Shown: in pieces, positions 1-37,089 of the stretch | Layout of the letters: each line of letters opens with the position of its first letter | Position numbering within the stretch: position 1 is the first letter of the stretch | Source of the DNA: a virus | Length of the DNA: 37,089 nt | Virus record (IMG/VR): IMGVR_UViG_3300044638_003266 | Coordinates: 1-37,089 of that record | Direction: 5' to 3' (one strand) | The notes under the pieces: generated by a model | Told to the model about the DNA's origin: nothing | What the model saw: only the letters and a program-made list of their open reading frames with translations | Database searches by the model: none | Translations under genes and position numbers: made by a program

Positions 1-9
1 GGTTCCCCG
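1..9. other. Left copy of the 9-base terminal repeat (candidate cohesive end)
   Basis: GGTTCCCCG opens the window and the same nine bases close it at 37081-37089. The repeat lies just upstream of the terminase genes, where cos lies in lambda-like phages, and the large terminase is of the lambda GpA type with an HNH gene beside it. I infer a filled-in 9-base 5' overhang. A chance or assembly-made 9-base identity is the alternative. Confidence 0.5.
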
Positions 10-68
10 CGCGATCATTTTGTGCGAGTTTCTTGTAAAATGTTGAGGGAAACAAATTTAGAAAAGGA

Positions 69-86
69 AAAACTTTTGTAAGTTTT
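69..86. promoter_or_regulatory. AT-rich inverted repeat upstream of the first gene
   Basis: AAAACTT and AAGTTTT form a perfect 7-bp inverted repeat around a TTGT loop, ending 8 bases before the first start codon. The AACTTTT core recurs in the non-coding right end at 36977 and 37050, so it may be part of a terminase-binding (cosB-like) region or a leader hairpin. Function is inferred only. Confidence 0.3.
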
Positions 87-94
87 AAGAACAA

Positions 95-562
95 ATGAAA
101 TATCCCTGTCTTATCACAAAAAAAATCAGCGAGCTTCAACCCGCTTCATACAATCCAAGAAAAATTTCTTCCGATGCGTTGGGAAGGCTCACGAAAAGTT
201 TGAGCGAGCTTGGAAATCTTCAGCCGATCACTTGGAACGCCAAGACCGGGAACATTGTTGGAGGCCATCAAAGGCTAAAGTGCTATTCAGCACTTCAAAA
301 AGAGGAGGTTGAGGTTTGGGCGGTTTGGCTGGATGAGACACAAGAAAAAGCGGCCAACATCGCCCTAAACAAATTAAGTGGAGAATTCGACTTGCCAGCC
401 CTCAAAGACCTTATTGAAGAACTGGATACTGGGGAAATTGATTTGGATATTACAGGCTTTGGGGCTGATGAATTGGGCGAACTCATGGAACAAACAAAAC
501 CAGAAGAAAAAGAACTTGGAGACAGCGGAGAAAAATGTGAGGCTTGTGGCCGTCCGCTATAA
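95..562 (+). CDS. ParB-like N-terminal (ParB/sulfiredoxin fold) domain protein
   Basis: A 155-residue protein. Residues about 10-90 form a ParB-like domain: an NPRK segment near residue 20, a predicted helix ending SELGNLQPI, and the signature GGHQRLK, which replaces the GERR motif of chromosomal ParB. This variant is common in phages, often fused or linked to DNA methyltransferases or PAPS-reductase-like proteins. There is no CTP-dependent partition HTH domain, so plasmid partition is unlikely. The acidic C-terminus ends in CEACGRPL, a possible half zinc site. It lies first in the packaging operon, 3 bases before the small terminase. A DNA-binding, nuclease or co-regulator role is inference. 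Confidence 0.75.
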   Translation: MKYPCLITKKISELQPASYNPRKISSDALGRLTKSLSELGNLQPITWNAKTGNIVGGHQRLKCYSALQKEEVEVWAVWLDETQEKAANIALNKLSGEFDLPALKDLIEELDTGEIDLDITGFGADELGELMEQTKPEEKELGDSGEKCEACGRPL

Positions 563-565
563 TGA

Positions 566-1162
566 ATGATACGCCAAACAGAGCTAGTGGAAAAGTGGGG
601 GATGTCGAAAGGCCAAATCTCAAAGATGGTGGCGAGGGGGATGCCATTGACCTCGGAGGCCGATGCGATGAGGTGGAGGATGGAAAACCAACAAGCCATC
701 GCAAGAACCCCGCCCCCGCTAAAACCAGAATCAGAAGAACCAGAATCTCAAAGTATTTCTGATGAGGATTTGTCCGCCCTTAATACGCTGGGAAGGCTCC
801 TTCGGGCGCAACGGATGGAGGTTGCGGCATTTAGGCTTATGGTGCGAGCGGCGAAAGAATCAAACCCGATTGCTACAAGAGCCGCCATTCATGCTTACGA
901 GCGAGCGCAAAAAGTTGTTCGCCAAGCCGAGATAGACCACAATGAGGAACAGGCTCACCTTCGACAAACACTTTCGGCTGACGAAGTTCAAGAAACTTTC
1001 ACGAAATACCTTGGCGGGATTCGTGCGCTATTGGATGCAATGCCATCAAGTATCTGTTCAAGGGCAAACCCAAGCGACCCAGAATGTGCCAAGCAAGCGG
1101 TTGAGGATGGAGTAAACCAAATCTTCTTGGCTATTCAAAAGGCAGAAGGGGCTTTTAAATGA
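566..1162 (+). CDS. Terminase small subunit candidate
   Basis: A 198-residue protein placed just upstream of the large terminase region. Residues 1-40 look like a winged-helix DNA-reading head of the Nu1 kind, with WGMSKGQISKMVARGMPL as the helix-turn-helix. The middle is long helix rich in Ala, Arg and Glu (about 65-135), which would suit oligomerisation. In this family the protein binds the packaging site and loads the large subunit on DNA. The start at 566 follows the ParB-like gene directly, and its stop overlaps the next micro-gene by ATGA. The assignment rests on position and the HTH; no enzymatic motif is expected. Confidence 0.65.
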   Translation: MIRQTELVEKWGMSKGQISKMVARGMPLTSEADAMRWRMENQQAIARTPPPLKPESEEPESQSISDEDLSALNTLGRLLRAQRMEVAAFRLMVRAAKESNPIATRAAIHAYERAQKVVRQAEIDHNEEQAHLRQTLSADEVQETFTKYLGGIRALLDAMPSSICSRANPSDPECAKQAVEDGVNQIFLAIQKAEGAFK

Positions 1163-1230
1163 ACGACCCCCTTGTGATTTTCCTTGGCTTCTTTGCGTTG
1201 TGTTGTGTTATTCTTTCTATGACGGAATGA
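1159..1230 (+). CDS. 23-residue single-pass membrane microprotein
   Basis: A 24-codon frame starts at an ATGA overlap with the small terminase stop and ends at another ATGA overlap with the PP-loop gene at 1227. The product is MNDP, then a hydrophobic run LVIFLGFFALCCVILS, then MTE: one membrane helix with almost no soluble part. The double four-base overlap copies the junction style of this genome and argues for real translation, or at least for translational coupling between its neighbours. Function unknown; the family was not recognised. Confidence 0.5.
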   Translation: MNDPLVIFLGFFALCCVILSMTE

Positions 1231-2090
1231 ACCCGCTATTACCACCCCCCAAAGAGACAAGGCACAACATCATCTCGCTTGGTGCTGGGGTTCAGTCATC
1301 GTGCATGGCTTTGATGTGCGCCAAGGGTGAGATTAAGCCAATGCCAGACTTTGCAATTTTTGCCGACACGCAAGATGAGCCAAAAAGCGTTTATGATTGG
1401 CTAGAAAGGCTGAAAGCGATGTTGCCATTCCCTGTCTATATTGTAACCGCCGGGAGCCTGTCGAAAGAAACATTAAAAATGCGAGTCACAAAAGACGGGC
1501 GAAAATTTAGCAGAACAAACATTCCATTCTTTACGAAAAGTGCAAAGGGCAAAAGGGGGAAGATAGTTTTTCGCTCATGCACTTCTGATTTTAAGATAAA
1601 ACCAATAATGAAGGAAACTAGGGCTAGATGTGAAATTAAAAGGGGTCAAAAAGAAATAAGCGTCACCCAATATATCGGCATAAGCTGGGATGAGTGGCAT
1701 AGGTGTAAACCATCAAGAGATGCTTGGGCGCAAAGCCGATGGCCTCTTATCGAGCTAAAGATGACCCGTCAACATTGTCTTAATTGGATGCTCAAGAACA
1801 ACTACCCAACACCGCCAAGATCATCTTGTGTTTATTGTCCGTTTCACTCCGACAGGGAATGGAAGCGGCTAAAGAAAGAGGAGCCAGAAGCCTTTGCAAA
1901 AGCCGTGGAGTTTGAGAAGCAAATTCAAGCCGCAAAAAAGAATAGGGAAAACTTTGACTCAACTCCATTTTTGCACAAGTCATGCGTCCCGCTTGAGGAG
2001 GTTGATTTGCGAGACGATTTTGATAAAGGCCAGATGGATATTTTTGGAGCTGGGCATACTTATTGCGAAGATGGAATGTGCGGCGTATGA
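1227..2090 (+). CDS. PAPS-reductase-like PP-loop (adenine nucleotide alpha-hydrolase) protein
   Basis: A 287-residue protein with the PP-loop SLGAGVQSS at residues 17-25, followed by a D-A-I-F-A-D-T-Q strand typical of phage PAPS-reductase-like proteins. A Cys pair (SCVYCPFH, about 202-209) and a C-terminal C-x(4)-C could hold a metal or Fe-S centre. The family activates a substrate by adenylation with ATP; members include sulfur-transfer enzymes such as DndC and the regulator IbrA. The ATG at 1227 is chosen because it overlaps the microprotein stop; an upstream GTG at 1200 also exists. With the ParB-like gene it resembles an IbrA/IbrB-type pair, split here by the small terminase. The substrate is unknown. 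Confidence 0.7.
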   Translation: MNPLLPPPKETRHNIISLGAGVQSSCMALMCAKGEIKPMPDFAIFADTQDEPKSVYDWLERLKAMLPFPVYIVTAGSLSKETLKMRVTKDGRKFSRTNIPFFTKSAKGKRGKIVFRSCTSDFKIKPIMKETRARCEIKRGQKEISVTQYIGISWDEWHRCKPSRDAWAQSRWPLIELKMTRQHCLNWMLKNNYPTPPRSSCVYCPFHSDREWKRLKKEEPEAFAKAVEFEKQIQAAKKNRENFDSTPFLHKSCVPLEEVDLRDDFDKGQMDIFGAGHTYCEDGMCGV

Positions 2091-2392
2091 AACGCTCCCC
2101 ACTTAAAAGAAAAACCCCACTTAAAAGAAGCGGTCGAAAACTTCGACCAGTCTCCAAGAAAAGAGCAAGGGAAAATCAGGCTTATACTTGGCTTCGGGAA
2201 TGGTATTTGGAGCAGAATCCAGCTTGCGAAATCTGTGGAAAGAAAGCAACCCAAATCCACCATAAGCGAGGTCGATTTGGGGCAAGGCTAAATGAAAAGG
2301 AATATTTTATGGCAATCTGTATGGCTTGCCATGATTGGATTCATAGAAACCCAATGGAAGCCTATGCCAAGGGCTATATGCTTTTAAGATGA
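2087..2392 (+). CDS. HNH endonuclease
   Basis: A 101-residue protein from the ATG that overlaps the previous stop (ATGA). The N-terminus is very basic, with repeated SPLKRKTPLKRS-like stretches. The HNH fold is seen as CEICGKKATQIHHKRG, then CMACHDWIHRNP, giving two CxxC zinc pairs and the catalytic His region. Stand-alone HNH proteins beside terminase genes are typical of phages that cut at cos, where they help the terminase nick DNA. It lies directly against the large terminase gene, whose start begins at the next base. The role in packaging is inferred from context; a homing-type nuclease is the alternative. Confidence 0.8.
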   Translation: MKRSPLKRKTPLKRSGRKLRPVSKKRARENQAYTWLREWYLEQNPACEICGKKATQIHHKRGRFGARLNEKEYFMAICMACHDWIHRNPMEAYAKGYMLLR

Positions 2393-4159
2393 ATGAAAAC
2401 AGAGGAACGAATCAAATCCTTGTTTGTCCCAAGGAAAAAACTTTCCATTCCAGAATGGTGCGAGGCCAATCTCACCCTCTCGGCTAGGGTTACAAACATA
2501 CCCGGCCCATATTCAACCACGCTCACGCCCTATGTAAAAGAGCCGCTAGAGGCTTTCGGAAATGATTCGATTCGGCGAGTCACTTTAGTTTGGGGAGCGC
2601 AGACATCCAAGACAACCACGATCCTTGCTGGCCTAGCCTACCGTTTGGCAGAAAGACCCTGCCCCGCATTATGGGTGATGCCTAGTGAGCAACTAGCAAG
2701 GAGCTTTAGCGAAACCCGATGGCTTCCGATGGTGGATGATTGCCCATCTCTAGCAAAAGAACGCCCGATTGATACCGACAAAATCAAAATCCTAGAGCAA
2801 CACTTTCAGAAAATGTCTCTATGGTTTGTCGGGTCGAATAGCCCCGCAAATCTTTCCAGTCGGTCAGTTTCGCTTTTGATGCTTGATGAGGTGGACAAGT
2901 TTTCCGATGGCTCCTCATCAAAAGAAGCCGGGGCATTGCAATTAGCCGAGGCCAGAGTTGCGACCTATCCAAACCATCTAATCATCTCAACTAGCACCCC
3001 CACAACCGCAGACTCAATTATATGGGCGGAATGGTTGAAGGGAGATATGCGGTTTTATTTTGTTCCCTGCCCTCATTGCGGACACAAGCAGAAGCTACTT
3101 TGGGAACAGGTGAAATGGGACAAGGCCGCAAAACTAAGCGACACAGAATGGGATTTTGGGCTGGTAAAATCATCAGCCTTTTATGAGTGCGTAGAGTGCA
3201 ATGGGCAAATTCGGGACGGACAAAAAACAAAAATGCTTCGGGATGGGGAATGGATTGTCACAAACCCCAAAGGGGAGCCGGGGCGGAGGAGCTACCACCT
3301 TAATGGACTATACGCTCCTTGGGTGACTTTCGGCTCTCTGGCGGTGAAATGGCTACAAGATAAAAATGGAATCTTGGGCTTACAGGATTTTGTAAACCGC
3401 ATCTTGGCGGAGCCTTGGTTGGAGCATGAAACAGAGCGTGTAGAGATAAAGCCCGGAGCCTACAAGATGGGAGAGATTCGCATGGGCGAGTTCCCTGTAA
3501 TGAGTTGCGACATCCAAGAGGCAGGGGGCTTCCACGCTTGGGCTATTATTAGGGCTTGGGATACAGAAGGAAAATCTAGGCTTGTATGGGCGGGAAGGCT
3601 TGAGACTTGGGGCGACATCCAAGCGAAGACCGAGGAGTTTTCAGTTAAATCCGCCGCCGTCTTTTGCGATTCGGGGGATCAGACTAGGGATGTTTATTTG
3701 AATTGTTGTAAGAACGGCTGGATTGCGCTTGTTGGCTCCGACAAAGCCAGCTTCTCCGAGATTGTGGGTAATGCCAAGGTTCAACGCCCCTACGCCAGAA
3801 TTGCCAATGGCGACCCCTTCAGCGGGAAACAAACCATGTCCAAGGATGGCTGGAAATGGAAGCTCTGCCCTGTATGGCGTTGGTCGAACCCGGCCATCAA
3901 AGACATCTTGGCAAACTTCCTAAAAACAGAGGGATGGGTGGCCGAAGATACGCCTTCGGTCTATTTCGAGCATATCAACGCAGAGGCCAAGGTAAGGGTA
4001 AAGAACCCACTTACAGGCAGGGAGCGCATGGTTTGGAAGCAAGTCGGCAAAAACAATCACTTAATGGATGCCGAGTGCATGAACATTGTTGGGGCGGCCT
4101 TGCATGGAAAATTAAAGGTCACGGCAAGCGATCTCAACCAAGAGGAAATCGTTGAGTAA
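2393..4159 (+). CDS. terL: Terminase large subunit, GpA (lambda) type
   Basis: A 588-residue packaging motor. The ATPase domain has a Walker A-like segment WGAQTSKTTT near residues 69-78 and a Walker B segment LLMLDEVDKF near 161-170. A CPHCGHK and a later CVEC give a zinc-finger-like insertion near 225-270, as in the GpA family. The C-terminal RuvC-like nuclease has acidic residues in SCDIQE (about 373), FCDSGD (about 425) and LMDAE (about 559). The enzyme cuts concatemers and pumps DNA into the prohead through the portal. Length matches lambda gpA (641) fairly well. GpA-type terminases usually cut at cos, in keeping with the terminal repeat here. Confidence 0.93.
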   Translation: MKTEERIKSLFVPRKKLSIPEWCEANLTLSARVTNIPGPYSTTLTPYVKEPLEAFGNDSIRRVTLVWGAQTSKTTTILAGLAYRLAERPCPALWVMPSEQLARSFSETRWLPMVDDCPSLAKERPIDTDKIKILEQHFQKMSLWFVGSNSPANLSSRSVSLLMLDEVDKFSDGSSSKEAGALQLAEARVATYPNHLIISTSTPTTADSIIWAEWLKGDMRFYFVPCPHCGHKQKLLWEQVKWDKAAKLSDTEWDFGLVKSSAFYECVECNGQIRDGQKTKMLRDGEWIVTNPKGEPGRRSYHLNGLYAPWVTFGSLAVKWLQDKNGILGLQDFVNRILAEPWLEHETERVEIKPGAYKMGEIRMGEFPVMSCDIQEAGGFHAWAIIRAWDTEGKSRLVWAGRLETWGDIQAKTEEFSVKSAAVFCDSGDQTRDVYLNCCKNGWIALVGSDKASFSEIVGNAKVQRPYARIANGDPFSGKQTMSKDGWKWKLCPVWRWSNPAIKDILANFLKTEGWVAEDTPSVYFEHINAEAKVRVKNPLTGRERMVWKQVGKNNHLMDAECMNIVGAALHGKLKVTASDLNQEEIVE

Positions 4160-4161
4160 TT

Positions 4162-4170
4162 TTGACATAA
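4162..4170 (+). promoter_or_regulatory. TTGACATAA leader motif, copy 1
   Basis: An exact TTGACATAA ends 12 bases before the gpW-like start, followed by a weak GGGGA ribosome site. Five other exact copies and two TTGACA variants sit in similar places. It resembles a sigma-70 -35 box but lies too near the start codon to drive this gene in the usual way. Confidence 0.5.
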
Positions 4171-4182
4171 TCGGGGATTTTT

Positions 4183-4419
4183 ATGGCTAGAGGCTCGTTT
4201 GTCGGTTTGCCTGTAGCTACCCTTACTTCTCTTCGCACAAAGTATCTTGAGTGTTTAGAGGCGATTGCGGTAGCGGGTGCGTCCTATTCGATAGGGGGTA
4301 GGTCTTTTAGCCGTGCCAACCTTGGCGAAGTCAGGGACACGATTGAAGAATTGACTTACGCAATCAAGCTGGCAGATGGTTCAAGAGTGCTTACCACCTA
4401 CGCAAAGTTCGGCCCGTGA
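4183..4419 (+). CDS. gpW-like head-tail connector protein
   Basis: A 78-residue protein between the large terminase and portal genes, the place of gpW in lambda. It has an N-terminal helix (TSLRTKYLECLEAI), a short beta pair with SYSIGGRSFSRANL, and a second helix (GEVRDTIEELTYAI), matching the small alpha-beta-alpha layout of gpW-like proteins of 60-80 residues. gpW closes the filled head by binding below the portal. Its stop overlaps the portal start. Confidence 0.65.
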   Translation: MARGSFVGLPVATLTSLRTKYLECLEAIAVAGASYSIGGRSFSRANLGEVRDTIEELTYAIKLADGSRVLTTYAKFGP

Positions 4420-7391
4420 AGAAAGCCAATCTGAATTTGATTGATAAGGCAATCGCCTTCATCAACCCCAAGGGCGCAGTTGATCGGCTGGTTGCCCGTC
4501 AAAAGCTCAAGAATTTTGAATACGATGCGGTCAAATATACCCGCGAGCGCAAAGGCCCAAGCTCGCTTTCGGGTGCTGAAGATTATCGTTCCAATTATGA
4601 TCGGGTAGAGTTGATGAAAAGGGCGCGGGACTTGGCCGAGAATGTTGGCCTAGTTCGCTCGATCCTGATGAAATTTGCGGGTCATGTTGCCGGAGCAATC
4701 AGCTACCAAGCCCGAACCCAGAATCCCCAAATCAATTCCGATGTGGAAGCATATTGGGCTGAATGGTGGGACAAGTGCGACATCTCCACAAGGCACACAG
4801 GCTCAACGCTTATGCAAGTGGCGGTTATGTCCATGTTGCGTGACGGCGATTTTTTGATGGTTTTAGTCCGCGATTCTGATGGCAACCTAAAGATTCAAGG
4901 CATCGAGGCCGACAGACTAGGCGACCCCTTCAAAGTTTATACTAGCCTAGAATTGATAGGCGGAATCCATATTGACCGCACAACTGGCGCACCCACGGCT
5001 TACGATATTTACAATCGGAGCATCGGGGATTTCTATACCTACCAGCTAACCATTCCTTCAAGCCAAGCCTTTCACCTTTTCGACCCGCTTCGGATAGATC
5101 AGTATCGTGGCATTTCCGCATTCCATACGGCCATCAATGACGCAACGGACATTCACGAACTTACCAGCTTTGAAAAAATGGCGGCGAAGGTCGCAAGCTC
5201 CCAAAGCGCAATCGTAAAGCGGAACAACAATAACGCCGCAGATTTATCCACGCTTACCAATGATGAGGGCTTCGCGGGGAACGCGATCAAGCTGGAAGCA
5301 ATCGAGTCGGGCAAAATCTCTTACCTAGAGCCCGGAGAGGACATCGTTTTCCCCAATGGGCCAAGCCGCCCCTCGGGTGCTTTCATGGAGTTTCACAAGG
5401 TTCTCATGCGGAATATATGCCTTGGTCTTGGCATTCCTTATTCTTTTGCCGTTGACCCTTCAGCCATGAGTGGCCCGACTGCTCGCCTTGAGATGCAACA
5501 GGCAGGGCGCACCTTCCGCCGCTACCAGAACCTCCTCAACGATAAAGTTCTTCGCCCGATCAAAAACATCGTTCTGGCCGATGCGGTTGCTCGGGGCCTT
5601 ATCAGCGGAACCGAGGGGGCCAAGACGACCAAGGGCATCTTTAATTTCGGGGCGAATGTCTCAATAGATTTATCACGAGATTCCGCCTCTTCGATAGCAG
5701 AATTTAAGACAGGATTGCGGACGGCTTCTGATATTTATAGTGAGCGCGGCCTAGATTTTGAAAGCAGTTTAAGGCAAAAGGCACAGGAAGCGGCCTTAAT
5801 TAAGAGCCTTGCCAATGAATACGATATTCCGGCCGTGGCAATCTCCGATATTGTAGAAAGCCTTGTCTATGCCCAACAAGCCGCCCAGAGAGCAGGGCAA
5901 GCGCAAGAGGGCGGGGCTGGCGATGGCACACAAGCAATCCAAGACATTTCTCTCAACGGCGCACAAGTGGCAAGCCTTATCAATATTATCAACGCCGTGG
6001 CGGCTGGCGCACTTACAAGGGATGGAGCTGTTTCGGTTATCACGGCCGCCTTCCCGACCATCTCCGAGGAACAGGCCCGATCCATCATGGCCGGGACTAA
6101 AGAAGGAGAAATTATCCCAACGACTAAAGAAGAGAGGATTGCAACCGCCGTAGCCCAAGCACCACAGCAAGAGGTTAAGGCCGAAGCAATAGAAGATAAA
6201 AAAAAAGAACTCTTTGAAAAGTTAAGTAAAGAGGACTGGAAAATGCTCATCGCCGGAATGATGGGCGGGATTGAGTTGGGCAAGTATGATGGGATTGATT
6301 TCACTCCACCACAAGGAGCTAGGGATGCGGCTAAAAGAGCTTTGGATGTAAGGGAGGGCAAACCAGCCAGCCAAAAGGGAATGACACCTGTAGGCATCGC
6401 CAGAGCAAGAGATTTAATGAATGGCGTGAAACTCTCGCCCGACACCGTCCGCAGAATGAAAGCCTTCTTTGATCGCCACGAAGTCGATAAGAAAGGCGCA
6501 ACTTGGGACGAACAAGGCAAGGGCTGGCAAGCGTGGAATGGATGGGGCGGTGACGCTGGTTATGCTTGGGCAGGGAAAGTGGTTGGACAGATGGAGGCAA
6601 GGGACAAGAAAGAACTAGCAGAACCATCCGTTTGCCCAATCGCAACCCAAGACATCAAAACAAATCTAGCCAATAGGCAGACAGCGGTGGACGATGCGAA
6701 CTACGGCCCAGCCAATCCTAACGAACCCAACGAGGACTATTGGAAAGCCAAGGCAGACGAGTTCCAAGGCGATGTAGCCACGGCCAAAAAGATGCTTTGC
6801 GGTAATTGTGCGGCCTTCGACCAAAGGACTAAAGTTCTTGGGTGTATTAAGAAGGGCATCGGCGAAGATGCAAATGAAGTCGCTATTGGTGGCAATCTAG
6901 GTTACTGCGAGATTTTTGATTTTAAATGTGCGGCCAAAAGAACTTGTGATGCGTGGATTGTGGGTGGCCCAATGAACGATGAGAAGGCAAAAGAACTAGC
7001 CCGACCCGGCCCCAAGTCGGTTGGGCAAACTCCCGCACCTCCCAAGGAACGAATCAAAGGCTCAAAGGAGAACCCAGAAGGAACAGCATCCACCAGAAGC
7101 AAAGCTGGCGACATAGAGATTTCAGCCGAAAACGAGGAGGCATTGAAGAACAAGATTGCAGAGTTCAAAGACAAGCATCCATCAAGAAAAGCCCCTACGC
7201 TTGGAGCATTGAAGAAAGTGTTTCGCAGGGGAGCAGGTGCATTCTCAACTAGCTTTAGACCAACAATTACCGGGGGAAAGCCAAACTCACGTAACGCTTG
7301 GGCGATGGCTAGGGTGAACAAGTTTCTAAAGATGGCTGGCGGTGGAGAAGTTAAAGAATCCTACCGCAAGGCTGACGGCGACCTTCTTTGA
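4416..7391 (+). CDS. Portal protein (lambda gpB type) with long multi-domain C-terminal extension
   Basis: A 991-residue protein, about twice the usual portal length. Residues 1-500 match the gpB-type portal: the segment FHKVLMRNICLGLGIPY and SGPTARLEMQQAGRTFRRY at about 325-370 are typical. The portal ring is the DNA channel and tail docking site. After an Ala/Gln-rich linker come three added parts: about 628-730 a domain starting FTPPQGARDAAKRAL with RRMKAFFDRHEVDKKG and WGGDAGYAW; about 791-850 a Cys-rich module (CGNCAAF, LGYCEIF, CDAW); and about 920-985 a basic domain with VFRRGAGAF and NAWAMARVNKFLK. These parts are seen in other phage structural proteins of unknown role; I infer fusion. 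No internal ribosome site or stop splits them. Confidence 0.85.
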   Translation: MKKANLNLIDKAIAFINPKGAVDRLVARQKLKNFEYDAVKYTRERKGPSSLSGAEDYRSNYDRVELMKRARDLAENVGLVRSILMKFAGHVAGAISYQARTQNPQINSDVEAYWAEWWDKCDISTRHTGSTLMQVAVMSMLRDGDFLMVLVRDSDGNLKIQGIEADRLGDPFKVYTSLELIGGIHIDRTTGAPTAYDIYNRSIGDFYTYQLTIPSSQAFHLFDPLRIDQYRGISAFHTAINDATDIHELTSFEKMAAKVASSQSAIVKRNNNNAADLSTLTNDEGFAGNAIKLEAIESGKISYLEPGEDIVFPNGPSRPSGAFMEFHKVLMRNICLGLGIPYSFAVDPSAMSGPTARLEMQQAGRTFRRYQNLLNDKVLRPIKNIVLADAVARGLISGTEGAKTTKGIFNFGANVSIDLSRDSASSIAEFKTGLRTASDIYSERGLDFESSLRQKAQEAALIKSLANEYDIPAVAISDIVESLVYAQQAAQRAGQAQEGGAGDGTQAIQDISLNGAQVASLINIINAVAAGALTRDGAVSVITAAFPTISEEQARSIMAGTKEGEIIPTTKEERIATAVAQAPQQEVKAEAIEDKKKELFEKLSKEDWKMLIAGMMGGIELGKYDGIDFTPPQGARDAAKRALDVREGKPASQKGMTPVGIARARDLMNGVKLSPDTVRRMKAFFDRHEVDKKGATWDEQGKGWQAWNGWGGDAGYAWAGKVVGQMEARDKKELAEPSVCPIATQDIKTNLANRQTAVDDANYGPANPNEPNEDYWKAKADEFQGDVATAKKMLCGNCAAFDQRTKVLGCIKKGIGEDANEVAIGGNLGYCEIFDFKCAAKRTCDAWIVGGPMNDEKAKELARPGPKSVGQTPAPPKERIKGSKENPEGTASTRSKAGDIEISAENEEALKNKIAEFKDKHPSRKAPTLGALKKVFRRGAGAFSTSFRPTITGGKPNSRNAWAMARVNKFLKMAGGGEVKESYRKADGDLL

Positions 7392-7396
7392 CATAA
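7388..7396 (+). promoter_or_regulatory. TTGACATAA leader motif, copy 2
   Basis: This exact copy contains the TGA stop codon of the portal gene and ends 11 bases before the protease ATG at 7408. No Shine-Dalgarno sequence lies between it and the start. Confidence 0.5.
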
Positions 7397-7407
7397 AAAA
7401 AGATTCT

Positions 7408-8529
7408 ATGCCCCTACCCACTCCCAGAGGAGACGAATCGGAACAGGACTTTGTTTCCCGCTTTATGGGCAACGACCAAGCCATCAGCGATTTTCCCGAT
7501 GAAACACAGAGGGCGGCGGTTGCCTATCGCACTTATAGGGATGAGGATGAAGAAATGGCAGAGCTAGAATTGGGTGGGGTCTCGATCCTTGAGGTAGGCG
7601 AGGCCAAAGGGCATGACTTATTTGTAGACAAGAAAAGCCTAGAATCTGCCCTTGAAATTATGAAGTCCGCAAAGAACGGCGTGAAGGTGAAGATGAACCA
7701 CGGAAGCGGATTGGATGCTGTGGTAGGCTTTGCCCGCAACCCCCGCATCGAAGGCGATAAGCTAGTGGCCGACCTTCGCCTCCTCCGCAACTCCCCGCAC
7801 TACGGCCTCATCAAAGAGATGGCCGCAGAAGCTCCCGACCAGTTCGGCGTTTCCTTGGCTTTCGTGAACGAGTCCGAGACCATCAACGGCAAGGACTATA
7901 TCCGACCCCAATCCATCGCTTCCGCCGACCTAGTAAGTAGCCCTGCGGCAACCAATGGGCTTTTCGAGGAAATGGTTAAGTTCATGCAGAAATTTGCCGA
8001 AACCCAGACCAAATGCTCTGGAGAAACAATCAAAATGGGATATATGGTTGGCGGCAAGCCGATTCCCACCGATCTGCCCGAAGCGGAAGTTGAGGGCGAG
8101 GGTTTGACAAAAGGAGAAAACACAATGGAAAACAAAGATTACGGTAAGGAAGTGGAAGATATCAAGGTGCGCCTCGCCAAACTGGAAGAGGCCATGTCTC
8201 CCAAAGAAGAGGAAAAAGAGGATTCGGTTCCCAAGATTGAAGTCGAGGTTAAGCCGAAAGAGGAAATGGCGAAAAAGGAAGAGCCCAAGACCGAGGAGAT
8301 GTCCGAGGTTGTGAAAAAGGTTCTCACCGAGTTCGGCATCAAGCCTGTCCCCGCTTCCCCGGTGATCGAGGAGGCTCCCGCAAAGAAAGAGGAGCCGAAG
8401 AACTTCGAAGCCCTTGTATCGGCTCACCCCGAATACAAGACTTCAAAGCTGAACGCCATGAAAGCGGTCATGCTCTCCAACCCCAACGAATACCGTGAGG
8501 CTCTGTCTCGTGGTATTAAGAACATCTAA
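7408..8529 (+). CDS. Prohead protease with C-terminal scaffold region
   Basis: A 373-residue protein. The ATG at 7408 is chosen because it follows the portal stop and the TTGACATAA motif; a longer frame from 7342 would overlap the portal gene. The N-terminal 215 residues look like a serine prohead protease: His98 in VKMNHGSG, Ser149 in QFGVSLAF, then SADLVSSPAATNGLF near the domain end, where many phage proteases have a similar motif. From about 240 the chain is Lys/Glu-rich with predicted coiled coil, as in a scaffold, and ends in a basic helix that could bind the capsid protein. A nested start at 8125 may release the scaffold separately. It should cut itself and other proteins during head maturation. 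Confidence 0.75.
   Translation: MPLPTPRGDESEQDFVSRFMGNDQAISDFPDETQRAAVAYRTYRDEDEEMAELELGGVSILEVGEAKGHDLFVDKKSLESALEIMKSAKNGVKVKMNHGSGLDAVVGFARNPRIEGDKLVADLRLLRNSPHYGLIKEMAAEAPDQFGVSLAFVNESETINGKDYIRPQSIASADLVSSPAATNGLFEEMVKFMQKFAETQTKCSGETIKMGYMVGGKPIPTDLPEAEVEGEGLTKGENTMENKDYGKEVEDIKVRLAKLEEAMSPKEEEKEDSVPKIEVEVKPKEEMAKKEEPKTEEMSEVVKKVLTEFGIKPVPASPVIEEAPAKKEEPKNFEALVSAHPEYKTSKLNAMKAVMLSNPNEYREALSRGIKNI
8104..8109 (+). promoter_or_regulatory. TTGACA leader variant with strong ribosome site inside the protease gene
   Basis: TTGACA is followed by AAAGGAG and, 8 bases later, an in-frame ATG at 8125. The layout closely copies the leader of the tail tube candidate at 18765, which is hard to explain as mere coding sequence. 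Confidence 0.5.
8125..8529 (+). CDS. Nested scaffold protein (internal start within the protease gene)
   Basis: An in-frame ATG at codon 240 of the protease gene would give a 134-residue protein: a coiled-coil segment (VEDIKVRLAKLEEAMS), Lys/Glu/Pro-rich repeats and a C-terminal helix ending REALSRGIKNI. AAAGGAG at ideal spacing precedes it. Lambda makes scaffold Nu3 in the same manner from inside protease gene C, so the arrangement has a known model. Two distinct products are inferred from sequence only. Confidence 0.6.
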   Translation: MENKDYGKEVEDIKVRLAKLEEAMSPKEEEKEDSVPKIEVEVKPKEEMAKKEEPKTEEMSEVVKKVLTEFGIKPVPASPVIEEAPAKKEEPKNFEALVSAHPEYKTSKLNAMKAVMLSNPNEYREALSRGIKNI

Positions 8530-8546
8530 CAAAGGATACAAATAAA

Positions 8547-8912
8547 ATGGGAACTCAAGTAGACGGATTTTTCAAAACCTTCACTTTCGCTTCGGCGATT
8601 AGTGCTTATCGTGGCGTTCAGCCCACCTCGACTGCTGGTGCGGCTCAAGCCTCTGTGACTGGTGCTACTCTTTGCATCGGCTTTACACAGGAAGATGTGG
8701 CCGCTGGTGATTCTGGCACGGTGAAGTTATTTCACCCGACCTATTTCGCCACCGTGTCCGGGACTTGCGCCGTGGGAGATTCGCTCTCCTTTGACGCTTC
8801 TGGTCTCGTGACCACGCTGGCGGCTAATGTCATCTCGGCTGGCATCGCTCTCGAAGCGGCCACCGAAACTGGTGCGGTGATCGAGATCGCCGTTCCTCTC
8901 AAAGTTGACTAA
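8547..8912 (+). CDS. Capsid decoration (head stabilising) protein candidate
   Basis: A 121-residue beta-rich, Ala/Thr/Gly-rich protein directly before the major capsid gene, the usual place of gpD-like decoration proteins. The N-terminus (MGTQVDGFFKTFTFASAI) could be the arm that meets the capsid, and the C-terminus ends in a regular TGAVIEIAVPLKVD strand. The start follows AAAGGA at good spacing. These proteins clamp the expanded shell at three-fold sites. Sequence similarity to a named family is modest and position does most of the work. Confidence 0.6.
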   Translation: MGTQVDGFFKTFTFASAISAYRGVQPTSTAGAAQASVTGATLCIGFTQEDVAAGDSGTVKLFHPTYFATVSGTCAVGDSLSFDASGLVTTLAANVISAGIALEAATETGAVIEIAVPLKVD

Positions 8913-8943
8913 AGATTAACAACTAACCAAGGATAAATAGAAA

Positions 8944-9912
8944 ATGAGTTATATCGCTGGCGGCACGACCATTCGTGCGGACATCAACCAAGCTCTCATC
9001 GAGGCTCCTCAAGCCGATGTGGGATTGATCGGCGCAACCCTTCTCCCCTTGCAGAATGTACAAGCCAAGGCCGGAACCTATCTCAAGGTTCAGCTTGCGG
9101 CGGCTGACCTTCTCTCCAACAACTCGGCCATCCGTTCGGCAGGTTCCGAGTATCAGAGGGGCATTCGTTCCTTCACCTCGGCCAACTACCAGACCGAGGA
9201 GTTTGGCTTGGAAGAGTTGCTGGACGATTCCAGTGTTGAGGATTTGAACCGCTTCTTTGCGGTGGAATCCGAAACCGCCAAGTTCCTCCTCCGCCAGATC
9301 AAGCTCGGTCACGAAAAGCGTGTTGCCGACCTGCTCTGGGCGGCAAGCACCCCCTTCGCCACGGCTGACCAGACTCGCGCCGTTGCCTATACGAACACAA
9401 ACATCGCCACGGTTGATGTTGCTCGTGACGTTGCGGCGGCCAAGCTCGCTCTCAACAAGTTGGGCTATGAGCCGAATTGCATTGCGATGTCGGCCAATGT
9501 GTTTGAGTTGATTCGCCGTTCCACCCTCCTACAGAATCAGTTCTTCGGTGTTATCTCCAACACCGGGGCTCGCCTTCTGAGTGAGGCTGAAATCGCGGCG
9601 GCTCTGGGCGTGCAGACGCTCGCAGTCGGTCGTGCGGCCTACAACACCGCCAACAAGGGCAAGAGCTACTCGGGCTCCTTCATCGTCCCCGACAGCAAGA
9701 TCGTTGTCGGACAGATCGCTGGCGGCGAGTTCACCGCTGGCGGAATCGGGCGCACCTTGGTTTGGGCGGCTGATGCGGCTGGGTTCGTCAGCGAATCCTA
9801 CCGTGACGAGGCTCGCCGTTCCAATGTCCTCCGTGTTCGCATGAACACCGATGAGGTTGTGATCGACAGCAATGCGGCGGTTCGTATCACCACCGACTAC
9901 TCGGCAAGCTAA
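8944..9912 (+). CDS. Major capsid protein
   Basis: A 322-residue protein after protease, scaffold and decoration genes. The pattern is that of a phage coat protein: an N-terminal region with QNVQAKAGTYLKVQ, then a segment SANYQTEEFGLEELLDD, an E-loop and spine-helix-like stretch FFAVESETAKFLLRQIKLG, and a C-terminal region GRTLVWAADAAGFVSESY with basic residues. It lacks an obvious long delta domain, in keeping with a separate scaffold. GC content is higher and codon choice more uniform (GCG, GAC, CTC) than in the neighbouring cargo genes, as expected for the most expressed gene. A strong terminator follows. Confidence 0.85.
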   Translation: MSYIAGGTTIRADINQALIEAPQADVGLIGATLLPLQNVQAKAGTYLKVQLAAADLLSNNSAIRSAGSEYQRGIRSFTSANYQTEEFGLEELLDDSSVEDLNRFFAVESETAKFLLRQIKLGHEKRVADLLWAASTPFATADQTRAVAYTNTNIATVDVARDVAAAKLALNKLGYEPNCIAMSANVFELIRRSTLLQNQFFGVISNTGARLLSEAEIAAALGVQTLAVGRAAYNTANKGKSYSGSFIVPDSKIVVGQIAGGEFTAGGIGRTLVWAADAAGFVSESYRDEARRSNVLRVRMNTDEVVIDSNAAVRITTDYSAS

Positions 9913-9935
9913 AATATAGATTGTGTGGTTCCTCC

Positions 9936-9974
9936 GAGGGGCTAGAGCCTAAAAACTCTAGCCCCTCTTTCTTT
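9936..9974 (+). terminator. Strong intrinsic terminator after the capsid gene
   Basis: A perfect 12-bp stem (GAGGGGCTAGAG / CTCTAGCCCCTC) with loop CCTAAAAA is followed by TTTCTTT. It lies 23 bases after the capsid stop and would separate the head genes from the cargo genes. The T-run ends right at the next start codon. Confidence 0.9.
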
Positions 9975-10106
9975 ATGGTTAAGATCATAATTTTGTGCCT
10001 TGCTCTTTCTGGATGCTCCGAACCTATTTACAGAGAGAACGAGCTTCCTAGTTATTCGGATATGTCTGCGGCCAAAGATGCCCAAGAAGTATTGACAAAA
10101 CCCTAG
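9975..10106 (+). CDS. Small lipoprotein, possible superinfection-exclusion factor
   Basis: A 43-residue protein with a short signal peptide and lipobox: MVKIIILCLALSGC, Cys14 being the lipidation site. The mature part is about 30 residues and acidic. Longer starts upstream would put the terminator hairpin inside the gene and hide the signal peptide, so the ATG at 9975 is preferred. Tiny lipoproteins between late genes are known in phages that block their own receptor (for example Llp of T5), and o-spanins are similar in size. Which applies here is not visible. Its last codons contain a TTGACA leader for the next gene. Confidence 0.55.
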   Translation: MVKIIILCLALSGCSEPIYRENELPSYSDMSAAKDAQEVLTKP

Positions 10107-10130
10107 AAGAAATCCTTAATCTGAAATCCT
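10092..10130 (+). promoter_or_regulatory. Composite leader: TTGACA plus two GAAATCCT repeats
   Basis: TTGACAAAA at 10092 is followed by GAAATCCT at 10109 and again at 10123, just before the ATG at 10133. The same order (TTGACA, then GAAATCCT, then ATG) occurs at 34392-34426. Confidence 0.45.
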
Positions 10131-10132
10131 CC

Positions 10133-11788
10133 ATGCGAAATCCTGTTAGCCTATATTTAATCGCCGGAAATGAAGAGGCGTATATTGAAAGATGTATTCG
10201 TAGCTTTGCCCCACTTGCCGCTGAAACAGTTGTCTGTATCGCAAGAGGATCGCAAGCCCCAGACAAAACAGAGGAGATCGCCAAAAGCCTTGGGGCTAAA
10301 GTCGTTTATTACCAGAATCAAAAAACTAGCTGGCCTCATATAGACGACTTTGCAAGCGCAAGGAATATGGCCTTAAACGCCTGTTCCTGCGATTGGTCTT
10401 TCTGGGTGGATGCCGATGATGAGATGGCGAAGGATGCCCCACAGATTGTGGACGATGCCATAGACCAAGCCAACCAAAAGAGTGCAGACCTAATTGCGTT
10501 TCGTTATTGGGTGGAGAACGCCTCTTTGAACCCCCTTCGGGAGATGGCCTTGCGAAAAGGCAGGGGCAAATGGAAAAATAGGGTTCACGAAATGCTTGTT
10601 GCAGACGACCAAAACAAGTTGATTGGGATTGATAGGATCGTTAGGGTTCACAAGCCGCACGGATACAAGGCAACCAGCGCAGAGAGAAATTTTAGAATCA
10701 TTGAGGATGTGATCGAACCAGCCCCCAACGCCCTTTACTATAAAGCCCAAGAGCAGTTTTTGTCCGGCAAGGCCGCAGAATGCTATGAAACAAGCAAAAA
10801 GGCTCTGATGTTTGAAAGCCTAGAGGATACCCTTCGATACGATGTCCTGTGCAATCTTGGCAGAATTTCCCCAGAAAAGGAAAGGCTTAAATGGCTCGGG
10901 GAGGCAATTACCCTTATGCCAGACCGCAGGGAAGCCTACTTTTGGGCGGGGCAAGAATACGCGGGGAAAGGCAAATGGATCAAGTGTTATGGGGCGATGA
11001 GGTCTTGCATGACCCTCCCAAGGCCAAAGGTTCATTATTGGAATTTGAACGAAGCCATCTATCAATGGCAATCACTAGACCTATACGAAACAGCAAGTGT
11101 TTCAGTTGGGGAAATTGGCGAGGCCGAAAAGATGAAGAAGGCAAGGCCAGCCCCCAAGATTTCAATCATCCACGCCACAAAGGGAAGGCCGCAAATCGCC
11201 TGGCAAAGACGCTGGCAATGGCTCTCCTTAGCCGAAAAGCCCCTTGAGGTTGAATGGCTTTTTGTTGTCGATCACGATGACCCCCAAGATTACACCCCAC
11301 ATCAAGCCATCCGATGCAACCCCGGCGGAATCGTGAATGCTTGGAACCACGGCGCAAAACAGGCCAAAGGGGATATCTTGGTTCAAATGTCGGATGACTG
11401 GAGCCCGCCGAGGCATTGGGATGCCCTAATTTCGACCGCTATTGGGGCTACAAATGAGGAGAAGGTCTTGGCAATATCTGATGGCCTACGAACCGACAAA
11501 CTCCTTTGTATGGCGATTATGACGCAAAAGAGGCTAGAAAAACAAGGGGGTTATATGTTCCACCCCGAATACCAAGAGAGCGATGGCATCTATTCAGACA
11601 ATGAATTTACAGAAAGAGCTTATGGTGATGGAGTTGTAGTTGAGGCCAAACATATTCAATTCAAACATGAAAATCCTTTATTTACAGGCGGGAAGCCGGA
11701 TGATCTAATCAAACATCACAACAAGCCAGAATTTTACGAGAAGGGCAAAGTTATTTATGAGAAAAGAAAAGCCGCAAATTGGAATTAG
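10133..11788 (+). CDS. Two-domain glycosyltransferase (GT2-like N- and C-terminal domains)
   Basis: A 551-residue protein. The N-terminal GT-A domain starts SLYLIAGNEEAYIERCI, typical of family 2 transferases, and has an acidic metal-binding motif in WVDADDEM near residue 92. The centre (about 200-340) is helical and TPR-like, as in SunS-like phage transferases. A second GT-A-like domain begins near 345 (ISIIHATKGRP), with VVDHDDP near 380 and QMSDDWSPP near 417. It would move a sugar from an activated donor to an acceptor, perhaps twice. It leads the sugar cassette placed right behind the capsid gene. Acceptor (virion protein, DNA or host surface) is unknown. Confidence 0.8.
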   Translation: MRNPVSLYLIAGNEEAYIERCIRSFAPLAAETVVCIARGSQAPDKTEEIAKSLGAKVVYYQNQKTSWPHIDDFASARNMALNACSCDWSFWVDADDEMAKDAPQIVDDAIDQANQKSADLIAFRYWVENASLNPLREMALRKGRGKWKNRVHEMLVADDQNKLIGIDRIVRVHKPHGYKATSAERNFRIIEDVIEPAPNALYYKAQEQFLSGKAAECYETSKKALMFESLEDTLRYDVLCNLGRISPEKERLKWLGEAITLMPDRREAYFWAGQEYAGKGKWIKCYGAMRSCMTLPRPKVHYWNLNEAIYQWQSLDLYETASVSVGEIGEAEKMKKARPAPKISIIHATKGRPQIAWQRRWQWLSLAEKPLEVEWLFVVDHDDPQDYTPHQAIRCNPGGIVNAWNHGAKQAKGDILVQMSDDWSPPRHWDALISTAIGATNEEKVLAISDGLRTDKLLCMAIMTQKRLEKQGGYMFHPEYQESDGIYSDNEFTERAYGDGVVVEAKHIQFKHENPLFTGGKPDDLIKHHNKPEFYEKGKVIYEKRKAANWN

Positions 11789-11825
11789 GCCAGCCAAAAA
11801 AGGCGAGGATACCAAGGGGCTTGGT

Positions 11826-12026
11826 ATGATTAAATTTGGCAAATCGCGCCCAGACAAAACAAAATATATTCTTTTAGATTTCGAGTATGACGAAAAAGCG
11901 GGGAAAGAGCTTTACAGGATTGGGATGGAATTGCTTGCCAAGGATAAGGAAGCCGTCATCAACTATGTGATTGTGAAGGCCGTGAAATACACAGCAGAAC
12001 TTGGTAAAGCAAAATGCAAGAAATAA
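11826..12026 (+). CDS. Small hypothetical protein of the glycan cassette
   Basis: A 66-residue protein from the ATG at 11826, which has AAGGGG five bases upstream. An upstream ATG at 11757 would add 23 residues and overlap the transferase gene by 32 bases. The chain is basic at its N-terminus, then has the strand YILLDFEYD and a helix with many Lys and Ala. The family was not recognised. It overlaps the next methyltransferase gene by 13 bases, so it is probably co-translated with it. Confidence 0.5.
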   Translation: MIKFGKSRPDKTKYILLDFEYDEKAGKELYRIGMELLAKDKEAVINYVIVKAVKYTAELGKAKCKK

Positions 12027-12613
12027 GGATTGATGATCCATTTGGCTCAGCCCTTGCCAAATATAGCACCGGGCTTGAGTGCGGGATTGAGATTGGGGGA
12101 GGAACAGGGGATGGCTCAACCCAATGTATCAAAACCAAGGAGCTATTTAGTTTCGAGATTCACCCAGACCGCATAGGCCGACATGGGATGAATGTTTCCA
12201 TGAGGCAAGGAGGAACCGCGTTTCATCATCTTTCAAGCAATCCGGACAAATGGATGCGAGAGGAACAGATTAAGGAATTTTACCAATCCACAAAAACCAA
12301 CCTCAACGCCTATCCTATTGAGCAAATTTTAGGATGGCTAAAAGATGACTTGCTAAGTGCCTCAAAATATAAATGGGGAACGACCCACTTGGCATACAAT
12401 CCCGATTTTATTCTTTTAGATGGCGGAGCTTTTTCTGGAGAGGCAGACATGGCCGAGTGGTTTCCAAGGCTTAAGGATGGAGGAATTATTGCCCTAGACG
12501 ATGTGAACGATATTAAGAATCTGGCAAACTATAATTGGCTGAATTCTTGCGGGTATTCTTGCCTATATCAAAATATGGAATGGCGGAATGGGTCAGCCAT
12601 CTTTAGAAAATGA
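12014..12613 (+). CDS. Class I SAM-dependent methyltransferase-like protein
   Basis: A 199-residue protein. A Gly-rich loop IEIGGGTGDGST at residues 26-37 looks like motif I of a class I methyltransferase. FSFEIHPDR follows where an acidic residue contacts the SAM ribose, and FILLDGG plus GGIIALDDVND fill later strand positions. It resembles enzymes acting on small sugars or glycans rather than DNA, as no DPPY or PCQ motif is present. Its stop overlaps the next gene by ATGA. Substrate is inferred from the sugar-cassette context. Confidence 0.6.
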   Translation: MQEIRIDDPFGSALAKYSTGLECGIEIGGGTGDGSTQCIKTKELFSFEIHPDRIGRHGMNVSMRQGGTAFHHLSSNPDKWMREEQIKEFYQSTKTNLNAYPIEQILGWLKDDLLSASKYKWGTTHLAYNPDFILLDGGAFSGEADMAEWFPRLKDGGIIALDDVNDIKNLANYNWLNSCGYSCLYQNMEWRNGSAIFRK

Positions 12614-13191
12614 TTGTCTTAAATGTCGGGGCAAATGACGGGGCGGACGATTGCCACGATTTTGTGATGGCAAATAGGCAATCAATATCGGAAGTTCACT
12701 TAATAGACCCAAGCCATGAGGCAATCGAAAAATGCAAGGAAACATATAGGGATATTCAGCAAGCAAAATTTCACGAGTCCGCCATCATTCCAGACGACTC
12801 AAACGCCGCAATTCTTTATAGCCCCAAGAACCAGCCAGACAGCCATCATTCCTCGCTCATCCCGAACCATACCCTTTACCACGGCCACAAAACCATTGAA
12901 GGCGTAGCGGTAAAGGCCATCAGCCTTCCAAGATTCTTTGAGCAAAATAAAATCACGAAATGCGACAGGCTTTATATCGACACAGAAGGGATGGATTGCC
13001 ATATCCTCCTCGCCTTGGATTTGGCTAAATATAAAATCGACTTTATTCAATTTGAGGTGTTGCACTCGGACGGGCTTCAAACCAAGGGGCAGAATTACGC
13101 CATGATTACCAAAAGGCTTCTTGGCCTTGGATATTCGATTAGAAAGAGCGGAGAATGGAACGAAATAGCGGAGAAAATATGGAACACATAA
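12610..13191 (+). CDS. FkbM-family methyltransferase
   Basis: A 193-residue protein with the FkbM pattern: N-terminal VLNVGANDGADD (motif I), VHLIDPSHEA (motif II region), and RLYIDTEGMDCHILLALD near residues 118-135, where the D-x-E-G-x-D signature lies. FkbM enzymes O-methylate sugars and related natural products. It overlaps the previous gene by four bases and the next by 13, so expression is coupled. In this cassette it most likely caps a phage-made glycan. Confidence 0.8.
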   Translation: MIVLNVGANDGADDCHDFVMANRQSISEVHLIDPSHEAIEKCKETYRDIQQAKFHESAIIPDDSNAAILYSPKNQPDSHHSSLIPNHTLYHGHKTIEGVAVKAISLPRFFEQNKITKCDRLYIDTEGMDCHILLALDLAKYKIDFIQFEVLHSDGLQTKGQNYAMITKRLLGLGYSIRKSGEWNEIAEKIWNT

Positions 13192-13715
13192 ATTCAGACT
13201 TTGAAGAACAATGGTTCACATATCCGAGGCTTTATCGGATGCTTGTTGAGAATTGCCGACCTGATGGGACTATCGTTGAGCTTGGGGCTTGGAAGGGAAG
13301 GAGTTCGGCGTTCCTTGTGGTTGAGGCTAAAAACAAAAGCCACAATATCAAGATTCACATTGTCGATACTTGGCTTGGGTCGGGCGAGCATACCGCCGGA
13401 ATGACTGATGGGCTTTATGAGAAATTCATTTCAAATATGGCTCCGCTAAATGGGCACTACCAATCCCACAGAATGACAACCGATGAGGCGGCTCCGCTTT
13501 TTGGGGACGGTTCGCTAGATGCGGTTTTCATAGATGCAGACCATACTTATGATGCCGTAAAAAAAGATATTGCAAATTGGATGCCAAAAGTTCGCAAAGG
13601 CGGAATCTTGGCTGGCCATGATTATATCCATACTTGGCCGGGGGTCATCCAAGCGGTTAATGAATCTATCTCCGGCTTTTCAACGATGGAACAATGCTGG
13701 TTCAAACAATGCTAA
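13179..13715 (+). CDS. Class I methyltransferase (Methyltransf_24-like)
   Basis: A 178-residue protein from the ATG at 13179, which has GGAG six bases upstream; a start at 13155 would add 8 residues. Motif I is VELGAWKGRSSAFL, followed by IHIVDTW; LDAVFIDADHTYDAVKKDI and KGGILAGHDY fit the Methyltransf_24 family, whose members include sugar and antibiotic O-methyltransferases. It is the third methyltransferase-like gene in a row. Its end overlaps the next gene slightly. Confidence 0.75.
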   Translation: MEHINSDFEEQWFTYPRLYRMLVENCRPDGTIVELGAWKGRSSAFLVVEAKNKSHNIKIHIVDTWLGSGEHTAGMTDGLYEKFISNMAPLNGHYQSHRMTTDEAAPLFGDGSLDAVFIDADHTYDAVKKDIANWMPKVRKGGILAGHDYIHTWPGVIQAVNESISGFSTMEQCWFKQC

Positions 13716-14476
13716 CCATTTTTACAATCGTTCTTAATGGCGAGCCTTATATTTCTAAAAAGCTAGAGGCATACCAAAAGCTCGCAATCCCTTGGCAGTG
13801 GCGAATTGTCGAGGGGGTAAGCCAGCCGACCAACTGCACAAGATGGTGTAAGCAAGTCCCAGACAAATGGCACAAGGAATTTCGATCCATAGACGGAACG
13901 CATGAATATCTAAAAAATCTAAAACACGATAAGGTAAAAATCTATTCCCAGAATAAGCCCTTTAACGGAAAGATTGAAATGGTGAACAAAGCTCTTGAGG
14001 GAGTGGATTGCGGGGTTGTGATGGAACAGGATGCCGATGAATTTTGGACTCCAGAGCAGATGACCGCAGTTTATGATTTGCTAAAAGATCGCACCCCCGG
14101 AGTGACTGCACAATTTCATTGCAACTACCATATTGGGAAAAAGGTTGTGGTTAGCCGAAGCGGGCTAGGCTCTTATCCTTATGAGTGGTATAGGGCATGG
14201 AAGTGGGGCGAGGGGATTCACTTTACCAGCCACGAACCGCCCATCTTGAATCATCAGCCCATTAGAATCCCAAGAGGAATTACAGAGGAGATGGGGCTTA
14301 TATTTGAGCATTACGCCTACTGCACGCAACAAACCGTGGCCTTCAAGCAGGATTTCTATGGATATACTGGCCTTTTGAAATCTTGGGAGGAGCTACAACA
14401 AACCCACGGCCCTGTTCGGCTCAATAGATATTTTGCCCATGTTCAAGACCGAAGTGTGGTGGACGATGCAACTTAA
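13709..14476 (+). CDS. Glycosyltransferase-like protein (GT-A fold)
   Basis: A 255-residue protein. It opens MLTIFTIVLNGEPYI, the first strand of a GT2-like domain, and has the acidic motif MEQDADEFW near residue 108, matching a DxD metal site. The ATG at 13709 overlaps the previous stop by 7 bases; an ATG at 13694 is also possible. The C-terminal half is rich in aromatic residues and His. It would add a sugar from a nucleotide donor; specificity cannot be read. Confidence 0.65.
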   Translation: MLTIFTIVLNGEPYISKKLEAYQKLAIPWQWRIVEGVSQPTNCTRWCKQVPDKWHKEFRSIDGTHEYLKNLKHDKVKIYSQNKPFNGKIEMVNKALEGVDCGVVMEQDADEFWTPEQMTAVYDLLKDRTPGVTAQFHCNYHIGKKVVVSRSGLGSYPYEWYRAWKWGEGIHFTSHEPPILNHQPIRIPRGITEEMGLIFEHYAYCTQQTVAFKQDFYGYTGLLKSWEELQQTHGPVRLNRYFAHVQDRSVVDDAT

Positions 14477-15149
14477 AGTCATCAAGTATCAACAAAGGCT
14501 GGGGGATGTTCTCCGATGCCTCCCCGCCTGTAAATATCTAGCCGACCAAGGGCATGAGGTTTTATTCGATTGCTTCGAACAATATTATGGCGTGTTTGAT
14601 TTGGTGTCCTATGCGAAGCCAATGGGCGCAATCCCATTCAATGCAGATATTATTGATCTTGAGGTATGGCCTAATAAATATATTGATTACAGAAAGAGCA
14701 GAAAGACTTGGACTGATTTTGTTTATTCAGACCCAAGGATCAAAGACGCAGACAAAACAAACATTATTCTGGACAGGCTTGGGCAAGAAAGAGCGGATGT
14801 ATTGCCGGAGCAATATCACCTTATAGCCCCATTTGGAATCTCCCAAGGCTATCCAAGAAGCCCCATTCAAATAATCCAAGAGGCGGCCAAGGAGCTTGGG
14901 AAGGAGAAAATTATTGTTCTATGCCCCCCGGAATTTCAAATCCAAGGCTTAAGGACATATACCGCGCCTAGCGTTGAGCAGATGGCAAAGGCGATTAGGG
15001 ATGCAGAGGAATTTTGGGCGATCAACTCCGCCCCTGTTTGTCTTGCTTCGGCGGTCAGAAGGGGCAAGCAAACAAGATTTTGGGGGGTCAAAAACGAATG
15101 GGAGACTGACAACATATTTGAATTTGAGGGGCTTGTAAGAGTGGATTGA
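14466..15149 (+). CDS. Heptosyltransferase-like (GT9/GT-B) protein
   Basis: A 227-residue protein. The N-terminus LKVIKYQQRLGDVLRCLPAC resembles the RLGD acceptor loop of ADP-heptose:LPS transferases, and the C-terminal part (WAINSAPVCLASAVRRGKQT) resembles the donor-binding end of GT-B enzymes. It is shorter than full-length GT9 enzymes (about 320-350), so a trimmed phage version is likely. The start at 14466 overlaps the previous gene by 11 bases. Its stop is part of a TTGACATAA motif that leads the tail genes. Confidence 0.55.
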   Translation: MQLKVIKYQQRLGDVLRCLPACKYLADQGHEVLFDCFEQYYGVFDLVSYAKPMGAIPFNADIIDLEVWPNKYIDYRKSRKTWTDFVYSDPRIKDADKTNIILDRLGQERADVLPEQYHLIAPFGISQGYPRSPIQIIQEAAKELGKEKIIVLCPPEFQIQGLRTYTAPSVEQMAKAIRDAEEFWAINSAPVCLASAVRRGKQTRFWGVKNEWETDNIFEFEGLVRVD

Positions 15150-15154
15150 CATAA
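15146..15154 (+). promoter_or_regulatory. TTGACATAA leader motif, copy 3
   Basis: This exact copy contains the stop of the last cassette gene and ends 11 bases before the GTG at 15166, with AAGGGG between. It marks the border between cargo and neck/tail genes. Confidence 0.5.
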
Positions 15155-15165
15155 GGGGTGGTTTT

Positions 15166-15483
15166 GTGGGCGGGGCTATTTCCACTTCTTATTTCGGCAA
15201 CGACTTGTCCTATGTCATAAACGATCTTTGGACAAGCGTAACAGGGCTTGCCACAAACGCCATATCCGCCTCTGTCACAGACTTGGCGACTTCCTCTGAA
15301 CTGGATGTGGGCGGGGAGGTTTTTAGGATCACCCAAAGCCTAGTGGTTTGCGCCGGGGTAATTTCAGCCCCATCAATCGGGGGCTTGGTCACTTTGGCTG
15401 GTAATGAAAGAATGATTGCGGGCTTTAGCCTGTCCCCAGATGGCATCTCCTACACAATTGAACTTGCCGATATAACCACCTAA
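15166..15483 (+). CDS. Neck or head-tail joining protein candidate
   Basis: A 105-residue beta-rich protein from a GTG start preceded by AAGGGG. The helix at residues 10-45 (LSYVINDLWTSVTGLATNAI) is followed by regular strands (EVFRITQSLVV, RMIAGFSLSPDGISYTIEL), fitting small stopper proteins such as gpFII. Position, before two tail-completion-like genes, supports this. No clear family signature was recognised. Confidence 0.4.
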   Translation: MGGAISTSYFGNDLSYVINDLWTSVTGLATNAISASVTDLATSSELDVGGEVFRITQSLVVCAGVISAPSIGGLVTLAGNERMIAGFSLSPDGISYTIELADITT

Positions 15484-15487
15484 TTCT

Positions 15488-15904
15488 ATGGCCTCAATAG
15501 AAAGGGAGGTGGAAAGGGGGCTTTTGAATGCCGTGTCCGGCATAACTGGCGTTAATGCCTACACAAGTGAGCGAGGATCGCCAAGGACGCTTCCAAGCCT
15601 AGTTGCCCAAGCCCAGATAAGTTCGGAGCTTCTAGGGCCATTTACAGGCGTTTTTAGCGTTCCGGCAACGCTTACCTACACGGCAAGGGCAGATGGCAAC
15701 ACGAAGCAACTATTTGATCAAAAATTTCAGAGCATAGTTGCCGAGCTTTACAGAGACCCAGACCTAGCCTCATACATGACCAATGTGACCAGTTGCACTA
15801 TCTATGTCGCAAAAGTCACAAGCGAAAGTCCGCAAGTTATAGCAAGGAATCGGACTTGGGCTAAAACAATAACCCTAGACATAAACGCCACGCCCAAGAA
15901 ATGA
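15488..15904 (+). CDS. Tail-completion-like protein, paralogue A
   Basis: A 138-residue protein: N-terminal helix, SSELLGPFTGVFSVPATLTYTA-type strands, a helix around FDQKFQSIVAELYRDPDL, and a C-terminal strand pair ending TLDINATPKK. It shares its whole plan with the next gene (ELLGPFTGV versus QLLGNYTGV; RTWAKTITLDINATP versus RAWQRGLTLNIFATP). In neck clusters such proteins terminate the tail tube and join it to the head (gpU-like). The exact role is inferred from position and size. Confidence 0.45.
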   Translation: MASIEREVERGLLNAVSGITGVNAYTSERGSPRTLPSLVAQAQISSELLGPFTGVFSVPATLTYTARADGNTKQLFDQKFQSIVAELYRDPDLASYMTNVTSCTIYVAKVTSESPQVIARNRTWAKTITLDINATPKK

Positions 15905-16392
15905 ACCAATCCACCCCATTTGAAGTTGAGGATGCCTTGGCAAGGCTTATCGAGGATTATTCCGGCCTTAATGTCTATACCACAAATAGGACAGGCAAGA
16001 GGCTTTTCCCCTATGCCACCATATCTGCATCCATCAATACCCAGCTTCTAGGCAACTATACAGGGGTATATGACTTGAATGTGACAGTCAATTATAGCGA
16101 TACCTCGGCCAAGATTACCCAAGAGGATTTTGATTCTGAATATTGCCAAATCTTTGAATCTTTATACGAGGAAACACCAACCCTAGTCGCAAAGATTCAA
16201 AACAGAATCATCAATACAAAGATGTATATGGCTAGGATTGTGAGCCAAGCCCCAACCATAAGAACAGACAAGAGGGCTTGGCAAAGAGGATTGACTCTCA
16301 ATATCTTTGCAACCCCACAAGAGGACGAAGATGGCCTGAGAAACTATGACTTTAGCGACCAGCTTAATAGTTTCTACATTGCCACAATTTAA
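15901..16392 (+). CDS. Tail-completion-like protein, paralogue B
   Basis: A 163-residue paralogue of the preceding gene with an extra acidic C-terminal tail of about 25 residues. Shared parts include GLNVYT near the start, LLGNYTGVYDLNVTVNY, and the closing RAWQRGLTLNIFATP. The two genes overlap by ATGA. Tandem duplication and divergence, perhaps as tail terminator and completion protein, is the simplest reading. Neither has a catalytic motif. Confidence 0.45.
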   Translation: MNQSTPFEVEDALARLIEDYSGLNVYTTNRTGKRLFPYATISASINTQLLGNYTGVYDLNVTVNYSDTSAKITQEDFDSEYCQIFESLYEETPTLVAKIQNRIINTKMYMARIVSQAPTIRTDKRAWQRGLTLNIFATPQEDEDGLRNYDFSDQLNSFYIATI

Positions 16393-16408
16393 CAAAGGAA
16401 CCTAGAAA

Positions 16409-17287
16409 ATGGCTCTTCCAATTTTAGACGGCAACCAGTCAGCAACAACCCTTTCCTCGGTAGTAACAGGAGGGGAGCATATTGTTGCTCATACGGTTGT
16501 CTCCCTTGGCTCAACCGCAATCTCCAATATTACAAGCGCGATTAGTGGAAGCGTTGTTTCTGTCTCCAACTTCCCCTCCACCCAGACGATTGCGGGGACG
16601 GTGACGGCGAATGTTGGAAACTCTATAACTATCGGAGCCCTGCCATACACAACCACAATAACTGGGGTTGGCTCACAATTTGGTCAAGGTGGAGGCTTGG
16701 CGGGATCAGTCGTTACCGCCGTACCAGTAATTCTTTCAAGCAATGGGAATATTGGCGGTAGTCTGATGTCTTACGATGGTTCAAACACATCTCTTAATGT
16801 AAATATCAAAGGCACAGTCCCAGCCATCTCCGGCACGGTCACGGCGAATAATACGCTTATTGATAACGCAGGAGATTCTTATCAGGCAAGGGGATATAGC
16901 ATTGGCGCACTTGGAGCGGCCTCAGAGGTTGTTGGACCAAGTATCGATGGCGCTGTAATTGTAAATGGGCTTCCAGCCGTCCCCATCTCCGGCACGGTCA
17001 CGGCGAATAACCCCTCCGGCGCACTAATCACCCGCTTCGGTTCCGTCACCACGGCCAACACCGCCCAGCTGACCAGTGCGGTTACTAACACTTCCAGAAA
17101 ATATCTCCTCGTCCAAAACATCGCCACCAGCACCGTGACGATCGGGATCGGCTTTGCCCCCACTACCACCCAAGGCATCCAGCTGACGGCCGGGGCCGGG
17201 CTGACCTTCGATGCGTTTTGCCCTACCGGCGGGGTGTGGTGGCTGTCGTCCACCACGGGATCGAATTTCTCGATCCTAGAAGGGTAG
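16409..17287 (+). CDS. Repeat-bearing virion adhesin or fibre-like protein
   Basis: A 292-residue protein almost without Lys, Arg or Cys and rich in Gly, Thr, Ser, Val. ISGTVTANN recurs near residues 145 and 198 with a diverged copy IAGTVTANV near 60. The C-terminal 90 residues form a compact beta domain (LITRFGSVTTANTAQLTSAV ... WWLSSTTGS). GC content jumps in the 3' part from about 16980, unlike the 5' part, suggesting mosaic descent. A role in the virion surface is inferred from composition and neighbours. The start follows AAAGGA. Confidence 0.5.
   Translation: MALPILDGNQSATTLSSVVTGGEHIVAHTVVSLGSTAISNITSAISGSVVSVSNFPSTQTIAGTVTANVGNSITIGALPYTTTITGVGSQFGQGGGLAGSVVTAVPVILSSNGNIGGSLMSYDGSNTSLNVNIKGTVPAISGTVTANNTLIDNAGDSYQARGYSIGALGAASEVVGPSIDGAVIVNGLPAVPISGTVTANNPSGALITRFGSVTTANTAQLTSAVTNTSRKYLLVQNIATSTVTIGIGFAPTTTQGIQLTAGAGLTFDAFCPTGGVWWLSSTTGSNFSILEG
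16824..17010. repeat. Two 28-base direct repeats encoding ISGTVTANN
   Basis: The 28 bases at 16824-16851 recur exactly at 16983-17010; a diverged copy lies near 16593. They encode the repeated peptide ISGTVTANN in the same frame, so they may allow recombination that changes the length of the protein. Confidence 0.75.
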
Positions 17288-17290
17288 GCC

Positions 17291-18130
17291 ATGGGCTTCT
17301 TCGGCGGCGGCGGGGCGGCTCCCGCAAACATGGGCGGGGCGACTAGTTCAGCCGCAGGCACGGCGGGCTTGGTTCCCGCTCCGGCGGCTGGGGATCAGGA
17401 TAAAGTCTTAAGAGGAGACGCGACGTTTGATTTTAACTTCAATCCATCCATCAAGCGATGGGGCAGGATGATCTATTTTCATCATCATAGGATTGGAGGC
17501 GATCAAAACACTGCATTTGATTTTGCCAACCTAGCATCTGGAACTGGAGCGCAATCGGGTACATCCTTATCCACATCTTTAAGCTCCATTCTTCAAAGTC
17601 ATCAATTTTTTGACTGTGGCACTGGAGCAAGTGGATACATTTCAATTCAATGGTATGCCTCAAATGGAATATGGGTTGCTGGACCAAGCACCAACACCTT
17701 TGCCATGTATCTAAAGCTTGATGCGCTTCCATCGGCAGATAATGACGTAAAAATATATGTTGGATTTCAAAACTCAAACAGCGCAACACTACCTACGCAT
17801 GGAGCGTATTTTAAGCTAACTAACGCAAGTTCCAACTGGAGATGTGTCCATGCCTCCACAACTGAATCTGACAACGATTCTGGAATTACGGCAGACACAA
17901 GCGCACACACATTCAAAATTGTCACGGACACATCCAAGACATCAAAATTTTATATAGACAATGTTTTGGTAAATACACATAGCGGAACACTAACAACCGA
18001 CCAAGGCGGAATTTATGTTCCATATTCAGCAAAGCGGGCCTCGTCCTCCAGCGTGGCCGCAAATATCAGAATGAGGTCAGGATGGTTGCTATTTCAGAAG
18101 GAATGGTCGTCGGCCATAGGTGTCCTGTGA
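17291..18130 (+). CDS. Receptor-binding or lectin-like tail fibre protein candidate
   Basis: A 279-residue protein. After a Gly/Ala-rich start comes AGLVPAPAAGDQDKVLRGDA at residues 26-45, a linker found in many phage fibres ahead of a binding domain. The rest is a beta-sandwich-like domain with aromatic and Asn/Ser/Thr-rich strands (YISIQWYASNGIWVAG, HTFKIVTDTSKTSKFYIDNV), which looks concanavalin-like. GC content falls sharply after about 17420. Placement before the tail tube is unusual for a tip fibre and suggests a neck- or head-attached adhesin. Confidence 0.5.
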   Translation: MGFFGGGGAAPANMGGATSSAAGTAGLVPAPAAGDQDKVLRGDATFDFNFNPSIKRWGRMIYFHHHRIGGDQNTAFDFANLASGTGAQSGTSLSTSLSSILQSHQFFDCGTGASGYISIQWYASNGIWVAGPSTNTFAMYLKLDALPSADNDVKIYVGFQNSNSATLPTHGAYFKLTNASSNWRCVHASTTESDNDSGITADTSAHTFKIVTDTSKTSKFYIDNVLVNTHSGTLTTDQGGIYVPYSAKRASSSSVAANIRMRSGWLLFQKEWSSAIGVL

Positions 18131-18396
18131 GAGATCAAAACCATATTGAGCGTTGTATTGATGCGCTAAGAGAATCATCCACAAATGCAATACGCTGGGC
18201 CGGGATAGACTCAATAACCCAACAAAACGCCGCCATCGGCATCTATTCACCCGAGCGTTGTGAAGCTATCAAATCTTATATCTCTGCCTGTCGCAATGAA
18301 TATCTTCGGTGCAAGGAGCTTATCCTTTCTGCAAAAACTAATGATGAGGCTGATGGGGTTCAGTTTATTGTTCCGTCAGTTCCAAATGGCTTATGA
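18082..18396 (+). CDS. Hypothetical protein
   Basis: A 104-residue protein that starts inside the end of the adhesin gene (49-base overlap); GAGG lies five bases before the ATG at 18082. A second ATG at 18103 is possible. The chain is helical with four Cys in the middle (HIERCIDAL, PERCEAIKSYISACRNEYLRC). Not recognised. Its stop overlaps the next small gene by ATGA, and it fills a stretch with no other coding signal. Confidence 0.5.
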   Translation: MVAISEGMVVGHRCPVRDQNHIERCIDALRESSTNAIRWAGIDSITQQNAAIGIYSPERCEAIKSYISACRNEYLRCKELILSAKTNDEADGVQFIVPSVPNGL

Positions 18397-18527
18397 AATA
18401 CACTTACGAAGATTTTATGGCGGCGTTGTCTTATTTGGAATTAGAAGGCTACATAGAGAGGTTCATAGATAAGGACGGCTCTGAATGCGTTAGAATCTGT
18501 GAGGGCGCAGAGGATTGTGAAGTGTGA
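18393..18527 (+). CDS. 44-residue hypothetical protein with wing-like end
   Basis: A small gene joined to both neighbours by four-base overlaps (ATGA at its start, GTGA at its end). The product is acidic: a helix MKYTYEDFMAALSYLELEG, then YIERFIDKDGSECVRI, which looks like the wing of a winged helix, and a Cys-containing tail. The family was not recognised; the coupling on both sides is the evidence that it is real. Confidence 0.5.
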   Translation: MKYTYEDFMAALSYLELEGYIERFIDKDGSECVRICEGAEDCEV

Positions 18528-18757
18528 GTGCAGACGACCACAGCGTTCTAATAGAAATCAGAGAAAAAGTTGCCAGAATGGAAACACGGCAAGCCTATAT
18601 CCTAGAGCTTCTAACAGACCATAAGACAAAGATGGATAGGATTGAACAGGAAGCCCACAGCGTTAAGGGCAGGGTTTGGCTTGTGTCCACCATTGTCTTT
18701 GGGGTGCTTGCGGCGGCCTGGGAAATTATTAAAACCAGACTTCTCGGACATCCGTAA
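18524..18757 (+). CDS. Coiled-coil protein with C-terminal membrane anchor (XhlA/holin-accessory-like)
   Basis: A 77-residue protein from a GTG overlapping the previous stop. Residues 8-48 form a heptad-like amphipathic helix (IREKVARMETRQAYILELL), and residues 51-70 a membrane helix (VWLVSTIVFGVLAAAWEII) with a short basic tail. This layout matches XhlA-type accessory lysis proteins. Yet it sits between adhesin and tail tube genes, about 7.6 kb from the lysis genes, so another membrane role is possible. Confidence 0.5.
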   Translation: MSADDHSVLIEIREKVARMETRQAYILELLTDHKTKMDRIEQEAHSVKGRVWLVSTIVFGVLAAAWEIIKTRLLGHP

Positions 18758-18764
18758 CAGAAAT

Positions 18765-18773
18765 TTGACATAA
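18765..18773 (+). promoter_or_regulatory. TTGACATAA leader motif, copy 4, with strong ribosome site
   Basis: An exact copy runs into AAAGGAG and then, 10 bases on, the ATG at 18789 of the tail tube candidate. The whole leader closely matches that of the nested scaffold start at 8104-8125. Confidence 0.55.
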
Positions 18774-18788
18774 AGGAGAAAATACAAT

Positions 18789-19133
18789 ATGCCAGCAACT
18801 ACCATTGGTCAAAGCGGGTTAGTGTTCGGATTGACCACCGAAACGATTGGACTTGTTCAGAGCTTCAGCGAAACTCGTAATGTTGAAAAAAATGAAGTTC
18901 GCGATAACAGCGGCGATATTAAGGCCGTTGCCTACTATAACCCAACCACCTCCTATTCCTTGAGCGTGGCGATCACCGGGGCGAATACATCCATCACGGT
19001 TGGAGGAGCCTTTGCGATGGCAAATGCTACCACCGCCGGAACGCTCCGCGTTGATTCCCTGACCATCAATAAGTCTAACGATGCGTTTGTGACTTTGGAT
19101 GTGTCGGCCACTGGCTATCCGAATGTAAGTTAA
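18789..19133 (+). CDS. Major tail tube protein candidate
   Basis: A 114-residue beta-rich protein with the best ribosome site of the tail region. The segment VQSFSETRNVEKNEVRDNSG and AVAYYNPTTSYSLSVAITG are like the tail tube fold, where strands form the inner barrel. Position before chaperone and tape measure genes fits. It is shorter than most tube proteins (130-250). A weak hairpin follows, as after the capsid gene, suggesting a strongly expressed unit. Confidence 0.6.
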   Translation: MPATTIGQSGLVFGLTTETIGLVQSFSETRNVEKNEVRDNSGDIKAVAYYNPTTSYSLSVAITGANTSITVGGAFAMANATTAGTLRVDSLTINKSNDAFVTLDVSATGYPNVS

Positions 19134-19155
19134 GAGGGGCTCCAATCCTCTCTTT
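19133..19155 (+). terminator. Weak terminator or attenuator after the tail tube gene
   Basis: AGAGG and CCTCT pair around a nine-base loop, followed by CTTTG. The stem is only five pairs, so partial termination or RNA protection is more likely than a full stop. Confidence 0.35.
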
Positions 19156-19164
19156 GAAATCCTA
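19156..19164 (+). promoter_or_regulatory. GAAATCCTA leader motif
   Basis: GAAATCCTA ends six bases before the ATG at 19171. Exact copies also precede the genes at 25422, 29108, 29800 and 34427, and others fall just inside the genes starting at 19550 and 29800. It is not a plain Shine-Dalgarno sequence. Confidence 0.4.
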
Positions 19165-19170
19165 AAAGCC

Positions 19171-19548
19171 ATGGAGGGCCAATCATTCTGGGGAACAACC
19201 AACATAAAAGTTGCTTCTGCTGTGGCGGCCTTTGGCGGTAAGCTAAGGCAATCCGACCCGGTTACTCATATTATTAGGGAGGACGGAACTAGGCAAGTGA
19301 CTTTCTGGTTCGAGGGCGGTGATGGGGACAAGGTTAGGTCAGAGATGGAGGCAAAATGGGCTGATATGAAGAGCAACCCAGAAGCCCCCGTTCGTTATGT
19401 GAAAGCGGCTTTGGAAAATAGGGAAACGCTTCTAGGATTGGTTAAAAGGGCCGAGCCAATCCAAGTGCTACAAAGGGGCGGGCAAACCCTCCTAGTCCCT
19501 TTAAACGCCAAACCAGAGCTAAAAAAGGCCATTCTAAAGGCAATCTAA
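19171..19548 (+). CDS. Hypothetical tail protein
   Basis: A 125-residue protein between the tail tube candidate and the chaperone genes. An N-terminal helix precedes strands RQVTFWFEGGDGDKV, a central helix, and a C-terminal LLVPLNAKPELKKAILKAI. I do not recognise a family. It follows a GAAATCCTA leader and ends one base before the chaperone start, so it is probably part of the same translation unit. Confidence 0.55.
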   Translation: MEGQSFWGTTNIKVASAVAAFGGKLRQSDPVTHIIREDGTRQVTFWFEGGDGDKVRSEMEAKWADMKSNPEAPVRYVKAALENRETLLGLVKRAEPIQVLQRGGQTLLVPLNAKPELKKAILKAI

Positions 19549-19549
19549 C

Positions 19550-19924
19550 ATGAGCAATGAAATCCTAGAGGAATTGAACGCATCCTTCGTGGCAGGGGAA
19601 AGAACATTTAAGGGGAAGCCCCTTGCCCCATACACAGAAGGGAGCAAGCTTTTACTTCTTCAAGTAAGGGATGATGGTGATTCCTCCCTTTATTTTGTGT
19701 ATAGCTTTGTGTTTGTCCATATTCTGATTAAGGAAAACAGGCGGGAAGCCATCAGTCTTTGTTGGGATAAGGACAGATTTAGGGAAAGGCTCTTTGATTG
19801 GATTGCTGGGTTCAATCAGAGTGACCTTGGGGAAGCATCCAAGATTGTTTCTGAAATCATAGAAGAGGCCGGTAAGGGGTCGGTTGAGGTTCTTGGGGAT
19901 GGGAAAAGCCGGGGAAACGGGTAA
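19550..19924 (+). CDS. Tail assembly chaperone, short form (gpG-like)
   Basis: A 124-residue protein: a short beta start with PLAPYTEGSKLLLLQVRD, helices through SFVFVHILIKENRREAISL and FRERLFDWIAGFNQ, and a Gly/Lys-rich tail. It stands just upstream of the tape measure region, where G-type chaperones lie. The last sense codons before its TAA sit on a GGGAAAC slippery heptamer, the hallmark of the G/GT pair. The chaperone coats the tape measure while the tube forms. Confidence 0.75.
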   Translation: MSNEILEELNASFVAGERTFKGKPLAPYTEGSKLLLLQVRDDGDSSLYFVYSFVFVHILIKENRREAISLCWDKDRFRERLFDWIAGFNQSDLGEASKIVSEIIEEAGKGSVEVLGDGKSRGNG

Positions 19925-20130
19925 GGCCAGCGTCAGTAGCAAGCACTATTTATACGCTGGCCGAAACTACTGGATGGAATGTGGATTATATTATTTGGGA
20001 ACTGCCCATATCCGTTCTTTCGCAACTCATTCATGCAAGGCTTTATTTTGACGGGGTAAAAGTGAGGAGGGGCGCATCTGCAAATAAGAAGGAGCTTGGA
20101 GAACTAGAAGCCCTTCTTGGCATTTCTTAA
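19550..20130 (+). CDS. Tail assembly chaperone, frameshifted long form (gpGT-like)
   Basis: A -1 shift after AAC at 19916-19918 skips the stop at 19922 and adds 70 residues: RVRPASVASTIYTLAETTG, then WNVDYIIWELPISVLSQLIH, and a C-terminus ending LGELEALLGIS. This tail matches T-domains (an LA-x(n)-GW-x-V-x(4)-WELPIS pattern) and has no start codon of its own, so a frameshift is the natural reading. The fused product has about 193 residues. In lambda only a few percent of ribosomes shift, and the G:GT ratio matters for tail assembly. Confidence 0.8.
19912..19918 (+). other. -1 frameshift slippery heptamer GGGAAAC
   Basis: In the zero frame the ribosome reads GGA then AAC; slipping back one base re-pairs as GGG and AAA. 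Lambda uses GGGAAAG at the same place. The zero-frame stop follows two codons later. Confidence 0.8.
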
Positions 20131-20145
20131 CAAGAATAAATTTGT

Positions 20146-20994
20146 ATGGCAGTTTTAGGAGTCAGCACAGCCCAATCAGGGATTACCTCAAACTATCCCC
20201 AAGTAAAACAAGCCCTAGATGCTTATGTTAAGGTTCGCAATAAATCAACCTATGCAAGCGTTTTGGAGAAGATGCAAAACATAGCTTTTAAGGCGGCTCA
20301 AAACACGGCCTTTTCCGAAAGAAGCACCATTGCCAACTCGATTCTGAATCTTCCAAATAAAGGGCCGGGTGGAACTGGGAAATATGTTGGAATGTATAAG
20401 CTAATAAATTGGGAAAGAAAACTTTCTGGCCGTCAGCCCCTTGGTGGGGGAAGGCCAAGAACTAGGTTTTTAACAAGACCCGGTGGCATGGAGGTTATAG
20501 AGAAAAAGTCAAAAGCCAAATATGCGGACAAGGCCAAAAGAATGGCTGGGAAATCCAAGGGGTTTATTCAGGGAAGGTCAAGGGGTAGCAAATGGCTTCG
20601 CATCGGATGGGCGTTGGCCTCTGAAAAGCTGGGAAGGCCTTTTGGCCGTGGTGACTTTGGCCCGGCAACAATGGCAAGGCTTTCGGGGCAAAAGTATGGG
20701 GGAGGGGCGACCATTCAGATCAACGGGGCTGGTAAATATGAGTTTGAGATTTTTAACGGTGTTGGAGTATTCGATCATAGGTTTAGAGATAAAAGCCAAA
20801 AGGTTGCTGATTTTGCTGGGAAACTTCCTCTTCGCCCCTCACCCGATGTGGCAAGGGCTAGGGCAATTCAACAGTTCGGACTCGTGCAAGGCTTAACAGC
20901 CGAGATTGCAAGCATGGCAAGGCTAATTATTTCAAGAACCAGCAAGATTTGGAATGGGGAATCCGTTCCCCTCAAGGATGTGAAAGCTCTTTAA
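20146..20994 (+). CDS. Hypothetical structural protein, basic
   Basis: A 282-residue, strongly basic protein between the chaperone and tape measure genes. Parts seen: an N-terminal helix pair (1-70), a Gly/Arg-rich centre (GGGRPRTRFLTRPGG, KSKGFIQGRSRGSKWLRIGW), a segment FEIFNGVGVFDHRF, and a C-terminal helix. I do not recognise the family. The length and placement suggest a tail or minor virion protein, perhaps one that meets DNA or the tape measure. Confidence 0.55.
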   Translation: MAVLGVSTAQSGITSNYPQVKQALDAYVKVRNKSTYASVLEKMQNIAFKAAQNTAFSERSTIANSILNLPNKGPGGTGKYVGMYKLINWERKLSGRQPLGGGRPRTRFLTRPGGMEVIEKKSKAKYADKAKRMAGKSKGFIQGRSRGSKWLRIGWALASEKLGRPFGRGDFGPATMARLSGQKYGGGATIQINGAGKYEFEIFNGVGVFDHRFRDKSQKVADFAGKLPLRPSPDVARARAIQQFGLVQGLTAEIASMARLIISRTSKIWNGESVPLKDVKAL

Positions 20995-20995
20995 G

Positions 20996-22714
20996 ATGGA
21001 ACCGCTAACATTCAAGATCATAACCGATGCCGATGACTCAGGCGTTAGGCGGTATGACAAGAGCCTTGGTCAGATTGATACCACGGGACGCAAGGCCAGC
21101 GGAGCAGTCAAGGATTTTGTAAATCAATTAGGCCAAGCCCAGAATGCAACAGATGTGGCAAGTGCCGCCCTAAGTGCCTTCACGAAAATCATAGGGACAA
21201 GCGTTGGGGCAACGGCGGTGGTTATCGTTGGGAAGGCTCTCGTGGATGCCTTCAATAAAGTTAATGATGCGGTCAAGCAATCCACAAAAAGCGTTGAGCA
21301 AGCCAACAAGGAGATTGCTAAAATTGCAATGGCTGGGCCGTCCTTTGAAACAGCAAGCAAACAGGCTGATGTTTTAAATAAAACGGCTGAAGAATTAAGG
21401 AAAAATCTTGAAAAGATAAATGAAAGCAAGCTTCAATCCTTCATTGCCGGGCTGATTGGCTCAAGGGAAAAAATGGAGGAATTGATTGCCACAACCAAGA
21501 AACAGGCAGATGAGGCAACCAAACAGGCAATCGTCCAAAAGCTTATTGAGCTTGAAAGAAATGATGTTCTGGATGATACAACAAAGAAAATAGCGGAACA
21601 GCAAAAGCCATATCGAGAGCTTGGTGTTCTTGCAAGAGAACTTGGAAATGAGGAACTTTTAAATGCCGTCATTCAAGCATCTCAAGCCAAAGCCAGAAAA
21701 ACACAGACAGAGGAACAGGCCAAGCTAGACGCAAAGACAATCGAAGATCGCAAAAAAGCCGAAGAACAAAGAATCAAAGAACTTCAAAAACTTGAGGAGG
21801 ATGCCGCCGCACAAAGGGCAAAGATTTTTGAGGCAGAAGAAAAGGCAAGGGAGGATGCGTACAAGATAGAAGCAAAGTTTATGGCCGACCTGCAGGCCAA
21901 GGAAAGGCAAAGGCTAGATGAAATCACAAAACAGCTTTCCAGCATAGAGGCACGAAAACAAGCGATTAGGGATGAAATTGACTTGCTCTTACAAAGGAAT
22001 GCGGCTGATGCAGCTGGATTTGGGGGAACTGGTAGGGGGCCGGGGCAAAGGCCAACAAGTTTTGAAACCGGGCTTGAGCAACAACTTCTTCGAGAAAGAT
22101 ATAAGGCAATTAAAGAACGAGATAGGGAGTATTTCGACTTCATAAGAGAACAGCTTAAATCCCAAGGAAAGGCTTACGATAAATGGGCTATTCAAAGCGA
22201 GACTGCAAGAAAGGCAACCAAAGAACAAAAAGATGAGATTTTAAAAGCTAATGAAGAAATAAGAGAACTAAAAAAAGAACTTAAAAAACTTGCCGATGAA
22301 TCGGAACAGCTAGAAAAAGAGGCCAGCAGGCTTGAAAATTCACTTGAAGCGGCAAGGAAAAATTTAGACGATTGGGGCAAAAGGCTTTTTGATTTTGCCA
22401 AAGATTTTAGCATTTCAAGCAGAAACATGATTGGAGAAAGCCTTGGGGCCGCCGCTGGGCTAAACAGCCTTGGCGATATCAGCAATATGGTTTCTAGTTT
22501 TCTTGGTGAGGCCGGTTCTGCCGCAGATGCAATGGCAAGCAGTCTTTCTTCTGCGGGAGATGCCGCCACATCTTTTGCCTCAAAATTAGCCGGAGGAGAA
22601 GAAGCCGGAGCCGCTGCCGCTGGAGCCTTGGCAACCGAGGCAACCTTAAAATCAGTTCTTGACGAACTTCGTGAGAACTTAAAGGAAATCCGTTCCTACG
22701 CCCACGCAACCTAA
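20996..22714 (+). CDS. Tail tape measure protein
   Basis: A 572-residue protein after the chaperones. It begins with a short beta/helix head (TFKIITDADDSGVRRYDKSL), typical of tape measure N-termini, has one hydrophobic helix near residues 70-90 (ATAVVIVGKALVDAF), then a very long charged coiled coil (about 95-480), and an Ala/Ser/Gly-rich end. The length sets tail length at roughly 0.15 nm per residue, so about 85 nm. No lysozyme or peptidase motif is visible. It starts one base after the previous stop. Confidence 0.85.
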   Translation: MEPLTFKIITDADDSGVRRYDKSLGQIDTTGRKASGAVKDFVNQLGQAQNATDVASAALSAFTKIIGTSVGATAVVIVGKALVDAFNKVNDAVKQSTKSVEQANKEIAKIAMAGPSFETASKQADVLNKTAEELRKNLEKINESKLQSFIAGLIGSREKMEELIATTKKQADEATKQAIVQKLIELERNDVLDDTTKKIAEQQKPYRELGVLARELGNEELLNAVIQASQAKARKTQTEEQAKLDAKTIEDRKKAEEQRIKELQKLEEDAAAQRAKIFEAEEKAREDAYKIEAKFMADLQAKERQRLDEITKQLSSIEARKQAIRDEIDLLLQRNAADAAGFGGTGRGPGQRPTSFETGLEQQLLRERYKAIKERDREYFDFIREQLKSQGKAYDKWAIQSETARKATKEQKDEILKANEEIRELKKELKKLADESEQLEKEASRLENSLEAARKNLDDWGKRLFDFAKDFSISSRNMIGESLGAAAGLNSLGDISNMVSSFLGEAGSAADAMASSLSSAGDAATSFASKLAGGEEAGAAAAGALATEATLKSVLDELRENLKEIRSYAHAT

Positions 22715-22717
22715 TTT

Positions 22718-23467
22718 ATGGCAACCACAATCATCGGCCTTACTGATACCACAAGGGTGTTGAATTCTGCGGTCTTCACAAAGAATCCTATTGGGCTTGG
22801 GGTTTTGGTTGAAACCTACACACTAACACCCGCAGGAATTTCCTCATTCAATCCCTCTCCGCTTGATCCCCATCCTATTTTTCCAACCCTTGTCGTTGAA
22901 ACGGTTAATTCAAGTGATATTAGCGGGGGATTAAAACAAGTCATCGTTCGATATGTCGGGTCGATTCTCAAGGAATCAGAGCAGTATATTGGAAAGCCCT
23001 CCGCCGAAGTCCCAGAACAACCAACAAGCCTTTTAGATTCCGAGTTGCCACCTCCTACAATTACGCTTCTGACAGCAGGGAAAAAACAACTTCTCCCTAG
23101 CCAGCTTTATGATGGAACAATAAGCTCTAATTTGTTTTTTTCCCTTATATCGAGTGGCGAATCAAAAGGGACATGGGTTTCATTTCCATACATTGCAAAT
23201 ATCACTTATCTTGAATACGCAAGCGAGCAAAATGAGGCCACCCTGTTTGCAAATTATATTGCAAATGTTACAGATATGCCATTAGAGCTTAGGGGAATTG
23301 AATTGCCAAAGCCAATTACAGGGCCGTTCGTAGATTATTTTCAGGGGGCCGGGGCATCCGTTGAGTATTTTGGCGTAAAACTTAGCTCTATTTCCATAAG
23401 AAGAACTGGCGTGTTTAATGAAATCACCCTCGCATTCAAAGACTTTTTCAGGGGGTATAACATATGA
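22718..23467 (+). CDS. Distal tail protein candidate
   Basis: A 249-residue beta-rich protein just after the tape measure, where distal tail or minor tail proteins are usual. It has strands such as GLGVLVETYTLTPAGI and LKQVIVRYVGSIL, a Pro-rich loop near 90-110, and a closing VEYFGVKLSSISIRRTGVF that would suit ring contacts. No specific family signature was recognised. Its stop overlaps the next start by ATGA. Confidence 0.5.
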   Translation: MATTIIGLTDTTRVLNSAVFTKNPIGLGVLVETYTLTPAGISSFNPSPLDPHPIFPTLVVETVNSSDISGGLKQVIVRYVGSILKESEQYIGKPSAEVPEQPTSLLDSELPPPTITLLTAGKKQLLPSQLYDGTISSNLFFSLISSGESKGTWVSFPYIANITYLEYASEQNEATLFANYIANVTDMPLELRGIELPKPITGPFVDYFQGAGASVEYFGVKLSSISIRRTGVFNEITLAFKDFFRGYNI

Positions 23468-23754
23468 GCAAATACAGCCATCCTCAAAGGCTCCCGCCAG
23501 TTCCAGAAGGCAAGGGGGCTAAGTTTCATAAAAGCTGGTTTGAGCGAGTTATCGCAAGGATTGAGAATATTAAACCCGTGGGCGAGGGACAGGCTGATTA
23601 TGGTTCTGAGGCATCTGGGCCAATCGAATGTAGGATTAAAAGCGAGGACGGGGTTGAGATTATTTTTAAGGGTCAAGAATACACGGTGAATGTCTGCAAC
23701 AACGGGGAAATATCCCAGATAAAACTATATGGGCCAAAGAATCAAGAGACTTAA
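23464..23754 (+). CDS. Small tail-tip-associated hypothetical protein
   Basis: A 96-residue protein coupled to the previous gene by a four-base overlap. It has a basic Pro/Gly-rich start, a helix HKSWFERVIARIENI, and a beta end (GVEIIFKGQEYTVNVCNNGE). I do not recognise it; position suggests a tail-tip or assembly role. Confidence 0.5.
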   Translation: MSKYSHPQRLPPVPEGKGAKFHKSWFERVIARIENIKPVGEGQADYGSEASGPIECRIKSEDGVEIIFKGQEYTVNVCNNGEISQIKLYGPKNQET

Positions 23755-23775
23755 CACAAAGGGCTAATATAAATT

Positions 23776-25401
23776 ATGGCGACCAATATTGATTTTGTGG
23801 TGGATAGCTCCGGCAAGGGCATTTTGCCAAACGCTGGAAGCGTAAGGGGAAATGTGCCCCCAGCCCTTTTTAGGAACGATAGCTATGATTTTCGTGTTCG
23901 GGTGGTGGATGTAAGTCCGCAAACCAATACCTTCACGGATTCCATTCTTTCAAACCCATCCTTTAAGGTTGGTATCGGGGAAATAGATGCCAAGCCGACT
24001 TCTGGGGAATTTAAGCTTACGCTTTCTGGCCCCGTCACCAGCGGCAATATCCCTTATAATGCAACCACAACCCAAGTCTTAAATGCAGTTTCTGGGATTG
24101 CTGGAAATGTTGCCGTCACCACCTTTGGGATAGAATCAAACGCATGGGTTATACAAGCCGCTACAGCCAATACGGCATTGTCTTTTGGCGGGGTTGCCAA
24201 TACTCTTTTCCCAACCTCCACGGTTCAAATCTCAACACAAAGGAATCCAGCCACCGATATTAAGGCTGAACAAATTGTAAGGCTTAAAAGAAGCCCTGCA
24301 ATTTTTAGCGATTCTTTCACAGCTTCTTCAACCGCCGGGGTTGTAACGCTAACCAAAACACAAGACGGGGCAACAACCGCCAATGAAACTTATTTACTTA
24401 CCGTTGGAGGAGATGCCATCGGAGGTTCCGTTGTTCTTGGATACGGCTCCTCATCTCAGGCCGTTCTTTTGGGCACTTATGACACCGGGGCGCGGATTCA
24501 AACTGCTCTTAATGCAATCACCGGACTAAGCCAAAGCACTATTCAGGTTGGGTATGCCTACGGGGGAAACAAATTTAATATTTCGTTTGTTGGGGCGTTG
24601 GGCAACCAAAACATAACCACAGCCCTAACCCTTGATGCAAGTGGCGTTGAGTTTGCCAAATACTACTCCTCAACCGTCACAATGGCAACGGCAGAATTGG
24701 ATGCAATTTTTGCCACAACCTCATCAAACACAAAAACTCTGACCCTAGAAATTGAAACAACCGATAGCACTGGGGTAAAAACACTTGGACAAAGATCGGT
24801 TACTGTTAGGAGAGACTTGGTTTCAACAGGCAACGCCATCCCAAGCCCACAGGCCAGCTACTACACAAGGGCAGAAACCGATGCTGGCTTTGTTCCCAAT
24901 TCTGGAACCAATGTGGATTCGACCAACAGGGTTTTACACGATTCCGGCGGGACCGACTCGGTTGATTGGCAGAATAGAAAGCTATACGATGGTTCGACTG
25001 AATATATTGCATGGAATGATGGCCTTGGGTTTTATGGCGGGGCGGCGATTGCCAAGCCAGCAGGAGCCAATGCAGTTTCCAATGTTATTTCCCTTGGGCT
25101 GATTGCCTCATCCTCCACATACGGAGTTTTGCCGGGGTCGATTAAGACAATTACAACATCCGTCACTCTTACATTCGGAACCGTTGCGGCCAACGACACA
25201 ACTTCGGTAACCACCACCATTACAGGATCAAACATAAACGATATCGTTCTTATTGGTTTACCCAATTCCCTGTGTGCCGGACTTTCCTTTTACGGCCATG
25301 TTACAGCCGCCGATGTTATTGAACTTGATGCGGTAAATGGAATCAATTCCAGCAGAACTCAATCAGCCCAAACATACAGGATCACCGTCATAGGCTATTA
25401 A
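23776..25401 (+). CDS. Tail fibre or tip protein
   Basis: A 541-residue, Thr/Ser/Ala/Gly-rich protein. The first 360 residues repeat a beta pattern with VTLTK, GNIPYNATTTQVLNAVSGI and GARIQTALNAITGLS, pointing to two related fibre-like domains. Near 365 comes SYYTRAETDAGFVPNSGTN, like the TRAE linkers of phage fibres, then DSVDWQNRKLYDGSTEYIAW and a C-terminal beta domain. It probably contacts the host. No peptidase or depolymerase motif is seen. Confidence 0.65.
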   Translation: MATNIDFVVDSSGKGILPNAGSVRGNVPPALFRNDSYDFRVRVVDVSPQTNTFTDSILSNPSFKVGIGEIDAKPTSGEFKLTLSGPVTSGNIPYNATTTQVLNAVSGIAGNVAVTTFGIESNAWVIQAATANTALSFGGVANTLFPTSTVQISTQRNPATDIKAEQIVRLKRSPAIFSDSFTASSTAGVVTLTKTQDGATTANETYLLTVGGDAIGGSVVLGYGSSSQAVLLGTYDTGARIQTALNAITGLSQSTIQVGYAYGGNKFNISFVGALGNQNITTALTLDASGVEFAKYYSSTVTMATAELDAIFATTSSNTKTLTLEIETTDSTGVKTLGQRSVTVRRDLVSTGNAIPSPQASYYTRAETDAGFVPNSGTNVDSTNRVLHDSGGTDSVDWQNRKLYDGSTEYIAWNDGLGFYGGAAIAKPAGANAVSNVISLGLIASSSTYGVLPGSIKTITTSVTLTFGTVAANDTTSVTTTITGSNINDIVLIGLPNSLCAGLSFYGHVTAADVIELDAVNGINSSRTQSAQTYRITVIGY

Positions 25402-25410
25402 GCCCAAACT

Positions 25411-25419
25411 GAAATCCTA
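25411..25419 (+). promoter_or_regulatory. GAAATCCTA leader motif
   Basis: GAAATCCTA ends two bases before the ATG at 25422, too close to serve as a normal ribosome site. It belongs to the repeated leader family. Confidence 0.4.
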
Positions 25420-25421
25420 AA

Positions 25422-25943
25422 ATGGCGGCAGTTGGGACAATTTATAATGAGAATTGTTGGCCTGCTTTTAACCAATATTTCTCCCAAGGCGGACAGCAAT
25501 ATTTGAGTAATTGTTGCGGCAGAACTTACGAATATAATCAAACCGTAGAGATTCCCAATGTTCAATGCCCCTCGTGGTCATCAAACTATTACCCCAATCG
25601 TTGCACAGGGCCGAAAACACCCACGGGAACCATCGGCCCTCTAAAAATAGCAACTGAGTTTAGACTTGAGTTTTTATCAGTCGATGACGATCTTGTTGTA
25701 AACGGCCAGATTGACCAACCTAACCAGCACCTTGTTGAGCTTGGGGCCGGAAATACCGGAACTTGTGTAACATTTGCGGGAGGAATGAGTATTTGTAACG
25801 GATTCCATGTTGAGAGCGGGACGGGCAGGGTTTTGGCAACCCTTGATGCTGGGGAAACGATTTCTGTTTATGGGCAAGATAATCACGGCATTGTTTGCGC
25901 TCTTGTTCTTACACTACTTGCAGTCCCAGTTGAGGCTCCCTAA
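25422..25943 (+). CDS. Cys-rich tail-tip hypothetical protein
   Basis: A 173-residue protein. The first 65 residues hold five Cys (NENCWPAF, SNCCGRTY, VQCPSW, NRCTGP) and many Tyr and Asn; the rest is a beta domain (FRLEFLSVDDDLVVNGQ, GETISVYGQDNHGIVCALVL). It may be an extracellular, disulfide-stabilised binding part that works with the fibre upstream. I do not recognise the family. The TAATG junction couples it to the next gene. Confidence 0.5.
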   Translation: MAAVGTIYNENCWPAFNQYFSQGGQQYLSNCCGRTYEYNQTVEIPNVQCPSWSSNYYPNRCTGPKTPTGTIGPLKIATEFRLEFLSVDDDLVVNGQIDQPNQHLVELGAGNTGTCVTFAGGMSICNGFHVESGTGRVLATLDAGETISVYGQDNHGIVCALVLTLLAVPVEAP

Positions 25944-26347
25944 TGGTAAGTTTTCCATTAAAGGAGCTTGAGGCCAAGGCCGACCAAAGGCCAAGGGGCT
26001 ACATGAAGACTGTCCTAAAATACGGCAGGGTTATTGAGGACAGGGTTTTTATGACCGCCGCAGACCATCAAAGGCTGGCAAATCATTTTCGTCAAGGCGA
26101 ACCGCTGGAGCCTTCCTTTTTTGATATGGCCGGAAGCTTGATTAAATCCCTTGAGGGATGGGCAAAAAGGGGCTTCCCCATTGCAAGGGAGGGGTTGATA
26201 AACAAAAGAAGGGAGCATTGCCTGAACTGCAATTTTTGGGACAAGGACGCAAGGGGTGGGCTTGGAAAATGCAACCACAGGAAATGTGGTTGCACGAAGG
26301 TCAAGTGGTGGATTGAGACAGAGAAATGCCCGATTGGAAAATGGTAG
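25943..26347 (+). CDS. Small Cys-cluster protein
   Basis: A 134-residue protein. The C-terminal 45 residues hold CLNCNFWD, GKCNHRKCGC, and the closing ETEKCPIGKW, a pattern common in short phage and plasmid proteins that probably bind zinc or iron. The N-terminal half is helical. In other phages such proteins stand among tail-tip genes, as here; the role is not known. The start shares one base with the previous stop. Confidence 0.6.
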   Translation: MVSFPLKELEAKADQRPRGYMKTVLKYGRVIEDRVFMTAADHQRLANHFRQGEPLEPSFFDMAGSLIKSLEGWAKRGFPIAREGLINKRREHCLNCNFWDKDARGGLGKCNHRKCGCTKVKWWIETEKCPIGKW

Positions 26348-26348
26348 A

Positions 26349-26357
26349 TTGACATAA
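26349..26357 (+). promoter_or_regulatory. TTGACATAA leader motif, copy 5
   Basis: An exact copy ends 10 bases before the holin candidate at 26368, with AAGGA overlapping its end. It marks the head of the lysis module. Confidence 0.5.
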
Positions 26358-26367
26358 GGACAATGAC

Positions 26368-26538
26368 ATGGAAACCTTCATCAATCTGATTCAAGGCACG
26401 GATATTTTCGCTTGGCTTGGGGCAATCACGGCCTTGCTTGGGGCGGTCATCGCCATTGCCCAGTTGATCCCCGGCGATCAACCGGAGAAAAGCCTACAAT
26501 CCGTGGTTGATTTTCTCAGCAAGTTTAGTAGAAAATGA
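26368..26538 (+). CDS. Holin candidate (56 residues)
   Basis: A short gene ahead of the spanin and endolysin genes. The product has one hydrophobic stretch, FAWLGAITALLGAVIAIAQL (residues 14-33), and a charged C-terminal helix (LQSVVDFLSKFSRK). One membrane helix fits class III-like or pinholin-like proteins. AAGGA lies eight bases upstream, and its stop overlaps the next start by ATGA. The lysis role comes from context. Confidence 0.6.
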   Translation: METFINLIQGTDIFAWLGAITALLGAVIAIAQLIPGDQPEKSLQSVVDFLSKFSRK

Positions 26539-26726
26539 TTGAGGGAGTCCTTGCAGTCGCAGGGGCATTGTTGGGGGCGTGGGTATGGTGGCTTAAGAAC
26601 AGGGCGAAAACCCGCTTGCAAAAGTCCGACCAAGAAATAGAAGAGAAGAATGACAAACGCAAAAAAGCTATTGATGGTTGGGTGCGTGGCGTGGGCGGGA
26701 CTAGCTGGTGGGTTGATCGGGATTAG
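26535..26726 (+). CDS. Inner-membrane spanin-like (Rz-like) or holin-accessory protein
   Basis: A 63-residue protein with an N-terminal membrane helix (VLAVAGALLGAWVWWL, residues 5-20) and a highly charged helical tail (TRLQKSDQEIEEKNDKRKKA). The last third overlaps the start of a lipoprotein gene in the +1 frame, as Rz overlaps Rz1. It is shorter than known i-spanins (100 or more), so a reversed size split with the long lipoprotein partner, or a second holin, must be kept in mind. Confidence 0.5.
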   Translation: MIEGVLAVAGALLGAWVWWLKNRAKTRLQKSDQEIEEKNDKRKKAIDGWVRGVGGTSWWVDRD

Positions 26727-26934
26727 TGGTTGCGCCACCACCACCCAAGAAATTACCTACTCTTACCCCACCTCCTCCGACATTCTGCACCTAATGATGG
26801 AGTGGGATAGGGTGGAACAAGAGACCAAGATATTCAATAACAAACTGCGGGAGCAGTATTCAAAAGCCCTTGTAGAGCTTTCCAACGCCATTGCCGAAGG
26901 GGAAAGGTGGAGGGCTAGGGCAGAAAACAAATGA
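26650..26934 (+). CDS. Outer-membrane spanin-like lipoprotein
   Basis: A 94-residue protein with a signal peptide and lipobox ISGC, Cys28 being the lipidation site. The mature part of 67 residues is largely helical with heptad-like spacing (ILHLMMEWDRVEQETKIF onward), long enough to reach across the periplasm. It starts inside the previous gene in another frame and ends in an ATGA overlap with the endolysin. The layout fits an o-spanin, longer than classic Rz1. Confidence 0.65.
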   Translation: MTNAKKLLMVGCVAWAGLAGGLIGISGCATTTQEITYSYPTSSDILHLMMEWDRVEQETKIFNNKLREQYSKALVELSNAIAEGERWRARAENK

Positions 26935-27446
26935 CGCTCAAACAAGCCCTAGAACGCTCTGAAGGGCATATAAAGACACTTGAGCCGAAGTTCCAGAAAA
27001 AGGTAGCCAAGTGGTTTTCGGAGTGTTGGGCAAAGAAGATTTATGTCCTAGTTTATTGCTCCACACGGACGGCAGAGGAACAAGAGGAGCTATACAAAAA
27101 GGGGCGAGTGCCGGGGCATCCGGGGCCGAAGGTTACGAATGCAAGGGGCTACCCAGAATGCCAATCCATGCACTGCTACAAAAGGGCGATTGATTTTGTC
27201 CCACTGGTCGAGACTGCGACAGGCTCCTTCATTGCGGGTTGGGATGATAACGAGACTTATGCCATCGCCCACAAAATCGCCGAGAGCGTGGGGGGTTTGC
27301 GAAGGCTCGATTGGGAGGAGCCTCACCTAGAAGATGCCAGCGTCTCGGGATGGCGGGAGCTTGTGTCACCGCAAAAGGAACAAGTGAATAACCCAAAGCC
27401 TACCAAGAAAATTGTTTCAAAAAAGAATCCGTGGGCTAGCCGTTAA
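26931..27446 (+). CDS. Endolysin, M15 (VanY-like) L-Ala-D-Glu or D,D-peptidase
   Basis: A 171-residue protein. STRTAEEQEELYKKGR near residues 44-59 is the usual segment of M15 phage peptidases; the metal site is seen in SMHCYKRAIDF (His and Asp seven residues apart, about 82-92) and in WEEPHLED (about 127-134). These enzymes cut peptide stems of peptidoglycan, as in phage T5 endolysin. There is no signal peptide, so a holin must let it out. The C-terminal 30 residues are a basic tail. Confidence 0.88.
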   Translation: MTLKQALERSEGHIKTLEPKFQKKVAKWFSECWAKKIYVLVYCSTRTAEEQEELYKKGRVPGHPGPKVTNARGYPECQSMHCYKRAIDFVPLVETATGSFIAGWDDNETYAIAHKIAESVGGLRRLDWEEPHLEDASVSGWRELVSPQKEQVNNPKPTKKIVSKKNPWASR

Positions 27447-27450
27447 TCAA

Positions 27451-27798
27451 ATGACAGCGAACAAGGTTGTGCTCAAGTCCAACAATGAAATGACTGCGGC
27501 GCACGAAGCCCACCTTGAGCAGATAAAATTAGCCACTTGTGATCTGCTGGATCGAAAATATAGGGCGGGGCAGAAAAATCATGGGGGTAGCCTCTGGTCA
27601 ATGCCAGCGGCCAGACAAGTTGAGAATGGCATTGAGGAAGCCACAGACCAAATCACCTACCTATTATCGTTGAGGCAAAGCATGAGAATCATAATGGAGC
27701 TTGCCCATGAAGGCATGAATGACGATTCTGTTTGTGCCACCACTGCCAGAGAAAATTGTAGGGCCATCTGGTTCACAATTACTGGCCATGAAAAATGA
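27451..27798 (+). CDS. Hypothetical protein with possible nucleotide-pyrophosphohydrolase traits
   Basis: A 115-residue protein from the ATG at 27451, chosen since it follows the endolysin stop by four bases. DLLDRKYRAGQKNHGG and ENGIEEATDQITYLLSLRQ resemble phage proteins loosely related to MazG-type hydrolases, but the full set of metal-binding acids is not clear. It overlaps the phosphoesterase gene by ATGA. The function is a weak suggestion. Confidence 0.5.
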   Translation: MTANKVVLKSNNEMTAAHEAHLEQIKLATCDLLDRKYRAGQKNHGGSLWSMPAARQVENGIEEATDQITYLLSLRQSMRIIMELAHEGMNDDSVCATTARENCRAIWFTITGHEK

Positions 27799-28526
27799 CC
27801 AAGTGGAAAAAGTTCATGGCTGTCTCCTGTTCTCACGGCCACTTGGCCGATGCGAAGGCAACCAAGGCGGCTTTAGAATTTAAGAAACGCTGGAAGCCCG
27901 ACCTTATCCTTCACCTTGGGGACGCAATCGACTTGGCCGCTTTTCGGGCTGGAGCGATGCGTTCTCCCGATTCTGCGGATAGGGCCGCAAGCATCACGGA
28001 GGATTTCCGCGCGGGCATAAACTTTTTACAGCTTTTAGAGCCAAATGTTTTTTTCATAGGCAACCACGAACATCGCGCCTATGAGCATCAGTATTCCCCA
28101 AACGCAATCCTCGCCCATTGCGCGACCTCTTGCCTTGCCGACATTCATCAGCTTTGCAAGGACATTAAGGCAGAGATCGTTCAATACGATATTGTAAAAG
28201 GCTGGAGGGAGTTTGGCGGAACAATGTTCGGCCACGGCTGGATGTTCAACGAAAACGCTGTGCGCGACCATTGCGAGATGATGAAGAGGCCAATCGTCAT
28301 CGGGCATCTTCATCGGGTGGATCGAGCCGCTGGAAGATCGGTCGGTGCGCCTGTTGGCTGGACGATTGGATGTTTGGCAAATGTCGATTCGATGCACTAC
28401 GCAAGACGCAATCGTTCGATTACCAGATGGCAACACGGCATTGCGTGGGGAGAATACAACGACAAGAACTGCATCGTGAATGTTCTATCCCCGACCAGCG
28501 ATGGCGAGTGGAGGTTCCCTGTATGA
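27795..28526 (+). CDS. Calcineurin-like metallophosphoesterase
   Basis: A 243-residue protein with the family motifs in order: VSCSHGH (residues 10-16), HLGDAID (about 40-46), FFIGNHEHR (about 86-94), MFGHGW and IVIGHLHRVDRAAG (about 165-178). The first motif has Cys-Ser-His where Gly-Asp-x-His is usual, so the first metal ligand may differ. Such enzymes cut phosphomonoesters or diesters; in phages they may act in DNA or RNA end repair or nucleotide turnover. Its stop overlaps the next gene by ATGA. Confidence 0.8.
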   Translation: MTKWKKFMAVSCSHGHLADAKATKAALEFKKRWKPDLILHLGDAIDLAAFRAGAMRSPDSADRAASITEDFRAGINFLQLLEPNVFFIGNHEHRAYEHQYSPNAILAHCATSCLADIHQLCKDIKAEIVQYDIVKGWREFGGTMFGHGWMFNENAVRDHCEMMKRPIVIGHLHRVDRAAGRSVGAPVGWTIGCLANVDSMHYARRNRSITRWQHGIAWGEYNDKNCIVNVLSPTSDGEWRFPV

Positions 28527-28819
28527 AGCCGCACCACAATAAAAGCTGGAACAAGATAGGCTTCAAAGGCGAATGGGCGCAGACCCTAAAAAAATATTTG
28601 GAGAGGCAACAGGAACAAGTTCCTAGCGGATGGCTCCGCACCGATGCGGCATTGAAGGCCATGGGATTTAATGCCAAGCATACAGGCGGCAGTTGCAACA
28701 AGCTTATCAATCAAATGGTCGAGGCTGGTTTTCTGCTCAAAAAAGACTTCCGAATTTTCGATGGATCGGGGCGCAGAATTTCCGCAATCACCCACTATAA
28801 AATCAGCGGGAAAGCGTAA
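28523..28819 (+). CDS. Small HTH-like hypothetical protein
   Basis: A 98-residue basic protein starting at the ATGA overlap with the phosphoesterase stop. Helices such as WAQTLKKYLERQQEQV and LRTDAALKAMGFNAKHTGGS, then GFLLKKDFRIFDGSGRRIS, suggest a winged helix. The family was not recognised. Confidence 0.5.
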   Translation: MKPHHNKSWNKIGFKGEWAQTLKKYLERQQEQVPSGWLRTDAALKAMGFNAKHTGGSCNKLINQMVEAGFLLKKDFRIFDGSGRRISAITHYKISGKA

Positions 28820-28891
28820 GTCGTTGATATTCAAAGAGAAATAACTGAAGAAAAGGCTTTACTGAAATGTAATAGCAGTTAAACTTCACTT

Positions 28892-29083
28892 ATGAATAAA
28901 AACACAGGTGAAAGAAACAGATGGCTGGTAGCAGTAAAAGTCCCCAAGGAAAAATCCTTGTGGATGAGGCTGTGCGGATACAGCCCCAATGAAATCTTTG
29001 GCTTTCCCAAAAAGAAGAAAGCCCAAGGCTTTATTGCTGAAATGGAAAAACTTGGGTGCAGCTGCCTAATCGCTAAAGCCTAA
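28892..29083 (+). CDS. Hypothetical protein (63 residues)
   Basis: A small basic protein with WLVAVKVPKEKSLWMRLCG and a Lys-rich FGFPKKKKAQGFIAEMEKLG. It is preceded by a 72-base AT-rich gap, one of the longest between genes here, where I see TTGATA and TGTAAT but not at promoter spacing. The family is unknown. Confidence 0.45.
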   Translation: MNKNTGERNRWLVAVKVPKEKSLWMRLCGYSPNEIFGFPKKKKAQGFIAEMEKLGCSCLIAKA

Positions 29084-29096
29084 CCAACCCAGAAAG

Positions 29097-29105
29097 GAAA
29101 TCCTA
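29097..29105 (+). promoter_or_regulatory. GAAATCCTA leader motif with AGAAAGGA
   Basis: AGAAAGGAAATCCTA joins a good ribosome site to the repeated motif, ending two bases before the GTG at 29108. A near copy (AGAAAGGAAATCCCA) precedes the ATG at 29665. Confidence 0.45.
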
Positions 29106-29107
29106 TC

Positions 29108-29272
29108 GTGCATCAAAACAGTAAAATAGCCCAAGACCTTAAAGAAGCAGTCAGTTTAATTATGGAAGTTTCGGAAATGCTAGATTATGAAGATGAAAAA
29201 GACCCAACCTACGGGCCGAAGGCAAGGTGCGAGAAGTTCTTGAGAAAAATTAAAAAGAGGTATTGCAAATGA
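29108..29272 (+). CDS. 54-residue hypothetical protein
   Basis: A GTG-started small gene with a good leader. The product is helical and acidic in the middle (LKEAVSLIMEVSEMLDYEDE) with a basic end (EKFLRKIKKRYCK). Its TGA overlaps the next ATG (ATGA), in line with the junctions across the genome. Not recognised. Confidence 0.55.
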   Translation: MHQNSKIAQDLKEAVSLIMEVSEMLDYEDEKDPTYGPKARCEKFLRKIKKRYCK

Positions 29273-29649
29273 AAAACTTCTCAACCTTCACATCCGCCCA
29301 AGCTGAAAGAGATGACGCATTGAGGAATTGCCTTGCCAAAGAGGAAAGGATAAAGCACCAACGCCAATTAGCTCAAGCGGAGTTAGCAAAGGAGGGTAAA
29401 ATTATTCTCTTGGACTCATCCTTTTATATCAACGATGACCACGAGCTTTGTCAGCGTTGCGTGGATGTCGCAAGCATTGAGATCGAGGGCATTGATGGTC
29501 GGGACTATCCCGACTTCTCCGATGCTTTTGTTTTCAAGGCAAACTGGGATAACGGAGAGCCGTTGTCCGAGGATGAATTAAATGAACTCCAAGCCCAGCA
29601 CTCCGACTTGATCTACAGGATCACCTCGGATCGTGCGATTGGAGCATAA
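29269..29649 (+). CDS. Hypothetical protein (126 residues)
   Basis: From the ATG that overlaps the previous stop. An N-terminal helix of about 50 residues is followed by KIILLDSSFYINDDHELCQRC and the acidic YPDFSDAFVFKANWD, then a helix with EDELNELQAQHSDL. It is not a known enzyme as far as I can see. Confidence 0.5.
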   Translation: MKNFSTFTSAQAERDDALRNCLAKEERIKHQRQLAQAELAKEGKIILLDSSFYINDDHELCQRCVDVASIEIEGIDGRDYPDFSDAFVFKANWDNGEPLSEDELNELQAQHSDLIYRITSDRAIGA

Positions 29650-29664
29650 GAAAGGAAATCCCAA

Positions 29665-29760
29665 ATGAACCAAGCATTCAAAATCTACATAGCTGTGACG
29701 GTCGGAGTCCTCGTTGGCCTATCCCTTGGGGATTGGCTAGAGCTTTTACTGACCAAATAA
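29665..29760 (+). CDS. 31-residue single-pass membrane protein
   Basis: A tiny gene with leader AAGAAAGGAAATCCCAA. The product MNQAFK then IYIAVTVGVLVGLSLGDW is one membrane helix with a short acidic end. Several other one-helix microproteins occur in this genome (1159, 30345, 32443). Function unknown. Confidence 0.5.
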   Translation: MNQAFKIYIAVTVGVLVGLSLGDWLELLLTK

Positions 29761-29779
29761 AACTTTACAGCAATACCCA

Positions 29780-29788
29780 GAAATCCTA
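29780..29788 (+). promoter_or_regulatory. GAAATCCTA leader motif, doubled
   Basis: GAAATCCTA at 29780 is repeated at 29802, where it forms codons 1-4 of the next gene (GTGAAATCCTAT). The two copies are 22 bases apart, about two DNA turns. Confidence 0.4.
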
Positions 29789-29799
29789 CAACCCAACAA

Positions 29800-30348
29800 G
29801 TGAAATCCTATTTGCCCGCAAGACCAGTCGGAGCCGCTGATGCCCCTTGGTCGGAGGCTTATGAGGGATGGGCAATCGAACCAAAGGCGAATGGATGGAG
29901 AGGCTGGTTCGACCAAAAAGAAGGCATAGCCTATAACCGCCACGGAAAGATCGCATCCAACGCCCCGCTGATGTTGGAGCGTTTGGCAACTGCCGGGATC
30001 AAGTCACGCTTTATCGACTGCGAGATAATGGGGATGAGGGAGAAAAAGGGGATTGGAACCATCATCGTTATTGACGCTTTCGATCCCAACAACCCAAAGC
30101 CCTACGCCCAAAGGGTCAAAGAGTTTGAGGAGATTGAACCAGCATCCTTTGAGCTAAAACAAAACGCCCTACTACGGATGCCCCGCCTCAATCACAAAAA
30201 GCTCAAAGCGATTTGGGAGGAGATGAATTTCCAGAATCGTGGCGGGCTGGTTTGGGAAGGCTTTGTTATGAAGAACGATGACCGCTACCCCTTCGTCACG
30301 AATCCTTCTTACTGCTCGCCGGACTGGCACAAGTGGAGGATTCTATGA
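29800..30348 (+). CDS. Minimal ATP-dependent ligase-type nucleotidyltransferase
   Basis: A 182-residue protein with the ligase order of motifs: EPKANGWRG with Lys29 as the likely AMP-accepting residue (motif I, normally KxDG; here Asn replaces Asp), RFIDCEIMG (motif III), LVWEGFVMKND (motif IV, about 150-160), and DWHKWRIL at the end (motif V-like). No OB-fold domain follows, so it is only the catalytic half. It could seal nicks with help from partners, or transfer AMP to another target. It starts at a GTG, and its stop overlaps the next ATG. Confidence 0.7.
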   Translation: MKSYLPARPVGAADAPWSEAYEGWAIEPKANGWRGWFDQKEGIAYNRHGKIASNAPLMLERLATAGIKSRFIDCEIMGMREKKGIGTIIVIDAFDPNNPKPYAQRVKEFEEIEPASFELKQNALLRMPRLNHKKLKAIWEEMNFQNRGGLVWEGFVMKNDDRYPFVTNPSYCSPDWHKWRIL

Positions 30349-30554
30349 TCGAAGCCCTTTTAATTTTCCTTTGCCTGTTCGCCTATTTCGGAGCCAAAGA
30401 GCTTTGCAAATATTTAGAGCAAAGGGATTATGAGCGGCGCAGATTCTATTTGATGGTGGCAGAAGAGCTTGATCGTCTGGAGAAGGCGACCGATGAAACC
30501 AAGCAAGCCGAATCCAGAAGCCGCAACCCTTCAATTTGGGAGATGCGAAATTGA
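30345..30554 (+). CDS. Membrane-anchored small protein (69 residues)
   Basis: From the ATG overlapping the ligase-like stop. An N-terminal membrane helix (ALLIFLCLFAYFGA) is followed by a charged helix (EQRDYERRRFYLMVAEELDRLE) and a loose tail. The family was not recognised; the stop overlaps the next start. Confidence 0.5.
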   Translation: MIEALLIFLCLFAYFGAKELCKYLEQRDYERRRFYLMVAEELDRLEKATDETKQAESRSRNPSIWEMRN

Positions 30555-30892
30555 GTAAGTTTGAAATTGTCTGGCGGGCATTGAATGGCCCGAAGCTCAC
30601 AGCGGAATACAAATTCCACCCGACCCGCCGCTGGCGGATTGATTACTGGCATGAGTCTGGAGTAGCAATCGAAGTGGAGGGTTCGGTGTGGACGAAGGGC
30701 AGACATACAAGAGGCTCCGGCTTTATGGCCGATATGGAAAAATACAATGCTCTTTCGGAGCGTGGCATCTTGCTTTTCAGAATCCCAGCCCACCAAGTCA
30801 CGGCCAAATGGCTTACCCCTATCATCGAAACAATTTATAGGGGTGGATCGGATTCTTATTTGCGCCTAAAGAGGGAGGCCCAAAATGGCTAG
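30551..30892 (+). CDS. PD-(D/E)XK-type nuclease
   Basis: A 113-residue protein from a TTG at 30551 that overlaps the previous stop (TTGA); an upstream TTG at 30536 would add five residues. WRIDYWHES (Asp31) and VAIEVEGSVW (Glu41, Glu43) form the core acids, and the His/Arg/Gly motif KGRHTRGSGFMADMEKYNA follows, as in small phage nucleases near recombination genes. The closing GILLFRIPAHQV resembles the last core strand. It may trim or resolve DNA in recombination. Confidence 0.7.
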   Translation: MSKFEIVWRALNGPKLTAEYKFHPTRRWRIDYWHESGVAIEVEGSVWTKGRHTRGSGFMADMEKYNALSERGILLFRIPAHQVTAKWLTPIIETIYRGGSDSYLRLKREAQNG

Positions 30893-31250
30893 CTTCTTTG
30901 AGGAATACCAGAAAGAGGCAGACGATATCCGACATCAATCATTTGTGGATTGGCGGGAAAGGGTCTTGCGGGTCGAGGATAGCTGGGCGGATCGTAAGGC
31001 TACCGATGGTGAACAGGAACAATCCGACAATGCGGAATGGCTCAAGACCTACAACGGATGGGCGCACGAAAATCCTCAAGGACATTTTAAGAGGCTAAAG
31101 AAGGAACTAGATAGGGAATATTTTTGCATAATGAACAAGGTTCCTTATGAGCCATCATTCATCGGCGGGCTTCCCGGCTATTGGGAATACCGCAAAGAAA
31201 ATTTGGAGATCGCCTTCCATAACAACCGCCAAAGACTTCCTAACGAGTAA
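30885..31250 (+). CDS. Hypothetical protein (121 residues)
   Basis: An acidic, Trp-rich helical protein (SFVDWRERVLRVEDSWADRK, GYWEYRKENLEIAFHN) overlapping the nuclease gene by eight bases. I do not recognise the family. It lies between nuclease and annealing-protein genes, so a recombination link is possible. Confidence 0.45.
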   Translation: MASFFEEYQKEADDIRHQSFVDWRERVLRVEDSWADRKATDGEQEQSDNAEWLKTYNGWAHENPQGHFKRLKKELDREYFCIMNKVPYEPSFIGGLPGYWEYRKENLEIAFHNNRQRLPNE

Positions 31251-31274
31251 ACCAAAAAAGAAAGGAACCACACA

Positions 31275-32045
31275 ATGAGCGAAACACAATTAGCAACAAT
31301 TAACAACGGAGTTGCCCAACATATCCGACAGGCGACTGATGTTGCGGGGGCTTGCCGAGAAATCGTCAAGGCCACCGCACAACGGATTGGCAATCGTGAC
31401 TATGTTCGGGTAGAGGGCTGGCAATCCATCGCAGTTGCCCATGGATGCGTAGCTTCGGCAAGGGATGTCGAGCGCACCGATGAAGGCTGGAAGTGCATTG
31501 GCGAAGTTCGCCGAATGGACAACGGCCAAACAATCGCAACTGCCGAGGGATTCCTTGGCTTCGATGAGGATATGTGGGCAAAGCGTCCGACCTATGCACA
31601 GCGGGCAATGTGCCAGACAAGGGCGATCAGTCGGGCTTGCCGCTCGGCCTTCGCCCATGTCGTTGTATTGATCGACCGCAACCTCTCAACCACTCCAGCG
31701 GAAGAAGTTCCCTTCGGTGGTTTTGAAGATGCCAAGCAACTCAATACCGAGAAATACGAAGAGCCTTCCAAGGCAGAGATCAAAGAGATCACGGCAAAGC
31801 TGGTTGAAGAAAAGAAAACCAAGGATTCCGAGATTAAGGATATGGTCGTTGGGTTTGGCAAATACAAGGGGCAGACCGTCCGCCAGATCGCCAGATCATC
31901 TGAAGGCTTCGGTTGGTTAATGTGGTTGATGGAACAGCCAATGAAGAACGCCCCAGACGGACAACCCTACAAAAAGGATGTCCAGCTTCGGGCAGTAATT
32001 AAGGCAGTAATTGATGAGGATAAAAAAGATGACATCCCCTTCTGA
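31275..32045 (+). CDS. Phage recombination / ssDNA-annealing-type protein with SSB-like acidic tip
   Basis: A 256-residue protein. Residues about 1-140 resemble phage proteins linked to RecT/Rad52-type annealing: VRVEGWQSIAVAHG, a beta region (WKCIGEVRRMDNGQTIATAE), and RAMCQTRAISRACRSAFAHV. From about 190, VVGFGKYKGQTVRQIA and GWLMWLMEQP form a small module also seen at the end of some exonucleases. The last residues, DEDKKDDIPF, copy the DDIPF tip by which bacterial SSB recruits partners. AAAGGAA gives a good ribosome site. Placement after a nuclease gene supports a recombination role. Confidence 0.65.
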   Translation: MSETQLATINNGVAQHIRQATDVAGACREIVKATAQRIGNRDYVRVEGWQSIAVAHGCVASARDVERTDEGWKCIGEVRRMDNGQTIATAEGFLGFDEDMWAKRPTYAQRAMCQTRAISRACRSAFAHVVVLIDRNLSTTPAEEVPFGGFEDAKQLNTEKYEEPSKAEIKEITAKLVEEKKTKDSEIKDMVVGFGKYKGQTVRQIARSSEGFGWLMWLMEQPMKNAPDGQPYKKDVQLRAVIKAVIDEDKKDDIPF

Positions 32046-32229
32046 CTCTGCCTTAACTCAAATAGATAGGTCTTTGTCTGCCTTGGCAAACACCGTGGCA
32101 AAGAAAGAGAGGGAAGCCTGTGCAGAGCTTGTTCAATCCATGGCTGATGCAGAGGAAGATCAAGTAAGGAAAGACCTTCTCAATGATGTGGCAACCGCCA
32201 TTCGGAGGATGCCCAATGCCAAGTATTGA
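32029..32229 (+). CDS. Small helical hypothetical protein
   Basis: A 66-residue protein from the ATG at 32029, overlapping the annealing gene by 17 bases. It is almost all amphipathic helix (IDRSLSALANTVAKKERE, LVQSMADAEEDQVRKDLL). Not recognised. It overlaps the next gene by 14 bases. Confidence 0.45.
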   Translation: MTSPSDSALTQIDRSLSALANTVAKKEREACAELVQSMADAEEDQVRKDLLNDVATAIRRMPNAKY

Positions 32230-32434
32230 TTTGCAAATACCCAAAACAAAGTTTGGGTTAATAGAATGGAGGGACACAGATGATAAGCCGCAGGAAAATG
32301 ATAGATGCCTTGTTGTTATTGGAGTCAGCGTCATGGTGGCTCGCTTCCACCACGGCGAATTTTATATGGATAATTGGACAAGAGCTAACACGGTTCGTTG
32401 TTGGTCGCCGTGGCCGAAGGCTCCTATCTCATAG
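32216..32434 (+). CDS. DUF551-like small protein
   Basis: A 72-residue protein with IEWRDTDDKPQENDRCLVVI and a closing VRCWSPWPKAPIS, matching the W-x(n)-D-x-P ... W-x-P-x-P layout of DUF551-type phage proteins. Role unknown in this family. The ATG at 32216 lies 14 bases inside the previous gene. Confidence 0.5.
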   Translation: MPSIDLQIPKTKFGLIEWRDTDDKPQENDRCLVVIGVSVMVARFHHGEFYMDNWTRANTVRCWSPWPKAPIS

Positions 32435-32442
32435 GGAGATTT

Positions 32443-32583
32443 ATGCAAGAAACATTACTAGAACTTGGGAAATTGATGGTTCTCATTGGCCTAGCTGTGG
32501 GATTTATATTCGCAGGGTTGGTAGGCTTGGCACTTCTCGCTGGCTGGGCGTGGGACAAGTTGGAAAGGATGCTAAATAAATGA
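32443..32583 (+). CDS. 46-residue membrane protein
   Basis: From the ATG at 32443 with GGGAG six bases upstream. One or two membrane helices (LMVLIGLAVGFIFAGLVGLA, LLAGWAW) and a basic end. The stop overlaps the next start by ATGA. It is not near the lysis genes, and the function is unknown. Confidence 0.5.
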   Translation: MQETLLELGKLMVLIGLAVGFIFAGLVGLALLAGWAWDKLERMLNK

Positions 32584-32789
32584 GCGTTAAAAGGCTTACA
32601 TACTTAAAGCAATTACTTCGATACACAACGGCGAGACTCAAAGACATGAGGAAGGACTGGACTCACGCACAAGAAAAGAATTACAAGGATATCCTAGCCC
32701 ATGCAGACTTAGCCGAGGTGATGGCAAAAGAACTATTAGATCGCGCCAAGAAATACCAGAAGCGTGACTTGGAGAGCGGTAAAAAGTGA
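32580..32789 (+). CDS. Small basic helical protein
   Basis: A 69-residue, Lys/Arg-rich helical protein (YLKQLLRYTTARLKDMRKDW, VMAKELLDRAKKYQKRD) tied to both neighbours by four-base overlaps. It precedes the replication gene directly, so a helper role in replication is possible. Family not recognised. Confidence 0.5.
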   Translation: MSVKRLTYLKQLLRYTTARLKDMRKDWTHAQEKNYKDILAHADLAEVMAKELLDRAKKYQKRDLESGKK

Positions 32790-33544
32790 AGTTGCCTTGG
32801 CTTAAATTTTATCCGGCTGATTGGCTTTCGGATGAAGCCCTTCGGGGTTGTTCCCCGGCGGCTAGGGGTCTTTGGGTCGATATGATTTGCCTCATGGCAA
32901 AGTCCAAAAGGCATGGCTATCTTATGGCTGGGGATAGCCCAATGGGGGCAGAGCATATCGCTCGAATCTTCGGTGAAAGCCTTGAAACAACCAGCGGCTT
33001 GCTCGTTGAATTGGCACAGGCAGGGGTCTATTCAGTCGAGGAAGATTGCATATTTTCACGCAGAATGGTGAAAGATGAGCGTGGCCGTAAGTCTAACAGG
33101 GAAAGGATTTTGCGTTGGCGTAACGCCGATGTAACGCCTCCTGTAACGCAAATGAAACGCTCTTGTAACGCCGATGTAACGCCGCAGAAGCTAGAAGCTA
33201 CAGAAGCTAGAGGCCAGAATAATAGAGAGAGGGCGCAAGTGCGCCCCACGCTTTCGCAATGGTCGGATTACGCAAAGAGCATCGGATGGACTGGCAAAGA
33301 TGTTCAAGGAGCATTCGACCATTATGAAAGCAACGGATGGAAGGTCGGAGGCCGTGCGCCTGTTAAGGACTGGCAAGCCGCCGCAAGGAATTGTTTCAGA
33401 AGGAACCAAACCACAAATCAGAAAGGGAACCACACAATGCAACCAAAACCGCAACCGAAATCATCGTGCGAGTCCGCGCCCCTATACAGGCGTATGGGCT
33501 TCACCTCATTTTATGATTGGGAAAAGGCAGGTTGCCCATCATGA
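32786..33544 (+). CDS. Replication initiation protein candidate (winged-helix, DUF1376/O-like)
   Basis: A 252-residue protein. The N-terminal 110 residues (WLKFYPADWLSDEALRGCSP, ARGLWVDMICLMAKSKRHG, VYSVEEDCIFSRRMVKDE) match the winged-helix head of phage replication proteins. The middle (about 110-150) is low-complexity and is encoded by an array of 11-bp repeats. A second helical domain (LSQWSDYAKSIGWTGKDVQG, APVKDWQAAARNCFRR) may contact a host helicase loader. In lambda the O gene also carries the origin inside its reading frame. A leader-like sequence and ATG near the end may start a 35-residue product. Confidence 0.65.
   Translation: MKLPWLKFYPADWLSDEALRGCSPAARGLWVDMICLMAKSKRHGYLMAGDSPMGAEHIARIFGESLETTSGLLVELAQAGVYSVEEDCIFSRRMVKDERGRKSNRERILRWRNADVTPPVTQMKRSCNADVTPQKLEATEARGQNNRERAQVRPTLSQWSDYAKSIGWTGKDVQGAFDHYESNGWKVGGRAPVKDWQAAARNCFRRNQTTNQKGNHTMQPKPQPKSSCESAPLYRRMGFTSFYDWEKAGCPS
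33120..33186. repeat. Iteron array, candidate replication origin
   Basis: Six units with an 11-bp period start at 33120, 33131, 33143, 33154, 33165 and 33176; the consensus is GTAACGCCGAT, with the fourth unit reading GAAACGC. One extra base sits after unit 2. The period is not a multiple of three, so the copies are read in shifting frames and the repeat must be kept at the DNA level. An inverted GCGTT lies just upstream and three GAAGCTA-like repeats just downstream. Confidence 0.7.
33437..33544 (+). CDS. Possible internal start giving a 35-residue C-terminal product
   Basis: An in-frame ATG near the end of the replication gene is preceded by AGAAAGGGAACCACACA, almost the same leader as AGAAAGGAACCACACA ahead of the annealing gene at 31275. 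The product would be a Pro/Lys/Ser-rich lead and GFTSFYDWEKAGCPS. It may be a separate small gene fused in frame, or a copied leader without function. Confidence 0.35.
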   Translation: MQPKPQPKSSCESAPLYRRMGFTSFYDWEKAGCPS

Positions 33545-34104
33545 GCCTACTCAAAGCATTTGAAAGAACCGTGGACAGGGGCTTTGTGCCATACCGCAAA
33601 GTGCAACCCGAATATAAATCGCTGGCCGATCAAGCAATGGAATTTGAAAAGGGGGTCACTCTGCCAAAGCGAATCCAAGAGCTTGAGGAGCGGATCAATG
33701 GGCTTGAGTTGAGCCTTCAGATTATGCGGAACGCCAAGGAAGCCGACCCGGTGAAAGCCTACCTTGCCCCGCTTTGCTCAAGAATAGGCCAAATTGAAGC
33801 GCATTTGGGCCTAGAAAGGGCTAAGACCGCCGAACCGATAGACTTGCCGCAAATCATCGTTCCGCACGAATTAAGGGTTTTAAGGGGCAAATTTGGAAAG
33901 TGCAAGAATCGCAAGGTTGAAGTCGTCCAGAAGCGTTGGGCATTGTGGAAGGCTCAATACAAGGCCGGAATCCCAATGACGGTTATCGCTAGAGCTTGGG
34001 GTTGCGACCATGCCTCAATCTGCCACGCCAAAAAGCAGGGATGGGAGCCAAGCAAACAGGCTAGGCACAACTACCCGAACAAAAGAAAGTCGGCAAAAAA
34101 ATGA
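33541..34104 (+). CDS. Coiled-coil HTH protein
   Basis: A 187-residue protein from the ATG overlapping the replication stop. It has a coiled-coil segment (LPKRIQELEERINGLELSLQ), a middle helical region, and a C-terminal helix-turn-helix (GIPMTVIARAWGCDHASICH) with a basic tail. It probably binds DNA, as a late regulator or replication helper. Family not named. Confidence 0.55.
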   Translation: MSLLKAFERTVDRGFVPYRKVQPEYKSLADQAMEFEKGVTLPKRIQELEERINGLELSLQIMRNAKEADPVKAYLAPLCSRIGQIEAHLGLERAKTAEPIDLPQIIVPHELRVLRGKFGKCKNRKVEVVQKRWALWKAQYKAGIPMTVIARAWGCDHASICHAKKQGWEPSKQARHNYPNKRKSAKK

Positions 34105-34373
34105 GCTTCCATTTTGCATCCCAACTAACCATGGACTTCGTTGAGCCAACGGAAACTCACCACCCAAACAAACCCATCGGCTCCAAGCAATGCCAACAAG
34201 TGCTATCCCACTTGCAGAGCGGCAAGCCGATCACAGCCTTGGAAGCGTTGAGGCTTTACGGAATCTTTCGTTTGGCCTCTCGCATCCATGACTTAAAAAA
34301 GGCTGGACTTACCATCCAAAGCCGGGACATCCAAACAGAGAACGGCAAGAAGGTTGCCCAATACTATCTTTGA
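34101..34373 (+). CDS. Helix-turn-helix domain protein
   Basis: A 90-residue protein. KQCQQVLSHLQSGKPITALE, ALRLYGIFRLASRIHDLKK and KKVAQYYL fit the small winged-helix family frequent in phages (HTH_39-like). It is likely a regulator, and starts at an ATGA overlap. A TTGACATAA leader follows its stop. Confidence 0.7.
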   Translation: MSFHFASQLTMDFVEPTETHHPNKPIGSKQCQQVLSHLQSGKPITALEALRLYGIFRLASRIHDLKKAGLTIQSRDIQTENGKKVAQYYL

Positions 34374-34391
34374 ACAAGATTCGACCAGCCT

Positions 34392-34426
34392 TTGACATAA
34401 AATAAACACAGCCTAAAGAAATCCTA
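34392..34426 (+). promoter_or_regulatory. TTGACATAA (copy 6) plus GAAATCCTA composite leader
   Basis: TTGACATAA at 34392-34400 and GAAATCCTA at 34418-34426 occur in one 53-base gap, the latter touching the ATG at 34427. The leader of the glycosyltransferase gene has the same two parts in the same order. Confidence 0.5.
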
Positions 34427-34732
34427 ATGGAGATCGCCCCCATCGAGTCCGACCAGTTGAGAGCCGAAAGGCTTTTGATTGAGCTATGCCCGGACAACTC
34501 CGAGCTTAAAAAGATCACGAAGGCCGGACGCTCACAGGAACGGATCAAGATGCTACGCCAAGTAATCGAAAGGTTACTGCTGAACGCCATCCCAACGGCG
34601 GTAATAGCCAAGACCCTAAAGATGGAACAACCCGTGATTCAATACCATGCCCGATGGCTGGAAAAACACGGTAGGGTAATTAGGCCAAGCAAGCATAGCC
34701 ATTGGATTTGGGCAAAGGAGGGCTGTGAATGA
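34427..34732 (+). CDS. HTH DNA-binding protein
   Basis: A 101-residue protein. The C-terminal half is a helix-turn-helix (IPTAVIAKTLKMEQPVIQYH, WLEKHGRVIR) with a basic and aromatic tail. The N-terminal half is helical and acidic, perhaps for pairing. It heads the methyltransferase unit and overlaps it by eight bases, so it may control it. Confidence 0.6.
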   Translation: MEIAPIESDQLRAERLLIELCPDNSELKKITKAGRSQERIKMLRQVIERLLLNAIPTAVIAKTLKMEQPVIQYHARWLEKHGRVIRPSKHSHWIWAKEGCE

Positions 34733-35478
34733 GTTGGCTCTTTTCGCAGGCGCTGGTGGAGGATTGCTTGCGAGCAAACTACTTGGATGGAGAACGGTTT
34801 GCGCCGTTGAAATTGATGCCTATTGCGCCAATGTTCTTGTCGCAAGACAAAACGAAAAAATCTTGGAACCCTTCCCGATTTGGGACGATGTTTCAACCTT
34901 TAACGGAGAGCCTTGGAGTGGAATTATTGATGTGGTTTCTGGCGGGTTTCCGTGCCAAGACATATCAGCCGCCGGAGCCGTCCACGGATTTACAAAAGGA
35001 GTTGAGGGGGGGGGGGCGGAGCGGACTTTGGCGACAAATGGCAAGAATTATTGGCGAAGTTCGACCCAATTTCGTCTTCGTGGAAAACAGCCCAATGCTT
35101 GCTAGCCGAGGATTATCAAGGGTCTTGGGCGACCTTTCCCAAATGGGGTATGATGCAAAATGGGGAACTTTGGCGGCTTCAAAATATGGCGCACCCCACA
35201 AAAGAGAACGGATGTGGATTTTTGCCAACGCCAGTGGCAAGCGAATGGAGAGACAAGGCCAAGGCAAATATTCTGAAAAAATTAGACCGTGGGGGCAGAT
35301 TAGCGAGGAGGATTTGCACAATATGGAACCTTTCACAGCCCATAAAAGTTGCGGCGAATCCCCGCTTCTCAGAGTGGATGATGGGATGGCCTATTGGATG
35401 GACAGAATTAAAGCCATTGGGAATGGACAAGTTCCAATCGTGGCTAAAAACGCAATCGAGGAGCTATTAAAACTGTGA
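34725..35478 (+). CDS. C5 cytosine DNA methyltransferase, frame interrupted at an 11-G tract
   Basis: From the GTG at 34725: motif I LFAGAGGGLLAS, VEID (II), and GGFPCQDIS with the catalytic Cys (IV). At the G-run 35006-35016 the frame as written leads to a stop at 35105. The frame one base on continues the enzyme: RSGLWRQMARII, FVFVENSP (VI), GAPHKRERMW (VIII) and AIGNGQVP (X), to the stop at 35478. Ten or seven Gs would join both halves (KGVEGGGRSGLW). The target-recognition part is short. It would methylate cytosines in phage or host DNA. A read or assembly error in the run, or true phase variation, may explain the break. Confidence 0.8.
35006..35016 (+). repeat. 11-G homopolymer (possible phase-variable tract)
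   Basis: Eleven Gs in a row lie within the methyltransferase gene, just after the PCQ motif. Such tracts slip during replication, transcription or translation. All three downstream frames carry open sequence of different meaning. Confidence 0.85.
35006..35470 (+). CDS. Overprinted third-frame protein linked to phage cytosine methyltransferases
   Basis: A frame open from the stop at 35003 to 35470 reads ADFGDKWQELLAKFDPISSS, then WATFPKWGMMQNGELWRL, GCGFLPTPVASEWRDKAK and NPRFSEWMMGWPIGWTELKP. I recognise this pattern (FDP-x-SWKT, TFP-GM, LPTP, NP-WM-G-P-GWT) from proteins and C-terminal parts that go with phage cytosine methyltransferases. It lies wholly over the methyltransferase C-terminus in another frame and has only a TTG (35051) as an early start. 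Entry from the upstream frame would need twelve or nine Gs, or a -1 slip on the G-run. Confidence 0.45.
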   Translation, partial: GGGGGADFGDKWQELLAKFDPISSSWKTAQCLLAEDYQGSWATFPKWGMMQNGELWRLQNMAHPTKENGCGFLPTPVASEWRDKAKANILKKLDRGGRLARRICTIWNLSQPIKVAANPRFSEWMMGWPIGWTELKPLGMDKFQSWLKTQSRSY

Positions 35479-36008
35479 GAACTGACGGCCAAGACCCAGC
35501 GGACAGCATCGCCGCATCCTACACGGTCGATATGGCCGATCAAGTGGACAAGCTGGAGGATGTCGTTAGGGAAAGGCTGGCGCACCTCAAAGCCCAAAAT
35601 CCGGCCATGAATTTGGACGAACTGGCAAGGGCAACGGCTCAAATCATAGAGGAGACGATCAAGACAGAGGGCGATAGCCCGATGCTCCGAACAAAAAGGG
35701 ACGACACTTTGGACGAAGCCCTCCTAGCCCTAGCAACCAACCGAAGCCCAGACAGCCTAACTAGCATTGCAAGACGCTACCTCAACCCAAACACAAACAA
35801 GCCATACACAAGAGCCGCACTTTCGGCGCGGCTATCGGAGCTAACCCAACGGACAGGGCTTGTTTTGAGGGTGCAACGGAGTGAAAGAGTCCGGCAAATC
35901 TACAAAGAGCGAGCCTTGCGGGTGCATGAAAGAAGGCGGAAAGAATGCCCGAAATGGAACAAGGACGCATGGCAAAAGGGTTTAAAAAGGCGATGCAAAA
36001 AACGGTGA
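35475..36008 (+). CDS. HTH-like hypothetical protein
   Basis: A 177-residue protein from a GTG overlapping the methyltransferase stop (GTGA). The first half is acidic helix (QVDKLEDVVRERLAHLKAQN); near 90-130 it has SIARRYLNPNTNKPYTRAAL and SARLSELTQRTGL, which look like a DNA-binding helix pair; the C-terminus is very basic (HERRRKECPKWNKD). It may be a DNA-binding regulator or packaging factor. Family not named. Confidence 0.5.
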   Translation: MRTDGQDPADSIAASYTVDMADQVDKLEDVVRERLAHLKAQNPAMNLDELARATAQIIEETIKTEGDSPMLRTKRDDTLDEALLALATNRSPDSLTSIARRYLNPNTNKPYTRAALSARLSELTQRTGLVLRVQRSERVRQIYKERALRVHERRRKECPKWNKDAWQKGLKRRCKKR

Positions 36009-36301
36009 GAACAGGCTCAAAAGTTGTCTGCGTGGATGATCGGTTCCCGCCCGAACTGCTCCTGTTCTATAACTGCCTACCAATAAAAGATAGGGTCTAT
36101 AAGGTAAGGGATATGGGCGTTGGGCTTTCAAGCACAGGCGAACACGGCGAGATCGTTGTCTATTTGGAGGGCATGGAGAACCCCAAATCAGCCAAGCCGC
36201 CGCACCCGGAACGAGGCTTTGCAGAATGGAGATTTAGAGAGATTGAGCCACCAAAAGAAGCAGAGGAATTTGCTGAAGAATTAGCCGAGGCAACCCCCTA
36301 G
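35993..36301 (+). CDS. Conserved hypothetical protein with VCVDDRFP motif
   Basis: A 102-residue protein. SKVVCVDDRFPPELLLFYNC, LPIKDRVYKVRDMGVG, then GEIVVYLEGMENP and AEWRFREIEPPKEAEEF match a small beta-rich family I have met in Verrucomicrobiota and their phages. The ATG at 35993 overlaps the previous gene by 16 bases; ATGs at 35969 and 35945 would add 8 or 16 basic residues. Function unknown. Confidence 0.6.
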   Translation: MQKTVRTGSKVVCVDDRFPPELLLFYNCLPIKDRVYKVRDMGVGLSSTGEHGEIVVYLEGMENPKSAKPPHPERGFAEWRFREIEPPKEAEEFAEELAEATP

Positions 36302-36352
36302 ATTTTTAACCCCTACCCCCACCCAAATCAAACCAAGGAGACATCCCAAGAA

Positions 36353-36853
36353 ATGAGCAAGCAAAGCCTAGCCAAAAACGATAATGAAAAGACCATCGGC
36401 CTAGAACTCAAGAAGGTCATGGGCGCATTAGAAGATAGCCGAGAGGCCAGCGTTCAAAGCATGGCCGAGACTATCAGCCTAGCCGCAGATGCAGGCGACA
36501 TAATCTTGTCAGCAGAAACAGAAGGGCTAGACCTCCAAGAAATTTTAAAGGTGGGGGGGGTATCAAACGAACAAGCTCGAAGGCTTAAAAGGGTTGCGAA
36601 CACGAGGCCATCCCTATCCAACCCGCAACCGGGCGAGCTACGCCAACTAGCACTATGGTCTGGGATTTTGCCAGACCCAATCGAGAACTCCACCCCCCGC
36701 CCTCCTAGGCCGTGGCATCAATACATCATAGCCGCGAGGCAGTGGATCAGCCGAAAGAATGTTTGCGAATGGTCAAGCTCCCAAAAAACCGACTTCGTGG
36801 CAGAAGCCAAGCAGATCGTTGATGCATGGTTCGAGGCCGGAGGGCAACGCTAG
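36353..36853 (+). CDS. Hypothetical protein of the right end
   Basis: A 166-residue protein preceded by CAAGGAGACATCCCAAGAA, a strong ribosome site. An N-terminal helix, then ASVQSMAETISLAADAGDII and LDLQEILKVGGVSNEQARRL, which resemble the early part of phage DUF3102-like DNA-binding proteins; the end is Trp-rich (WHQYIIAARQWISRKN). A run of eight Gs at 36553-36560 falls in frame within its coding sequence. Confidence 0.5.
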   Translation: MSKQSLAKNDNEKTIGLELKKVMGALEDSREASVQSMAETISLAADAGDIILSAETEGLDLQEILKVGGVSNEQARRLKRVANTRPSLSNPQPGELRQLALWSGILPDPIENSTPRPPRPWHQYIIAARQWISRKNVCEWSSSQKTDFVAEAKQIVDAWFEAGGQR

Positions 36854-37080
36854 CTACGCGTAGGGGCATAAGACACGGCGAAAAAACAAAGCCAAATACA
36901 GAACAAAACGAGACAAAATGACCAACCAGCATAGCGCGACTTACGAAAGTTTTTATAGTGTAAAAAGTCAACGACTAACTTTTATAAACGCTTGGTTTGT
37001 TAGTAGTTTGTGTAGTATGCGTAAATATTTAAGCCACAACAACTTAGATAACTTTTACTTTGTAAAAAACCTAGAAAACA
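36854..37080. other. Non-coding right end: palindrome and AT-rich repeats
   Basis: After the last stop lies CTACGCGTAG, a perfect 10-bp palindrome, then about 200 bases of AT-rich DNA with AACTTTTAT (36977), AACTTTTAC (37050) and inverted AAAGTTTTTATAG-like sequence. With the leader at 69-86 this would flank a joined end on both sides, as terminase-binding sites do at cos. I see no gene, tRNA or clear promoter. Confidence 0.4.
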
Positions 37081-37089
37081 GGTTCCCCG
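37081..37089. other. Right copy of the 9-base terminal repeat
   Basis: GGTTCCCCG, identical to bases 1-9. If joined, the genome closes to 37,080 bases with the AT-rich region next to the packaging genes. Confidence 0.5.

Follow-up and report, generated by a model that had tools for sequence, protein, structure and literature searches.

We propose, with a probability of about 0.6, that a run of glycosyltransferase (GT) and methyltransferase genes behind the major capsid protein (MCP) gene of an uncultivated tailed phage adds sugars to one of the phage's own virion proteins. The lead enzyme, GT1, would prime a glycan that the other enzymes extend and methylate, and the acceptor is likelier to be a neck or tail protein than the capsid, or may be both. 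The genes lie in the window, a 37-kb tailed-phage contig from a virus record (the whole stretch of DNA analysed). Its genes for both terminase subunits (small and large), the portal, a probable protease/scaffold of 395 aa and a 121-aa head protein are followed by the capsid gene, the cassette, small neck genes and the tail module.

Gene content of the cassette

The MCP gene (8944-9912; phrog_1005), which like the other genes of this region is encoded on the + strand, is separated from the cassette by a strong intrinsic terminator with a 12-bp stem (9936-9967, +). A hairpin is found at this site in 233 of 233 relative loci, scored locus by locus, with 47 distinct hairpin sequences. The cassette consists of seven same-strand ORFs (10133-15149, +), with overlaps of 4-37 nt between neighbours. 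The initial annotation had described a tightly packed set behind the capsid terminator, made up of a two-domain glycosyltransferase, a small protein, three methyltransferase-like genes including an FkbM gene and two further transferases, and the ORFs, family matches and overlaps bear this out. It had, however, begun the cassette at 9975, which is wrong, as the ATG at this position opens another ORF (9975-10106, +), lipoprotein-like and 43 aa long, that lies directly 3' of the terminator and outside the core cassette. This ORF, found in this clade only, carries a signal peptide and lipobox (MVKIIILCLALSGC; lipobox LSGC) and could encode a superinfection-exclusion lipoprotein.

GT1 (10133-11788, +) is the invariant element of the cassette. 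Its N-terminal part matches PF00535 (1.5e-14) and phrog_13126 (1.6e-29) and its C-terminal part phrog_14945 (3.6e-7); the protein comprises a GT-A domain of the GT2 family (~aa 1-195) with a WVDADD motif, a TPR-like middle (~aa 196-335) and a second GT-A-like domain (~aa 336-551). A GT2-family catalytic domain with a DxD motif followed by a TPR or helical part is also the arrangement of GmaR, the GlcNAc transferase of Listeria flagellin, and of the peptide S-glycosyltransferase SunS, both of which are cytosolic and act on a protein or peptide acceptor. A GT1 profile compared with PDB sequences matched GmaR (1.6e-11), SunS (1.7e-9) and TPR proteins through its N-terminal part and middle. The N-terminal domain of GmaR attaches GlcNAc to flagellin, the filament protein, which its TPR domain is proposed to bind or recognise (PMC9638930). 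Unlike GmaR, GT1 has a second GT domain in place of the antirepressor domain, and its score of 28.8 bits falls far short of the SunS equivalog cutoff (NCBIfam TIGR04195, 350 bits). Judged by sequence, GT1 resembles cytosolic protein glycosyltransferases such as these; among 50,697 phage records it had only distant partial matches.

The 89-aa product of the next gene (sm89; 11757-12026, +) is a conserved small protein with no assigned fold. MT1 (12014-12613, +) is a class I SAM methyltransferase-like protein with an invariant EIGGGTGDGS motif and a weak, sub-threshold match to PF13578 (19.4 vs 26.3 bits); a PDB sequence search with its profile returned nothing useful. The adjoining FkbM-family gene (12610-13191, +) passes the curated cutoffs of both Pfam (PF05050, 43 vs 22.7 bits, 7e-11) and NCBIfam (TIGR01444, 45 vs 37.7 bits), and MT3 (13155-13715, +) belongs to Methyltransf_24 (PF13578, 2.5e-20). 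GT2 (13694-14476, +) is a GT-A glycosyltransferase (PF00535, 4.7e-6) with an invariant D-x-D-E. GT3 (14466-15149, +; the ORF opens at 14433, but the ATG at 14466 is the likelier start) encodes a short and divergent protein (227 aa) without a Pfam or NCBIfam match or a useful PDB-sequence match by profile. Its predicted structure (pLDDT 88) has TibC as best Foldseek match (7.6e-7), followed by WaaC, WaaF and a GT9 enzyme (Z 13-15), so the model assigns it a short GT9-type GT-B fold, the GT9 heptosyltransferases themselves being about 320-390 aa long. TibC is a protein heptosyltransferase. An invariant Gly-Asp in the first loop of GT3 lies at what we take to be the position of the catalytic Asp of WaaC. 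The cassette therewith contains phage-encoded glycosyltransferases with conserved catalytic motifs, as do known virion glycosylation systems, and an adjoining methyltransferase gene with a predicted methylation role, as in mycobacteriophage cluster O.

Several other features of the window were recorded. A TTTGACATAAGGAG-like motif lies, at 4162, 7388, 8104, 10092, 15146, 18765, 26349 and 34392, about 20 nt before start codons, at times including the stop codon of the gene upstream, and is a possible phage-specific expression signal. Within the 395-aa ORF it is accompanied by a Shine-Dalgarno sequence and an in-frame ATG (8104-8529), which by analogy with lambda C/Nu3 probably mark a nested scaffold inside a protease-scaffold gene. 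A PAPS-reductase-like gene (1200-2090; phrog_424, 1.3e-44) is situated between the small and large terminase genes. The window contains no Rfam match and no tRNA.

A constant enzyme and an exchangeable slot

The relatives of this phage are freshwater-type phages from metagenomes only, many of them in IMG/VR; MCP and t114 profiles found no relative among 84,980 genomes, and MCP found nothing among 50,697 phage records. The initial annotation had pointed to gene order in relatives as a check, and the same block occupies the same position in about 100 relative contigs, because of which we do not attribute the cassette to chance. The usual order is MCP, terminator, GT1, then sm89, MT1, slot, GT2 and GT3, and finally t105, t138 and t163. 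At this locus GT1 is present in 185 of 185 loci with the window-type MCP, 95 of 95 with another MCP (loci with enough sequence) and 248 of 248 candidate tail-tube loci with sufficient upstream sequence, counts that are biased where loci were fetched by GT1 and unbiased where they were fetched by MCP or t114.

The remaining genes are less constant. Among the 103 contigs of lineage 1, to which the window's capsid type belongs, MT1 is a core gene (88 contigs) and GT3 is similarly widespread (91). Methylation by FkbM and MT3 is optional tailoring, since these genes occur in only 19/103 and 23/103 relatives, respectively. The slot between MT1 and GT2 holds, in different relatives, FkbM, MT3, other methyltransferases, further glycosyltransferases, a GT7-like gene, a sugar epimerase, a B12-binding radical SAM gene or a TPP-E1 pair, and its genes, in some relatives everything 3' of GT1, are exchanged between phages. 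In seven contigs (L011, L013, L023, L038, L054, L069 and L074) extra genes (c9, c10, c17, c19, c20) lie between MCP and GT1 and possibly encode variable head-surface or adhesin proteins.

The capsid protein of lineage 2 has no detectable similarity to the window MCP (blastp E 1.9) and matches phrog_283/267 instead of phrog_1005. Terminase (35%) and portal (27%) are distant in this lineage, yet GT1 (about 42%) and t114 (56%) are kept. Genes for a GT9-like enzyme, a radical SAM protein and two paired TPP-dependent E1-like proteins often fill its slot. One lineage 1 contig carries this lineage 2 set at 56-82% identity (L076:2821-5865; GT9-like, radical SAM, TPP E1 alpha/beta-like), an unusual chemistry for a phage glycan.

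Divergence of GT1 relative to capsid, neck and tail genes

Three small neck or head-tail genes, their roles assigned by position (t105, t138 and t163; 15166-16392, +), adjoin the cassette. Further downstream, t114 (18789-19133, +) encodes a candidate tail tube protein, based on its position and a low-confidence model (pLDDT 60) that in structure comes closest to tail tubes, those of phage R4C and of a gene transfer agent (GTA); it is followed by t125 and t124 (19171-19924, +), which co-vary with t114 and are by position likely tail assembly chaperones. Presence or absence fails to discriminate between capsid and tail, as all relatives carry GT1, MCP and t114, and divergence patterns were therefore compared instead.

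Across 46 dereplicated contigs, pairwise divergence of the GT1 N-domain correlated with that of MCP at r = 0.36, with t105, t138 and t163 at 0.78-0.85 (t138 and t163 at 0.80-0.85) and with t114 at 0.69; the partial correlation with t114 given MCP was 0.68. MT1, although located between GT1 and the tail genes, correlated with t114 at only 0.13. In a set of 77 contigs, GT1 N-domains more than 30% apart occurred in 37% of pairs with MCPs less than 8% apart, in 6% of pairs with near-equal t138 and in 0 of 199 pairs with t114 less than 10% apart. GT1 hence varies in closer step with the neck and tail genes downstream than with the MCP gene 200 bp away. Adjacency would suggest the capsid as the target, but by these comparisons it is a poor guide.

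A natural swap illustrates the coupling. Contig L007 and the window are alike in MCP (3% apart), the GT1 C-domain (5%) and t138 (8%), and unlike in the GT1 N-domain and TPR part (39%) and in t114, t125 and t124 (62, 59 and 66%), as well as in MT1 and the slot. The GT1 domain swap coincides with a tail swap, and is the sole swap event with tail data in which the two change together. In two contig pairs (L044/L045 and L064/L065) the neck genes are swapped with GT1 and t114 unchanged, and L011, which combines a window-like GT1 with a t114 of a different type, breaks the pattern. These data weaken the idea of t114 as the only gene that GT1 follows, as t138 correlates as well or better: cluster overlap (AMI) was 0.78 for GT1 and t138, 0.57 for GT1 and t114, and 0.50 for the GT1 N-domain and MCP, and the correlation between GT1 and t114, 0.93 in a small early set, dropped to 0.69 (GT1 N-domain) once the set had been enlarged and dereplicated. 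Much of the coupling between GT1 and the neck and tail genes could stem from their linkage in a recombining block.

Proposed mechanism, alternatives and significance

From gene content, conservation, exchangeability and co-variation we infer an acceptor, donor sugars, an order of steps and a benefit to the phage. In the cytosol, GT1 would recognise a structural protein through its GT-A domain and TPR repeats and add an initial sugar to it. The second GT domain of GT1, together with GT2 and the GT9-like GT3, would lengthen the glycan, and MT1, FkbM and MT3 would methylate it. Exchange of the slot would leave relatives with differing surface glycans. GT1 divergence follows the neck and tail genes over MCP, which shifts the likely acceptor from the capsid towards the tail, with t114 as leading candidate. 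As a tentative extension, which may hold but which we would not yet favour, the region could act as a virion 'serotype' locus, in which a constant protein-priming GT is matched to the tail (tube) protein and combined with a swapped tailoring slot across unrelated capsids, near-identical phages thereby differing in their tail glycans. The methylated virion glycan suggested in the initial annotation, which envisaged hiding of the particle or altered adsorption as its possible effect, stands in so far as a virion-aimed glycan set is the best supported reading and methylation is reasonable for this genome, with the qualification that FkbM and MT3 are optional in its relatives.

By comparison, a glycan on the capsid, or on a protein decorating it, is unlikely; the neck and tail coupling would then reflect linkage in a recombination block that starts at the terminator. 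Such an acceptor would fit the constant placement of GT1 right after MCP in both of the unrelated head types, the putative surface proteins encoded between the two genes in some relatives, the AMI with MCP and the established glycosylation of mycobacteriophage capsids (cited in PMC12619734 and PMC11600133), but it sits poorly with the low correlation with MCP and with the many MCP-alike pairs whose GT1 N-domains differ strongly. The alternative raised in the initial annotation, a change of the host surface, here taken as an alteration of LPS core, O-antigen or capsule that blocks superinfection or aids release, is less well supported, and we consider it distinctly improbable. GT3 shares its fold with LPS heptosyltransferases, a small lipoprotein-like ORF adjoins the cassette, the genes in the slot look like those of sugar-decoration sets, and soluble GTs could modify host glycans from the cytosolic side of the inner membrane in the manner of WaaC and WaaF (GT9). 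However, no cassette protein has a transmembrane segment (maximum KD19 1.16), and the cassette contains no flippase, polymerase or lipid-linked priming enzyme. O-antigen conversion (Gtr) cassettes differ in this respect, as here there is neither a flippase nor a membrane-bound GT and the proteins lack a hydrophobic segment. The genes are moreover placed inside the late structural module, from MCP to the neck genes, and GT1, which every relative carries, co-varies with genes of the virion.

Very improbable, finally, is glycosylation of hydroxymethylated bases in phage DNA. Phage sets of GT and tailoring enzymes that hypermodify DNA do exist (Pyle 2024, as cited in PMC12619734), and this genome has a C5-cytosine DNA methyltransferase-like gene (34729-35478; PF00145, partial match), but the larger ORFs scanned, on a contig that could lack its ends, include no TET/JBP, hydroxymethylase or thymidylate-synthase-like gene, the cassette sits in the structural module, and GT1 resembles protein glycosyltransferases. 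For host-surface targets the companion enzymes usually required are missing from the cassette, and for DNA targets from the larger ORFs scanned.

A virion target would be in line with mycobacteriophages, where phage-encoded GTs lie beside an O-methyltransferase gene and capsid and tail tube proteins are glycosylated (Freeman et al. 2023, cited in PMC11600133 and PMC12619734). That phage GTs encoded beside a methyltransferase can glycosylate virions is already known, and the phages described here share that gene arrangement. In contrast to the mycobacteriophage systems, the present set is placed between the capsid gene and the neck genes of uncultivated phages, and a fusion of GT2-family domain, TPR part and second GT is constant while the rest is exchangeable. 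As far as the searched literature and records show, two features are new: the combination of a constant GT1 with a slot of exchangeable genes, seen here in uncultivated phages of two unrelated head types, and the coupling of GT1 to neck and tail rather than capsid.

In two uncultivated phage groups the lead enzyme was present at every locus with enough sequence, and the tailoring genes differ between phages as those of a serotype locus do. This points to virion glycosylation as more than a mycobacteriophage curiosity. This yields a concrete enzyme-acceptor question, that of GT1 with t114, MCP or the neck proteins. A weaker antibody response has been reported for mycobacteriophages, an effect not obviously relevant to environmental phages. 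The question raised is what such phages gain from glycans where there are no antibodies; they might, for instance, evade grazers, lectins or sticky host debris, or have more stable particles.
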